Of a DNA stretch of 64,000 nt, positions 1 to 64,000 are shown one piece after another. This DNA is from Gemmatimonadota bacterium (GTDB lineage Bacteria; Gemmatimonadota; Gemmatimonadetes; Gemmatimonadales; Gemmatimonadaceae), in the NCBI GenBank assembly GCA_028287235.1, contig JAQBQB010000023.1, positions 62,001-126,000 on the forward strand, in the 5' to 3' direction. Numbering within the stretch: the stretch's first letter is position 1; each line of letters opens with the position of its first letter. The notes beneath the pieces were generated by a model. It ran no database searches. It saw only the letters and a list, made by a program, of their open reading frames with translations, and was not told the origin of the DNA. A program made the translations under genes and the position numbers.

Positions 1-2
1 AG

Positions 3-1454
<1,452 letters not shown>

Positions 1455-1458
1455 TCTC

Positions 1459-2085
1459 TTAGGCTTCGCTATCCCGCACCCGGCGGTTGCGCGACATCCG
1501 TCGGGCCGCCGCCGCGGTCGCGATCTGCGTCATCAAATCCTTCTCCAGCGCCGCCACGTCGAGCGGCTGCATCATGTCGAGCAGCTCCTGATCCTCGGCC
1601 ACACGGTGCCCGAGACGCGTGTACAATCCCGCGACGAGCTGCAGCGTCTTCGTCGACTCTTCTTCGATCCGCAGGCTCACCTGAAGCGCCAGCTCCTCGC
1701 GCAGCTCGGCGATCGCCGACTCGCGCTTCTGCGCCATGAGGACGAAGATCGAGAGGAAGATCGCCTCGAGCGAGACGATCATCGTCAACAGACCGAAGGG
1801 ATAGGGATCGAACTCGGGCAGCGGTCCGAGCCATCCGAGATTCCACGGAATCCAGATGGCGAACCAGACGACGTGCAGCACCAGATACGGCGTCGACGCG
1901 GCGATGATGTTGAGCCGGTCCGCCGCGGCCTCGAACAGCGTGCGCTCGGCATTGTGCTGCGCCTTGAGCGCGCCGAACGCCCGATTCGCGATCAGCCGCC
2001 CGCGGCGCCGCTCGGTCTTCTCGGACGGAGCGGTGGCGGGTGCCGGCGGCTCGTCGAGCGAATGCGTGGGCGTGGAGTCGTCCAT
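1459..2085 (-). CDS. DUF1003-family membrane protein
   Basis: Two TM segments with LHVVWFAIWIPWN...FDPYPFGLLTMIVSLEAIFLSIFVLMAQ typical of DUF1003. Confidence 0.85.
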   Translation of the reverse strand: MDDSTPTHSLDEPPAPATAPSEKTERRRGRLIANRAFGALKAQHNAERTLFEAAADRLNIIAASTPYLVLHVVWFAIWIPWNLGWLGPLPEFDPYPFGLLTMIVSLEAIFLSIFVLMAQKRESAIAELREELALQVSLRIEEESTKTLQLVAGLYTRLGHRVAEDQELLDMMQPLDVAALEKDLMTQIATAAAARRMSRNRRVRDSEA

Positions 2086-2149
2086 CCGAGCCCAGGGGTG
2101 CGAGTTTTGTGCCCCGCCCCATGCGCCCGCTCTCCGGTGTCACACGGCG

Positions 2150-2530
2150 CTACCCCGCCGCGCGCTTGAGCGCCAGCCGCGCCTTCTCACGCTCGCCCCA
2201 CGACGGCGCCATCTCGCGCGCCGCGGCGATGCATCGCGCCTGCGGGCTGGCATCCGACGGAACACCCATGGGCAGCCACGCCATGACGCATCGCTGCGCC
2301 GCGACGATTTCGTCCGGCGCCAGTGGCGCGCCGCTCGATGCTGCCTCCGGCACTCCCGCCGCCGCGCCACCTTCTCCCAGCAGGGGCGTCAATGCCTGCC
2401 GCGCCGCCGTTCGGAACGTATCGGTCTTGATGCGCTGCGTGTTCTGCCGCACGTCGCCGCGATAGAAGGCATGCACCGACGACTCGACCTCGCGCATCAA
2501 CTTGTCGAGGATCTGTTCAACGGCGTCCAT
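2150..2530 (-). CDS. hypothetical protein
   Basis: ORF with internal ATG MDAVEQILDKLMREVESSVHAFYRG; upstream extension of the ORF runs into a repeat element so the internal start is preferred. Confidence 0.6.
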   Translation of the reverse strand: MDAVEQILDKLMREVESSVHAFYRGDVRQNTQRIKTDTFRTAARQALTPLLGEGGAAAGVPEAASSGAPLAPDEIVAAQRCVMAWLPMGVPSDASPQARCIAAAREMAPSWGEREKARLALKRAAG

Positions 2531-2540
2531 TGAGAAGACA

Positions 2541-2701
2541 GGGGCTAGGGTTTGGGGTGCAGGGTCTAGGGAAGGTACGTCGCGCCTGCGGCGCGACTCA
2601 ATGCGTGGACCGCGCCGAGTCCAAGCAAAAAAGCGGGCGCGCCCACGGCGCGCCCGCACACGTTCCCTAAACCCTAGCCCCGATACCCTAAACCCTGCCC
2701 C
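2541..2701. repeat. telomere-like heptad palindromic element T1
   Basis: Left arm GGGGCTA GGGTTTG GGGTGCA GGGTCTA GGGAAGG; right arm is inverse complement with same heptad phasing; two internal hairpins GTCGCGCC-TGC-GGCGCGAC and GCGGGCGCGCC-CAC-GGCGCGCCCGC. Confidence 0.9.
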
Positions 2702-2702
2702 G

Positions 2703-3197
2703 TCAGGGGACTTTCGTTTGCTTGTCGACGTTGTTCCCGATCACGGCGCCGAGGATGCCGCCGGCCGCCGCGCCGATGAGGCCACCCTTCACCTTGTCGC
2801 GGCTCGAGATCGCGCCGATCACCGCGCCGGCGCCAGCCCCGATCGCGGCGTCACGTCCCGTGTGCTTCACCGTCACCGGCGCTCGCGCCGGAGCCGGGTA
2901 ATAGCCGCCACCGCCCGAGCTCGACGAGCCGCTGGAGCGGCGAGCCGTCGACGTCCGGCGAACCGGCGCGGCGGCGCGAGGCGCAGCCCGCACCGGCGCG
3001 GCGGCGAGCTTCTGCTGCTGCGCGGCGTAGCCCGCCTCGGTCGGCGAGATGGTCTGCTGCGGGTTGAACGGCGCCGCCTGCGACGCGAGCGCGAGGTCGT
3101 TCTTCAGCGCGTCGTCGACCGCGGGGGAGCTGTTGCGTCCGCAAGCGGCCGCCAGCATTGCCGCGGGGACGAGCACGATCCAGTTCAGTCTGCGCAT
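2703..3197 (-). CDS. glycine-zipper lipoprotein
   Basis: Lipobox MLAAAC; Gly-rich zipper IGAGAGAVIGAISSRDKVKGGLIGAAAGGILGAVIGNNVD. Confidence 0.8.
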   Translation of the reverse strand: MRRLNWIVLVPAAMLAAACGRNSSPAVDDALKNDLALASQAAPFNPQQTISPTEAGYAAQQQKLAAAPVRAAPRAAAPVRRTSTARRSSGSSSSGGGGYYPAPARAPVTVKHTGRDAAIGAGAGAVIGAISSRDKVKGGLIGAAAGGILGAVIGNNVDKQTKVP

Positions 3198-3408
3198 CGC
3201 ATTCTCCATCAGGGGTGGTCGTTCGTGTCCATAACTGGCACAGTCCGTTCCGTCACTAAACCCCTGTTTCAGCAGGTTGTCGATGCAATACGTCTATATC
3301 CGCGACAGTCGCTGTCCTCCCTTTTGGATCGCGGCGTGCGGTAGGAGTCATTGCATCCTACGCACGGCCCAACCATCTTGGCGCCACCCTGTGATCGAGG
3401 TCACCCGC

Positions 3409-4011
3409 ATGACGAAATTCGCTTCGCGACGAACAGCTCAGCTCGCTGTTGCCGTCCTTGTAACATCGGCGGCGAGCGCGTTTGCTCAGCAGCCCCAGCC
3501 CACTGCGGCGCCGGCGACAACCGCCCCAGACGTCGGCCAGATGGCGCCCGACTTCACCCTCCCCGGTGCCACTCGCTACGGGCTGCTCAAGGATCCGGTC
3601 AAGCTCTCGGACTACCGCGGCAGCACCGTCGTCGTCGCCTTCTTTCCCAAGGCGCGGACAAAGGGCTGAACCATCCAAATGGAGGCGTACCGTGATCAGT
3701 ACGCCACGCTCTTCAACAACGGGAAGAAGGTCGTCGTCCTCGGCATCAGCGTCGATGCGGACACGACTCTGAGCAACTGGGCGCGCGAATCAGGATTTCC
3801 TAATCTGTTCGCCAGCGACCCCGATCAGACCGTTGCGAAGCTGTACGGATCGGCCGATTCGAAGTACGACACCCGAAACGTGTTCATCATCGGACCGGAC
3901 GGGCGCATCGCGAGCCGCATCATGAAATTCAACGTATTGTCGGGGGACGCCTACACCGAGCTGGGAAAGGCGGTGATGGCAACGGTGAAGCCAGCGGGAG
4001 GATCGCATTAG
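3409..4011 (+). CDS. peroxiredoxin (AhpC/TSA-Bcp-like) with in-frame TGA at 3667-3669 at the peroxidatic Cys position; candidate selenoprotein
   Basis: Signal peptide MTKFASRR...AFA; APDFTLPGA...VKLSDYRGSTVVVAFFPKARTKG-[TGA]-TIQMEAYRDQY...GISVDAD...FIIGPDGRI read in one frame across the TGA (ORF track splits it into 3277..3669 and 3679..4011). Confidence 0.75.
3684..3705 (+). promoter_or_regulatory. candidate bacterial SECIS hairpin
   Basis: GGCGTAC-CGTGATCA-GTACGCC: perfect 7-bp stem, 8-nt loop starting about 21 nt after the TGA. Confidence 0.55.
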
Positions 4012-4015
4012 TACT

Positions 4016-5356
4016 GTGAGTACGGACGTCAACGCGCCGGTCGAAGGGACCGCGCGCGAGTTGTTGATCGACATCTACGACGCCGCCGTCGCCGCCGCCG
4101 CGCCTGGCCCGGCGACGGCGCGTGCCGTAGATGCGCTGTCCATCGACCGCGACCGCCGCGTCTGGGTCTTCGCGTTCGGTAAAGCGGCCGTGCCGATGGC
4201 GGCGGCGGCGGTGACGTCGCTGCTTCGATCGCTGCACGCCGTGGTCGGCGGCGTGATCGTGAGCCCGGAGGGCGGAGCGTCGCCCTATCCCACGCTCGCG
4301 TCGATGCGCGGCGACCACCCGATTCCCGGACGCAATTCATTTGCGGCGGCCGCGAAGATCGCCGAAGTCACCCCCGGCCGGCGCGGCAACGACGTGGCGG
4401 TCGTGCTCATCTCGGGCGGCGCATCGAGCCTGATCGGCGCACCGCTGCGCGGCATGAACGAGGCCGATCTCACGCAGCTCTACGAGCTGCTGCTCGGCGC
4501 GGGGCTCGACATTGGGTCGACGAACGCCGTGCGCAAACGCTTTTCGCGCTGGGGCGCGGGCCGGCTCGCGCTCGCGCTCGCGCCGGCCGCCACCCACTGC
4601 CTCGCGATTTCCGACGTCGCCGGTGATGATCTCGGCGCCATCGGCTCGGGACCGTGCGCGCCCGACGCCACGACCGTGAAGGACGTAACCGACATTCTGC
4701 AACGCACGAACCTGCTCGCGCGCATTCCGCAGACGCACCGCGACTATCTCATCGCGGTGGGACGCGGCACGATTCCCGACACGCCGACCAAGGCGCATCC
4801 GGCGTTCGCGCACGTCACGGCGCGGGTCATCGGCAACAATCAGTCGGCGGTCGACGGCGCCGGCGCGCGTGCGCGAGAGCGCGGGCTGACAGCCGACGTC
4901 GTGGCCACGCGACTGAGCGGCGACGCGGCCAAGGCGGGCGAGGCGATCGCGCGCGCACTCCTCGACGCACGCGCCGGCGGTGCCGCGGGCAAATGCATCG
5001 TCTGGGGCGGCGAGACCACGGTCACGCTGAGCGGCGCTCACGGCGGTCGCCCGTCGGGCGGCGGCCGTTGCCAGGAGCTCGCGCTCGCCGCCGCGCGCGT
5101 GCTGCACGAGGCCGGCGATGCGGCGGCGGGAATCACGCTGCTCGCCGCCGGGACCGACGGCCGCGACGGCGCCACCGACGCGAGCGGTGCGATCGTCGAT
5201 GGAACGACGTGGGCGTCCATTGCCCAGTCCGGCCGCGACCCTGCCCATGCGCTCGCGACGCACGAGTCGAACGGCGCGCTTCGCGTCGCCAATGCGTTGC
5301 TCGCGCGACGCGAAACGGGAACCAACGTGAACGACGTGGTCGTGGGCGTGGTGTGA
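4016..5356 (+). CDS. glycerate 2-kinase / hydroxypyruvate reductase family (DUF4147/MOFRL)
   Basis: FGKAAVPMAAAA, GDHPIPGRNS, VLISGGASSLIGAP, GGRCQELALAAA, AAGTDGRDGATDASGAIVDG motifs. Confidence 0.9.
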   Translation: MSTDVNAPVEGTARELLIDIYDAAVAAAAPGPATARAVDALSIDRDRRVWVFAFGKAAVPMAAAAVTSLLRSLHAVVGGVIVSPEGGASPYPTLASMRGDHPIPGRNSFAAAAKIAEVTPGRRGNDVAVVLISGGASSLIGAPLRGMNEADLTQLYELLLGAGLDIGSTNAVRKRFSRWGAGRLALALAPAATHCLAISDVAGDDLGAIGSGPCAPDATTVKDVTDILQRTNLLARIPQTHRDYLIAVGRGTIPDTPTKAHPAFAHVTARVIGNNQSAVDGAGARARERGLTADVVATRLSGDAAKAGEAIARALLDARAGGAAGKCIVWGGETTVTLSGAHGGRPSGGGRCQELALAAARVLHEAGDAAAGITLLAAGTDGRDGATDASGAIVDGTTWASIAQSGRDPAHALATHESNGALRVANALLARRETGTNVNDVVVGVV

Positions 5357-5393
5357 CGACTAGACGGTAGCCATCCCGTTTAGTTTTCCTCCC

Positions 5394-6329
5394 ATGACCA
5401 GCTCTCCGTTCACCGTCGGCATCATTCAGGACAGCGCGAGCGACGACGCGGCAGCCACCGTCGCGGCCACCGTCGAGCGCATTCGCGAGGCCGCCAAGCG
5501 CGGCGCGCAGATCGTCTGTCTCAAGGAGCTCTTCAACGCCCCGTACTTCTGCAAATCGCAGAAGTGCGAGCGGTTCGACCTCGCCGAGTCGATTCCCGGT
5601 CCGACGACCGATCGCATGCAGTCACTGGCGAAGGAGCTCGAGATCGTGCTCATCGTGCCGATCTTCGAGAAGCAGGCGCGCGGCGTCTATCGCAATTCCG
5701 CGGCGGTCATCGACGCCGACGGCTCGCTGCTGGGCGTGTATCGCAAGATGCACATCCCCGACGATCCGATGTTCAATGAGAAGTACTATTTCACGCCCGG
5801 CGACGCGGCGACGGACGATCGCATCGACCGCATCGGCCAGGTCGCGAAACAGGCGAGCGGCTTCCGCGTGTGGCGCACGCGCTACGCGAACATCGGCGTA
5901 TTGATCTGCTGGGACCAGTGGTACCCGGAGGCCGCGCGCATCACGTCGCTCCTCGGCGCCGACATTCTGTTCTATCCCACGGCCATCGGGTGGCACCCGG
6001 CGGAGAAGTCGGAATTCGGCAGTGCGCAGGTCGACGCCTGGCGGACGATGCAGCGCTCGCACGCCATCGCGAACGGCGTCTTCGTCGCCTCGCCGAATCG
6101 CGTCGGCCATGAAGACGAACCGGGCACGAACGGCATCGAATTCTTCGGCAATTCGTTCATCGCCGATCCGTTCGGCCGCATCCTCGCTGAAGCGGGGACC
6201 GACCCGGCGATCCTCATCGCGAAGTGCGACCCGAAGCTGATCGAGGACACGCGGCGAAACTGGCCGTTCCTGCGCGATCGGCGCATCGACGCCTACGCGC
6301 CGATTTTGAGTCGGTATCTCGGAGCTTGA
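5394..6329 (+). CDS. aguB: N-carbamoylputrescine amidase
   Basis: Nitrilase fold: CLKELFNAPYFC, YRKMHIPDDPMFNEKYYFTPGD, GVLICWDQWYPEAAR; adjacent to aguA. Confidence 0.93.
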   Translation: MTSSPFTVGIIQDSASDDAAATVAATVERIREAAKRGAQIVCLKELFNAPYFCKSQKCERFDLAESIPGPTTDRMQSLAKELEIVLIVPIFEKQARGVYRNSAAVIDADGSLLGVYRKMHIPDDPMFNEKYYFTPGDAATDDRIDRIGQVAKQASGFRVWRTRYANIGVLICWDQWYPEAARITSLLGADILFYPTAIGWHPAEKSEFGSAQVDAWRTMQRSHAIANGVFVASPNRVGHEDEPGTNGIEFFGNSFIADPFGRILAEAGTDPAILIAKCDPKLIEDTRRNWPFLRDRRIDAYAPILSRYLGA

Positions 6330-6359
6330 ATTGTTAGATCGCGAGCGGCGCGAGCCCGG

Positions 6360-7448
6360 ATGATCTTCCCCGCCGAGTGGAGTCCGCACGAAGCCACATG
6401 GATCGCCTGGCCCCACCATGAGCCCGACTGGCCGGGCAAGCTCGCACCCATTCCCTGGGTGTACGCCGAGATCGCGCGCGTGCTTCACGAGCACGAGCGC
6501 GTCGAGATCGTCTGTCATAGCGACGAGGTCAAGGCCGCGGCCGAGGCGCATCTCGCGGCGCATGGCGTGCGCGAGAACTACCGGTTGCACATCGTGCCCA
6601 ACGATCGCGTGTGGCTGCGCGACTCCGGTCCCACGGGCGTCATTGGCGACGATGGCAAGGTCGCGCTCGTGAACTGGAAGTTCAACGCGTGGGCGAAGTA
6701 CGACAACTACGAGCGCGACGCGCAGATGGGCGCCGCGATCGCGCGTATCACCGGCCTGCCGCGCATCGAGCCGCGGCGTCCGGACAACGGCGAACGCGTG
6801 GTGCTCGAGGGCGGCGCGATCGAGACCGACGGCGCGGGCACGATGCTCGTCACCGAGGAGTGTCTGCTCTCGCCGATTCAGGCGCGCAATCCCGGTCTGT
6901 CGCGCGAGGGCTATGAAACGGTCTTTCGCGACGCGCTCGGCATTCGCCAGACGATCTGGTTGGGCGAAGGGTGCGTGGGCGACGACACGCACGGGCACAT
7001 CGACGACATCGCGCGCTTCACGGCGCCGGGCGTGATCGCGCTCGCGTACGAGGACGATCCGGCCGACGACGAGAATCACCGCCGCTCGGTGGACAACTAT
7101 GCGCGGCTGCAGTCCGCCGGCGGCGCGGCGGGTGCGCTGAAGATCGTGAAGCTCCCGTATCCGCGTCCCGTCATCATGAACGGCGAGCGGCTTCCGGCGA
7201 GTTACGCGAACTTCTACATCGCCAACGGCGTCGTGATCGTGCCAACCTTCAACGATCGCAACGACCGCACGGCGCTCAACACGATCGCCGAGCTATTCCC
7301 CGGACGCGAGATCGTCGGCATCCATGCCGTGGATCTCGTGTGGGGGTTGGGCACGCTGCACTGCTTGACGCAGCAACAGCCGTTGGGCGTGGGGCGTGGG
7401 GCGTGGGGCGTGGGGCGTGGGGCGTGGGGCGTGGGGCGTGGGGCGTAA
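6360..7448 (+). CDS. aguA: agmatine deiminase, C-terminus extended by GGGCGTG repeat
   Basis: FPAEWSPHEATWIAWPHHEPDWPG, WLRDSGPT, GEGCVGDDTHGHIDDIARF, GLGTLHCLTQQQP; last ~20 aa are GVGRGAW repeats. Confidence 0.92.
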   Translation: MIFPAEWSPHEATWIAWPHHEPDWPGKLAPIPWVYAEIARVLHEHERVEIVCHSDEVKAAAEAHLAAHGVRENYRLHIVPNDRVWLRDSGPTGVIGDDGKVALVNWKFNAWAKYDNYERDAQMGAAIARITGLPRIEPRRPDNGERVVLEGGAIETDGAGTMLVTEECLLSPIQARNPGLSREGYETVFRDALGIRQTIWLGEGCVGDDTHGHIDDIARFTAPGVIALAYEDDPADDENHRRSVDNYARLQSAGGAAGALKIVKLPYPRPVIMNGERLPASYANFYIANGVVIVPTFNDRNDRTALNTIAELFPGREIVGIHAVDLVWGLGTLHCLTQQQPLGVGRGAWGVGRGAWGVGRGA

Positions 7449-7736
7449 CGGCTACTAGCTACCCGCCCGTCTGACGACCGCTCTCGACCAAAGCGATTGA
7501 GAGCCTCCGCAAGCAACTCCGCAAGCAACTCCGCAAGATTACCAAACGCGTGGCCATTTTCCGATCGACGACGCCGCCACCAAATGGCAGAGTGGAAGAC
7601 CGCGGCGCGCTCCCCCACTTCGCGATTCCTGTCGGCGTGGACTAATCCCCGCCATCAGCCCTCACGCACAGAAATTCAGGTACGCCCCACGCCCCACGTC
7701 TAACGCCCCACGCCCCACGCCCCACGCCCAACGCTA
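7385..7736. repeat. GGGCGTG-heptad bounded inverted element H1
   Basis: Left arm eight GGGCGTG units plus GGGCGTA (7385-7447); right arm (about 7681-7733) is the inverted copy with seven phased heptads; ~235 bp core. Confidence 0.88.
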
Positions 7737-8750
7737 CTCCTTCGCCAACCCATACGCCCTGAGCTTCCTCGCCAGCGTGGGTCGCGAAATACAGAGAATC
7801 CTCGCGGCCGCGCTCTGGTTGTAGTCGGTCAACTGCAGCGTCAGCTCCAGCGCTTCGCGCTCGACGTCGCGCAAGCGCTTGCCGTCGGCGGGAATGCGGA
7901 TCTCGCCGAACGTCGCTGCTCCGCGCACGGAGCTCGACCCTGCCCTGCGCTGATTGATCGTCAGGTGCTCGGCTCCGATCAGCGGCACGTCGCACACCAC
8001 GAGCGCACGCTCCACGACGTGCTTGAGCTCGCGCACATTCCCCGGCCAGCGGTGCGACCGCAGCGTGGCAATGGCGTCCAACCCGAGCTGCCGGCGCGGC
8101 GCGCCCTGCAACCGCGTCGCCTCCGCGAGCAGATGCTCGGCGATCAGGCGCACGTCTTCGTCGCGCTCGCGGAGCGGCGGCAGCTCGATGCGCAGCACCG
8201 CGAGCCGCGCGAGCAATTCCTCACGGAACGTTCTCGCGGCCACGCGATCTTCCAGCCGCGTCTTGCTCGCCGCGATCACGCGGCAGTGCACCGTGGCTTC
8301 GTTTCCGCCTGAGAAGCGCGGAATGCTGTATTCCTCGAGCGTGCGCAGCAAGCGGTCCTGCAGCGACACCGGCATCTCGCCGACCTCGTCGAGGAACACG
8401 GTGCCGCGGCCGGTCAGCTCGAGCACGCCGAGCTTGCGCCCGGTCTCAATGCGCGACGGACCCGTGCCGAACAGCTCCACCTCGAGCAGCGGCGCCGGAA
8501 TCGACGCGCAGTTGATCGAGACGAACGGCGCGTTCGCATGATGCCCGGCATTGTGGATGCAACGCGCCACGAGCTCTTTGCCGGTACCCGCTTCGCCGTT
8601 CAGTAAGAGCGTGCGCAGTGGCGTCGTGGCGACGCGACGCGCCATGTGCAGTGCGTGACGCATGCCCGCGCTCTCGGCAATGACGGCCGCGAACTCGCTG
8701 ACGCTTTCGCGCGCGGCAGGATTCTGCCGCTGTACGGAAGGTGCAGTCAT
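7734..8750 (-). CDS. sigma-54 interaction domain transcriptional regulator (Fis-type HTH)
   Basis: GEAGTGKELVARCIH, ELFGTGPSR, GTVFLDEVGEMP, RWPGNVRELKHVVERA, C-terminal HTH SAAARILCISRPTLARKL. Confidence 0.9.
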   Translation of the reverse strand: MTAPSVQRQNPAARESVSEFAAVIAESAGMRHALHMARRVATTPLRTLLLNGEAGTGKELVARCIHNAGHHANAPFVSINCASIPAPLLEVELFGTGPSRIETGRKLGVLELTGRGTVFLDEVGEMPVSLQDRLLRTLEEYSIPRFSGGNEATVHCRVIAASKTRLEDRVAARTFREELLARLAVLRIELPPLRERDEDVRLIAEHLLAEATRLQGAPRRQLGLDAIATLRSHRWPGNVRELKHVVERALVVCDVPLIGAEHLTINQRRAGSSSVRGAATFGEIRIPADGKRLRDVEREALELTLQLTDYNQSAAARILCISRPTLARKLRAYGLAKE

Positions 8751-8857
8751 CGCCGGTCTCCAGTCGAAGCTACTAGGCTGCGCATCACGGTTACGTCCTG
8801 ATCGGGGTGCACGAAACTGCGTTCAAGTATCGGCATATCGCTCTCGGTTCCGCAGTG

Positions 8858-11800
8858 CTACGCGGCCTGGTTCGCGACGGTATTCGCGCCCGTGAGGGCG
8901 GCGCGAAGGACGCCGAGTCGTTCGGAAACTCCGGTAAAACCCAACGCTTCCACTTCCGGGCTGATGCTGTCGATGAGGACCAGCAGCGCTTCGCTCGACC
9001 GCATCAACGACGGTGCGCACTCGGCCACCAGATACGCCGCCACATATGGGTCGTGCTTGCCGGCGATCTCCACCGCTTCATGCAGCAGTCGCAGCGCGTG
9101 CGCGTCGTCGCCGCGTTCGGCGGCCAATCGCACGCGCAATGCGTCCACCATGTCGCGGCCTTGGAACCACCAATCGGGCCGCGGTTCTACGTTCGTGCGA
9201 ATCCAACGCATCGCGTCTTCCGCCACCGAGCGTGCGCCCACCGCGAGCGACGCCAGCGCCTGACCGGCGCGCGCGCCGAGCTCCACGTCCGGCTGGCCGA
9301 TGCGACCGGCCACGGCGACCACTTGATCGTACAGCGCCGACGCCGACGCCCAGTCTTCGCTCTCGCGGGCGAGATGGGCCATGTTGTACAAAGTCGCGAG
9401 GCGATGCGACTCGTTCGCCGACTCGGTGAATCCCTTGAGCGCTTCTTCGAATCGCTCGCTCGCCAGCTCGCGCCGGCCGCGCCGCAGATAGAGCACGCCG
9501 AGGTTGAGCGACGCGAGTCCTGCGAGGTCCACGGCGTGCGCGCTTTTCGCCGCCTCGAGCGCGCGATCGTACGCCGCTTCGGCGGCGGCGACTTCGCCCG
9601 ACCGCTGATGGATGATGCCGATGTTGATGTAACAGCGCGCTTCGCCGCATCGGTCGCCGACGCCGCGAAAGAGCGAGAGGGCGCGGTTGTAGAAATCCGC
9701 CGACTCGCGCGACCGTCGGTCCATCATCGACATGCCCAGACGCGTGAGCGCCTCGGCGAGCAGACGCCCGTCGTCGGCGTTCTCCGCGGCCGACACCGCT
9801 TCGCGCGCGACCGTCTCGGCCTCCTGCCATTCGCCCAGCCGGCCCTGATACATGGAGATCATGTTCAACAGCGCGGCCTCCTCTCCGCGATCGCCGAGCG
9901 CACGCGCCGTCTCGAGCAGCTCGCGGCACGCGAGAATCGTCTCGTTCGCCGGTTGGCCCTGCAGCGCGCGCATGCGCTGGCGCATGCGCTGCAACCCGAG
10001 CACCGAATGGTCCCCGGCCTGGTCGGCCAGACCGGCGAGCGCGCGATCGCAGAGCTCCTCGGTCAGCGCGTACCGGCCTTCGGTCTCTGCGACCTCGGCG
10101 AGCCGATGCAGCGCGCGCGCGCGTTCCGCCGGATCGCCGGCAGCGCGCTCCGCCACCTCGAAGAACCGGCGCGCCTCCGCGTGCGCGTACACCGCGAGCG
10201 ACGCGCTGCCGGCCGCCATGGCGTGATGGTACGCCTTGCGCGGATTGCCGGCGTGATCGTAGTGCATCGCGATCTCGGCCACGCTTTCCGGACAGCGTGT
10301 TTCCATCGCCGACGCCACGCGCTCGTGGATGCGCGCGACGCGGCGCGGATTGATCGACCGGCGCACGGCGTCGACGAGCAAGCCGTGCGTGAAGGAGAAC
10401 TGGCTCCCCGAGGTCGACTCCGACCACGGCTCGATCACGGCGTGCGCGATGCCCTCGTCGAGCGCGTCGAGAATCGCGTCTTCCGTTCCCGCGCCTGCCG
10501 CTACGGCGAGATCGATGTCGAACACGCGGCCGATCACCGCCGCGGTGTTCAGCACCGTGCGCGCCTCGGGAGAGAGCCGGTCGAGCCGGCGGTCCATCAG
10601 GCCGGTGAGCGCCGACGGCAGATCACCTTCGCGTTCGGCGCGCAACGTCCACCGCCCGTTCTCGAAGCGGACCGCGCTGTCTTCGAGCAGCATGCGAATC
10701 AGCTGCGTGGCGAGCAGCGGGTTGCCTTCCGAATAGCGATGCAGGTACGCCAGAAGCTCGCGGCTCGCGTCGCCGCCAACCGCGCTGAGCAGCCACTGCT
10801 GCAGCTCGGCCTCGCTCAGACGCGAAAGTGCGATCTCGTGGAATCGCTCGTCGCGCAGGAGGCGGTTCCGCCGCTCGATGACGTGCCCGCGAATGTCCTC
10901 CGAGCGCAGCGTCAGACAGATGAGCACCCGCTCGTGCTCGAGCTGCCCCAGCACGTGCTCGAGGACGTCCCACGTCGCCGAGTCGGACCACTGCATGTCG
11001 TCGAGGATGATGACGAGCGGCCGCGCGGCCGCGGCCATGCGCAGGAAGCTCAGGATCTCATCGAACAGCGCGTATCGGTTTCCTGATTGGTCGCTCGGTG
11101 GCGCGCCGGTCTGCAGCGCCGGCACGAGTCGCGGCAGCTCGCGCCATTCGTGCGCCGCCACCGATCCAAGTTGGTGGATCGCCGAGATGACTTCAGCCCA
11201 CGGCGCGTACGGCGGCTTTGCGTCGGTCTCGCTGCACCGGCCGGTGACCAGCGAGCCTGCGCGCATGCGTACTTCACTCGCGAGTCGCCGAACGAGCGTC
11301 GACTTGCCCACGCCGGCCTCGCCGAACACGGCGGCCACGTTGGGGCCGGTCTCGATGCTCGCGTCGAGGAGCTTGGTGAGGCGCCGCAGCTCCTCTTCGC
11401 GTCCCACGAACTGTTTGAGGTTGATCTCCGGCTCGTGCGAGCCTTCCTCGACCTCGGCCGACGACACGACGGTGTCGCGCCCGCGGCGCTTCGCTTCGTA
11501 GAGCGCCCGGTCCGCGGCGCCGAACAGGGCGTCGAACTCCTGGTGCTCGGGCCGCGCCAACGCCACGCCGATCGACAGGCTCACGGTGATCGAGCCCGAC
11601 CGCTCGCGGAGCGGCACCGACGTACGACGCACTGTGGCGCGAATGCGCTCGGCGAGCTCGCGGGCCTCTTCGAGCGGCGCGTGCGGAAGCAGCACGATGA
11701 ACTCGTCGCCGGCGTAGCGGCCGACCACCCCGGTCGCCGCGGCGAGCTCGCGCAATGTTCCCGCGACGACGCGCAGCACCGCGTCGCCCTGCAGGTGGCC

Positions 11801-13585
11801 GTGCGTGTCGTTGACGTACTTGAAGTTGTCGACGTCGATGACGATGAGCGATACCGCCGAGAATGACCCGCGCTCGGACAGCACACGGTTCGCGGCGTCG
11901 ACGAACGGCCGCCGGGTGAGCAGGCCGGTGAGATCGTCCGTCGGTCCGGACACGCGCAGCTCGCGCTCGGGCGAGCGGTTCGGCGACGCGGCCTCGAGCG
12001 CCGCGCGCTGCCGGATCGACGGCGTGCGCGTCTTCATCATGTCGTCGAACTGCGCGAACAGCTCGGCGTCGAATTGCTTGCCGACGTCGGCGCGCATGAT
12101 CTCCATCGCCGCGTCGTGGGCGAGCGCGCCCTTGTAGCTCCGCTTCGACGTCAGCGCGTCATAGACGTCGGCGATGCAGAGGATGCGCGCGCTGCGCGGA
12201 ATGGCGTCGCCCGCGAGCTGGTCGGGATAGCCGCGTCCGTCCCACCGCTCGTGGTGCGAGCGCACCATCGGGATGACGTCGCCCGGGAAATCCATGTCGC
12301 CGAGCATTTCCACGCCGGCGAGCGGATGCCGCTTGACGAGATCCCATTCGTCGGGTGCCAGCTTCCCGGGCTTGTTCAACACCTCGGACGGAATGATGAG
12401 CTTTCCGACGTCGTGTACGATCGCGCCGATGCGGAACCAGAACAACTCGCGCGACTCGAGCCCGGCGCGCACTGCCAGCGCGCAGGCGAGATCCGCCACG
12501 CGCTCGCAGTGACCCTGCGTGTAGCGGTCCTTCGATTCGATCGAGCCGCTCCAGTGGCGAACCGCTTCGAGGAAGTGGCGTTCCAGGCGTGCGTTCCGGC
12601 GATCGATGTCGGCGAGGTCGCGTTTGGCGCTCAGCTGCGTGAAGAGCCGGTGGCCGCGGTTGAGATGCATGAGCGCGTCGCGGTGCCGGTTCTGCTTACG
12701 GCACAGCTCCGCGTGCTCGCGCGCCGTTTCCGCCGACAACAGCAGATCGCGCCGCTCCACGGCGATCTGTTGTGCGCGCTGCAGGTGCTCTTCCGCCGAC
12801 GTGAACTCGCCCATCTCGCGCGCCACGGTCCCGAGCTGTTTCTCGATCTCGCCGAGGGCGAGTCGGTCCTGCGTCTGCGCCGAGAGCGACAGCGCGAGCT
12901 GGCAGACCTCGCGCGCCGACGCGAAGTCGCCGCGCGCGATCTCGAGTGCGGCTCGGTTCACTTCGACGAGCACGCGCATTGGGATGTCGCCGATCGCGTC
13001 GGCGATCTGCACGGCCTCCTCGAACGCCTTCGTGGCGTCCTCCCACCGCTCGAGGTCCGTGCACAGCATTCCCATGTTGTTCAGGGCAATGAGCACTTCC
13101 TTCGGCGCGCCAAGCGTGCGGAACTCGGCGAGGCTGGTGCGGTAGTGGCGCAGCGTCTTCTCGTGGTCGCCGCGCACGGCCGAGATCACGCCGAGGTTCT
13201 GCGCCGTCATCGCGGCGAGGCGCGTCTCACCGGCGTCGATGCCGTGTGCCCGGGCTTCGACGTACAATTTTTCCGCTCGGTCCAGCTCGCCCTGTTGATG
13301 GAAAACGATTGCCTGGACGTTTATCGCGTGCCCGATCGCCGCGCTGTCGCCGGCGAGCTGCGCCACGGCGAGAGATACTTCGAGACAGTCGAGAGCTGCA
13401 TCCGCGTTCGCGTCGAGCTGGTACGTACGGCCGATCCATCGAAGCAGCGACGACGCAACTCGCCCGTCTTGCGCGCGGTCGAGCGAATACAACGCGCGCT
13501 CGTACAACGCGCGCGCGTCGTCTCGCCGGCCTTCACGCTCGGCAAGTTGCGCCTGCTGAATCAGCTCATCGACCGAGGGCTTCAT
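8858..13585 (-). CDS. giant TPR / HD-GYP / GGDEF / AAA-STAND ATPase / TPR signalling protein 1
   Basis: TPRs; HD-GYP HDVGKLIIPSEVLNKPGKL...HHERWDGRGYPDQ; GGDEF-type GRYAGDEFIVLLP; Walker A GEAGVGKSTL, Walker B LVIILDDMQWSD; C-terminal TPRs. Confidence 0.93.
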   Translation of the reverse strand: MKPSVDELIQQAQLAEREGRRDDARALYERALYSLDRAQDGRVASSLLRWIGRTYQLDANADAALDCLEVSLAVAQLAGDSAAIGHAINVQAIVFHQQGELDRAEKLYVEARAHGIDAGETRLAAMTAQNLGVISAVRGDHEKTLRHYRTSLAEFRTLGAPKEVLIALNNMGMLCTDLERWEDATKAFEEAVQIADAIGDIPMRVLVEVNRAALEIARGDFASAREVCQLALSLSAQTQDRLALGEIEKQLGTVAREMGEFTSAEEHLQRAQQIAVERRDLLLSAETAREHAELCRKQNRHRDALMHLNRGHRLFTQLSAKRDLADIDRRNARLERHFLEAVRHWSGSIESKDRYTQGHCERVADLACALAVRAGLESRELFWFRIGAIVHDVGKLIIPSEVLNKPGKLAPDEWDLVKRHPLAGVEMLGDMDFPGDVIPMVRSHHERWDGRGYPDQLAGDAIPRSARILCIADVYDALTSKRSYKGALAHDAAMEIMRADVGKQFDAELFAQFDDMMKTRTPSIRQRAALEAASPNRSPERELRVSGPTDDLTGLLTRRPFVDAANRVLSERGSFSAVSLIVIDVDNFKYVNDTHGHLQGDAVLRVVAGTLRELAAATGVVGRYAGDEFIVLLPHAPLEEARELAERIRATVRRTSVPLRERSGSITVSLSIGVALARPEHQEFDALFGAADRALYEAKRRGRDTVVSSAEVEEGSHEPEINLKQFVGREEELRRLTKLLDASIETGPNVAAVFGEAGVGKSTLVRRLASEVRMRAGSLVTGRCSETDAKPPYAPWAEVISAIHQLGSVAAHEWRELPRLVPALQTGAPPSDQSGNRYALFDEILSFLRMAAAARPLVIILDDMQWSDSATWDVLEHVLGQLEHERVLICLTLRSEDIRGHVIERRNRLLRDERFHEIALSRLSEAELQQWLLSAVGGDASRELLAYLHRYSEGNPLLATQLIRMLLEDSAVRFENGRWTLRAEREGDLPSALTGLMDRRLDRLSPEARTVLNTAAVIGRVFDIDLAVAAGAGTEDAILDALDEGIAHAVIEPWSESTSGSQFSFTHGLLVDAVRRSINPRRVARIHERVASAMETRCPESVAEIAMHYDHAGNPRKAYHHAMAAGSASLAVYAHAEARRFFEVAERAAGDPAERARALHRLAEVAETEGRYALTEELCDRALAGLADQAGDHSVLGLQRMRQRMRALQGQPANETILACRELLETARALGDRGEEAALLNMISMYQGRLGEWQEAETVAREAVSAAENADDGRLLAEALTRLGMSMMDRRSRESADFYNRALSLFRGVGDRCGEARCYINIGIIHQRSGEVAAAEAAYDRALEAAKSAHAVDLAGLASLNLGVLYLRRGRRELASERFEEALKGFTESANESHRLATLYNMAHLARESEDWASASALYDQVVAVAGRIGQPDVELGARAGQALASLAVGARSVAEDAMRWIRTNVEPRPDWWFQGRDMVDALRVRLAAERGDDAHALRLLHEAVEIAGKHDPYVAAYLVAECAPSLMRSSEALLVLIDSISPEVEALGFTGVSERLGVLRAALTGANTVANQAA

Positions 13586-13709
13586 CGTCACTCGGATCCA
13601 TGCTGCGGGTGGTCAGCTGAAATGCGCTGAGTGGGGAGGGTGCGGATTGCACTCCCCCCACTCCAGTATCGGCACCAAAACACTTCGGCGTGACGCCGAA
13701 CTGTGATGA

Positions 13710-14459
13710 CTAATGTCCTGACACCAGGATGTATCCCGAGCCGCGCGCGGTGGTGTTCGACGCGGTCTTGACCGATGCCTCCGCCGGTGCGGCCGGAGCC
13801 TGCGGCGCGAGCTTCACGCCCGTGCCGATCTTGTTGAAGTCACTCGGCGGACTATCATCGCCGGCGCCCACGTTATAGCCGCTGAAGTGCTTGATGCGGC
13901 GCGTCACCTTGCCGGTCACCGGATTGCGCACCGTCAGCAGGCTCGCGTCGGTCTTCGACTCGTCGATACAGGCGGCGTGCTCGTTGCGGCAGTACAGAAT
14001 GTTGTAGAACGGATCGAGCGAGGCGGCGTAGTCGCCGAACGTCAACTGAACCCAACCAGTCGGCAACAGACTCGGCACGAACCGAAGGTTCGGCGTGAAG
14101 TCCACGCGCGGATGTCCCTGCGCGTCCAGCCAGGCCTTCACATGCACCGTCACCGAGCTACGCGAGGCGCTGCATGGCTTGTCCCACTCGCCAGTGCCAT
14201 ACGTCGACTTGGTCGGGTCGCAGACCGAGCCGGCCGGGAACGTCAGCGTGTTGCCTTCACCCAGGTTGTACGACGTGCTGCGCCAGGGATCGATCGTAAT
14301 GCTGAACTGCGTCGTGTCTTCGCTGCTCAGCGACGTGGTAACGCCGCCGCCAGTCGCGGGCGATGCGTCCTGCACCGGACGCGGAGGAGCAACGACATCG
14401 CTACATCCCGCGACTGCCGCCACCAGACCCACCAGTGCCAACTTGCTTACCTTGGTCAT
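13710..14459 (-). CDS. secreted lipoprotein A of a three-member paralogous family
   Basis: Lipobox VAAVAGC; shared YNLGEGNTLTFPAGSVCDPTKSTYGTGEWDKPC...RIKHFSGYNVGAGD with 19499 and 20996 genes. Confidence 0.85.
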   Translation of the reverse strand: MTKVSKLALVGLVAAVAGCSDVVAPPRPVQDASPATGGGVTTSLSSEDTTQFSITIDPWRSTSYNLGEGNTLTFPAGSVCDPTKSTYGTGEWDKPCSASRSSVTVHVKAWLDAQGHPRVDFTPNLRFVPSLLPTGWVQLTFGDYAASLDPFYNILYCRNEHAACIDESKTDASLLTVRNPVTGKVTRRIKHFSGYNVGAGDDSPPSDFNKIGTGVKLAPQAPAAPAEASVKTASNTTARGSGYILVSGH

Positions 14460-14620
14460 CACAGCCTCCGTCGGCCGTTGATTGTGAAGCAGGGTGCGTC
14501 GCCACGTTCAGCGACGGGTACACCCTGCGACTCGAATTATCGGCCGGCCGGAGTGGTGATGAATTTTCTCTCGCAAATTGCAACACATCGTTCCACGGTG
14601 GAACGTTTTGTATCAGGTCG
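14460..14620 (-). promoter_or_regulatory. conserved leader/operator of lipoprotein A
   Basis: CGTTCCA-CGG-TGGAACG at 14589-14605, GGCCGATAATTCGA, GGGTGTACCC and GGCCGACGGAGG shared with two other paralogue leaders. Confidence 0.7.
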
Positions 14621-14629
14621 CGCGTCAGG

Positions 14630-17600
14630 TCACGCCGCCTGGTTCACTCCGACGAGCGCCATCCGCAGCGTTCCGAGCCTGTCGCCGAGGCCCGCGAAGC
14701 CGAGCGCGTTGACGTCGGGCGCCACGCTGTCGATCAGCGCCACCAGCGCGTCGGTCGACCGCATGAGTGACGGCGCGCACTCCGCCACCAGGTACGCGGC
14801 GATGTACGGATCCTGCTCGCGCGAGATCTTGACCGACTCCTGCAACAGGCGCAGGGCATGTCCGTCGTCGCCGCGCTCGGCGGCCAGACGCACCCGCAGC
14901 GCGTCGACCATCTCGCGCCCCTGGAACCACCACTCCGGGCGCGGCTCCACGTTGGCGCGAATCCAGTGCATCGCGTCCTCGGCCACCGCGCGTTGTCCCA
15001 CCGCCAGCGCGGCGAGCGCCTGACCGGCCCGCGCGCCAAGCGCCACGTCCGGCTGGCCGATGCGGCTCGCCACGGCGATCACCTGCTCATACAGCGACGA
15101 CGCCATCGCCCAGTCTTCGGTCTCGCGCGCCAGGTGCGCCATGTTGTACAGCGTCACCAGGCGATGCGCTTCGCTCGCCGATTCGGTGAAGGCCTTCAGG
15201 GCCTCCTCGAACCGCTCTCCCGCCAGCTCCGACTGCCCGCGCCTGAAGTACAACACCCCCAGGTCGAGCGCGGCGAGGCCAGCGAGATCCACCGCGTGCG
15301 CACTCTTCGCCGCCTCGAGCGCGCGATCGTACGCCGCCTCGGCTGCCGCCAGCTCTCCCGACTTCTGGTGGATGATGCCGATGTTGATGTGGCACGCGGC
15401 TTCGCCGCACCGATCGCCGACGCTGCAGAAGAGCGAGAGCGCGCGATGGAAGAACTCCGACGACTCCGCGGGGCGGCGATCCATCAGCGACATACCGAGC
15501 CGCTTCAACGCTTCGGCAAGCAGGCGCTCGTCGCTCGCGTTTTCCGCCGCGCCCACGGCTTCGCGCGCCACCGTCTCCGCTTCCTGCCACTCGCCGAGAC
15601 GGCCCTGGTACATCGAGATCATGTTCAGCAACGCCGCTTCCTCCGCGCTGTCGCCGAGCGATCGCGCGGTGGCGAGCAGCTCGCGGCAGCAGGCGATGGT
15701 CTCGGTGGCCGGCTGGCCCTGGAGTGCGCGCATGCGCTGGCGCATGCGCTGCAACCCGAGCACGGAGTGATTGCCCACTTGGCCTTCGAGACCCGCCAGA
15801 GCGCGGTCGCACAGCTCTTCGGTAAGGGCATAGCGCCCTTCCGTTTCCGCGACGTCGGCGAGGCGGTGCAACGCCAGCGCGCGCTCGGCCGGTCCGCCCG
15901 CGGTGCGCTCCGCAACCTCGAAGAACCGACGCGCCTCCGCGTGCGCGTAGACCGCGAGCGCCGCGCTGCCCGCCGCCGTCGCATGGTGATACGCCTTCTG
16001 TGCGTTGCCGGCGCGATCGAAGTGCACCGCGATCTCGGCGACGCTCTCGGGACAGCGCTCTTCCATCGCCGCGCCGACCTTCTCGTGAATTCGCGCGACG
16101 CGCCGTGGGTTGATCGAGCGACGCACCGCGTCGACGAGCAGCCCGTGCGTGAAGGAGAACTTCGTACCCGCGGCCACCTCCGCCAACGGCTCGATGACCG
16201 CGTGCGCAATCGCTTCGTCGAGGGCGTCGAGAATCTCGTCCTCGCCGCCAGCGCCGGCGGCGATCGCCAGATCGATGTCGAATACGCGTCCGATCACGGC
16301 CGCGGTGTTCAGGATCTTCCGCGCCTCGGGCGACAGCCGGTCGAGCCGGCGGTCCATGAGGCCCGTGAGCGCCGACGGAAGGCCTTCCTCGCGCTCGGCG
16401 CGCAGCGTCCAGCAGCCGTTGTCGAATCGAACCGCGCCGTCCTCGAGCAGCATGCGCACGAGCTGCGTCGCGAGCAGCGGGTTGCCCTCGGAGTAGCGCT
16501 GCAGGTAGTCGACCAGCTCGCGGCTCGCGTCGCCGCCGAAAACGCTCGTCAGCCACTTCGTCAGCTCGCTCTCGCTGAGCCGCGGCAGTGTGATCTCGTG
16601 AAAGCGCTCGTCGCGCAGCAGCCGGTGGCGGCGCTCTTGCACGACACCGCGCGAATCTTCGGCACGTAGCGTCAGGCAGATGAGGACGCGCTCCTGCTCC
16701 AGCTCGTGCATCACGTGCTCGAGCACGTCCGACGAGCCCGTGTCCGACCACTGCATGTCGTCGAGCACCACGACCAACGGACGCGCGGCGGCGGCATCGC
16801 GCAGGAATGCGACGATCTCGTCGAACAACACGTATTTGTTGCTGCCCGGCTCGAGCGGCACGGCGGTGAGCTTGAGCGCCGGCACGAGACGCGGGAGCTC
16901 GCGCCACTCGCGCGGACTCACGACGCCGAGCTCGTGGAGCGCGGCGATCACTTCGGCCCACGGCGCATACGGTGGCTTCGCGTCGGCCTCGCTGCACCGG
17001 CCGGTGACGAGCGACCCGGCACGCATGCGCACTTCCGCCGCAAGTTGACGCAGCAGCGTCGACTTGCCGACGCCGGCTTCACCGACCACGGCCACCACGC
17101 TCGGGCCCGTTTCGATCGTCGAATCGAGCAGCCGCACCAGGCGACGCAGCTCGTCTTCGCGGCCGATGAACTGCTTGAGGTCGATCTCCGGTTCGCGTGA
17201 ACCCTCTTCCACTTCCGCGGCCGACACGACGGCATCGCGCCCGCGACGCTTGGCTTCGTACAGCGCACGGTCGGTGGCGCCGAAGAGACCGTCGAAGTCT
17301 TTGTGCTCCGGCCGCGCCGAAGCGACGCCGATCGACAGCGTGACCGTGATCGAACCCGAGCGCTCGAGGAGCGGTACCGCCGTCTGTCGCACACGCGAGC
17401 GCACACGTTCGGCCAACGCGCGCGCTTCGTCGAGCGGTGCGTGCGGGAGGAGGATCACGAACTCGTCGCCGGCGTATCGGCCAACGACGCCCGTGGCTGC
17501 CGCGATCTCGCGCAGCGTTCCCGCGACCACGCGCAGCACGGCGTCGCCCTGCAAGTGGCCGTGCGTGTCGTTGACGTGCTTGAAGTTGTCGACGTCGATG

Positions 17601-19345
17601 ACGATGAGCGACACGGTGGCGAACGGGCCGCGATCGCCCAGCGTTTTGTTCGCGGCGTCGACGAACGGACGGCGCGTGAGCAAGCCGGTGAGATCGTCGG
17701 TCGGGCCCGTGACCCGCAGCTCGCGTTCCGGCGAGCGTACCGGCGACGACGCCTCGAGTGCCGCACGCTGGCGAATGGCCGGCGTGCGCGTCTTCATCAT
17801 GTCGTCGAACTGCGCGAACAGCTCGGGATCGAACTGCTTGCCCGTGTCGGCGCGCATCACTTCCATGGCCGCGTCGTGCGGCAGTGCGCCCTTGTAGCTG
17901 CGCTTGGAGGTGAGCGCATCGTACACGTCGGCGATGCAGAGAATGCGCGCGCTGCGCGGAATGTCCGCGCCGCCCAGCTGATCGGGATACCCCTGGCCGT
18001 CCCACCGCTCGTGGTGCGAGCGCACCATCGGGATGACGTCGCCCGGGAAATCCATGTCGCTGAGCATTTCCACGCCCGCCACCGGGTGCCGTTTGACGAG
18101 CTCCCACTCGTCCGGCGCCAGCTTGCCCGGCTTGTTCAACACGTCCGACGGAATGATCAGCTTCCCCACGTCGTGCACGATGGCGCCGATGCGGAACCAG
18201 AACAGCTCGCGCGTCTCGAGACCGGCGCGCAGCGCCAGCGCGCAGGCGAGATCCGCCACGCGCTCGCAGTGACCTTGCGTGTAGCGATCCTTCGATTCGA
18301 TCGTGGCGCTCCAGTGCCGGACCGCCTCGAGGAAATGGCGCTCGAGCCGCGCGTTGTGGCGGTCGATGTCCGCTACGTCGCGCTTGGCGCTCAGCTGCGT
18401 GAAGATGCGGTGGCCGCGGTTGAGATGCATGAGCGCATCCCGGTGCCGGCCCTGCTTGCGACACAGCTCCGCGTGCTCACGCGCCGTCTCGGCGGAGAGC
18501 AACAGATCGCGGCCCTCGAGCGCGATGACCCGGGCGCGCTCCAGATGCGCTTCGGCCGCCGCCAACTCGCCCATCTCGCGCGCCACCGTGCCGAAGTGCT
18601 TCTCGATCTCACCCTGCGAGAAGCCGCCCGGCGTCTGCACCGACAGCGACATCGCGAGCTCGCAGGCGCTGCGCGCCGCCACGAAGTCGCCGCGCGCGAT
18701 CTCGAGCGCGGCGCGATTCACTTCGATCATGATGCGCGCCGGGATGTCGCCGAGTGCGTCGGCGATCTGCGTACCTTCCTCGAACGCCTTCGTGGCGTCC
18801 TCCCACCGCTCGAGGTCCGTGCACAGCTTGCCCATGTTGTTCAGGGCGATGAGCACTTCCTTCGGCGCGCCGAGCGTGCGGAACTCGGCGAGGCTGGTGC
18901 GGTAGTGGCGCAGCGTCTTCTCGTGGTCGCCGCGCACGGCCGAGATCACGCCGAGGTTCTGCGCCGTCATCGCGGCGAGGCGCGTCTCACCCGCGGTGAT
19001 GGCCTGCGAGCGTGCCTCGATCCAGAGCGACTCGGCCTTGTCCAGATCGCCGTCCTGCTGATAGACGATCGCCTGGATGTTGATCGCGTGTCCCACGGCG
19101 CCTGCGTCGCCCACGAGCTCGGCGATCGCGATGGCCGCCTCGAGGCAATCCAGCGCAGCGGCGAGATCGGCGTCGAGCTGATAGGTGCGCGCGATCCATC
19201 GGAGCAACGACGACGCGAGCTTGCCGTCCTCACTGCGGCGCAGCGAATAGAGCGCCCGCTCGTACAACGAGCGGGCGTCGTCGCGCCGTCCCTCGCGTTC
19301 CGCGAGCTGGGCTTGCTGGATCAACACGTCGACCGAGGGCATCAT
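14630..19345 (-). CDS. giant TPR / HD-GYP / GGDEF / AAA-STAND ATPase / TPR signalling protein 2 (paralogue)
   Basis: Same domain order and motifs as 8858..13585 (HDVGKLIIPSD, RYAGDEFVILLP, GEAGVGKSTLL); start MMPSVDVLIQQAQ aligns to MKPSVDELIQQAQ. Confidence 0.93.
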   Translation of the reverse strand: MMPSVDVLIQQAQLAEREGRRDDARSLYERALYSLRRSEDGKLASSLLRWIARTYQLDADLAAALDCLEAAIAIAELVGDAGAVGHAINIQAIVYQQDGDLDKAESLWIEARSQAITAGETRLAAMTAQNLGVISAVRGDHEKTLRHYRTSLAEFRTLGAPKEVLIALNNMGKLCTDLERWEDATKAFEEGTQIADALGDIPARIMIEVNRAALEIARGDFVAARSACELAMSLSVQTPGGFSQGEIEKHFGTVAREMGELAAAEAHLERARVIALEGRDLLLSAETAREHAELCRKQGRHRDALMHLNRGHRIFTQLSAKRDVADIDRHNARLERHFLEAVRHWSATIESKDRYTQGHCERVADLACALALRAGLETRELFWFRIGAIVHDVGKLIIPSDVLNKPGKLAPDEWELVKRHPVAGVEMLSDMDFPGDVIPMVRSHHERWDGQGYPDQLGGADIPRSARILCIADVYDALTSKRSYKGALPHDAAMEVMRADTGKQFDPELFAQFDDMMKTRTPAIRQRAALEASSPVRSPERELRVTGPTDDLTGLLTRRPFVDAANKTLGDRGPFATVSLIVIDVDNFKHVNDTHGHLQGDAVLRVVAGTLREIAAATGVVGRYAGDEFVILLPHAPLDEARALAERVRSRVRQTAVPLLERSGSITVTLSIGVASARPEHKDFDGLFGATDRALYEAKRRGRDAVVSAAEVEEGSREPEIDLKQFIGREDELRRLVRLLDSTIETGPSVVAVVGEAGVGKSTLLRQLAAEVRMRAGSLVTGRCSEADAKPPYAPWAEVIAALHELGVVSPREWRELPRLVPALKLTAVPLEPGSNKYVLFDEIVAFLRDAAAARPLVVVLDDMQWSDTGSSDVLEHVMHELEQERVLICLTLRAEDSRGVVQERRHRLLRDERFHEITLPRLSESELTKWLTSVFGGDASRELVDYLQRYSEGNPLLATQLVRMLLEDGAVRFDNGCWTLRAEREEGLPSALTGLMDRRLDRLSPEARKILNTAAVIGRVFDIDLAIAAGAGGEDEILDALDEAIAHAVIEPLAEVAAGTKFSFTHGLLVDAVRRSINPRRVARIHEKVGAAMEERCPESVAEIAVHFDRAGNAQKAYHHATAAGSAALAVYAHAEARRFFEVAERTAGGPAERALALHRLADVAETEGRYALTEELCDRALAGLEGQVGNHSVLGLQRMRQRMRALQGQPATETIACCRELLATARSLGDSAEEAALLNMISMYQGRLGEWQEAETVAREAVGAAENASDERLLAEALKRLGMSLMDRRPAESSEFFHRALSLFCSVGDRCGEAACHINIGIIHQKSGELAAAEAAYDRALEAAKSAHAVDLAGLAALDLGVLYFRRGQSELAGERFEEALKAFTESASEAHRLVTLYNMAHLARETEDWAMASSLYEQVIAVASRIGQPDVALGARAGQALAALAVGQRAVAEDAMHWIRANVEPRPEWWFQGREMVDALRVRLAAERGDDGHALRLLQESVKISREQDPYIAAYLVAECAPSLMRSTDALVALIDSVAPDVNALGFAGLGDRLGTLRMALVGVNQAA

Positions 19346-19379
19346 CGTCGCTCGGACCGCCACCGCAAATAGGGGAGAC

Positions 19380-19423
19380 AAAAAAAGCGAGGGGGTAGGC
19401 GCGAGTGGTTCCACGCCTACCCC
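19380..19423 (-). terminator. rho-independent terminator after lipoprotein B
   Basis: Minus strand GGGGTAGGCG-N12-CGCCTACCCC followed by CTCGC and a run of T. Confidence 0.75.
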
Positions 19424-19498
19424 TTCAGTATCGGCAGTACGCCGTCATCCGATCACATGTTGCCGTGAATCGAACGTAACTGTGTAGAGCAACCCGAC

Positions 19499-20740
19499 TT
19501 AGAGCTTCGGATGCGTACCAGCCGAACTCGTGCGCTTGAGTCCGGACAGACGAGCGGAGAACGACGCCCCCGCACCCGGGACCAGACGATTCGCGCTCAA
19601 ACCGCCTTCCTGCGCCTGCTCCGAGCAGTTCGGGCTTTGCACGCCCACGCTGCAGACTTCGCCGCTGGCGAACATGTAGCCGGAGAAGTGATGGATCTGG
19701 AACGAGGCCTGTCCACGCGCCTCATCGATCTGGACGTTCATCAACTCGGTCGGAACCACGACGCCCTGTGCGTCATCGACCTGCGATTCGCTGGCGAAGT
19801 ACACCACGCGAAGCGCACTGAGCGAACGGCTCGACCAATCCGTGCCGCTCATGTCCTGCGTGACCACGAGCGGACGGGCGAACTGAGTTCCGTGGGGCTG
19901 GAACTCATACGAAAGGAGCTGCCCCGGACGGCTGCTGACCGACAAGGTCATCGTCGTCGCCAGCGCACCGCGCGGCACGACCACCGTGAGGCCGGCCGAC
20001 GGCAGCGACAACACGCCGCCTGCCGGACCGATCTTCGCCGACGCCGACGTGGCACCGGAGAACGTCAGACCGCCGCTGATACGATTGAAGCCGGCGCCGC
20101 CTTCCGTACAACCCGGATTCTCCGGCGGGCAACCGTCGCCCGAGCCCATCAGATAGCCGCTGAAGTGCTTGATGCGGCGCGTCACCAGGCCGGTGACCGG
20201 ATTCTTCACCGTGACGAGCGTCGCGTCACCCGACAACTCGCTGACGCAAGCCGAGTAGGCGGACGTGCAATACAGGATGTCCGAGCTGGGGTCCTGCGCC
20301 GCGGACACATCGGTGAACGCCAACGTCACCCAGTTCAGCGGGTTGGACGTCGGAACGAACCGGAGGTGGTTCGCGAAGTCCACACGGGGATGGCCGGCCG
20401 CGTCGAGCCACGCAGACGCATTCACCGTGATCGGAGCAGTGGCAGGCGTACAGGAGTTGTCCCACTCCGCCGTGCCGTAGGACGAGGACGGATCGCAGAT
20501 CGAACCAGCCGGAAAGCGAACGCTGTTGCCCGCTCCGAGAAAGAACGAAGAGTTCACGGTGGGGTTCACCGTGAAGCTGAACCGAACCGTGTCCGTCTTG
20601 GTGAGCGTCGCCAGAGCGCCGCCGCCGGAGACGATCGCCGGCTGATGAGCAGTCTGGTTACCCGGGGCCACCGCACCGTCGTTACACGCGGCGAGGCCTG
20701 ACACAAGGGCGATGAGTACTGTGGTACGTTTTGCCTTGAA
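19499..20740 (-). CDS. secreted lipoprotein B with added ZU5-like domain
   Basis: Lipobox VSGLAAC; same core domain as A/C; extra GPAGGVLSLPSAGLTVVVPRGALATTMTLSV (ZU5-like) and second HFSGY motif. Confidence 0.85.
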   Translation of the reverse strand, partial: FKAKRTTVLIALVSGLAACNDGAVAPGNQTAHQPAIVSGGGALATLTKTDTVRFSFTVNPTVNSSFFLGAGNSVRFPAGSICDPSSSYGTAEWDNSCTPATAPITVNASAWLDAAGHPRVDFANHLRFVPTSNPLNWVTLAFTDVSAAQDPSSDILYCTSAYSACVSELSGDATLVTVKNPVTGLVTRRIKHFSGYLMGSGDGCPPENPGCTEGGAGFNRISGGLTFSGATSASAKIGPAGGVLSLPSAGLTVVVPRGALATTMTLSVSSRPGQLLSYEFQPHGTQFARPLVVTQDMSGTDWSSRSLSALRVVYFASESQVDDAQGVVVPTELMNVQIDEARGQASFQIHHFSGYMFASGEVCSVGVQSPNCSEQAQEGGLSANRLVPGAGASFSARLSGLKRTSSAGTHPKL

Positions 20741-20905
20741 CATCAAAGCCTCCGTCGGCTATTGATAGTTGTGTAGGGCGCCGTCCTCGCATCTGCGCGA
20801 TGGGTACACCCTGCCCGTCGAATTATCGGCCGCCGAATCCTGCGATGAATTTCATTCAAGTTTTTGTAACACATCGTTGCAGCCTGCAACGATCTGACGC
20901 AGGTC
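20741..20905 (-). promoter_or_regulatory. conserved leader/operator of lipoprotein B
   Basis: CGTTGCA-GCC-TGCAACG at 20875-20891 and same leader blocks as A and C. Confidence 0.7.
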
Positions 20906-20995
20906 GTCCGGCGCGACCCCGGGAAAACGACCCCGAAAACGATGAAGGGACGGCCCACCAGGCCCGTCCCTTCGGTACTCGTCGAGCTCGGAGTG

Positions 20996-21661
20996 CTACC
21001 GCCGGCCGGATACGAGGATGTATCCTGAGCCGCCGATCCGATTGAATGCTTCGTCGCTGCCGTCGCCGGCGCCGACGTTGTAGCCACTGAAGTGCTTGAT
21101 GCGACGCATCACCTTCCCCGTGACCGGGTTGCGCATCGTGAGGAGCGAAAGGTCCGTCTTCGATTCGTCATAGCAGCCCGACGTATCGGTGACGCAGTAC
21201 AGAATGCTGTAGAACGGATCGAGCGACGCGGCGTAGTCGCCGAACGTGAGATTCACCCATCCCGTCGGTAGCACGCTGGGAACGAACCGCAGGTTCGGCG
21301 TGAAGTCGACGCGGGCGTGGCCATGCGAATTCATCCACGCCTTCACGGTCACGGTCACCGAGCCCCGTGCCGCCGTGCAGGGTTTGTCCCACTCCGTAAC
21401 GCCATAGCTCGACGTTTTCGGATCGCAGATCGCGCCGGGCGGAAAAGTGATGCTGTTGCCGGCGCCGAGGTAATACGTGGTGCTGCGCCGCGAATCGATC
21501 GTGATGTTGAAGCGCGCCGTATCGGTCGCGCTCAACGCGGTCGTCACCCCGCCGCCCTCGACGGTCGCGGTTGCGGGAGCATCGGCGCGAGGAGCCACCG
21601 TATCGCTACACGCGGCCACCATCGCCACGAGCACGAGACCTACTGTCTTGCTTGCCTTCAT
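20996..21661 (-). CDS. secreted lipoprotein C (paralogue)
   Basis: Lipobox VAMVAAC; YYLGAGNSITFPPGAICDP...GVTEWDKPC...RIKHFSGYNVGAGDG. Confidence 0.85.
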   Translation of the reverse strand: MKASKTVGLVLVAMVAACSDTVAPRADAPATATVEGGGVTTALSATDTARFNITIDSRRSTTYYLGAGNSITFPPGAICDPKTSSYGVTEWDKPCTAARGSVTVTVKAWMNSHGHARVDFTPNLRFVPSVLPTGWVNLTFGDYAASLDPFYSILYCVTDTSGCYDESKTDLSLLTMRNPVTGKVMRRIKHFSGYNVGAGDGSDEAFNRIGGSGYILVSGRR

Positions 21662-21825
21662 TATCAAAGCCTCCGTCGGCCGTTGATTGTCGTGCGAGGC
21701 GCGCCCACCGCACCTGCGCGATGAGTACACTCTGCGCATGCGATTATCGGCCGCGCCGCGAGGCGATGAATCTTTTGCGTCCCCCTGCAACAGTTCGTTC
21801 CAACGTGCAACGTTTCTTCGCAAGG
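21662..21825 (-). promoter_or_regulatory. conserved leader/operator of lipoprotein C
   Basis: CGTTCCA-ACG-TGCAACG at 21796-21812 and same leader blocks. Confidence 0.65.
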
Positions 21826-21866
21826 CTTGGAGCTTGCACCAGTCGCGAACCGACCAGGAGCCATTC

Positions 21867-22244
21867 GTGAAGCTCACACTGTTGTCCGACGAATCGATCC
21901 GCCTCGAGCCCGTTCCCGGGCCCATGACCATCGAGGCCATGTCCGCCGACCAGAGCTACTCCCCCTTCCATATGGTTGCGGGCGGTCTGGCCTACTGCAC
22001 CTTTTCGGTGATCCACGCCTGGGCCGAGCACGCCGGCCTCCAGGCCGACGACCTGGTGCTCGATGTCGCCTGGAAGTTCGCCGACGATCCGCATCGCGTG
22101 GGCGAGCTCGACGTCCGTTTCACCTGGCCGTCGCTTCCCGCCAAGCGCCTCGAGGCCGCGAAGCGCGTCGCCGAGATGTGCACGATCCACGCGACGCTCA
22201 CGCACCCGCCAACGATCGTCATCAGCGGAACGGCCGGCCAATGA
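21867..22244 (+). CDS. OsmC-like family protein
   Basis: GTG start after AGGAG; KLTLLSDESIRLEPVPGPMTIEAMSADQSYSPFHMVAGGLAYCTFSVI. Confidence 0.75.
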   Translation: MKLTLLSDESIRLEPVPGPMTIEAMSADQSYSPFHMVAGGLAYCTFSVIHAWAEHAGLQADDLVLDVAWKFADDPHRVGELDVRFTWPSLPAKRLEAAKRVAEMCTIHATLTHPPTIVISGTAGQ

Positions 22245-22693
22245 CCGTTCCCGTCGTCCGATTCACCGTGCGCGGAATAGACACCGTCGCTGGACTCGGC
22301 CGCCCCTACACCTGCGTCTACGACGGCACCTGCAAGGTGTGCACGCGGCTCGCGCACGCGCTGGAAAAATGGGACCGAGACCACCAAATCGAAGTCGTGC
22401 CGTCGCAGGCCCCCGGCGTGATGGCCCGCTTTCCGTGGATTCCCGCGCGCGCCTACGCCGAGGCGCTGCAGCTCATCGGCCCGACCGGCCACACCTGGCA
22501 GGGCGCCGCCGCGATCGAGCAGCTGCTCCATGTGCTGCCGAAGGGAAAGCTCGTCGCGTGGCTCTTCAAGATTCCGTTCGTCCGGCCCATCGCCGACCGC
22601 ATCTACAAATGGTTCGCGCGCAACCGTTACCACCTCGGCTGCGGCGAACACTGTCAATCGCGTCCGGTCGACGTGGACTTTCGAGATCGCTGA
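22241..22693 (+). CDS. DCC-family (DUF393) thiol-disulfide oxidoreductase-like protein
   Basis: CVYDGTCKVCTRLAHALEKWD; ATGA overlap with OsmC gene. Confidence 0.82.
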   Translation: MTVPVVRFTVRGIDTVAGLGRPYTCVYDGTCKVCTRLAHALEKWDRDHQIEVVPSQAPGVMARFPWIPARAYAEALQLIGPTGHTWQGAAAIEQLLHVLPKGKLVAWLFKIPFVRPIADRIYKWFARNRYHLGCGEHCQSRPVDVDFRDR

Positions 22694-24153
22694 ATTCCCT
22701 CGCTGAGCGTCTTCGCCCACTCGTCGACGAGCTGCATCTCGGCGTCGTCGAGCTCCTCGGACTCCGACTGAACTCCGGTTGAGGTTCCACCAGCCGCGCG
22801 CGCGACGTTCTCCGCGAGACCGATCCAAGCGCCGCGCTGCAGCCAGTCGCCGACCGTTCGCAGCATGACCTCGTCGAGCACCGTCGCCGCGCGATCGTAC
22901 ACCTGAATCTCGAAGCGCACCGCGTCGCCGCGAGGCTCGAGGAGAAAGCGCGCGGCGCCGGCGATCGGATGCCCCGCGACCGTGAGCAGCGTCATGCGGC
23001 GGTCGGCGGCTTCCGCCACACGCACCTGCACCTGACCGCGCACGGGAATCTCCAGCGTCAACGTCGCCCCTTCGTCCATGCGCGTTGCGCCGGCCGGCTC
23101 GACCTTCACCGTCACGATCGATGGCAACAGCGTGGGGAGATGGTGCCGCACGTGGTCGAACAATGCGTCGGCGTCGTAGCGGCCGCCGTGGATGTCGACC
23201 CAGTAGCGCTTACGCGTGAGCGTGCCCACCCCACTCGACGGGTGCTGCTCCGGTTGTTCGGTGGCCAACCGGCGCAGGCCTTCGTCGAGGCGCGTCGGCG
23301 CCAGGTTGAAGACATCAGTCAATGCGTTCTGCGCGCCCGGCTGGATGAAATTTCCCTCGGACAGCATGTGCATCTGCGACTCGGTGAACGGCACGTCCAC
23401 GCCGATCGCCTCGAGCGCGCGTATTCCCCAGGACGCAAACAGCTCGGGCAGCGGCGCCTGTACGGCCGCGCGGTTGGTGATCGTGCGCAGCCGTGCGGTC
23501 AAGTCGTTTTGCGACGTGACTTCCGGTCCCGCGACCTCGAGCACGCGGCACCGCACGTCGCTTCGATCCACCGCGAGCGCGAGCACCTCGGCGAGATCCT
23601 CATGCCAGATGGGCTGAAATTTCTGCTCGCCGTCGCCGATCGTGGGAATCACCGGCAGCGAGCGGACCATGCGCAGCAGCATCGAGATGTTTTCGTCGCC
23701 CGGCCCGTACACCGCGCCGGGGCGCACGACGACCCATTCGCGCGAGAACGCGCGCACCACGTCTTCGGCGACGCACTTCGACTTGTGATAGCCGGACCGC
23801 CCACGCTCCGCGCCGAGCGAGGATACGAAGACCACGCGCTTGACTCCGGCGCGCTCGGCCTCGAGCACGACGTATCGCGTTCCGTCGATGTTGACCGACT
23901 GAAAGGTGCGCGTGGGCGGCTGCTCGTCGACGATCCCGGCGATGTGCAGCACGACGTCGCACCCCTCGGCCGCGCCACGTATCGATTTCTCGTTGGAGAC
24001 GTCGCCCGGCCACCCGTCGACGCCCTCGGGCCACCACTGCTCACCTCGCCCGGCGTGCCGGCTCAAGACCCGAACCGTGTGGCCGCGCCGGTGCAGCGCC
24101 CGTACGGACGACTCGCCGATCACCCCTGTACCGCCAGTCACCAAGACCTTCAT
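22654..24153 (-). CDS. NAD(P)-binding epimerase/NDUFA9-like protein with C-terminal extra domain
   Basis: MKVLVTGGTGVIGESSVRALHRRGHTVRVLSR; VVRPGAVYGPGDENISMLLR. Confidence 0.85.
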   Translation of the reverse strand: MKVLVTGGTGVIGESSVRALHRRGHTVRVLSRHAGRGEQWWPEGVDGWPGDVSNEKSIRGAAEGCDVVLHIAGIVDEQPPTRTFQSVNIDGTRYVVLEAERAGVKRVVFVSSLGAERGRSGYHKSKCVAEDVVRAFSREWVVVRPGAVYGPGDENISMLLRMVRSLPVIPTIGDGEQKFQPIWHEDLAEVLALAVDRSDVRCRVLEVAGPEVTSQNDLTARLRTITNRAAVQAPLPELFASWGIRALEAIGVDVPFTESQMHMLSEGNFIQPGAQNALTDVFNLAPTRLDEGLRRLATEQPEQHPSSGVGTLTRKRYWVDIHGGRYDADALFDHVRHHLPTLLPSIVTVKVEPAGATRMDEGATLTLEIPVRGQVQVRVAEAADRRMTLLTVAGHPIAGAARFLLEPRGDAVRFEIQVYDRAATVLDEVMLRTVGDWLQRGAWIGLAENVARAAGGTSTGVQSESEELDDAEMQLVDEWAKTLSEGIQRSRKSTSTGRD

Positions 24154-24288
24154 GCGTGTCCTCGCTGTAAGTGACAGGAATCGGGCAGGTTAAGTGCCAA
24201 GCAAGCGGGTGGTTACACGGCCGTCTCGTGTGTCGTCAACCGTGTGCCCAGCGACGCAGCTTGGCTTCTGCTGCCGATACTGGGAGTT

Positions 24289-25365
24289 ATGTCCGCCTAT
24301 AAACGTTTATTTGTTCTGGTCGCGCTCGCTGGTTGCTCGCGCGCCCCGTCGGGCACCGTCTGGTTCGGCGCGGCCGGGCCGTCGCATGACGCGAACGGGG
24401 CGGCGAATCAGCGCGGGGCGGAGCTCGCCCTCGACGAGATCAACACCGCCCAGGGCCAATCGCGCCGCTTCAACATCAAGTTCATGGACGACTCGGCAAA
24501 TGGCGTTCGCGCCGCCGGCGTCGCCCAGGACTTCGTGAACGATCCGAAGGTCGTCGCTGTCGTGGGACACGTTAATTCTGGCGCGATGATGGCGGCAGCC
24601 AAAGTCTACGACGGACACCTCCCCGCCATTGCCACCGCGGCCACGTCGCCGGCCCTGAGCGGCATTTCGCGCTGGACCTTCCGCGTCATCTCGAGCGACT
24701 CGCTGAACGGACTCCGCATCGCGACCCACATGGGCCGCCTCGGCCGAAAGCGCGCCGCCGTGCTCTACGAGAACAACGCCTACGGCCGCGGTCTGGCCGA
24801 CGCCTTCCGCCGCGGATTCTCCGGCGAGATCGTCGGCATCGATCCGGTCAGCGACCGGCCGGGCGAAGACCTCGAGCCGTTCGTCACCTGGTACAAGCAG
24901 CAGCACGCCGACCTCGTGTTCGTCGCCGGCACCGCCGCGTCGGGCCTCGCGTTCATCAAGGAAGCGCGCCGCCAGCAGATCACTGCCGACTTGGTCGGCG
25001 GCAACGGCTGGGCGACGATGGTGGGCGACCCGCTCGCCGACGGTGCGTACTTCCCTACGCCGTTCAACGCCGCCGACCCGCGCCCCGAAGTCCAGGCGTT
25101 CGTCGCCGCATATAAGAAGAAGTACAACGAGACGCCGACCGCGTACGCCGCTCTGGCCTACGACGCGACGAAGCTCCTCGCCCAGGCGGTGGACAAGGTC
25201 GGGCCCGACCGCATCAAGATTCGCGACTACCTCGGGAGCCTGCCGGAGACCTATCACGGCGTGACCGGCCCGATCGCATTCGGACCGAACGGCGACCCGA
25301 AGGACAAGAGCATGCTCATGGCACGCATCCGCCAGGGCGCGCTCCAAGTGGAGTCGAACCAATGA
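24289..25365 (+). CDS. ABC-type branched-chain amino-acid-like periplasmic binding lipoprotein
   Basis: Lipobox [40 protein letters not shown] (Peripla_BP_6 type). Confidence 0.88.
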
Positions 25366-27071
25366 GCGCGCTCGATCGCCTGAAGCTGAACACGATCCGC
25401 GGCCGTCTCTGGCTCGGCTTCGGCATTCTCGTGGGCCTGCTGATCATCGCCGGCGCCGTCGCGCGCTCGTCGTTCGCCGGCATGTCGTTGACGATCACCC
25501 AGTCGCTCGCCGACGTGCAGGCCGAGGCGCAGCTCGCCAGCCAGCTGTCGGCGAACGCGGCGAAGACCATCGAAGCGGGATCGCGCTACATCGACACGCG
25601 CGACTCCGCGGCGCTCAACGCCTTTAGAAAATTCGGATGGGCGGCGCACGACGTTCAGCGCCAGATGAACGACCGCTCCAGCCAGTCGGCCACGGAAGTC
25701 GCGACCGTGGCGTCGATCGAGAACAAGCTCTCGGCCATGGAAGTGAGCTACGCGCTCGCCCATCGCCTCGCCGATTTGGGCCGCGTGGACGACGCGCGCA
25801 AAGCCGCCGCGCAGGCGCGCGGCGCCATCGACGACCTGCTCAACAACATCGAGCTGCTCGGCGCGCTCAAGGCGCAGAAGGTGGCGGAAGCGCGCGACCA
25901 TCTCGCGTCGGAGACGCAGCGGCGGTCGGCGTGGCTCATCACGCTCATCGGTCTGGCGTTGGTGATCGGCGTGCTCGTCGTGATGTACACGGTGCGCCGC
26001 ATCGGCGAGCCGCTCGACCGCCTCGTGCAGCACGCGCGGCGCTTGAGCGACGGCGACCTCTCGAGCCGCGTGGACAGCGACATGCCCGGCGAGTTCAGCA
26101 TCCTCGCCATGGCGATGAACCAGACGGGCGAATCGCTGTCGCGCGTCGTGACGGTCACCGCGCGCACGGCCGAGGAAGTTTCCAGCTCGGCGCACGACCT
26201 CGCGTCGGTCTCCGAGCAGATCTCGCTCTCGGCCAGCCAGATGGCGAGCGCCATGACGGAAGTCTCACACGGCGCGGAAGCACAAGTGCAGCAGCTGCGC
26301 ACCGTCGACGACACGTTGCAGGCGATCCGCGAAGCGGCCGACGGCGTGAAGGAGCGCTCCTCTGAAGTCACCGGGCTGGCGCGCAGCATCGAGGGCGCGG
26401 CCCACGCCAAGCGCATCGAGATCGACCGCGCGCTCGGCATTCTCGTGGACGTGAAGCACAGCGTGGAGCGCGCCGCCGAGGAGATTCGCGCTCTCAACTC
26501 CACCGTGAGCGACATCAGCCGCTTCGTCGCCTCGGTGGGACAGATCGCCGATCAGACCAACCTGTTGGCGCTCAACGCCGCCATCGAAGCGGCACGCGCC
26601 GGCGACGCCGGCCGCGGGTTCGCGGTGGTCGCCGACGAGGTGCGCAAGCTCGCCGAACAGTCGCAGAAGGCCGCCGACGACATCGTGATCATGACCACGC
26701 AGGTAACCGCGCGCGTCACGAGCAGCGCCCGCGCCATGGAAGCGAGCGCCGGCCGCGTCGGCGAGATCGAGCGCGTGTCGCGCGACATCGACGCGGCGCT
26801 GCGCACCATCACCGACGCGGCCGAGAAGACCCGTGTCGCCGCGGTTGGCGTCACGGGCGCCGCGGAGGCGAACGCCTTTGCCGTCAACAGCGCGGCGACG
26901 AGCCTCGAGTCGATCGCCAAGACCGCGGAAGGCCACGCGGCCGCAGCCGAGCAGGTGAACGCATCCACACAGGAACAGAGCGCCGCGTGCGAGCAGATGA
27001 CCTCCGCGAGCAACGTGTTGCTCGGTGGGGCGAATCAATTGAGAGAGCTCGTTGGGGGATTGAGGACCTGA
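25362..27071 (+). CDS. methyl-accepting chemotaxis protein
   Basis: Two TMs, HAMP, signalling tip [41 protein letters not shown]. Confidence 0.95.
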
Positions 27072-27076
27072 AATAC

Positions 27077-27184
27077 TCCTGGTCCCCGGTCTGAGGATGA
27101 CAGGTTGAAATTCGGAAGGGCCGAGCGGCAAGCCGCTCGGCCCTTTTGTCGTTCCTCAGAACTCAGCCCAGGGACCAGTGAACT
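27077..27184. repeat. inverted element E with CTGGTCC/CTGAG arms and central hairpin; also likely terminator
   Basis: CTGGTCCCCGGTCTGAGG ... CCTCAGAACTCAGCCCAGGGACCAG arms around GGGCCGAGCGGC-AA-GCCGCTCGGCCC-TTTT. Confidence 0.75.
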
Positions 27185-27270
27185 AGAGTGCCCACCCCCG
27201 CCCCAACCGCCATTACGCGGTATCCACCCAGGCATTGCGACACTCCCAAGCAGTGCCGAGCTTTTCCCGG

Positions 27271-28392
27271 ATGCATATTCAAACGCTCGCCGTTCACGCC
27301 GGCCACGACGTCGATCCGGCGACGGCCGCCGTTACGCCCCCCATCCACCTCTCCACCACCTTCGCGCGCGAAGCGGATGGGAGCTACCGCGGGGGCTTTC
27401 TCTACTCGCGCTACGCCAACCCCAATCGCTCCGCGCTCGAGACCTGTCTCGCGCGGTTGGAGGGCGGCGCGGCGGCGGCGGCGTTCGCGTCTGGCTCCGC
27501 CGCTACGATGACGCTGCTCCAGGCGATCGGCCCCGCCTCGCACGTCATCCTGCCCGACGACGCGTACTTCGGTTCGATCAAGCTCGCGCGCGACGTCTTC
27601 GGCCCCTGGGGCATGGAGGTGTCGATCGTCGACATGACGAACCCCGCCAACGTTTCGCAGGCAATGCGCACGAACACGAAGCTCGTGTGGCTCGAGACGC
27701 CGTCGAATCCGTTGCTCGGGATCGCCGACATCGCCGCCCTCGCCGACATCGCGCATCGCGGCGGCGCAGTCTGCGCCGTCGACAACACCTGGGGCACACC
27801 CGTGCTACAGCGGCCGTTGGAGCTGGGCGCCGACGTCTCGATGCATTCCACGACGAAATACTTGGGCGGCCACAGCGACGTGCTGAGCGGCGCGCTGGTG
27901 TTCAAGGCGAACGACGAGCTGTATCAGCGTGTCAACTCCATCCAGATGACCGGCGGCGCCGTACCGTCGCCGTTCGACTGCTGGCTGGTGATGCGCGGCG
28001 TGCGCACCCTTCCCCTCCGCGTCCACGCACAGAGTGCGTCGGCAATGGGGCTGGCCGAGTTCCTCGCGAAGCATCCGCGCGTGGAGGCGGTGCACTATCC
28101 GGGACTGAAGTCGCATCCGTCGCACGACGTCGCATGCCGGCAGATGAGCGGCTTCGGAGGCATGCTGTCGGTGCAGGTGAAGGCGACGGCGCCGGAGTCG
28201 ATCGCCATCGCCGATCGTCTCGAGCTCTTCACCCAGGCCACGAGTCTCGGCGGCACGGAGAGTCTCATCGAGCATCGCGCGTCGGTCGAAGGACCGGGTA
28301 CGCGCTCGCCCGCCAATCTGCTCCGCGTCTCCGTAGGACTGGAGCACGTCGACGATCTCAAGGAGGACTTCGACCGGGCGTTGGGCGGCTGA
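27271..28392 (+). CDS. PLP-dependent cystathionine gamma-synthase/lyase family
   Basis: [64 protein letters not shown]. Confidence 0.93.
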
Positions 28393-29084
28393 TGCCCAAC
28401 GCAGTACTGCTCCTGAGCGGCGGCCTGGACTCGACGACGCTCCTCGCGGACGCACTGCACGAAGGCTTCGACGTGCACGCCATGAGCTTTCGCTACGGCC
28501 AGCGCCATTCCACCGAGATCGACGCCGCCCGCCGCGTGGCGGCGGCGTACGGCGTGCGCGATCACGTCATCGTCGACATCGATTTGAGAGTCTTCGGTGC
28601 GTCGGCGCTCACCAGCGACATCGACGTGCCGAAGGATCGCGACATGAGCGACGCGGGCGACACCACGATCCCGATCACCTACGTGCCGGCGCGCAACACG
28701 ATCTTTCTGTCGTTCGCGCTGGCGTGGGCCGAAGTGCTCGGGGCGGGCGACATCTTCATCGGCGTAAATGCCCTCGACTACTCGGGGTATCCCGACTGCC
28801 GGCCCGAGTACATCGCCGCGTACGAGCGCATGGCCAACCTCGCGACGCGCGGCGGCGTCGAAGACACGAACCGCATCCACATCCGCACGCCGCTCATCGA
28901 TCTGACCAAGGCGCAGATCATTCGCCGCGGCCTCGACCTCGGCGTGGACTATTCCATCACCCAGAGCTGCTACGACCCGAGCGAGAGCGGCGCCGCCTGC
29001 GGCCACTGCGACGCCTGCCAGCTCCGGCTCAAGGGCTTCGCCGAGGCCGGTACCTCCGATCCCGCCCCGTATATTTCGGGATAG
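28392..29084 (+). CDS. queC: 7-cyano-7-deazaguanine synthase
   Basis: [22 protein letters not shown]-like [41 protein letters not shown]. Confidence 0.95.
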
Positions 29085-29713
29085 TGTACACCGTCAAAGA
29101 GATCTTTTATACGCTGCAGGGTGAAGGCGCACAGGCCGGCCGCCCCGCGGTCTTCTGTCGCTTCTCCGGGTGCAATCTGTGGACGGGGCGCGACGCGGAC
29201 CGCGCCTCTGCCGTCTGCACGTTTTGCGACACGGACTTCGTCGGCGTCGGGCCCGATGGGGGCAAGTTTGCCGACGCCGCCGCGCTTGCCGACGCCGTCG
29301 CGTCGCGCTGGCCCACGGAGAGCTTCGCCGACCGCTTCGTGGTCTGCACCGGCGGCGAGCCTCTGCTGCAGCTCGACAGCGCGGCGGTCGACGCGCTGCA
29401 CTCGCGCGGATTTACCGTGGCCGTCGAGACGAACGGCACCCAGCAGCCCCCGCCGGGCATCGACTGGATCTGCGTCAGCCCCAAGGCGCAGGCCGCGGTC
29501 GTGCTCGACCAGGGGCACGAGCTCAAGCTCGTGTTCCCCCAGCCGGGCGTCGACCCCGAGCGCTTTGCGTCCATGCGCTTCGAGCAGTTCTTCCTGCAGC
29601 CCATGGACGGTCCTCAGCTCGCCGAAAACACGCGAGCGGCGATGGATTACTGCCTCGCGCATCCGCGCTGGCGCCTGAGCATCCAAACCCACAAGCTGCT
29701 CGGCATTCGTTGA
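29084..29713 (+). CDS. queE: 7-carboxy-7-deazaguanine synthase
   Basis: GTG start overlapping queC stop; EIFYTLQGEGAQAGRPAVFCRFSGCNLW...CTFCDTDF; FVVCTGGEPLLQ radical SAM. Confidence 0.94.
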   Translation: MYTVKEIFYTLQGEGAQAGRPAVFCRFSGCNLWTGRDADRASAVCTFCDTDFVGVGPDGGKFADAAALADAVASRWPTESFADRFVVCTGGEPLLQLDSAAVDALHSRGFTVAVETNGTQQPPPGIDWICVSPKAQAAVVLDQGHELKLVFPQPGVDPERFASMRFEQFFLQPMDGPQLAENTRAAMDYCLAHPRWRLSIQTHKLLGIR

Positions 29714-29888
29714 TCGGTGCACGCTCTGGCGCGCGCCATTCACTGCGGCGAAGGATCACGTAGCCCGTGTGATCTTTCGCACGGTCGCGTCCGATACTCA
29801 CAAGCATCGTTGACCTCGCTCCTGAGGCGGCTTAGAATCCTCATCTTGCTGGGTCCGGCTCGCGGACGAACCACCTTGCCATAGACGG

Positions 29889-30470
29889 ATGCGCTCTCTT
29901 TCGACGACACGCCCCACTCGCCTCGCGATCGTGCTCTGCACGGCCGCGGCGCTGTGTGCGCCGGTGTCGCGGGCGAGCGCCCAGTCGACCAAGCCCTTCG
30001 CTTCGTTCAGCAATTCGGCGCTCACGCTTCGCGACTCCGTGGTCCAGATGGCCCGGGCGCAACTCGGCAAGCGCTACCGAACGGGTGGCCAGGCGCCGGA
30101 AAAGGGCTTCGATTGCAGCGGCCTCGTTCGATACGTCTTGTCCGCGCTCAACGTGGGTCTGCCGCGCACGGCGCGCCAACAGGCCGGCGTGGGCCTCGCG
30201 CTCACCCGCGATACCAGCGAGCTCCTGCCTGGCGACCTGCTGACGTTCGGAAAGACGAAAAAGGGCGTGAGCCACGTGGCCATCTACATCGGCGAGGGCA
30301 AGTACATCCACGCCAGCAGTAAGGCCGGAAAGGTCATCGAGAGCTCGTTCGACCGCCCGCATTCGTCGCTCGTCAAGATGTGGCGTGGCGCGCGTCGCGT
30401 GCTCTCGCTCGACGACAGCGCGTCGACCATCGTCATCGCGACGTCGCCCAAGCCTGACGGGCAGCCGTAG
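29889..30470 (+). CDS. NlpC/P60 (C40) family peptidase
   Basis: Signal peptide; GFDCSGLVRYVLSALNVGLPRTARQQ...LLPGDLLTFG...GVSHVAIYIGEGKYIHA. Confidence 0.93.
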   Translation: MRSLSTTRPTRLAIVLCTAAALCAPVSRASAQSTKPFASFSNSALTLRDSVVQMARAQLGKRYRTGGQAPEKGFDCSGLVRYVLSALNVGLPRTARQQAGVGLALTRDTSELLPGDLLTFGKTKKGVSHVAIYIGEGKYIHASSKAGKVIESSFDRPHSSLVKMWRGARRVLSLDDSASTIVIATSPKPDGQP

Positions 30471-30477
30471 CGGTTTT

Positions 30478-30550
30478 GTTGTCCTGAGCGAAGCGACGGA
30501 TCGCATTCCTCGCGGAGCGATCCTTCGTCGCTTCGCTCCTCAGGATGACA
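30478..30550. repeat. BIME/REP-like GTCCTGAGCGAAGCGAAGGATC inverted element B1
   Basis: GTCCTGAGCGAAGCGACGGATCGC...GCGATCCTTCGTCGCTTCGCTCCTCAGGATGACA between convergent genes. Confidence 0.85.
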
Positions 30551-30556
30551 CCTTGG

Positions 30557-31672
30557 TCAGGGTTTCCGTCGCTTCCCAACCAACCCGCTGGAGTCCACCG
30601 TCGCGCCGGTCCTCGGAAAATCCAGCGCGCTCAGAGAGTCGATCAGCGTCAACGCGCGCCGGCTCGTGTCGGCTTGCAACACGCCGGGCCATAACTGCAT
30701 CGTGGGCCGCAGCTCCGCCGCTCCAACGTGTCGCGCCGAATCGATCGTCGCACAGGCCACGACGCCGCGGTTCGTCGGCTCGCGCAGCTTGAACGGCCCG
30801 TACGTGAGCAGGTTGCCGAGGGAGTAGAGCACGAGTCGGTCGTCGCGCCATTCGGCGGCCCGCAGCACGTGAGGGCCGTGGCCCACGACCATCGTCGCGC
30901 CGGCGGCCAGCGCCGCGTCGGCGAACCCCACCGGGTTGCCGCGATCCATTCTCAGAAAACGCTCATTAGCATTCTTGGTCCGCTGCGCTCGTGGGCCCTC
31001 GGCGCCCATGTGCACGGTGACGATCACCGTGCCGTACTGCTCCACGGCGCGCGCCACGTGCCGGCGCACGGCGCGCAGGTCGCGCGCGTCGGGCGTGGTG
31101 GTGTCGGTGTGGAAGCCCAACACGGCGATCGTGTCGCCCGAGCGCAGCGGAACCGGCGTGGCGAGCGTGTCGCCGCCCGTCACGCGGATTCCCGCCGCGG
31201 TGAGGTACGCGATGGTCGTATCGCGCCCATCCTCGCCCGCGTCGCGCGAATGGTTGTTCGCCACGTTGCCGACGAGCACCACCGAGCTGTCCACGGCGCG
31301 GCGCAGAGCCGCCGCCGCGCTCGGCGCCTGCCGGAAGGCGAAGCAGCTCGTCGACTTGGGCCCGCACTTCGGCGGCACCGCGCCCGTGCCGATCGCGCCC
31401 TCGACATTGAGCAGCACCACATCGGCGCCGGCGAGAAAAGGCTTCAGCGCCTTCGCGAGGCTATCCGGCTCGGGGCGCAGACCAAAGCGGCGCCAGAGCG
31501 TGTCCGCCGCGTACCTGGCCCAGAACGGATCGAGGTTGGTTCCGAGCGTGACGTCGCCCCCCGCGCAGACGCGGACGGGCGCCGAGAGCGGGCGGGTTTG
31601 GGATCGCGCGACCGCGGCCGCGCCGATTAGCGCCACGAAGGCGAGGAGGGTGGCGCGCCGCGGGAAAAGCAT
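30557..31672 (-). CDS. CapA-family (poly-gamma-glutamate synthesis-like) metallophosphatase
   Basis: CAGGDVTLGTNLDPFW, VLLNVEGAIG, GNVANNHSRDAGEDG, VVGHGPHVLRAAEW. Confidence 0.85.
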   Translation of the reverse strand: MLFPRRATLLAFVALIGAAAVARSQTRPLSAPVRVCAGGDVTLGTNLDPFWARYAADTLWRRFGLRPEPDSLAKALKPFLAGADVVLLNVEGAIGTGAVPPKCGPKSTSCFAFRQAPSAAAALRRAVDSSVVLVGNVANNHSRDAGEDGRDTTIAYLTAAGIRVTGGDTLATPVPLRSGDTIAVLGFHTDTTTPDARDLRAVRRHVARAVEQYGTVIVTVHMGAEGPRAQRTKNANERFLRMDRGNPVGFADAALAAGATMVVGHGPHVLRAAEWRDDRLVLYSLGNLLTYGPFKLREPTNRGVVACATIDSARHVGAAELRPTMQLWPGVLQADTSRRALTLIDSLSALDFPRTGATVDSSGLVGKRRKP

Positions 31673-32115
31673 CACGGATGCGCGATGGAAATCTGTCCAC
31701 GGTAGTCCGCCGACCAGCATGACAGATCGCTCATGCGCGCACCAGTGACGGCAGGTTGCACGAGCGGCTGCCCCGCTGCCGGCTGGGTGACCGCCGGCTG
31801 AATCACCCCCAACGCCGTCGCGGGCGGAGCGGCGCTGGCCGCGCCATCGCACAGCCGAACCACCTGCTCATAGCCGCGGCCGAAATCGGCGAACACGCGT
31901 CCGTCCTCCAGTACGACCACCGGCAGACTGCCGGAGAGGAACCGTTGCTCGTGCCGCACGGGAACGCGCGCCGACGGCGGAACGGGCGCCGGTGCGATTC
32001 CGGCCACGGTGCCGCCTGTACTGCCAGTGTGGACTGCCTGCGCCCCGGCGATCGGCGCCCCGATAATCGACGCGCCGGCGAGAGCCGCAATGATGAACAT
32101 CGAAACGATTCGCAT
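31672..32115 (-). CDS. hypothetical secreted protein
   Basis: Signal peptide MRIVSMFIIAALAGASIIGAPIAGAQA; stop overlaps start of CapA-like gene. Confidence 0.6.
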   Translation of the reverse strand: MRIVSMFIIAALAGASIIGAPIAGAQAVHTGSTGGTVAGIAPAPVPPSARVPVRHEQRFLSGSLPVVVLEDGRVFADFGRGYEQVVRLCDGAASAAPPATALGVIQPAVTQPAAGQPLVQPAVTGARMSDLSCWSADYRGQISIAHP

Positions 32116-32433
32116 CCCCGCCTCCATCCCATTAGACCCGTCCTGGTCCGACACCGTTCCCGCCGGGATTTCCTCCTGCCAACCTATTCCCTCATTGCGG
32201 TGTCTCATAGAGTCTGAAACATTGGGCGACCTGCGTCCGTCAGGACTGTTCGGTTGTGGGACGTCGAATCCCACAGGCGAGCAGCGAGACCGAAGAAAAT
32301 GCTTGCTTACAACGCCCTAACCCATTGGATTAATGTGCGTTAGCAGATGATTGAGAGCGGCATGGTCCTTCCCTAAGCGCCTCGTAGTCCTCAGGTCCTC
32401 GCCCCCCCCGCCATCTCCGCACGAGCCGTCACC

Positions 32434-33690
32434 TTGGATATCAAGCGCGATCCCCCCAAGCAGACCAAGAAGTACGTCGTCATGTCGATCGGACTGATCG
32501 GCATCGTTGCCGTCTCCATTGGTATCAGCCGGCTCAAGCCTGCCGCCCCGCCGGTCGAGAAGGGCACTCTCTGGTTCGACACGGTCAAGCGCGGCGACAT
32601 GTCGCGTGACGTCAACGCGCCGGGAACGCTCGAGCCCGAGTACGTGCGGAACATTACCGCGCTCACCAGCGGCCGCGTCGAGGAGCTTCCGGTCAAGCCG
32701 GGCGTGGCGGTGACGACCAACACGGTGCTCGTGGTGCTGAGCAGCCCCGACGAAGAGATCAAGTCGCTGACGTACGAGCAGCAGCTGAATCAGGCGGTGG
32801 GCGCACTCGCCAGCCTGAAGACGACGCTGCACCAGGCGATGTTGAGCCAGCAGGGCTCGGTCGCGAACATGCGCTCGCAGTACAACAACGCCATGCGTCT
32901 CGCCGCGGTGCAGGACTCGCTCGCGAAGAAGAGTCTCTCCTCCGCCAACGACGTCGCCCAGGCGCACGACAACGCCGTCGAGTTCAAGCAACGCCTCGAG
33001 CTGGAGCAGAGCCGGCTCACGGAGATGCAGCAGTCGGAGCAGCAGCAGATCACCTTGCAGCAGCAGCAGATCGAGAGCCTCAAGCGCATTCTCGACGACC
33101 AGCATCGCCGCGTGGCCGCCATGCGCGTCACGTCGCCCGAAGCCGGTCAGCTCCAGAGCCTCGGCAACCCGCCGCTCGAGTTGGGCCAGTACATCAACGC
33201 CGGTGGCTTGCTCGCCCGCGTGGTGCAGCCTGGCAAGCTCAAGGCGGTGCTCCGCGTTCCGGAGAACCAGGCGAAGGACGTTGTGCCCGGCCTGCCGGCC
33301 GAGATCGACCTGCACAACAACAACAAGGTGAAGGGCCGCGTGATCCGCACCGACCCGTCGTCGGTCCAGGGAACGGTCACGGTCGAAGTGTCGATCGACG
33401 ATCCGCTTCCGGCCGGCACGCGCTCCGACCTCGCCGTGGACGGAACGATTCAGATCGAGAAGCTGGTCAACGTGTTGTACATCGGCCGCCCGGGCTTCGG
33501 CCAGGCGGAGAGCTCGGTCGGCATCTTCAAGGTCGACAAGGGCAAAGGCGAAGCGACCCGCATCACCGTGCAGCTCGGCCGTGCGTCGGTCAACACGATC
33601 GAAGTCAAGAAAGGTCTGGCCGTCGGCGACAGCGTGATCATCTCCGACATGTCCCAGTTCGACAACACGAATCGCGTCCGCATCAAGTAG
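32434..33690 (+). CDS. efflux transporter periplasmic adaptor (HlyD/MacA-type)
   Basis: N-terminal TM, biotinyl-lipoyl-like GRVEELPVKPGVAVTTNTVLVVL, long coiled coil, VVPGLPAEIDLHNNNKVKGRV. Confidence 0.9.
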   Translation: MDIKRDPPKQTKKYVVMSIGLIGIVAVSIGISRLKPAAPPVEKGTLWFDTVKRGDMSRDVNAPGTLEPEYVRNITALTSGRVEELPVKPGVAVTTNTVLVVLSSPDEEIKSLTYEQQLNQAVGALASLKTTLHQAMLSQQGSVANMRSQYNNAMRLAAVQDSLAKKSLSSANDVAQAHDNAVEFKQRLELEQSRLTEMQQSEQQQITLQQQQIESLKRILDDQHRRVAAMRVTSPEAGQLQSLGNPPLELGQYINAGGLLARVVQPGKLKAVLRVPENQAKDVVPGLPAEIDLHNNNKVKGRVIRTDPSSVQGTVTVEVSIDDPLPAGTRSDLAVDGTIQIEKLVNVLYIGRPGFGQAESSVGIFKVDKGKGEATRITVQLGRASVNTIEVKKGLAVGDSVIISDMSQFDNTNRVRIK

Positions 33691-33734
33691 TCGTCGTCGG
33701 CACCACACTCCCTCACCCTAGCCCGAGCGCCCAC

Positions 33735-34490
<756 letters not shown>

Positions 34491-34499
34491 CCAACCGAA

Positions 34500-34651
34500 G
34501 GGTGTAGGGTTTCGGGTATAGGGTTTAGGGAAGGTACGCCGCGCCGTTGGCGCGGCTTGATGGGAAGACCTCGCCAAGGCCTAACAAAAAGCGGCGCGCC
34601 TATGGCCCGCCGCATACCTTCCCTAAACCCCATACCCTATACCCTAAACCC
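34500..34651. repeat. telomere-like heptad palindromic element T2
   Basis: GGGTGTA GGGTTTC GGGTATA GGGTTTA GGGAAGG arm, inverted arm TTCCC TAAACCC CATACCC TATACCC TAAACCC, two internal hairpins in same order as T1. Confidence 0.9.
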
Positions 34652-34662
34652 AGCGTCGTTCG

Positions 34663-35409
34663 ATGTCATTCTTTTCCGCCCAGCCTAAGCCCGTCGTGCG
34701 TGACAGCGTGGCCACGCCGATCATTGGCCCGCTGATCTCGATGCGGAACATGGAAAAAGTGTTCGAGACGCCGGCCGGCCGCTCGTACGTGCTGCGCCGA
34801 ATCAGCGGCGACATCCAGCCGGGTGAGTTCGTCTCGATCATGGGTCCGTCGGGCGCCGGCAAGTCGACGCTCCTCGCGATCCTCGGCATGCTCGACAGCG
34901 TGTGGACGGGCGAGTTCTACTTCCTCGGCCACCCGGTCCACGCGATGAGCCACAAGCAGCGCGTCGCGCTGAACAAGGAGCACATCGGCTTCGTCTTTCA
35001 GCAGTATCACCTGATCGACGATCTGACCGTCTCCGAGAACTTGGACATCCCGCTCTCGTACCGGAACGTGAAGAAGTCCGAGCGCGAGGCGATCGTGGCC
35101 GACACGCTCGACCGCTTCGGCATGGTCGGCAAGAAGGATCTCTATCCGCGCCAACTCTCCGGCGGCCAGCAGCAGCTCGTGGGCGTGGCCCGCGCGGTGA
35201 TCGCGAAGCCCAAGCTCATTCTCGCCGACGAGCCCACCGGCAACCTGCATTCCAGCCAGGGCCGCGAGATCATGGATCTATTCAAAAAGTTGAATAACGA
35301 AGGAACGACGATCATCCAGGTGACGCACTCCGAGGAGAACGCGAAGCGCGGCAACCGGGTGATCGAGCTGCGCGACGGCTGGATCACGGGCAGCGAAGCA
35401 GCGGTGTAG
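34663..35409 (+). CDS. ABC transporter ATP-binding protein (second)
   Basis: [46 protein letters not shown]. Confidence 0.95.
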   Translation: MSFFSAQPKPVVRDSVATPIIGPLISMRNMEKVFETPAGRSYVLRRISGDIQPGEFVSIMGPSGAGKSTLLAILGMLDSVWTGEFYFLGHPVHAMSHKQRVALNKEHIGFVFQQYHLIDDLTVSENLDIPLSYRNVKKSEREAIVADTLDRFGMVGKKDLYPRQLSGGQQQLVGVARAVIAKPKLILADEPTGNLHSSQGREIMDLFKKLNNEGTTIIQVTHSEENAKRGNRVIELRDGWITGSEAAV

Positions 35410-35416
35410 CAGGCGG

Positions 35417-35567
35417 TAGGGTATCGGATTTAGGGTTGAGGGAAGGTGTGCGGGCGCGCCGTGGGCGCGCCCGCTTCTTGTTAGGGCCTTCGTGGTCCAT
35501 CCATCAAGTCGCGCCGCAGGCGCGACGTACCTCCCCTAAACCCTAGACCCCAAACCCTACACCCTGC
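35417..35567. repeat. telomere-like heptad palindromic element T3 (inverted relative to T1/T2)
   Basis: GGGTATC GGATTTA GGGTTGA GGGAAGG arm; right arm inverse complement (GGGTGTA GGGTTTG GGGTCTA GGGTTTA GGGGAGG); hairpin order reversed. Confidence 0.9.
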
Positions 35568-35578
35568 TTCTTTCTCCC

Positions 35579-36926
<1,348 letters not shown>

Positions 36927-36937
<11 letters not shown>

Positions 36938-38366
36938 CGGCGTGGGGCGTGGGGCGTGGGGCGCGAAGCGCGGCGCGGAACGCGCCCCGCCGCCCACGCC
37001 CCACGCCCAACGCCCAACGCCGCACGCCGCACGCCACGAACGCCTCGTCTTCCGGCTGACCCTTCTCGCCGGCTTGCCCGGCGTGGTCGTCGCCATGGCG
37101 CTGCTCTGGCGCGGAGGCTACAGCGGCAAGGTGCAGTGGACGCTCGGCCTGTTCGTGATCGGCGGATGGATGATCACCGCGCTCGTGCTGCGCGAGCGCG
37201 TGGTGCGGCCGCTGCAGACGCTGTCGAACATGCTCGCGGCGCTGCGCGAGGGCGACTATTCGATTCGCGCGCGCGGCGCCGATCGCGAGGATGCGCTCGG
37301 ACTCGCGTTCCTCGAATCCAACCTGCTCGGCGAAACGCTGCGCACCCAGCGCCTCGGCGCCATGGAAGCCACGGCGCTGCTGCGCACCGTGATGGCGGAG
37401 ATCGACGTCGCCGTTTTCGCGTTCGACGACGGCGATCGCGTGCGGCTCGTCAATCGCGCCGGCGAGCGTCTCCTCGCGCAGCCCGCGGAGCGCATTCTCG
37501 GGCGGACCGCCGAACAGGTGGCGCTCGCCGACTGTCTGCAGGGCGCGTCGCCGCGCACCATGGACGTGACGTTCGCCGGCGGCGCGGGGCGCTGGGAAGT
37601 GCGCCGCGGATCGTTTCGGCAGGATGGACGTCCACACACGCTGCTGGTGCTCGCCGACGTGAGCAAGACGCTGCGCGAAGAAGAGCTGCAGGCATGGCAG
37701 CGTCTCGTGCGTGTGCTCAGTCACGAGATCAACAACTCGCTCGCGCCGATCAAGTCGATCACGGGCAGCCTGACGTCGCTGCTCGACCGGCAGCCGCGCG
37801 CCGCCGATGCGGAGGACGATCTCCGGCGCGGGTTGAGCGTGATCGGCGGCCGCTCGGAAGCGCTCGTGCGCTTCATGTCGGCGTACGCGCGGCTCGCGCG
37901 CTTGCCTGCGCCGTATCGCGTGCCGCTCGACGTCGCGACGTGGGTACGCCGCGTGGCGGCGTTGGAGACACGCATGCCCGTGTCGGTCGTCGAAGGCCCG
38001 CGCACTTCGGTACGGGCGGACGGCGACCAGCTCGACCAACTGTTGATCAATCTCGTACGCAACGCGGTCGATGCGTCGCTCGAGACGAACGGAAGCGTGT
38101 ACATCAGATGGGCGCGTCACAACGGTACGCTCTCGCTGATGGTCGAGGACGACGGGCCCGGCATCGCGAGCAGCGCGAATCTGTTCGTCCCCTTTTTCAC
38201 GACGAAGCCGCAGGGCTCGGGCATCGGGCTCGTGTTGTCGCGACAGATCGCCGAAGCGCACGGTGGCTCGTTGTCGCTCGACAATCGTCTCGAGGGCCGC
38301 GGGTGCGTGGCCACTTTGCGGTTGGAGACGTACGACGCTGTGAGCGCGGCCGCGAACGGGAATTAG
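36927..38366 (+). CDS. sensor histidine kinase with repeat-derived N-terminus
   Basis: Two TMs, HAMP-like, PAS, LVRVLSHEINNSLAPIKSI H-box, NLVRNAVDAS, VEDDGPGI, GSGIGLVLSRQIAEAHGG; N-terminal ~38 aa encoded by heptad repeat element. Confidence 0.9.
36939..37040. repeat. GGCGTGG-heptad bounded inverted element H2
   Basis: GGCGTGG x3 + GGCGCGA left; CCACGCC/CAACGCC/GCACGCC heptads right; internal GGGGCGCG...CGCGCCCC stem. Confidence 0.85.
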
Positions 38367-38685
38367 CTCGCAAACATTTGGAGCACGAACTCACCAACTG
38401 GCTCGTACGTCACCTCGGCGCCGCCATGCGCGCGTGGCCTGCGGTGTGCCCTGGATTGACGCGCGAACGGGGGGCACGACGCCCTTCCGCGTATTCAAAT
38501 TTTTGTTCCTCGTACGACCCCTGATCCACCCCGCCGCGGCACGGACTCTGCCATGCACCAGTGCGGTGCCGCGACGAAGTACGTCGACCGAGGGCTCAGC
38601 GTGATGCGGTGCGCTGAGAAATCCTCGCCCGGTAGTCGTCCGCGGGGGCTAGTCGATCAGGGACGACACAGAGGGAGGAGACCCA

Positions 38686-39567
38686 ATGTTTAACCGTAAT
38701 GCTCTACTGCTCGTTGCCGGCGCGGCGATCTTCACTCTCGACGCTTCGGTTGCTTCTGCCCAGGCCAAGACGCCTCGGTCCACGAAGCGCATTCCAATCA
38801 CGAAGGAAGCGCCGGGCGAAGTCACCCGCGTCGACACCGTGACGGTGTACCGCACCGACACGCTCCGCACGATGGGCCGCGTCGATACCGTGACGCGGAC
38901 GCAGACGAACACGATCACGCGCGTCGACACGGTCGTACAGAGTGTTCCGATGGTCGCCCGCCATGTCGGCGGTTTGTACTTCGGCCTCGGCGCGGGCCCG
39001 AACCTTCCGTTCGGCGCAATCCGCACGGTGAACGAGCCGGGTGTCGTTGGTCAGGTGAATCTCGGATGGCAGGGCTTGAATAGCCCGCTCGGTATTCGCC
39101 TCGATGGTAACTGGACGCAGTTCGCGGACAACGCCGAGTACGACCTGCTTGGACCCAAGGCTGAAATGATGGGCGGGAATTTGGACCTGAAGCTCAACAT
39201 CCCGATCTTCAACGGCTTCCTTGGCAGCAGCGTGCGCATGACCCCGTACATCATCGGCGGCGGCAGCGCGGTTCGCTATCGCAACCTTCGTATGAAGCTC
39301 GACACCGACGCCGGCGTCACGGGCGGCTACGGCCCGCAGCACACGGTCATCGCCGGCACGTCGAACACCAGCGCGACGACTGCATCTGGCGTGACGAACC
39401 CGGATTGGCATGACGACTTCGGCTGGAACATCGGCGGCGGTCTGGCCTTCCACGCCGGCAAGAAGGAAGTGTTCGTCGAAGCGCGCGGTATTCACTTCAA
39501 TCGCGACAGCAACCGCTACGCCTCGTCGTGGTCGATCCCGATCATCTTCGGCGTCAACTTCTTCTAA
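38686..39567 (+). CDS. outer-membrane beta-barrel protein
   Basis: Signal peptide; RVDTVTVYRTDTLRTMGRVDTVTRTQTNTITRVDTV linker; barrel ending SWSIPIIFGVNFF. Confidence 0.75.
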   Translation: MFNRNALLLVAGAAIFTLDASVASAQAKTPRSTKRIPITKEAPGEVTRVDTVTVYRTDTLRTMGRVDTVTRTQTNTITRVDTVVQSVPMVARHVGGLYFGLGAGPNLPFGAIRTVNEPGVVGQVNLGWQGLNSPLGIRLDGNWTQFADNAEYDLLGPKAEMMGGNLDLKLNIPIFNGFLGSSVRMTPYIIGGGSAVRYRNLRMKLDTDAGVTGGYGPQHTVIAGTSNTSATTASGVTNPDWHDDFGWNIGGGLAFHAGKKEVFVEARGIHFNRDSNRYASSWSIPIIFGVNFF

Positions 39568-39622
39568 GCTGGGCGAGGTCCTGACGAGCTAGCTTGTCAG
39601 CAAATAGAAGCAAACAGATGAG

Positions 39623-39649
39623 CGCGCCGCCTGTGTATCAGGCGGCGCG
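39623..39649 (+). terminator. GC hairpin downstream of OMP gene
   Basis: CGCGCCGCCTG-TGTAT-CAGGCGGCGCG then TTTCGTC. Confidence 0.6.
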
Positions 39650-39772
39650 TTTCGTCGTCAGGATACTAGAACCCGTCATTCCAGCGTGGCACCTTTGGAA
39701 CGGATCTAGCGTATTGTTCGGAATACAGCGCTCATTATTCGGTCATCCCAGCGCTTCATAGCAGAGCCCTCC

Positions 39773-40606
39773 ATGCGTAGCATCCAGATTCAAAAGATTC
39801 TCCTGACCGTCGGAACCGCCGCGGCGCTCGTCGGCGCGGCGCAGCTTGGCGCTCAGGTTCAGGCTTCGAATGATTTCGCCGCCCGCAACCGCCTGGCGGC
39901 GCTGTCGGACACGACGGACAACATCGCGTCGCGCCCGGCCTACACCTTTAAGTCGAAGGCCGACAGCCTGTCGTGGGAGCACAACCGCAAGCTCGCCGAC
40001 CGTGCCTCGGGCTTTCGCGTCGTCGTGTCGCTCCAGGACAAGCACCTCTGGGCGATCGTCGGCGAGGACACGGTCTTGAGCGCCCCGGCCGCCGTGGCCA
40101 AGGGCACGACCCTCAAGTTCGGAAAGAATCAGCAGTGGACGTTCGACACGCCGCGCGGCCCGCGGACGGTGCTCGGCAAGGAAGCCGACCCGATCTGGCA
40201 GCCGCCCGAGTGGCTGTACGCCGAAACCGCGGCGGAGCACGATCTCAAGCTGGGACACGTCGTCCCAGGCCACCCGATCAAGCTCGACGACGGCCGCCTG
40301 CTGGCCGTGAAAGACAATGAGGTCGGCGTGATCGACGACGGCCAGTTCGCCGCGCTGCCGACCGACGAGCACATCGTCTTCGGCAACACGCTCTACGTTC
40401 CGCCGCTCGGCACCAAGAACCGCAAGGTCGAGGGAGAGCTCGGGAAGTATCGCCTCAACCTTGGCGACGGCTACCTCCTGCACGGCACGCCGTACCAGGA
40501 GTCGATTGGCCTGGCCGCGACGCATGGCTGCGTGCGACTGCGCGACGAAGACATCGAGTGGCTCTACGAGCACGTGCCGGTGGGAACGAAGGTCTACATC
40601 TACTGA
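39773..40606 (+). CDS. L,D-transpeptidase (YkuD) family protein
   Basis: LHGTPYQESIGLAATHGCVRLRDEDIEWLYEHVPVGTKVYIY catalytic HGT...HGCVR. Confidence 0.92.
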   Translation: MRSIQIQKILLTVGTAAALVGAAQLGAQVQASNDFAARNRLAALSDTTDNIASRPAYTFKSKADSLSWEHNRKLADRASGFRVVVSLQDKHLWAIVGEDTVLSAPAAVAKGTTLKFGKNQQWTFDTPRGPRTVLGKEADPIWQPPEWLYAETAAEHDLKLGHVVPGHPIKLDDGRLLAVKDNEVGVIDDGQFAALPTDEHIVFGNTLYVPPLGTKNRKVEGELGKYRLNLGDGYLLHGTPYQESIGLAATHGCVRLRDEDIEWLYEHVPVGTKVYIY

Positions 40607-40634
40607 TCCGGCAAGCCGCTCCCGCACGCAGAAA

Positions 40635-40661
40635 ACCCCACGCCAAAAGCGTGGGGTTTTT
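40635..40661 (+). terminator. rho-independent terminator
   Basis: ACCCCACGC-CAAAA-GCGTGGGGT followed by T tract. Confidence 0.85.
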
Positions 40662-40770
40662 GCGTGCTTCGCTACGTACTTGGTTCGCTACGTGCTCGCT
40701 TCGCTAGTCGTGCGGGCGGAACGGTAGCGAGGGTGCGTCATGCGAGCGTCATCCGACCGGCATCCGAGCA

Positions 40771-41301
40771 TTACGGCGTCCGGACGATCTGCCCCCGAAT
40801 CTCGCCGCCCGGGTTGGAAACCGTGTGGATGTTCGCGTAGGTGAGGCCGGCCAGCAGGAGCTTCTTCAGCGAGTCGCCGTTGACCGTCGCGGAAATCGTC
40901 GTGGCGGCGTTGAGCGTGACCGTGCCGGTCGCCGTGCCGCTCGTCGCCGTTCCAAAGCCCCCGAAAGTGGCGCCGGGCAGCGTGTTGAAGTTCAGGATGA
41001 CGCCGGCCGTCGCCGCCGTGCCGCTGGGGAACGGGCCGTGGATGTGGCCGTTGTTGATGTTCGACGTGAGGCCCGAGTAGGTGATCGTGTAGGAGAACAC
41101 GTTCGTCGAGGTGTCGAGCGTCGCCTTGAACACGCCGCTGCCGGTCGGATTCCCCACGAGCGTCGGCGGCTCGTTGGCGGGCGTCATGTTCACCGTGAAG
41201 TTGATGATCTTCGAGACGACCGGCGTGGTTGTCGTGTCGCTGTTTCCGCACGCCGTCGCAACAACCACCGCGGCAGCCAACGTCAGAACGGGTGTTCGCA
41301 T
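40771..41301 (-). CDS. CHRD-domain lipoprotein
   Basis: Lipobox VVVATAC; FTVNMTPANEPP...GHIHGPFPSG...NIHTVSNPGGEIRGQI. Confidence 0.9.
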   Translation of the reverse strand: MRTPVLTLAAAVVVATACGNSDTTTTPVVSKIINFTVNMTPANEPPTLVGNPTGSGVFKATLDTSTNVFSYTITYSGLTSNINNGHIHGPFPSGTAATAGVILNFNTLPGATFGGFGTATSGTATGTVTLNAATTISATVNGDSLKKLLLAGLTYANIHTVSNPGGEIRGQIVRTP

Positions 41302-41526
41302 CGTCCATCTCCCAGGGTGGTGGTGTGGTGCAGGGGTGTGTCTCTCCGTGACAGCGAATCCCGCCCTCGTCGTGCGAGTTCCGCCCGCCGTCGAGCGGCC
41401 CCAAGGCCGAGCCCGCTTTGACAGCGTGTCTTGGGCGCGTGAGATTCTCGGGGCGCGCGATGCAGACGTCGCGCATCTCCCTACCCGGGCCCGCAGCGGG
41501 CCGAAATTGTCGAGGAGCACTCCGCA

Positions 41527-43245
41527 ATGCAGATCCGTCGCTTTCTGACGGGCGCGATGTTGGCGTTCGCCGCCGGCGTCGTCGCCCCACCGTTGCTCGG
41601 CGCGCAGATCGGCGTGCAACGAGAGCGCAACGTTCCGAACGTGTACGCGATCACCAATGCGCGGATCGTCCCGGTGTCCGGACCCGCGATCGAGCGTGGC
41701 ACTGTGGTGATTCGCAACGGCGTGATCGCCGCCGTCGGCGCTTCGGCACAGGCGCCGGCCGACGCACGCATCATCGACGGCACTGGACTCACAGTCTATC
41801 CCGGCTTGATCGACGCGAACTCTAGCCTGGGCTATCCCGCCGCCGCGGCGACGCAAGCCGGCGCGCCGGCAGGGCGCGGCGGACGCGGAGCGCCGGCGCA
41901 GCAGGGCGCGCCGGCCGGCGCGCCAAATTCGCTGCGTCCCATTGGGCTGCAGCCGGAGATCGCCGCGATCGATCTCGTGCACCCCGACGCCGACGCGTTC
42001 AGCGGCCCGCACAGCGCGGGCATCACGACGGCGCTCACCGTTCCATCGAGCGGCATCTTCAAAGGACTCTCAGCGGTCATCACGCTGGGCGGCGCGAGCA
42101 CGCAGGCGATGATCATCAAGGCGCCCGTGGCCGAACACATTGGCTTCACGCCGCTGCGCAGCGGCGGCTATCCCAACTCGCTGCTCGGCGTCTTCTCGGC
42201 GCTGCGTCAAACCCTGCTCGACGCGCAGCACTACGGCGCCGAGCAGGCGGCGTACGCCAAGAATCCGCGCGGCGCGCGCCGGCCGGAGATCGATCCGTCG
42301 CTCGAGGCGCTGCAGCCGGTGTTGGCGCGTCAGATTCCCGTGGTGATGGAGGCGTCGCAGGCACGCGAGATCGAGCGCGCGCTCGACTTGGCGAAGGAGT
42401 TCAACCTGCGCGTGGTCATCGCCGGCGGCGAAGAGGCGGATCAAGTGGCGGCCCGGCTCAAGGCCGAGAACGTGCCGGTGCTCATCTCGTTGAACTTTCC
42501 GCGCCGGCCCACCGCGTCGGCCGACGCCGATCCGGAGCCGCTGCGCGTGCTGCGCGCGCGAGTCGAAGCGCCGAAGCTCGCGTCCAAGCTCACCGCCGCG
42601 GGGGTGCGCTTCGCCTTCGAGGACGGCGGGCTGACCACGTGGTCCGACTTTCTCGCGAACGCGGGCCGCACGGTGGAAAACGGGCTCACCTCCGAACAGG
42701 CGGTGCGTGCACTCACCGCGGCGCCGGCCGAGATCCTCGGCGTGAGCGACCGGCTGGGGACGATCGAGACGGGCAAGATCGCCAACCTCACGGTGACGCG
42801 CGGCGACCTGTTCGCCGGTCGCGTGGCGCACGTGTTCGTCGACGGCAATCCGGTCGAGATTCGCGCGCAGGCCGCGGGCAGCACCGCGGGCGCGATGGCC
42901 AACGGTACCTGGACGGTGACCGTGACGATGGACGAGGGCGACAAGCCGGTGACGATGGCGCTCGAGCAGTTCGGCGACCAGCTCCGCGGCACCATCCAAG
43001 GCGCGCTCGGCAATTCACAAATCTCTAATGGCTCGATTGGCGCCGACGGCGCGTTCCGGTTCACCGCGTCGGTCACGATGGGCGGCAGCACCGAGGAAGC
43101 GGCGTTTACCGGCACGATCGCCGGGAACGTGATCCGCGGAACGGTCGGCGTGGTGGGACATCCCCAGGGCACGTTCGCCGGACAGCGTCCCGACGCCGCG
43201 GGCCAGGGTGCCGGGCGGCGCGGCCGGCCGCCGGTGCAGCGGTGA
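41527..43245 (+). CDS. secreted amidohydrolase-family protein 1
   Basis: AITNARIVPVSGPAIERGTVVIRNGVIAAVG; GVSDRLGTIETGKIANLTV. Confidence 0.85.
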   Translation: MQIRRFLTGAMLAFAAGVVAPPLLGAQIGVQRERNVPNVYAITNARIVPVSGPAIERGTVVIRNGVIAAVGASAQAPADARIIDGTGLTVYPGLIDANSSLGYPAAAATQAGAPAGRGGRGAPAQQGAPAGAPNSLRPIGLQPEIAAIDLVHPDADAFSGPHSAGITTALTVPSSGIFKGLSAVITLGGASTQAMIIKAPVAEHIGFTPLRSGGYPNSLLGVFSALRQTLLDAQHYGAEQAAYAKNPRGARRPEIDPSLEALQPVLARQIPVVMEASQAREIERALDLAKEFNLRVVIAGGEEADQVAARLKAENVPVLISLNFPRRPTASADADPEPLRVLRARVEAPKLASKLTAAGVRFAFEDGGLTTWSDFLANAGRTVENGLTSEQAVRALTAAPAEILGVSDRLGTIETGKIANLTVTRGDLFAGRVAHVFVDGNPVEIRAQAAGSTAGAMANGTWTVTVTMDEGDKPVTMALEQFGDQLRGTIQGALGNSQISNGSIGADGAFRFTASVTMGGSTEEAAFTGTIAGNVIRGTVGVVGHPQGTFAGQRPDAAGQGAGRRGRPPVQR

Positions 43246-43261
43246 TTACCATTTCCGTAAT

Positions 43262-44629
43262 ATGGAGACTCGCATGAGACTTTCACTGCTCACGGCGGCC
43301 GCGCTGGTGATCGCGACGGCGGCCGGCGCTCAGACGCCCGTGACGGCACGGCCGGCCGGGGCCACGCTGATCAAGAACGCGACGGTGCTCACCGTCACGA
43401 AGGGCAAGCTCGAGAACACCGACGTGCTGCTCCAGAACGGCAAGATCGCCCAGGTCGGCAAGAACCTGAGCGCGCCGGCGGGTGCCCAGGTGATCGACGC
43501 GACGGGCAAGTACCTCATGCCCGGCATCGTCGATCCGCACTCGCACACGATGGTCGACGCGATCAACGAGGGCTCGCTGTCGGTCACGTCGATGGTGCGC
43601 ATCCGCGACGTGCTCAACCCCACCGACATCAACATCTACCGCCAACTCGCCGGCGGCGTCACGACGATCAACATTCTCCACGGCTCGGCGAACACGATCG
43701 GCGGACAGAACGCTCTCGTGAAGCTCAAGTACGGACGAGACGTCGACGCGATGCTCTTTCCGGGCGCGATGCCCGGAATCAAGTTCGCGCTCGGCGAGAA
43801 CGTGACGCAGAAGAACGGGCAGACCGCCGCACAGGCGACGGGACGGCCGCTTCGCTACCCCAGCACGCGCATGGGACAAGAAGAGGTGTTGCGCGACGCC
43901 TTCATGCGCGCCCGCGACTACAAGGCCTCGTGGGACGATTACAACGCCAAGGTGGCCAAGGGCGACAAAACCGTCGTCGCACCCGACCGCGACCTGGAGC
44001 TCGAGCCGCTCGTGGAAGTGCTCGAGGGCAAGCGGTTCGTTCACGCCCACTCCTACCGCGGCGACGAGATGCTGATGCTGCTCAACGTTGCGAAGGAGTT
44101 CGGCTTCACGGTGAAGACGCTTCAGCACGGGCTGGAGGGCTACAAGATCGCTTCGGAGATCGCGCAGGCCGGCACGGGGCTGTCGACCTTCGCCGACGAA
44201 TGGTCGTATAAGGTCGAGGCCTACGACGCGATTCCGTACAACACGGCGATCCTGCTGCATCACGGCGTGGTGGCGACCGTGAACTCCGACTCCGACGAGC
44301 GCGCACGGCGCCTCAACATCGACGCCGCGAAAATGATGCGCTACGGCGGCCTCACCGAGGAAGAAGCGCTCAAGACCATCACCTATAACGGTGCGGTGCA
44401 GATGGGCGTCGAAAAGCGCGTCGGATCGATCGAAGTCGGGAAAGACGCCGACGTCGTGATCTGGAGCGGCGATCCGCTCAGCGTCTACTCGAGCGCCGAG
44501 ACGACGTTCATCGACGGCGAGATCTTCTTCGACATCAAACGCGACCAGGCGATGCGCGACCAGATGGCCAAGGAGCGCGCGTCGCTCGAAGCCGCCGACC
44601 GCCGTCGCGTGACTCCGGTGGTACCATGA
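43262..44629 (+). CDS. secreted amidohydrolase-family protein 2
   Basis: LIKNATVLTVTKGKLENTDVLLQNGKIAQVG; YLMPGIVDPHSHT; GSIEVGKDADVVIWSGDPL. Confidence 0.9.
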   Translation: METRMRLSLLTAAALVIATAAGAQTPVTARPAGATLIKNATVLTVTKGKLENTDVLLQNGKIAQVGKNLSAPAGAQVIDATGKYLMPGIVDPHSHTMVDAINEGSLSVTSMVRIRDVLNPTDINIYRQLAGGVTTINILHGSANTIGGQNALVKLKYGRDVDAMLFPGAMPGIKFALGENVTQKNGQTAAQATGRPLRYPSTRMGQEEVLRDAFMRARDYKASWDDYNAKVAKGDKTVVAPDRDLELEPLVEVLEGKRFVHAHSYRGDEMLMLLNVAKEFGFTVKTLQHGLEGYKIASEIAQAGTGLSTFADEWSYKVEAYDAIPYNTAILLHHGVVATVNSDSDERARRLNIDAAKMMRYGGLTEEEALKTITYNGAVQMGVEKRVGSIEVGKDADVVIWSGDPLSVYSSAETTFIDGEIFFDIKRDQAMRDQMAKERASLEAADRRRVTPVVP

Positions 44630-46077
44630 GGAATCTCACAATGAAGCTCACTCAGGCATTCGTTGGCCTGAGGGAAGCGAGGGATCTGTTCGCCATTACA
44701 GAGATCCTTCGGTCGCTCCGCTCCCTCAGGATGACATTCGTCGTCAGGATGACATTCGTCCTCAGGATGACGTTCATGATGATGGGATTCGCATCCACGG
44801 CGAACGCCCAGCTCGGATCGTTCAACCCAAACCCCGGGCCGCAGGGCACCTTCGCCATTCGCGGAGGACATGTCTACACGGTGAGCGGTGCCGACATTCC
44901 GAACGGCATCGTCCTCATCAGCGGCGGCAAGATCACGGCGGTCGGCGCGAACGTGGCCATACCGGCGGGCGCGCAGGTCATCGACGCCACCGGATTGTCG
45001 GTGTATCCGGGCATGATCGAGACCGGATCGAGCGTCGGCCTCTCGGAGATCGGCCAGGGTGTGGTCGCCACGGTGGACATCTCCGAGGTCGGCTCGTTCA
45101 ACCCGAACGCACAGGCCTTCTACGGCATCGACCCGCACAGCGCGCACATCGGCGTGGCACGGGTGGCCGGCATCACCACGGTGGTATCGCGTCCCACAGG
45201 CGGCATCATCTCCGGCCAGGCGGCGCTGATGAACCTCGCCGGCGACACGCCGCCGAAGATGGCCGTCAGCCCCAAGCTCGCGCTGGTGATCGACCTGCCG
45301 AAGTCCGGCTTCGGCGGGCGCGGCTTCGCTCGCGCGGCCGCGCAGCAAGGTGCGCCGGCCGACGCCAACCGCGTTCGCCAGCTCCAGATGGATTCGCTCC
45401 GCACCATGCTGCACGACGCCGAAGCGTACGCCAAGGCGCATGCGGCGTACGCGAAGGACAAGTCGATCCCGCGTCCGGCGCACGACGTCGTGCTCGAGTC
45501 GATGCTCCCCGCGCTCAACGGCCAGATGCCGGTTATCTTCCCCGCCGACCGTGCCACGGACATCCGCGACGCCGTCGCCTTCGCCGAGGAGATGAAGCTC
45601 AAGCCGATCATCCTCGGCGGCCTGGAGGCGCCGTCCGTGGCGGTGTTTCTCAAGCAGCACAACGTGCCGGTGATCGTCACCGCGGTGATGAAGCTGCCGT
45701 CGCGCGAAGACGATCCATTCGACGTGAACTATTCGGTGCCGGCGAAACTCGCCGCGGCGGGCGTGCAGTTCGCCATCTCGACGGGCGACAAGGGCTCGGA
45801 GATCCGCACCCTTCCGTACAACGCGGGCATGGCCGCGGCTCACGGGTTGTCGAAGAGCGACGCGCTCAAGTCGGTGACGCTGTGGCCCGCGCAGATCTTC
45901 GGCGTCGGTGACCGAATGGGCTCGCTCGACGTGGGCAAAATGGCGAACGTCGTCGTGACCACCGGCGACATCCTCGAGGCGAAGACGGATACGAAGTACC
46001 TGTTCATCGACGGGCGGGCGGTGCCGCTCGACAACAAACACACTCAACTCAACGCCATCTTTAAGGACAGACCCTAG
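44626..46077 (+). CDS. secreted amidohydrolase-family protein 3, signal peptide region invaded by repeat
   Basis: AIRGGHVYTVSGADIPNGIVLISGGKITAVG; GVGDRMGSLDVGKMANVVV; N-terminus contains RMTFVVRMTFVLRMTF from repeat. Confidence 0.88.
   Translation: MRNLTMKLTQAFVGLREARDLFAITEILRSLRSLRMTFVVRMTFVLRMTFMMMGFASTANAQLGSFNPNPGPQGTFAIRGGHVYTVSGADIPNGIVLISGGKITAVGANVAIPAGAQVIDATGLSVYPGMIETGSSVGLSEIGQGVVATVDISEVGSFNPNAQAFYGIDPHSAHIGVARVAGITTVVSRPTGGIISGQAALMNLAGDTPPKMAVSPKLALVIDLPKSGFGGRGFARAAAQQGAPADANRVRQLQMDSLRTMLHDAEAYAKAHAAYAKDKSIPRPAHDVVLESMLPALNGQMPVIFPADRATDIRDAVAFAEEMKLKPIILGGLEAPSVAVFLKQHNVPVIVTAVMKLPSREDDPFDVNYSVPAKLAAAGVQFAISTGDKGSEIRTLPYNAGMAAAHGLSKSDALKSVTLWPAQIFGVGDRMGSLDVGKMANVVVTTGDILEAKTDTKYLFIDGRAVPLDNKHTQLNAIFKDRP
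44667..44780. repeat. BIME/REP-like element B2 plus three 18-bp tandem repeats inside CDS
   Basis: CCTGAGGGAAGCGAGGGATCTGT...ACAGAGATCCTTCGGTCGCTCCGCTCCCTCAGG then TCAGGATGACATTCGTCG/TCAGGATGACATTCGTCC/TCAGGATGACGTTCATGA. Confidence 0.88.
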
Positions 46078-46081
46078 CCCG

Positions 46082-46653
46082 AGGGTTTAGGGTATTGGGT
46101 ATAGGGTTTAGGGGCTCCTGATGGATGCCGTTAGAGTTTTTTTATGATGGCCGTCAGCATGCGTTGAACTTCGCTCAAGAGGCTGAGGGCGGATTTCACA
46201 GCGGCGAGGACGGACGGATTGTCTTGGGCGATCGCGACCAGTTGCGTGTCGAGCTCTCCCGCCGAGCCGCCGGCTATCGAGAGGAATTGCTTGTAGTCTT
46301 GGCGGTGAAGACGTGCGTGGCCCTCGGCGATGTTGGATGGAATCGAGACCGCGGCGCGTAAGACCTGGCTGCCGATCTCGAAACGGTCCTGCGGGGGCAG
46401 TGCGGTGACGATGAGGTAAACTCGTCGCCGCAGCTTCATCGCCTTCTGCCAGACGATGAGGTCTCGATACCCGCGAATGGGACTCGGAGATTCGTGGCTC
46501 ATGGCGCACGCTAGGGTCGGGCGCAAAGCGCAGCGTCATCACCGGATTGCGCGCGGAGGCTTTCACAGTCCATCCATCAAGAGCCCCCGAGCGGCTTCGC
46601 CGCTCGGGGGCTCTTGCCTCCCCTAAACCCTATACCCCAGACCCTATACCCTG
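46082..46653. mobile_element. telomere-like heptad palindromic element T4 carrying an S23-type gene
   Basis: Left arm GGGTTTA GGGTATT GGGTATA GGGTTTA GGGGCTC; right arm inverse complement GGGTATA GGGTCTG GGGTATA GGGTTTA GGGGAGG; hairpin GAGCCCCCGAGCGGC-TTC-GCCGCTCGGGGGCTC; GATGGATG near both arms. Confidence 0.8.
46131..46502 (-). CDS. four-helix bundle protein (23S rRNA intervening-sequence protein family)
   Basis: IRGYRDLIVWQKAMKLRRRVYLIVTALPPQDRFEIGSQVLRAAVSIPSNIAEGHARLHRQDYKQFLSIAGGSAGELDTQLVAIAQ. Confidence 0.93.
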   Translation of the reverse strand: MSHESPSPIRGYRDLIVWQKAMKLRRRVYLIVTALPPQDRFEIGSQVLRAAVSIPSNIAEGHARLHRQDYKQFLSIAGGSAGELDTQLVAIAQDNPSVLAAVKSALSLLSEVQRMLTAIIKKL

Positions 46654-46671
46654 CTCCGCGCTCTGACCGCC

Positions 46672-47622
46672 CTACTGCGCTCTGGCCGGCGTCCCGTTCC
46701 CCCCGACGATGACGAACTTCCACGCTCCGTCGCGCTGGCGCTTCCACACCGTGAGATACTTTCCGAAACGCTGAACGGCCGCGCCCGAGGCGCCGCGGCT
46801 GGTCACACTGTAGTCGCCGATCGTGAAGCCAAGGTCGAGCGAGCCGGCGGCCGAGGCATACACGGGGTGCCAGGTGAGCGACGTGCCGTTGCCCTGCGCG
46901 GCGTAGAACTCCTCGACCGCCTTGGGACCGATCACCAATTGCGGCGTGCCGAACACGGCGCCGTATGGGTCGACGGTATTCGAGAACGCGAATGCCGTTC
47001 CCATGCGATCGGCGAGATCGGAGAAGAGGCTGTCGGTTGCGCGGACGGTCGCGGCGGCATCGGCCATCGGCTTGGGAAGCGCGCGCACCGGCGCGGCGAC
47101 CTGTTGCCGCGTTGGGCTCACCTCGATTGCCGTAGGCCCGTTCACCTCGACGTACGCAACGATGCGCCACGGCTGGTCACGGGTGCGCTCCCAGTACGCG
47201 ACGTACCGTTCCGCGCGAAGCTCGGGCCGTGCCGGCGCGATGCGCGCGGTCACGCCGAAGGTATACGCCGAGCGCAGATCGTCGGACACGCCTCCGCCGA
47301 GCGGCTGCCAGGAAACCGTCGTGGCGCTCGAGCGGGCGGATGCCGCGAAAAGCAGACGCGCGGCCTCGCGCCCGAAGACGGCGGGAACTCCGGCCCGGAG
47401 GTACGCGACGTCCGGAGCGAGCAGGGCGAGCATGCCCTCGACCGGGCCGCGCGATGCGACGGAATCGGCGCGCGTCTGATCGAGTTGAAAGAGGCTGTCG
47501 CGCGCGGGGCCGCGTGCGGGCTCCGGCGCCACCGGCCGGTGGTGCAGGCTACACCCGAACGACAACACCGCCGCGGGGATGAGCGAGCGCGTCCGCATGC
47601 ACGCACGGTATCGCGTCCGCAT
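46672..47622 (-). CDS. DUF4440/NTF2-like secreted protein
   Basis: Two NTF2/SnoaL-like segments: VEGMLALLAPDVAYLRAGVPAVFGREAAR...; YGAVFGTPQLVIGPKAVEEFYAAQG...YLTVWKRQRDGAWKFVIVGG. Confidence 0.72.
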   Translation of the reverse strand: MRTRYRACMRTRSLIPAAVLSFGCSLHHRPVAPEPARGPARDSLFQLDQTRADSVASRGPVEGMLALLAPDVAYLRAGVPAVFGREAARLLFAASARSSATTVSWQPLGGGVSDDLRSAYTFGVTARIAPARPELRAERYVAYWERTRDQPWRIVAYVEVNGPTAIEVSPTRQQVAAPVRALPKPMADAAATVRATDSLFSDLADRMGTAFAFSNTVDPYGAVFGTPQLVIGPKAVEEFYAAQGNGTSLTWHPVYASAAGSLDLGFTIGDYSVTSRGASGAAVQRFGKYLTVWKRQRDGAWKFVIVGGNGTPARAQ

Positions 47623-47644
47623 GGGCGGCGCCAGTGCGCCCGGG

Positions 47645-48274
47645 TCAGTCCGATGGGTCGATGACGCGGAGCATCCAATAGAGCGCGCCCGCTCCGGTGC
47701 GGCCCACGCCGGGCACGAAGTGCACCGAGGCGCTCACGCGAAGCGGCACGTCGCCGACGCGCTGGAGCACCATGTGCCAGTCGGCCACGCCCGTCTCCAC
47801 CGGCAGCCGCGCCAGTTGGCGGCGGAAGGGCTCGCGCGTCTCCGTCGGCAGGAGCGCTTGCAGCGGCTTGCCGTCGAGATGGTTTGCCTCACGGCGGAAG
47901 AGGTGTGCCGCCGCGAGATTCACCTCGTGAATGGTTCCGAAGATGTCGGTGACGAACGCCGGCATGGGGGCGTGCAAGAACAGTTGCCGATAGTGGGTCA
48001 CCCGCGCGTCGACATCAGCCCGTTGCGTGAGCAGCACGGTGTTCTGCTGATGCAGCTCTTCCTCGGCGACTTTCAACTCCTCGAGCGACGACACGAGCAA
48101 CGCCGACATCGTCGGCAACGCGTCGAACTGCTCGACGAACGGCAGCGCGTCGGGCGCGCGCAGCAAGGTCGTGGCGCGCTGCATGACGTCTTCGCGAAAC
48201 GTCGTCAGCGTCGACACCATGTCGTCAGCGGCGGACGGGTCGAGACTGATTCGGTCGATCACTGATGCCCTCAT
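47645..48274 (-). CDS. PAS-domain protein
   Basis: HYRQLFLHAPMPAFVTDIFGTIHEVNLAAAHLFRREANHLDGKPLQALL. Confidence 0.8.
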   Translation of the reverse strand: MRASVIDRISLDPSAADDMVSTLTTFREDVMQRATTLLRAPDALPFVEQFDALPTMSALLVSSLEELKVAEEELHQQNTVLLTQRADVDARVTHYRQLFLHAPMPAFVTDIFGTIHEVNLAAAHLFRREANHLDGKPLQALLPTETREPFRRQLARLPVETGVADWHMVLQRVGDVPLRVSASVHFVPGVGRTGAGALYWMLRVIDPSD

Positions 48275-48423
48275 TGGATGTGGGGGAAACGAAGCGTCAT
48301 CGCCGCACCGTGCAGTGTACGCCGGGGAGACGCGCGCACAAGTAGGGAGAATCCCTCACGCACGGGGGTGAATTCCCTCACGACGAGTGGTACGCACGCG
48401 TACTAAGATGACTCAGCGCGCGA

Positions 48424-49857
48424 TTGGGTTGCGTTGGCATGTTCCCACACCTATATGTCATGCGCACGCGCTCACTTCCGGTGCTCGGGTACTACGTACG
48501 AGCTGAACGCGACGCCGCGCGGCCGCCTGCCATCTCGTGGGTATTCCAGATGTCTGAATCGTTCGACCGGTTCTCCGGCGGCTTCCCATCCTCCGGATGG
48601 TCGGCCCCGGAAGATCTGACGGCGGCGATCGAAGAGCTCATCGTGGCCGACGAGGAGTTGCGCTCGCAGACCGAGGAGCTCCTCGGAACACGGGCGTTGC
48701 TCGAGGCCGAGCGCCTCCGCTATCGCGAGCTCTTTCAGCACGCACCGATCGCGTACTTGGTCACCGACGCCATGGGCACGGTTCGCGACGCCAACCAGGC
48801 GGCGGGCGCGCTCCTTCGTTGTCGAAGCGACCAGCTCGTCGGCAAGCCGCTCGCCGTGTTCACCCAGGACGTGTCGCGTCGCCGCATTCGCTCGGTCATC
48901 CAGCTGTGCACCACCGAGCGAGCGACGCTGACCGCGCGGCTCAACTTCGTCAGCAGACGCGGCAAGATTCGACGCGTCGAGGCGACCGTCGCCGCGGTGA
49001 GCGACATGCGCGGAGTGGTGACCGAGCTCCGCTGGCTGGTCGTCGATCGAACGCGGCGAGCGCAGCGCGAGCTCGCCCGCAAGCGGCGCGGTGCCGAGTT
49101 GGAGCTGCTCGTGGCGAAACGGACCGCCGAGCTCGAACGCGCGCAGACGCTCAAGGACGAGTTGCTCGCCACCGTGAGCCACGAGTTTCGCACCGCGCTG
49201 GCCGCCATCGGCGGGTACGCCGATCTCCTCGCCATGGGAGTGCGCGGCCCGCTGACCGACACCCAACTCGGCGACGTCGCGCGCATTCAACATGCGCACA
49301 GCCATCTCGCCGCCATCGTCAACGATCTGCTGAGCTACAGCAGGCTGGTCGCCGGACACGTCGACCTGCACGTGGACGACGTCCTGGTGGGTGAGACGCT
49401 CCGGAGCGTGGTGAACCTGGTCGCGCCGCAGGCGAACGCCAAACAGATCTCGATCGACCTGAGTGCGGCGCGCGACGGTGAGCTGGTCGTGCGCGCCGAC
49501 GGGGAGCGCCTGCGGCAGATTCTCGTCAACCTCGTCGGCAACGCCGTGAAGTTCACTCCGGCGGGCGGACATGTCCGCATCTCGACGCGTGTCGGCGGTG
49601 ACGAAATCGCGATCGCGGTCACCGACGATGGACCGGGCGTTCCCGCCGACAAACGCGAAGCAGTCTTTCAGCCGTTCGTGCGCCTCTCCGGGCTCGGCCA
49701 CATCGAAGGAACGGGATTGGGCCTGGCGATCAGTCGGGAGTACGCGCGAGCGATGGACGGGAACCTCCAGGTGCTCGATGCGCCGAGTCGCGGAGGTTGC
49801 TTCGAGCTTCGGCTACCTCGAAGCACGCGGCTTGCGGGAAGCAGAGGCGGCAGCTGA
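48424..49857 (+). CDS. PAS-domain sensor histidine kinase
   Basis: YRELFQHAPIAYLVTDAMGTVRDANQAAGALL; LLATVSHEFRTALAAIGGYADLL; NLVGNAVKFTPAG; GTGLGLAISREYARAMDG. Confidence 0.93.
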   Translation: MGCVGMFPHLYVMRTRSLPVLGYYVRAERDAARPPAISWVFQMSESFDRFSGGFPSSGWSAPEDLTAAIEELIVADEELRSQTEELLGTRALLEAERLRYRELFQHAPIAYLVTDAMGTVRDANQAAGALLRCRSDQLVGKPLAVFTQDVSRRRIRSVIQLCTTERATLTARLNFVSRRGKIRRVEATVAAVSDMRGVVTELRWLVVDRTRRAQRELARKRRGAELELLVAKRTAELERAQTLKDELLATVSHEFRTALAAIGGYADLLAMGVRGPLTDTQLGDVARIQHAHSHLAAIVNDLLSYSRLVAGHVDLHVDDVLVGETLRSVVNLVAPQANAKQISIDLSAARDGELVVRADGERLRQILVNLVGNAVKFTPAGGHVRISTRVGGDEIAIAVTDDGPGVPADKREAVFQPFVRLSGLGHIEGTGLGLAISREYARAMDGNLQVLDAPSRGGCFELRLPRSTRLAGSRGGS

Positions 49858-49885
49858 CGCGCCGGAATCTCGGTCCAGGAGTCGC

Positions 49886-50917
49886 ATGGCATCGCGGGAC
49901 ATCATCGTGATCGGCGCCTCGGCGGGCGCGGTCGAGGCATTGACCCAGTTGGTTCGCGACCTGCCGGACGCGTTCGCCGGATCGATCTTCATCACGGTTC
50001 ACTTCCCGGCGAACGGAACGAGCAACTTGCCGCGAATCCTGAGCCGCGCCGGCCGGCTTCCCGCGTTGCACCCGGCGAACGGTGAACAGATCCTTCCCGG
50101 GCGCATCTACGTCGCGCCGCCCGATCACCACCTGCTGCTCTCGCGGCGGGCGATCCGCCTCGTTCGTGGACCGCGCGAAAACGGCAGCCGGCCCGCGGCC
50201 GATCCGATGTTCCGCAGTGCCGCGCTCGCGTTCGGGCCGCGCGTCATCGGCGTGGTGCTCACCGGCAACCTCGACGATGGAACGTCGGGACTCGCGGCGG
50301 TCAAGCGTGCCGGAGGTATCGCGGTGGCGCAGGATCCGGACGATGCGTTGTTCCCGTCGATGCCAAAGAGCGCGATCGAACATGTCGACGTTGACAAGAT
50401 CGTTCCCGTCTCGGAACTGGGGGCGACGCTTGCAGCGCTGACGACCGCTCCACTTCCGGCCGGCGAGGGGTCAGACATGTCTGACGACGCGAAAGAAGCT
50501 GAGCTGTCCTCCGTGAATCTCGACGCCATCGAACAATATGACGAGCAGCCGGGACACGTCTCGGCGTACTCGTGTCCCGACTGCGGCGGCGTGCTCCGAG
50601 AGCTGCACGACGGCCAGTTCATCCGCTTTCGGTGCCGAGTGGGGCACGCGTGGACGGCCAACGCGCTGCTCGAGACGCAGGCCGACCACATGGACGAGGC
50701 GCTCTGGATGGCGCTGCGCTCGCTCGAGGAAAACGTGGCACTGGCCCGTCAAATTGCCGACCGCCACCGTGCGCGCGGCCATCTCAAGCTGGCGGCGCGT
50801 TTCGAAGCGCAGGCCCAGACGATCGAAGCAAAAGCCTCGGTGATCCGCGAAGCGCTCGTCGAAGAGAGCGCGGTGCGCCTTCCTGAAGACAAGCAGGCTG
50901 GAGGGGCGGCGCCCTAG
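49886..50917 (+). CDS. CheB-type methylesterase with C-terminal zinc-ribbon-like domain
   Basis: IIVIGASAGAVEALTQLVRDLP, VVLTGNLDDGTSGLAAVKRAGG; C-terminal CPDCGGVLREL...FRCRVGHAW. Confidence 0.92.
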   Translation: MASRDIIVIGASAGAVEALTQLVRDLPDAFAGSIFITVHFPANGTSNLPRILSRAGRLPALHPANGEQILPGRIYVAPPDHHLLLSRRAIRLVRGPRENGSRPAADPMFRSAALAFGPRVIGVVLTGNLDDGTSGLAAVKRAGGIAVAQDPDDALFPSMPKSAIEHVDVDKIVPVSELGATLAALTTAPLPAGEGSDMSDDAKEAELSSVNLDAIEQYDEQPGHVSAYSCPDCGGVLRELHDGQFIRFRCRVGHAWTANALLETQADHMDEALWMALRSLEENVALARQIADRHRARGHLKLAARFEAQAQTIEAKASVIREALVEESAVRLPEDKQAGGAAP

Positions 50918-50956
50918 CCTTCGCGAATACGCGAGCGATATTTCGAATCTCGCACC

Positions 50957-52939
50957 GTGGCGCCGCCGCAGCGTCCGCGTCACCTGGTCCCACCTCGCCG
51001 AGCGTCGCCCGTGTCACAATCCGAAGCCGACCTGGACACGCTCGTCGAGCATCTCAAGCGCAACCGCGGCTTCGACTTTACGGGCTATAAGCGCGCCAGC
51101 CTCGAACGGCGCGTCGCCAAGCGGATGCAGGGGCTGAACATGGCCACGTTCGCGGAGTACCTCGATCACCTCGAGGTGCATCCCGAGGAATTCGTGATTC
51201 TGTTCAACACGATTCTCATCAACGTCACGGCGTTCTTCCGCGATCCGTCCACGTGGGACGTCGTCGCCGGTACCATCATTCCCGAGCTACTCGCCCGGCA
51301 CCAACCCGGCCTGCCCATTCGCGTCTGGAGCGCAGGGTGCGCGTCGGGCGAGGAGGCGTACACGCTCGCGATGCTGTTCGCCGAGGCGATGGGGGCGGAG
51401 CCGTTTCGAGAGCACGTGAAGATCTACGCGACGGACGTCGACGAAGAAGCGCTCGGGAAGGCGCGTCAGGCCGCGTACACCGAGCGCGAGATCGAAGGCG
51501 TGCCGCCCGAGCTCCTCGAGAAGTATTTCGAACGTGTCGATGGCCGGTTCGTCTTCCAGAAGGACATCCGCCGCCAGGTGATCTTCGGCCGGCACGATCT
51601 GATTCAGGACGCGCCGATCTCGCGCGTCGACCTGCTGACCTGCCGCAACACGCTGATGTACTTCAACGCGGAGACGCAGGCGAGGATCCTCTCGCGCCTG
51701 CAGTTCGCGCTCAACGACAACGGCGTGCTCGTGCTCGGCCGTGCGGAAACGCTCATGACGCACGCCAACGCGTTCACGCCGCTCGACGTCAAGCGGCGGA
51801 TCTCGCGCAGGCTCCCGACGAACGCGCCGAGCAGGCGGGAGCGGCTGATCCAACTGGCCCAGGCGCCGGTCGACGACACGCGGCCGAAGGACATCGGCCT
51901 GCCGCTTCGCACCGCGGCGCTCGACGCGGTGCCGACGGCGCAGATCCTCGTCGACGCCGCGGGCACGCTCGCGTTGGCCAACGAGCGGGCGCGGAGCTTG
52001 TTCGGGCTCGGGGCGACCGACATCGGCAGCCCGATCCAGGATTTAAAGATCTCATATCGTCCCGTGGAGCTGCGCGGCGCGATCGAGACGGTCATGGCCG
52101 ACGGCAAGCCGGTCGTCTTCCGCGACGTCGAGTGGTCGTTCGCCGGAGACCCGCGCTGGTTCGAGGTGCACGTGAGTCCGTTGATCGACGTGACGGGCGT
52201 TCCCCTCGGCGCGAGCGTAGCGTTTCACGACGTGACCGTCGCCAAGCGGCTCCACGGCCAGCTCGAGCACTCCAACCAGGAGCTCGAGACGGCATACGAG
52301 GAGCTCCAGTCGACCAACGAGGAGTTGGAGACGACGAACGAGGAGCTCCAGTCCACCGTCGAAGAGCTGGAGACGACCAACGAGGAGCTGCAGTCGACGA
52401 ACGAAGAGCTCGAGACGATGAACGAAGAGCTCCAGTCGACGAACGAAGAGCTGCAGACGATGAACGACGAGATTCGCCTGCGCAGCGACGACCTCAATCA
52501 CGCCAACGCCTTTCTCGAGAGCATTCTCGAAAGCCTGAGCGGCGCGGTGGTGGTCATCGACACCGAGCTCATGGTGCTGGTATGGAACGACGGCGCCAGC
52601 GAGCTGTGGGGCCTTCGCGAAGGAGAAGTCCGCGGAAAGAACATCCTGGGCCTCGACATCGGCCTGCAGATCGAGCAGCTCAAGGCGCCCATTCGCGCGT
52701 GTCTCAACGGCACGCACGCGCAGGCGATCGTGCCGCTCGACGCGGTCAACCGGCGAGGGCGCGCCGTTCGGTGCATCGTTACCGTGACACCGCTCAAGAC
52801 GCGGAGCCAGTCGATCCTCGGCGCGATTCTGCTGATGGAAGCCGAGCAATCCGTTGCGAGCGACGGCGACGGAAATGGAAACGGCGACGGCAGCCGCTTC
52901 AGCCACCAAGCCGCCCCGCCTGCGACAAAGAAGCGCTGA
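50957..52939 (+). CDS. CheR-type methyltransferase fused to PAS domains and EELQSTNEELETTNEEL coiled coil
   Basis: VWSAGCASGEEAYTLAMLFAEAM, RVDLLTCRNTLMYF; 14-aa coiled-coil repeats; PAS. Confidence 0.94.
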   Translation: MAPPQRPRHLVPPRRASPVSQSEADLDTLVEHLKRNRGFDFTGYKRASLERRVAKRMQGLNMATFAEYLDHLEVHPEEFVILFNTILINVTAFFRDPSTWDVVAGTIIPELLARHQPGLPIRVWSAGCASGEEAYTLAMLFAEAMGAEPFREHVKIYATDVDEEALGKARQAAYTEREIEGVPPELLEKYFERVDGRFVFQKDIRRQVIFGRHDLIQDAPISRVDLLTCRNTLMYFNAETQARILSRLQFALNDNGVLVLGRAETLMTHANAFTPLDVKRRISRRLPTNAPSRRERLIQLAQAPVDDTRPKDIGLPLRTAALDAVPTAQILVDAAGTLALANERARSLFGLGATDIGSPIQDLKISYRPVELRGAIETVMADGKPVVFRDVEWSFAGDPRWFEVHVSPLIDVTGVPLGASVAFHDVTVAKRLHGQLEHSNQELETAYEELQSTNEELETTNEELQSTVEELETTNEELQSTNEELETMNEELQSTNEELQTMNDEIRLRSDDLNHANAFLESILESLSGAVVVIDTELMVLVWNDGASELWGLREGEVRGKNILGLDIGLQIEQLKAPIRACLNGTHAQAIVPLDAVNRRGRAVRCIVTVTPLKTRSQSILGAILLMEAEQSVASDGDGNGNGDGSRFSHQAAPPATKKR

Positions 52940-52978
52940 CTGAGAAGCGGTCCGCGTTCGCTGCCTGTTGTCGACGGA

Positions 52979-53326
52979 CTACAGCAGCCTGAGCCCCGTC
53001 CGCATCCCCAGCGAATTCCGCAGCTCGACGACGCGAATGGTCGCGGTCAGTTGGCGCTGCAGGGTCTGGTAGAAGCCGGTAGGTCCGCCCATGCCTGCAG
53101 TGTCGCGAGTTGGCGTCGCCGGCGAAGCCGCCTCGACTCCCGTCTGTTGCGTGCGAACGATCCCCGCCACGAGCCGGAGGCGTGCGGTATCGCCATCCTG
53201 TTCGGCGCAGTGCATTGCGCCGGCGAGGGCGTGGTATGCCGACTTGAAGTAGGCGTGTCCGAATGCACTCTCGCTATCGGCGACGAGGCGGTCGAACAGC
53301 TCAGATGACGCCAATTCCGCTGACAT
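52979..53326 (-). CDS. hypothetical protein
   Basis: Internal ATG MSAELASSELFDRLVADSESAFGHAYFKSAYHALAGAMHCAEQ after GGGAGG-type RBS. Confidence 0.6.
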   Translation of the reverse strand: MSAELASSELFDRLVADSESAFGHAYFKSAYHALAGAMHCAEQDGDTARLRLVAGIVRTQQTGVEAASPATPTRDTAGMGGPTGFYQTLQRQLTATIRVVELRNSLGMRTGLRLL

Positions 53327-53511
53327 GCTGCCCTCCCGGTGAGAGCGCGTGAAACACGCCTCGCGCACGAAGAGGGCGGAGCCAGAACCGGCGCTCCCGC
53401 GACAGATGATGCGGCTGCATTGAATGTAGCGAGAAATGTGGGCTATATGGCGATTCTTCGCCCGCGGCGCACGGACCATGCACTACTCACCAGCCCAGGG
53501 AGTGTGTTGCC

Positions 53512-54099
53512 ATGTTTGAAGGAATGCGCCAGCTCATTCGCGATGATATCCAATGGTCGGTTCGCGAGGCGAGCGGCGCATTGGTTCCGGGCGCGCGCGG
53601 CACTCACTGCTTGATCTTCGACGGTGAGAGCATCGTGCGCCGCGTTTGGGTCTACCCCGTCGGATGGGATGAGCTCAGCGACGATGAGCTCTGGGCGCTT
53701 CTCGGGCCGAAGCTGGGGCCGAGCATGCCGCCACCGGCGCGAGGCGGAACTCGCCCCAAAAACGATCCGGCAATGGAGCTCGCGGCCGAGACGGTCGCGC
53801 GCACCAAGTCTCTCCTCGCGGAGATCACGTTGCTGCGCGAGGCGCATCGGTCCCTTCACCGCGAAACGAGGGAGCTCATTTCCGACTGCCGCGCGCGCCG
53901 CGCCGAGATGCAGCACTGCGTCGAAAGCTACGCCGCCGCGATGCGGCTCCAGGGCCTGGCTCCGGAGGAAGCGCTGGTGCTCATCAAGGGCGCGGTGACC
54001 GAAGGACTGGGCCCGGTGCGGGCGAACGAAGATCCAGACGCCGAGACGATGGTGCGCGACGCGGTCGCGTGGGGAATCGCGGCCTACTACGCCGCCTGA
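53512..54099 (+). CDS. hypothetical protein
   Basis: ORF with good codon structure; THCLIFDGESIVRRVWVYPVGWDELSDDELWALL. Confidence 0.65.
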   Translation: MFEGMRQLIRDDIQWSVREASGALVPGARGTHCLIFDGESIVRRVWVYPVGWDELSDDELWALLGPKLGPSMPPPARGGTRPKNDPAMELAAETVARTKSLLAEITLLREAHRSLHRETRELISDCRARRAEMQHCVESYAAAMRLQGLAPEEALVLIKGAVTEGLGPVRANEDPDAETMVRDAVAWGIAAYYAA

Positions 54100-54151
54100 G
54101 GCGCCCAAGCGCCCTGCTGGACCTCGCGCCGGGCGAGGCGCAATATTGGGG

Positions 54152-55549
54152 ATGACTACTCCACCCATCGCAGCGCCCGTGCGGGACGTCGCCGAAAATG
54201 AGCGAAAAATCTGGGGCGTGATCGCCGCCTCGTCCGCCGGCACCGTCATCGAGTGGTACGACTTCTACATCTTCGGCAGCCTCGCCGCGGTGATCTCCGG
54301 CGTCTTCTATCCGGAGACGAACCAAACGATCTCGCTGCTCAAGTGGCTCGCGACCTTCGCGGTGGGCTTCGCCGTGCGCCCGTTCGGCGCGCTGGTGTTC
54401 GGCCGGGTGGGCGACCTCGTCGGACGTAAGTACGCCTTCATGCTCACGCTCCTCATCATGGGCGGGTCCACGGCGGCGATCGGCCTGCTGCCCGGCTACG
54501 CGACGCTCGGCGTGCTCGCGCCAATCCTCCTCGTCACGCTGCGCATGGCCCAAGGGCTCGCGCTCGGCGGCGAATATGGCGGAGCGGCGATCTACGTGGC
54601 CGAGCACGCGCCCGACAACAAACGCGGCTACTACACGTCGTTCATTCAGACGACGGCGACGCTGGGCCTCTTCGTGTCGCTCCTCGTGATCCTCGCGACG
54701 AAGAACATGATGAGCGACGCGGCGTTCAAGGAATGGGGATGGCGAATTCCCTTCCTGCTCTCGTCCGTGCTCGTCGTGATCTCGTACTACATCCGCGCGC
54801 GCATGGCGGAGTCGCCTCTGTTCGCCAAGCTCAAAGCGGAGGGCAAGACGTCGAAGGCGCCGATCGCGGACAGTTACGGCACCGCCGAGCGGTGGAAGGT
54901 GTTCTTCACCGTGCTGTTGGGCGCGACGGCCGGCCAGGCGGTCGTCTGGTACACGGGACAGTTCTACGCGCTGTTCTTCTTGCAGACGGTGCTCAAGGTG
55001 CCGATCGGCACAGCGTACAAGATCGTGGCGCTCGGGTTGCTCCTCGGCACGCCGTTCTTCATTGTGTTCGGCGCGCTGTCGGACCGAATCGGCCGTAAGA
55101 AGATCATCATGAGCGGTTGCTTCATCGCCGCGCTGACGTACATCCCGATCTATCACGCGATGTCGGCGGCGGCGGGCCCGACCACGCAGGTGGCCGACGC
55201 CGCGGGGAAGCTCACCGAGGTGGCGGCGAACCCGAACTTCGCCGCGCTCACCGGACTGATGTTCCTGCAGGTGTTGTACGTGACGATGGTGTATGGGCCG
55301 ATCGCTGCGTTCCTCGTCGAGAGCTTTCCGGCACGCATTCGCTACACGTCGCTCTCGCTGCCCTACCACTTCGGGAATGGCTGGTTCGGCGGATTCACTC
55401 CGCTCATCGCGACATCGATCGTGGCGGCGACGGGCAATCGGTACGCGGGGCTGTGGTTTCCGATCGGCGTGGCGGCGATGACGTTCGTCGTGGGCAGCCT
55501 GCTGTTACGCGAGACGAAGGATCAAACGATCTGGGGCGAGGTGGAGTGA
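54152..55549 (+). CDS. MFS transporter, metabolite:H+ symporter (MHS) family
   Basis: GTVIEWYDFYIFGSLAAVI, GRVGDLVGRKYAFMLTLLIMGGST, ALGGEYGGAAIYVAEHAP. Confidence 0.93.
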   Translation: MTTPPIAAPVRDVAENERKIWGVIAASSAGTVIEWYDFYIFGSLAAVISGVFYPETNQTISLLKWLATFAVGFAVRPFGALVFGRVGDLVGRKYAFMLTLLIMGGSTAAIGLLPGYATLGVLAPILLVTLRMAQGLALGGEYGGAAIYVAEHAPDNKRGYYTSFIQTTATLGLFVSLLVILATKNMMSDAAFKEWGWRIPFLLSSVLVVISYYIRARMAESPLFAKLKAEGKTSKAPIADSYGTAERWKVFFTVLLGATAGQAVVWYTGQFYALFFLQTVLKVPIGTAYKIVALGLLLGTPFFIVFGALSDRIGRKKIIMSGCFIAALTYIPIYHAMSAAAGPTTQVADAAGKLTEVAANPNFAALTGLMFLQVLYVTMVYGPIAAFLVESFPARIRYTSLSLPYHFGNGWFGGFTPLIATSIVAATGNRYAGLWFPIGVAAMTFVVGSLLLRETKDQTIWGEVE

Positions 55550-55596
55550 GCGCTTACAGGCAACCGTTCGGGACACCGTTGGCGCTGCTCGGCAAG

Positions 55597-56118
55597 CTAG
55601 CCATCGGCCTGTGAGTCTTCTGTAATCTCGAGCCGCGGCTCGCACTCGACCGGAAAGTTCACCGAGTTGGCGATGAAGCAGAGCGAATGCGCGCGGTGGT
55701 GCAACTCGCCGGCGACGATCGGGTTCGTGCCGGCGCGCACCGTGACGGTGGGACGCAACACCACGCTGGTGAAGCGGCCGCTGCCGTCGGGCGCCTCACG
55801 CATGGTGCCCACGGGATCGTCGACGTAGTCCGTGACGACGATGCCGACGTTCGAGGCGAGATGCAGATACCAGAGCATGTGACAGGAGGAGAGTGACGCA
55901 ACGAGCAACTCCTCCGGATTGTATCGCGTGGCGTCGCCTCGAAAGTTCGGGTCGGACGAGCCGGCGATCACGGGCTTTCCCGCGGCAGCGATCTCGTGCG
56001 TGCGCTCGTAGCCGCGATAGTCGCTCGTGCCGGTCCCGGCGTTCCCCGTCCAGGTCACGCGCAGCGTGTAGCGGTGTGTCGTCACAGTGTCTCGCTCCTT
56101 TGCTCTGCCGAACAACAA
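55597..56118 (-). CDS. OsmC family peroxiredoxin-like protein
   Basis: DPNFRGDATRYNPEELLVASLSSCHMLWYLHLA. Confidence 0.88.
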   Translation of the reverse strand: MLFGRAKERDTVTTHRYTLRVTWTGNAGTGTSDYRGYERTHEIAAAGKPVIAGSSDPNFRGDATRYNPEELLVASLSSCHMLWYLHLASNVGIVVTDYVDDPVGTMREAPDGSGRFTSVVLRPTVTVRAGTNPIVAGELHHRAHSLCFIANSVNFPVECEPRLEITEDSQADG

Positions 56119-56270
56119 TGTGCACGGAGCGCGGGCGAGTCTTCCAGGCTGTCGCGGGAATCTTACATTCTTTGCTCCGCGTTTGCGTTCTCCCGTGTGC
56201 CGGGGTACCTTTCAGAAGTGAATAAACAGACGCGCATGGGCGCGTCACTCGTTCCTGCGGAATTATTCAG

Positions 56271-56299
56271 GGCCCTGACTTTCGCTCAGGGCCTTTTTT
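56271..56299 (+). terminator. intrinsic-terminator-like hairpin inside the csp leader
   Basis: GGCCCTGA-CTTTCGC-TCAGGGCC-TTTTTTA 31 nt upstream of csp ATG. Confidence 0.8.
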
Positions 56300-56329
56300 A
56301 TTTCGCCACATGTACATCAGGAGTTTGCA

Positions 56330-56542
56330 ATGCGCACCACCGGCACCGTGAAGTGGTTCAACGACGCGAAGGGCTTTGGTTTCATCACGCCCGAAGACGG
56401 CCAGAAGGATTGTTTCGTTCATCATTCGGCGATTCAGGGCGACGGATACCGCTCCCTCGCTGAAGGCGAGCGCGTCGAGTTCGACGTCGTCGCGGGCCAG
56501 AAAGGCCCCGCCGCCGAAAACGTGATGAAGGTCGCTCGCTAA
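56330..56542 (+). CDS. cold-shock domain protein
   Basis: [31 protein letters not shown]. Confidence 0.97.
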
Positions 56543-56589
56543 CCGTAACCGGCGCGAGCAGCGACGCTCCGCGCCCATCAGGAGATCGG

Positions 56590-56835
56590 ATGACAGCCCT
56601 CCCGGATCGCATCAATGGAGCGTGGGTCGCGACGCTGACCGACGAGGAAATCCTCGGCGTCGAAGGCGCGCTGCACGAAACCTTTTCCGCGCTCGAGTTT
56701 CGCGAGAAGAAGGCACGGGGCGATCGCTACAACCTGATGCGCAGTCCCGCCGACCTCATGGAAGCCTGGAACCGCTGGAGCCTCGTGAACGCGGCAACGC
56801 GCGCACGGTCGCTCAATCCACACAAGCGGCAGTAG
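56590..56835 (+). CDS. hypothetical small protein
   Basis: MTALPDRINGAWVATLTDEEILGVEGALHETFSALEFREKKARGDRYNLMRSPADLMEAWNRW. Confidence 0.6.
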   Translation: MTALPDRINGAWVATLTDEEILGVEGALHETFSALEFREKKARGDRYNLMRSPADLMEAWNRWSLVNAATRARSLNPHKRQ

Positions 56836-56841
56836 GACAGG

Positions 56842-57984
56842 CTAGCTAGAGGATCGGGCCAGACGCTTCGCCGAGAACAAATCGGGCGCGGCGTCCGGCA
56901 CTCCGGTCACCAAATTTCCGACGATCTCGCCCACGGCCGGCGCGAACTTGAAGCCGTGACCGGAGCAGGCGCTGGCGATCACCACGTTCGGATGATCGGG
57001 GTGCGCGTCGATGAGAAAATGCTGATCGGGCGTATTGGTGTACAGACACGTGGCCGAACGGATCGAATGCGGCTGTAATCCCGGCACGTGGCGCGCGACG
57101 ATCGCTTCGACCGCGTGAATCTCCTCATCGCTCACCTCCCGGCGGATCGCGTCGGCGGCACCGCGCTCTCCATCGTGATGGAAGGCGGCCTTGGTCCCCT
57201 GCCCCATGTCCGGCAGCGTGTAGAACATCCGCTCCGGCTCGTATTCCCAGATCGTCACGGGATTGTGCATCGGCGCGCCCTGGCCCGCGGCGGCCGGACG
57301 GACGGAATCGAACCAGTGCATCACCTGGCGCTCGACCCAGAGTCCGAGCTGCAGGCCGCCGAGCAGGTCCGGAAGCCACGCGCCGGCGGCGAGCACCAAC
57401 GTCTGCGCGGCGTAACGCCCCTGTGTCGTGCGCACCTCGACGCCGCCCGGCGTCGCCTCCCAGGCGAGCAGCGCTTCGCCGAGCTGGATCGTGGCGCCTC
57501 GCGTTCTGGCTTGGCTCAGCAACGCGCTGACGCACATCTCGGGCAACAGCACGCCGGCGCGCCGCTCGAAAATGCCCACCATGTCGTCGTTCAGCCGGAA
57601 GTCGGGAAAACGCGCGGCCGCCTCGTGGCTCGAGAGCTCCTCGTATGGAACGCCGTGCGCCACCGCGCTCTGGCGTGCGCCGCGCACGAGGGCGCCGTGT
57701 GGCGGCCCGATCGTCATGCCGCCGGTGGGAATCAGCAGCGTCTCGCCGGAGCGCTGCTCCAGGTCGTGCCACAGCTCGTAGGCGCGGCGGACGAGCGGCA
57801 CGTACGCGCCGTCCTCGAAGTATGCTTCGCGAATGATGCGCGACCCACCGTGGCTCGACCCGGTGGTGTGCGGAGGAGAATAGCGGTCGAGTCCGAGCAC
57901 GCGCAGGCCACGCTGGGCCAGGCTGTCGGCGGCCGCGCTGCCGTGCACGCCGAGTCCGGCGACGATGACATCGTAGGTTTTCAC
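56842..57984 (-). CDS. solA: FAD-dependent sarcosine/N-methyltryptophan oxidase family
   Basis: YDVIVAGLGVHGSAAADSLAQRGLRVLGLDRYSPPHTTGSSHGGSRIIREAYFE; CLYTNTPDQHFLIDAHPDHPNVVIASACSGHGFKFAPAVGE. Confidence 0.88.
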   Translation of the reverse strand: MKTYDVIVAGLGVHGSAAADSLAQRGLRVLGLDRYSPPHTTGSSHGGSRIIREAYFEDGAYVPLVRRAYELWHDLEQRSGETLLIPTGGMTIGPPHGALVRGARQSAVAHGVPYEELSSHEAAARFPDFRLNDDMVGIFERRAGVLLPEMCVSALLSQARTRGATIQLGEALLAWEATPGGVEVRTTQGRYAAQTLVLAAGAWLPDLLGGLQLGLWVERQVMHWFDSVRPAAAGQGAPMHNPVTIWEYEPERMFYTLPDMGQGTKAAFHHDGERGAADAIRREVSDEEIHAVEAIVARHVPGLQPHSIRSATCLYTNTPDQHFLIDAHPDHPNVVIASACSGHGFKFAPAVGEIVGNLVTGVPDAAPDLFSAKRLARSSS

Positions 57985-58059
57985 GCCATGAAGCTACCGG
58001 CTGCGCGGCGCACATTGCCAGAGGTGTGGCGCTTCTTGCAGTTCTGCCGCGGCCTCACC

Positions 58060-58506
58060 ATGATCAACTCCATGCGTCGCCCGCTCGGTCGCTCGCTCGG
58101 CCGCTCCGCAGTCGTTGGCGTCTTCATTCTTGGCGCTGCATGCATGCAGCGCACGTCGAATGCCCCGCGCGTCGACCACCTGGTGATCACGCACGACCAG
58201 ATGGTGGAAAGCCGCTTCAACACCGTCTACGACGCGGTCGAGGCGCTGCACGGCAACTGGCTGCAGACGCGCGGCGCCGACAGCTTTTCGTCGCCCAGCC
58301 AGGTTCGCGTGTATCTCGACAACAGCCTGCTGGGCGGTATCACCACGTTGCGCGACATCGCTTCGAACAGCGTGACGTACGTGCAGTACTTCGACGGCGT
58401 GAGCGCGACCGGGCGATGGGGACTGGGGCACGGAGCGGGCGTGATCTACGTGTCGTCGCACCCGAAGGGAACGGATCCGCAGGGCGAAGAGCGGCGCGTC
58501 GAGTAA
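58060..58506 (+). CDS. hypothetical lipoprotein
   Basis: Lipobox FILGAAC; DHLVITHDQMVESRFNTVYDAVEALHGNWLQTRG. Confidence 0.72.
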   Translation: MINSMRRPLGRSLGRSAVVGVFILGAACMQRTSNAPRVDHLVITHDQMVESRFNTVYDAVEALHGNWLQTRGADSFSSPSQVRVYLDNSLLGGITTLRDIASNSVTYVQYFDGVSATGRWGLGHGAGVIYVSSHPKGTDPQGEERRVE

Positions 58507-58603
58507 CCGGCAAAACTCGTAAGCAGCAGTAGCAATTGATGTTACGATGTTTTCTTGTCGGGCGCTGCGCTCGCTTCCGCGGAATGACAGCGGGACCGCT
58601 TGG

Positions 58604-60091
58604 TCAGGCGATTCCAGCCATCTGGCGAAGCAGCGATTCCTCCGATGCTTCGCTGCGCTCCAGACGACCGACGATGCGTCCGCCGCGCACCGTGAAGATT
58701 CGCATCGACAACGCCAGCAACTCGGGTAGCTCGCTCGAGATGAGCAGCACCGCCGTGCCACTCGCCGCGACTTCGGCGATCAGCGCGTGAATCTCCGCCT
58801 TGGCACCCACGTCCACGCCGCGCGTGGGCTCGTCGAGAATGAGCACGCGCGACTGCGCCGCGAGCCAGCGCGCCAGCACGACCTTCTGTTGAGTGCCGCC
58901 CGACAAGCTCGCGATCGGCGCCGCCGCGGCCGCGGGCTTCACGCGGAGCCGGCGAAAGTACTCGTCGACCATCGTGCGCTCCGCTCGCCGGCGCACCCAC
59001 GTGAGCCGCGTCAACCGCGTGAGCACGGCGAGCGATGCGTTGCGCACCGACGTCTCGAGCGGCACGAGCGCCTGGCGCTTGCGGTCCTCGGGCACGAGTC
59101 CCAACCCCAAGCGAATCGCGTGCGCCGGTGTGCGAATGTCGACGTCCTTGCCGTCGATGTAGATGTGCCCTTGGGAATGCCGGTCGAGACCAAAGAGGGC
59201 GGCGGCGATCTCCGAACGTCCGGCGCCGACCAATCCGGCGAGCCCCACGATCTCGCCGGCGTGCAGCGAGAACGACACATCCTCGAACTTTCCCGGCGCC
59301 GTGAGCCCTTCCACGCGCAGCCGCTCCTCGCCGCCGCGAACTCCCTCACGCACGGCATTCACACCGAGCGCGCGGCCGATCATCATCTGCACCACCGCGG
59401 ACTCGTCGAGCTCCGCGGCGGACTTCGTGCCCACGACGGCACCATCGCGCAGCACGGTGATCGTGTCGCACAGGTGGAAGACTTCGGGCATGCGGTGCGA
59501 CACGTAGATGCACGTCACGCCGTCGCCTCGCAGACGCGCGATGAGCTCGTACAGCCGCTCGGCGTCGGCTTGGCTCAAGCTGCTCGTGGGCTCGTCGAAC
59601 ACGAGCACGCGCGCGCCGCTTCCCACCGCCGCAGCGATCTGCACGATCTGTCGCCGCGCGATGGGCAGCTCGCCCACGCGCTGCGACACGTCGAGATCGG
59701 CGCCGATCAGGGCGAGCATCTCGCGCGCGCGTTGCTCCATCGCTTCGCCCGCTACGAACCCACCCCGGCGCGGAATGTCCGACAGACAGAGATTCTCCGC
59801 GACCGACATGTTCTCGCAGAGCGAGAGCTCCTGGTGCACCATGCCGACGCCCGCGGCGAGCGCGTCGCGCGGACTCGTGAATCGCACCTCGGCGCCGTTC
59901 ACGAACATGCGCCCGGTATCCGGCGCGTGGATGCCGGCGAGCATCTTTCCGAGCGTGCTCTTCCCCGCCCCGTTCTCGCCGCACAGCGCGTGACAGGATC
60001 CGCGCGCGATGTCGAGCGTGACGTCGCTCAGCGCGACCACACCGGGAAAGCGCTTGCTGACTCCCTCGAAGCGAACCGCGGGCGGGGTCAC
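58604..60091 (-). CDS. rbsA: sugar ABC transporter duplicated ATPase
   Basis: CGENGAGKSTLGKMLAGIHAPDTG; second NBD LSGGTQQKVVLARWLAAQSRVLILDEPTRGVDVGAK; GTG start. Confidence 0.92.
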   Translation of the reverse strand: MTPPAVRFEGVSKRFPGVVALSDVTLDIARGSCHALCGENGAGKSTLGKMLAGIHAPDTGRMFVNGAEVRFTSPRDALAAGVGMVHQELSLCENMSVAENLCLSDIPRRGGFVAGEAMEQRAREMLALIGADLDVSQRVGELPIARRQIVQIAAAVGSGARVLVFDEPTSSLSQADAERLYELIARLRGDGVTCIYVSHRMPEVFHLCDTITVLRDGAVVGTKSAAELDESAVVQMMIGRALGVNAVREGVRGGEERLRVEGLTAPGKFEDVSFSLHAGEIVGLAGLVGAGRSEIAAALFGLDRHSQGHIYIDGKDVDIRTPAHAIRLGLGLVPEDRKRQALVPLETSVRNASLAVLTRLTRLTWVRRRAERTMVDEYFRRLRVKPAAAAAPIASLSGGTQQKVVLARWLAAQSRVLILDEPTRGVDVGAKAEIHALIAEVAASGTAVLLISSELPELLALSMRIFTVRGGRIVGRLERSEASEESLLRQMAGIA

Positions 60092-61158
60092 TTGGCCAGG
60101 TACGCCGCCGGCACGTCGGTGAAGCCCCATGCCTTCAACTGCCGCGCCCATTCGCCGAGGTTCGCCTTCGTCACGCGCACGAGCTCCATGGGAATGATCT
60201 GCGGCACGTCCTTCTTGAAGTGCAGCTTGTCGACGATCGTCTCCACGCCGATGTAGCCCCATTGGTAGACGGGCTGCGCGAGGAGCACGGGCACCACACC
60301 CTTGTCGATGTACGCGAGCTCCGCGGGCAGCGCATCGACGGCCACGACCTTGATGCGCTTCGGATCGATGTCGGTGAGCAGCGACTGCGTGAACAGCGGC
60401 CAACCGCCGATCATCGCCCAACCGCCGATGTCGGGGTACGCGTTGTCGACACGCACGACTTCCGCGGTGGCGTCCTGCGGCGTCTCGGTGTGGTTGAACA
60501 CGCCGGCGATCGTGATGCCGGGATATTTCGCCGCCTCCTCCTTCACGCCCTGCACGCGGTGCTGCAGGTTCGGCGCGTTCTGGTTGCCGGCGAGGATCGC
60601 GACCTTGCCCTTGCCGTTCATCAACTTCGCCAGCTCGGCCATGGTCTCGCGGCCGGTCTTGACGTCATCCACGCCGTAATAGGCGAAGCGCTTCGATTGC
60701 GGCGCATCACTGTCGAACGTCATGACCGCGACGCCGCGGTCCACCGCGTCGTTGATCGCGCCGGTGAGCTTGCTCGCGTCGGAACAGGAGATGAGAATCG
60801 CGTCCACGCCGTCGTTCACCGCCTGCTGAATGCGCTGCGCCTGCACCTGCCCGTCTTCCTGCGGCGGGGTGAGCCAGTTGACTGTGACCGTGATGTGATT
60901 CTTCGCCGACAGATCCTTGGCCGCCGCTTCCGCGCCGGTGCGCGCCGCGAGGAACACCGGATTGTTCGAGCTCTTGGCGATCACCGCGATCGTGATCTTG
61001 TCCTTCCCGGCACCGGTGGCCGTCGCAGCCTTCGGCGCGCTCGTGTCGGCCGCGGCGCCCGATTTGAGGTCCGCCTTGCCGCAGCCTGTGCCAACGACCC
61101 CGGCCGCTGCCGCTGTCGCGAGCGCCACAAACGAAACGATGCGTGTGCCACCGATCAT
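60088..61158 (-). CDS. sugar ABC transporter substrate-binding lipoprotein
   Basis: Lipobox VVGTGC; AVIAKSSNNPVFLAARTGAEAAAK; DAILISCSDASKLTGAINDAVDRGVAVMTFDSD. Confidence 0.92.
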   Translation of the reverse strand: MIGGTRIVSFVALATAAAAGVVGTGCGKADLKSGAAADTSAPKAATATGAGKDKITIAVIAKSSNNPVFLAARTGAEAAAKDLSAKNHITVTVNWLTPPQEDGQVQAQRIQQAVNDGVDAILISCSDASKLTGAINDAVDRGVAVMTFDSDAPQSKRFAYYGVDDVKTGRETMAELAKLMNGKGKVAILAGNQNAPNLQHRVQGVKEEAAKYPGITIAGVFNHTETPQDATAEVVRVDNAYPDIGGWAMIGGWPLFTQSLLTDIDPKRIKVVAVDALPAELAYIDKGVVPVLLAQPVYQWGYIGVETIVDKLHFKKDVPQIIPMELVRVTKANLGEWARQLKAWGFTDVPAAYLAK

Positions 61159-62198
61159 GCGCTTCTCCCCGTGCCAAAGTTGAACCGACGTTGGGTCATG
61201 CTCATGGTCCATCGGTCGACGACCACCGCGATGATGATCGCGCAGCCGATCACGATCCACTCATAGTTCTGATCGAAGTGCAAGGTGCGAATCGATTGGC
61301 GAATGAGCACGATCAGCAGCGCGCCGAGCGTTGCACCGAGCGCGCTGCCCTTGCCGCCGGTGAGACTCGCGCCTCCCACCACCGCCGACGCGATGACGTA
61401 CAGCTCGTACCCTTGCGCGTCGCCCGACGACGCCGAGCCGTAGAAGCTCGCGCCGAGAAACGCCGCGAGGCCGGCAGTGAGGCCGGAGACGACGAACACG
61501 CCGATCTGTATTCGCGCGGGCGACAGGCCGGCGTACCGGCTCGCCTCCGGATTTCCCCCGAATGCGAAGATGTGCCGCCCCATCACCGTGCGCGCGAGAT
61601 AGATCGTGCCGATGAGCGCCAGCGCGAGCATGGCGAGCATCGGCACGGGGAACAGCCCGCCACCCAATCCGAGCGACGCTTTCGTGATGGACGTGAGCGA
61701 CGCCGGCACGAGGATGCTTTCGGCCTTCGTCGCGACGAAGGCGATGCCGCGCAGAATCCACATCGTGCCGAGCGTGATGATGAACGGATGCACGCGCAGC
61801 CCTACCACGAGCACGCCGTTCAGGAACCCGCAGAGCAACCCGATGCCGAGCGCCGTCGTGAGCCCAGTCGCGAGCGCCGCCCCGCCGCTCGCCGGCGCCG
61901 TGCCACGCAGCGCGAGGGCCATGCCCACTCCGGAGAGCGCGTAGATCGAGCCCACCGACAGGTCGATGCCGCCGGCGATGATCACCATTGTCGCGCCGAT
62001 CGCCATGATCGCGAAGAAGCTCGCGTCGGTGGCCGTCTGCACGAGCGTATGAGAGTTCCAGAAATTATTGATCGAGATGCCGCTGGCCCGGTCGAGATGC
62101 GAGCCGGCAAGCAGCGTCAGAGCCATCGTCGCAGCGAAGAGCACTGCGACCAATCCGGTTTCCTGCGAGCCGGCAAGCCGGCGGGCATAGTCTCGCAC
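61155..62198 (-). CDS. rbsC: sugar ABC transporter permease
   Basis: AIGATMVIIAGGIDLSVGSIYALSGV; ASAVVGGASLTGGKGSALGATLGALLIVLI. Confidence 0.93.
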   Translation of the reverse strand: MRDYARRLAGSQETGLVAVLFAATMALTLLAGSHLDRASGISINNFWNSHTLVQTATDASFFAIMAIGATMVIIAGGIDLSVGSIYALSGVGMALALRGTAPASGGAALATGLTTALGIGLLCGFLNGVLVVGLRVHPFIITLGTMWILRGIAFVATKAESILVPASLTSITKASLGLGGGLFPVPMLAMLALALIGTIYLARTVMGRHIFAFGGNPEASRYAGLSPARIQIGVFVVSGLTAGLAAFLGASFYGSASSGDAQGYELYVIASAVVGGASLTGGKGSALGATLGALLIVLIRQSIRTLHFDQNYEWIVIGCAIIIAVVVDRWTMSMTQRRFNFGTGRSA

Positions 62199-62216
62199 GT
62201 TTGGCCTATCCTCACG

Positions 62217-63722
62217 TCAGGTGACCGGATCCGCGGACACGTGCGCCGCGTGGTACGACTCCCGAAAGCGTCGATACGGACGATCGTACTCCGCATGCGC
62301 TCCGGGCGCGGGATGCTCGAGCGGTCCGCGCGTGAGCATCGCGGCCGCGGCGCTCGCGAGATCAGGATACGCCCCGGCTCCGACCGCCGCTAGAAGCGCC
62401 GCCCCATATGCCGGCCCTTCCTCCCGATTCACCGTGCCCACGGGCAGCCCGAACACCTCGCTCTGCAGCCGGCGAACGAACGCGCTCTTTGCGCCGCCGC
62501 CGGTGAGCAGCATGCTCGTGGGTGCAACGCCGAGCTCCTCGAGAATCGAGACGGAGTCGCGCAGCGCGAAGCAGATGCCTTCGAGGACGGCGCGCGTGAG
62601 GTGGGCGCGGGAGTGCGCGAGGCTCAAACCCACGAATGCTCCGCGCATCGAGGCATCGCGGTGTGGCGTCCGCTCGCCCTGGAGATACGGCAGAAAGGTG
62701 ACGCCGTTCGCGCCGCGGGCGATCGTTGCCGCCTCGGCGTCGAGCCGCTCGTTCGCCTCACCCGCCGCCGAGAGGTCGCGCGCGAGCTGATCGCGAAACC
62801 AGGCGAACGCACCGCCGGCCGAGAGCACGACGCCCATGAGATACCACGTACCCGGCGCGACGTGACAAAAGGTGTGCACTCGCATGCGGGGATCGACGTG
62901 CGGCCGCGCCGTGGGCGCGAGCACGGTACCCGACGTCCCCCAACTCGTCACGGCTTCGCCGGGACCAATCGCGCCCACGCCCGCGGCGCCGCAGGCATTG
63001 TCGGCGCCTCCGCCCACGACCGGCGTGCCGACGGCGAGACCAGTGAGTCGCGACGCGCGCAGCGTCACCGTCCCCAGCACGTCGGCGGATCCGCCCACCG
63101 TGGGGACGATCGAGTGCGGGAGGCCAACCGCGTCGAGAACCTCGGTGCTCCACCGCTGATGCGCGGTGTCGTACATCAGCGTCGCCGATGCGTCGGAGGG
63201 CTCGGTGGCGAGCACGCTGGTCAGACGAAAGCGAATGAAATCCTTCGCCAGCAGCACGGTGGCCAGACGCGCGAAGGCGGCCGGCTCGTGGTTGCGGAGC
63301 CAGAGGATTTTGGGAAGCGTGAAGCCCTCGAGCGCCGGATTGGATGCCAGATCGCGTAACCGCGCTTCACCGCCGACGCGCTCGGTGATCTCGCGGCATT
63401 CTGCTGTCGTGCGTCCGTCGCACCAGAGAAGCGCGGGCCGGATCACGTCGCCGGCTGCGTCGAGAAAGACGGACGAATGCATCTGGCCGGAGATGCCGAC
63501 GGCAGCGACCGACGCGCGCGGCACGGCCGCGAGCACGGTACGAATCGACGCGATGCTGGCCTGCCACCACGACTCGGGATCCTGCTCGGCCCACCCGGGA
63601 AAGGGAGTGGAGAGCTGCAACGGCGTGACTGCGCTGGCCAGCACCTCGCCGCCGGCCGCAACCAAAATGGCTTTCACAGCACTCGTGCCGACGTCGACGC
63701 CGAGGAAGCACGGCGCCGCCAC
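62217..63722 (-). CDS. xylB: xylulokinase
   Basis: FLGVDVGTSAVKAILV, GISGQMHSSVFLDAAGDVIRPALLWCDGRT, LLTGGGAKSAFVRRLQSEVFGLPV; next to xylA. Confidence 0.93.
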   Translation of the reverse strand: MAAPCFLGVDVGTSAVKAILVAAGGEVLASAVTPLQLSTPFPGWAEQDPESWWQASIASIRTVLAAVPRASVAAVGISGQMHSSVFLDAAGDVIRPALLWCDGRTTAECREITERVGGEARLRDLASNPALEGFTLPKILWLRNHEPAAFARLATVLLAKDFIRFRLTSVLATEPSDASATLMYDTAHQRWSTEVLDAVGLPHSIVPTVGGSADVLGTVTLRASRLTGLAVGTPVVGGGADNACGAAGVGAIGPGEAVTSWGTSGTVLAPTARPHVDPRMRVHTFCHVAPGTWYLMGVVLSAGGAFAWFRDQLARDLSAAGEANERLDAEAATIARGANGVTFLPYLQGERTPHRDASMRGAFVGLSLAHSRAHLTRAVLEGICFALRDSVSILEELGVAPTSMLLTGGGAKSAFVRRLQSEVFGLPVGTVNREEGPAYGAALLAAVGAGAYPDLASAAAAMLTRGPLEHPAPGAHAEYDRPYRRFRESYHAAHVSADPVT

Positions 63723-64000
63723 TCAACGAGCTCCGAGAATGATCTCCATCGTGAGCTGGTCGAGCTTTTCGTAGCCGTAGCCCTGGGCGCGCATTGCGTG
63801 GAGGTCGAAGGTCCGTTCCTTGAGACCGGCGGCGGCGGCGCTGAACTTCAGGGCCTCGCCGCCGGCGCGCTTGCGCAGCGCACCGACGAGCTCTTGGATC
63901 TCCGCATCGGCGTTGAACCGCGCCACCTTCTCCTTGAGGATGAGATAGGTGCGCATACTGCCCGCCGCGAAGTCCCACACGCCGGCTTCGTCCTCGGTGC
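63723..64000 (-). CDS. xylA: xylose isomerase, C-terminal end (5' part outside window)
   Basis: GVWDFAAGSMRTYLILKEKVARFNAD...HAMRAQGYGYEKLDQLTMEIILG; operon context. Confidence 0.82.
   Translation of the reverse strand, partial: TEDEAGVWDFAAGSMRTYLILKEKVARFNADAEIQELVGALRKRAGGEALKFSAAAAGLKERTFDLHAMRAQGYGYEKLDQLTMEIILGAR

Follow-up and report, generated by a model that had tools for sequence, protein, structure and literature searches.

The stretch of DNA analysed here (hereafter the window) is 64,000 nucleotides long and harbors four related elements, T1-T4, all located between protein genes; in the case of T1-T3, the neighboring genes are co-directional. T1 has its natural ends, CAGGG...CCCTG, at 2539-2697 and consists of two inverted arms of phased GGG tracts enclosing a series of hairpins. 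T2 and T3 are further full-length copies, while T4 is longer and embeds a gene (Table 1).

Table 1. Coordinates of the T elements, the parts of T1 and the GCGTGGG heptad family in the window.
Feature	Position	Strand	Description	Support
T1 left arm	2539..2571	+	five BAG-type heptad units, reading inward: CAGGGGC TAGGGTT TGGGGTG CAGGGTC TAGGG	
T1 inner boundary	2569..2579	+	GGGAAGGTACG, conserved; recurs as GGGAACGTG at the opposite end	alignment of 22 copies
T1 hairpin A	2579..2597	.	GTCGCGCC-TGC-GGCGCGAC	
T1 central hairpin	2607..2622	.	GGACCGCGCCGAGTCC	
T1 hairpin B	2633..2657	-	resembles an intrinsic terminator, with a 3' T-run (minus strand)	
T1 right arm	2665..2697	-	inverted; CAGGGTTTAGGGTATCGGGGCTAGGGTTTAGGG on the minus strand	
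GCGTGGG element, arm	7385..7443	+	second heptad family	
GCGTGGG element, partner arm	7680..7729	-	inverted	
T2	34498..34653	+	full-length, 156 bp; co-directional ABC transporter ATPase genes on either side	cloverleaf, z = -8.6
T3	35410..35566	-	full-length, 157 bp; arm starts directly 3' of the TAG stop of an ABC gene	
GCGTGGG smaller pair	36944..37002	.	inverted pair	
T4	46081..46653	-	573-bp copy; same arms and A-end; IVP gene inside	
IVP gene in T4	46131..46502	-	four helix bundle; 123 aa from ATG; frame intact	

The letters of the T1 arms agree with those quoted in a preliminary description of this DNA, according to which the GGG tracts keep an exact 7-nt phase while the linker bases drift. 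In the window, 26 runs of four GGG tracts in this phase were counted, 12 of them within the GGGCGTG tandem repeat at 7385-7729, which is a separate feature, against none in 100 dinucleotide shuffles. All eight arms of T1-T4 do keep the phase, with two damaged GGG tracts in the T3 left arm (35410-35447). The drift of the linkers needs a restriction. The arm unit is GGGTNTA or, in an alternative frame, TAG-GGTN, and the consensus of the five units per arm reads CAG GGTN TAG GGTN TNG GGTN TAG GGTN TAG GG; thus, three out of four linker positions are conserved (GGG-T-N-T-A) and the drift concerns N, together with the last base of the second unit, which is free too. The free arm positions are 6, 13, 15, 20, and 27 and the remainder is nearly fixed, the invariance of GGG being partly built in, since the seeds required it (partner arms found by score agree). 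The unit types of the T arms occur in a fixed order, and the length is five units.

Two other features of the window deserve mention. The GCGTGGG inverted-repeat family, whose copies in the window embed no IVP gene, is also found at loci L043, L055, and L075 of the same genome. Moreover, a peroxiredoxin-like ORF on the plus strand (3409-4011) has an in-frame TGA at the expected catalytic cysteine (FFPKARTKG-TGA-TIQMEAYRD), and is a candidate for either a selenocysteine protein or a disrupted gene.

The T-Element Family

In the 5.73-Mb draft genome of this soil bacterium, probably a member of Gemmatimonadota, a covariance model covering the entire element retrieved about 58 distinct places, T1 among them. 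The element is, thus, dispersed, with a size of ~157 bp; the genome-wide counts rest on patterns and on this model. An arm weight matrix (score of at least 12) retrieved 79 arms in 0.86 Mb and one in the reversed control, in a stretch selected to contain matches, whose arm density is not the genome average. The phased GGG tracts noted in the preliminary description were confirmed. Most arms are paired head to head, and the total length is fixed at 155-159 bp.

The full-length alignment of 22 copies revealed a common order: CAGGG arm, GGGAAGGTACG, hairpin A (TCGCGCC-loop-GGCGCGA), a central sequence, hairpin B (GGGCGCGCC-loop-GGCGCGCCC), ACCTTCCC, and the inverted arm ending in CCCTG. The middle part is one of several alternative central sequences, that of the T1 central hairpin being replaced by a different one in other copies. 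RNA folding predicts cloverleaves for T1 and T2 (z = -8.1 and -8.6, respectively). Hairpin A has one compensatory pair change (U-A/C-G) among the copies. Covariation in the arm stem was considered and rejected, with just one compensatory pair across the entire element. Instead, the paired arms of an element seldom agree at positions 13 and 15 (4/50 identical versus 14.2 expected, P = 0.0005), where the expectation comes from permutation within ends, the positions were picked post hoc and the first copy set overlaps the second. As a lead only, this non-matching would point to a mismatch conserved within the arm stem; selection may act against perfect palindromes at close range, or an internal loop may be important.

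Two candidate origins were discarded. A GCCTAAC motif in T2 recalls integron attC sites, but it is one-sided and missing from half of the copies. As for adenine mutagenesis of the kind known from diversity-generating retroelements (DGR), the variable positions of each arm go with its own G-rich strand, a pattern that a single template strand cannot produce; the genome has one reverse transcriptase gene (RVT_1), which lies on another contig and not in T4.

T4 Embeds an IVP Gene

The gene inside T4 belongs to the 23S_rRNA_IVP (four helix bundle) family (PF05635, E = 3e-29; TIGR02436, E = 1e-28), with 2gsc and 2rld among its homologues. T4 is, therefore, an intact IVP gene between terminal inverted repeats, while T1-T3, lacking the gene, can at most be derivatives of such an element. 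Since none of the four lies in a 23S rRNA gene, they are not to be filed as 23S rRNA intervening sequences (IVS) proper. In the congener G003, the element is absent from the T4 site, the flanking genes abut, and the stop codon region runs into the next gene, the polarity of this empty site coming from one diverged congener. The genome harbors six IVP genes, and T-type arms surround only that of T4; the agent spreading T1-T3 is, thus, assigned by resemblance.

Most IVP Genes Surveyed Are Flanked by Inverted Arms with a 7-nt Beat

As T4 carries an IVP gene, the flanks of this gene family were surveyed broadly. IVP genes are present in 47 of the 59 genomes of this bacterial family, with up to 14 per genome. 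The alignment of the left flank to the reverse complement of the right one (score of at least 36) revealed inverted repeats around the gene in 59 of the 69 loci that 28 genomes of the family contributed; swapped flanks gave 2.9%, and random windows of this genome 1.0% (score of at least 38). Clear inverted repeats are absent from the other 10 loci. The arms have a self-identity excess of 0.23, 0.20, and 0.18 at lags 7, 14, and 21, respectively, with the other lags at about zero or below and with flat far-flank and shuffled controls; a few arms have a period of 8, 9, or 11 instead of 7. A second set from other phyla (Acidobacteria, Bacteroidetes, Balneolaceae, Cyanobacteria, Firmicutes, Poribacteria, Synergistetes, and others) gave inverted repeats in 20 out of 30 loci from 13 genomes (score of at least 32; swapped flanks, 1.9%), and an autocorrelation of 0.37, 0.34, and 0.27 at the same three lags in the 19 arms used.

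The sequence of the heptad varies from locus to locus, with a tendency toward BAG-N4 read inward. In this reading direction, AG is held on one phase in 37 out of 60 arms, compared with 7 for CT, its complement, and the base 5' of the phased AG is C (16), G (13), T (7), or A (1). The most frequent length of the AG run is five units (36 out of 96 arms, with four units in 11 and six in 17), and four phased AG occur in 0.5% of single windows of the outer flanks. Hence, the proposal that the phase is kept while the sequence varies holds far beyond this genome: the 7-nt beat is conserved across lineages, and the heptad sequence turns over, usually within BAG-N4.

The GxxExxY family, whose genes often occupy similar places and served as a control, also has inverted flanks (14 out of 28, of the CACRGAG type) with a lag-7 excess of -0.03; this implies that inverted arms are not unique to IVP genes and that, in this comparison, the 7-nt beat is specific to them. 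The CACRGAG repeats of the GxxExxY loci (L285-L314) are spaced by 8/9 nt, and possibly mark a second class of protein-specific, arm-flanked elements.

Distribution in Related Genomes and Insertion Sites

The arm pattern gave no match in six congeners or in another 18 genera of the family and, within the set of genomes searched, the T family is restricted to this species. The preliminary description had also called T1 telomere-like, a comparison that does not hold, since the window lies inside a 287-kb contig and the arms are internal, dispersed, intergenic inverted pairs of a pattern not found in the congeners. The covariance model retrieved a single weak match from the congener G005 and, from other genera, weaker matches with the same plan and other heptads: GGGTTTA/GGGGCTA (G041), GGGATTA (G022), GGGTTCA (G059), GGGTCGA (G011), CAGGAGT (G055 and G077), and AGCTATC (G016). 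In G055, a second genus, protein-less copies share the heptad CAGGAGT with an IVP element. In the congeners, the T2 and T3 sites are either empty or occupied by a terminator or by another type of element with inverted arms. In another family (genome G030; loci L058, L059, L061, and L063), solitary GGGTGTA heptads occur directly before or after genes, and a clear partner arm is absent.

Plasmids of cultured Cyanobacteria offer filled and empty sites of IVP elements, with insertion at stop codons. On pNPUN02 of Nostoc punctiforme, the element immediately follows a TAG stop and is bordered on its other side by TTATGC, and the empty counterpart in Nostoc C057 reads TAGGTTATGC. Moreover, an element separates cmr2 from cmr3 in Picosynechococcus PCC 7003 (the two genes are adjacent in PCC 7002), nrdB from nrdA in Nostoc edaphicum (by comparison with Calothrix NIES-4105), and cas6 from cas4 in Anabaena sp. 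90. No target duplication was seen at these sites or at that of T4. One of the closest plasmid-borne IVP genes is that of Gemmatirosa kalamazoonensis, a named species of Gemmatimonadota.

The cas6/cas4 junction is occupied in other ways as well. A Dolichospermum plasmid (L344, 1120-1364), with flanks 99% identical to those of Anabaena sp. 90, has another palindromic repeat, GTAGGTTGGGTTGACGCAAGG..., at the position of the IVP element. In Pseudanabaena galeata (L348, 870-1600), an IVP gene lies at the same junction amid long AGCTAAA/AGCCAAA heptad arrays, apparently as an independent insertion.

Origin and Possible Function of T1

According to these data, T1, like T2 and T3, is probably a miniature that derives from an IVP-type mobile element and lacks its protein, the full form being made up of an array of about five heptads, an IVP gene and an inverted array, where the arms represent the ends of the element. 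The maintenance of the phase with quite different heptads in many phyla makes a phase-reading factor plausible, and the association of the beat with IVP genes suggests the IVP protein as its putative reader. Among the homologues of known structure, the entries 2gsc (XCC0516 of Xanthomonas) and 2rld each contain five chains, and 2gsc is a toroidal homopentamer whose function is given as unknown (PMC4990558). With five subunits, five BAG units and one fixed spacing, the simplest reading would be one unit per subunit: the pentameric ring might grip arm RNA or DNA in single-stranded form, each subunit taking one BAG, in a way akin to that of the TRAP ring on (G/U)AG repeats. The arms, in turn, could pair into a stem that RNase III cuts, as it does in 23S rRNA intervening sequences, which would allow the element to be tolerated with little harm directly behind a stop codon within a transcription unit. 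T1-T3 would have been spread in trans. IVP lacks a nuclease domain, and mobility would depend on a catalytic partner.

The T elements might instead be domesticated RNA-processing sites, kept because their cloverleaf stems, placed between the genes of one operon, would separate or end the transcripts. The predicted folds of T1 and T2, the position of T1-T3 between co-directional genes, the terminator-like hairpin B with its T-run, and the excision of the Coxiella IVS by RNase III (PMC4990558) are all in keeping with such a role, which is compatible with the mobile-element origin. However, the positions are not conserved among the congeners, where they are empty or taken by other elements, and both the 7-nt beat and the IVP gene are left unexplained; as an account of the family, we consider it doubtful.

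An ordinary MITE, with a conventional transposase recognizing the CAGGG...CCCTG ends and the IVP gene of T4 as accidental cargo, would share the fixed length, the terminal inverted repeats and the species-restricted burst. The CAGGG ends are similar to those of some IS and MITEs. Nevertheless, none of 13 clean copies has a target duplication and no arm pair was seen around a transposase in 0.86 Mb (the rest of the genome was searched for arms only). Furthermore, phased arms around IVP genes elsewhere are far too frequent for an accident, and this origin appears improbable.

The preliminary description proposed selection for a heptad pattern that is either G-quadruplex-capable or read by a protein. 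In the former case, GGG would be kept every 7 nt because the G-rich strand folds into a quadruplex. The T arms, with five GGG tracts and 4-nt loops, would suit such a structure; however, phased GGG is present in just 5 of the 59 IVP arms, whose common feature is BAG-N4, heptads such as CAGGTAT, TAGTCTT, and CAGATAT keep the beat without GGG, and the conserved linker positions T4, T6, and A7 are unnecessary for a quadruplex, so that we give this selection very little credit. Heptanucleotides are a common class among bacterial simple repeats. A slippage origin for them is among the earlier proposals cited in PMC4679880, and the arrays could then be functionless tandem expansions, inverted through chance palindromes. 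This is just as hard to credit, since the strict 7-nt arrays of this genome form seven inverted pairs and no direct one, arrays of other periods form almost no pairs, AG points inward, the T arms have a fixed unit order and a length of five, and the GxxExxY arms, likewise inverted repeats, have no phase.

Returning to the IVP-type mobile element, we tentatively advance, at somewhat less than even chances, that it represents a new class, in which the sole protein would be a non-catalytic pentameric ring reading the 7-nt beat of its own arms, and a host enzyme would move the element. If so, one BAG-N4 per subunit and five units per arm would be expected, ring and heptad should co-diverge, T1-like miniatures would be mobilized in trans, and the same beat would account for heptamer repeats and 23S rRNA intervening sequences. 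The near-universal, sequence-independent rule followed by the surroundings of IVP genes provides a concrete candidate substrate for a widespread, often multi-copy family, and the filled and empty sites of Cyanobacteria, with their cultured hosts, make binding and movement directly testable.

Comparison with Known Systems

REPIN/RAYT, Correia, ERIC, and RUP sequences are, like the T elements, dispersed intergenic palindromes with non-autonomous copies and a rare protein-coding partner. The T elements differ from them in the phased heptads with free positions and in the candidate partner, a pentameric four helix bundle protein without a known catalytic domain in place of a Y1 transposase or a DDE enzyme.

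The bAvd protein of DGRs is a pentameric four helix bundle that acts with nucleic acid and needs the adjacent DGR reverse transcriptase. It is homologous to IVP; the sole reverse transcriptase gene of this genome, on the other hand, is outside T4. TRAP, a regulator, is an 11-mer ring reading (G/U)AG triplets, one per subunit, with a spacing of 2-3 nt; its likeness to IVP is an analogy only, as the fold is unrelated and TRAP is not a mobile element.

The closest published case is the IVS in the 23S rRNA of Coxiella burnetii, 428 nt long, which harbors an S23p/IVP ORF and is excised by RNase III (PMC4990558). Like T4, it has an IVP gene between terminal inverted repeats, and it was proposed to be a selfish or mobile element (PMC4990558). 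The IVS lie in 23S rRNA helices, whereas the T elements lie between protein genes and include protein-less miniatures in a family of ~58 copies. Tandem heptamers GACAGAT, corresponding to CAGATGA in the BAG-N4 frame, precede the Coxiella ORF and were reported as variable direct repeats with no rule (PMC4990558), while heptad arms are general in the loci surveyed here. No earlier statement of the IVP-heptad rule was found in the open-access full text searched (preprints excluded), which is weak evidence of novelty; as far as this literature goes, the general rule is new and the Coxiella heptamers are its published single case.

Finally, the intergenic TAACTGA repeats of Beggiatoaceae, Cyanobacteria, and Bacteroidetes share the 7-nt unit, reach many copies and were left unexplained (PMC4679880). 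In that paper, they appear as direct repeats that precede start codons, just one repeat being indirect (PMC4679880), and a link to IVP genes was not found in its text. Their reverse complement, TCAGTTA, fits BAG-N4. The rule would link these repeats to the 23S rRNA intervening sequences and to dispersed palindromic families of the T1-T4 kind, three puzzles that have stood apart.
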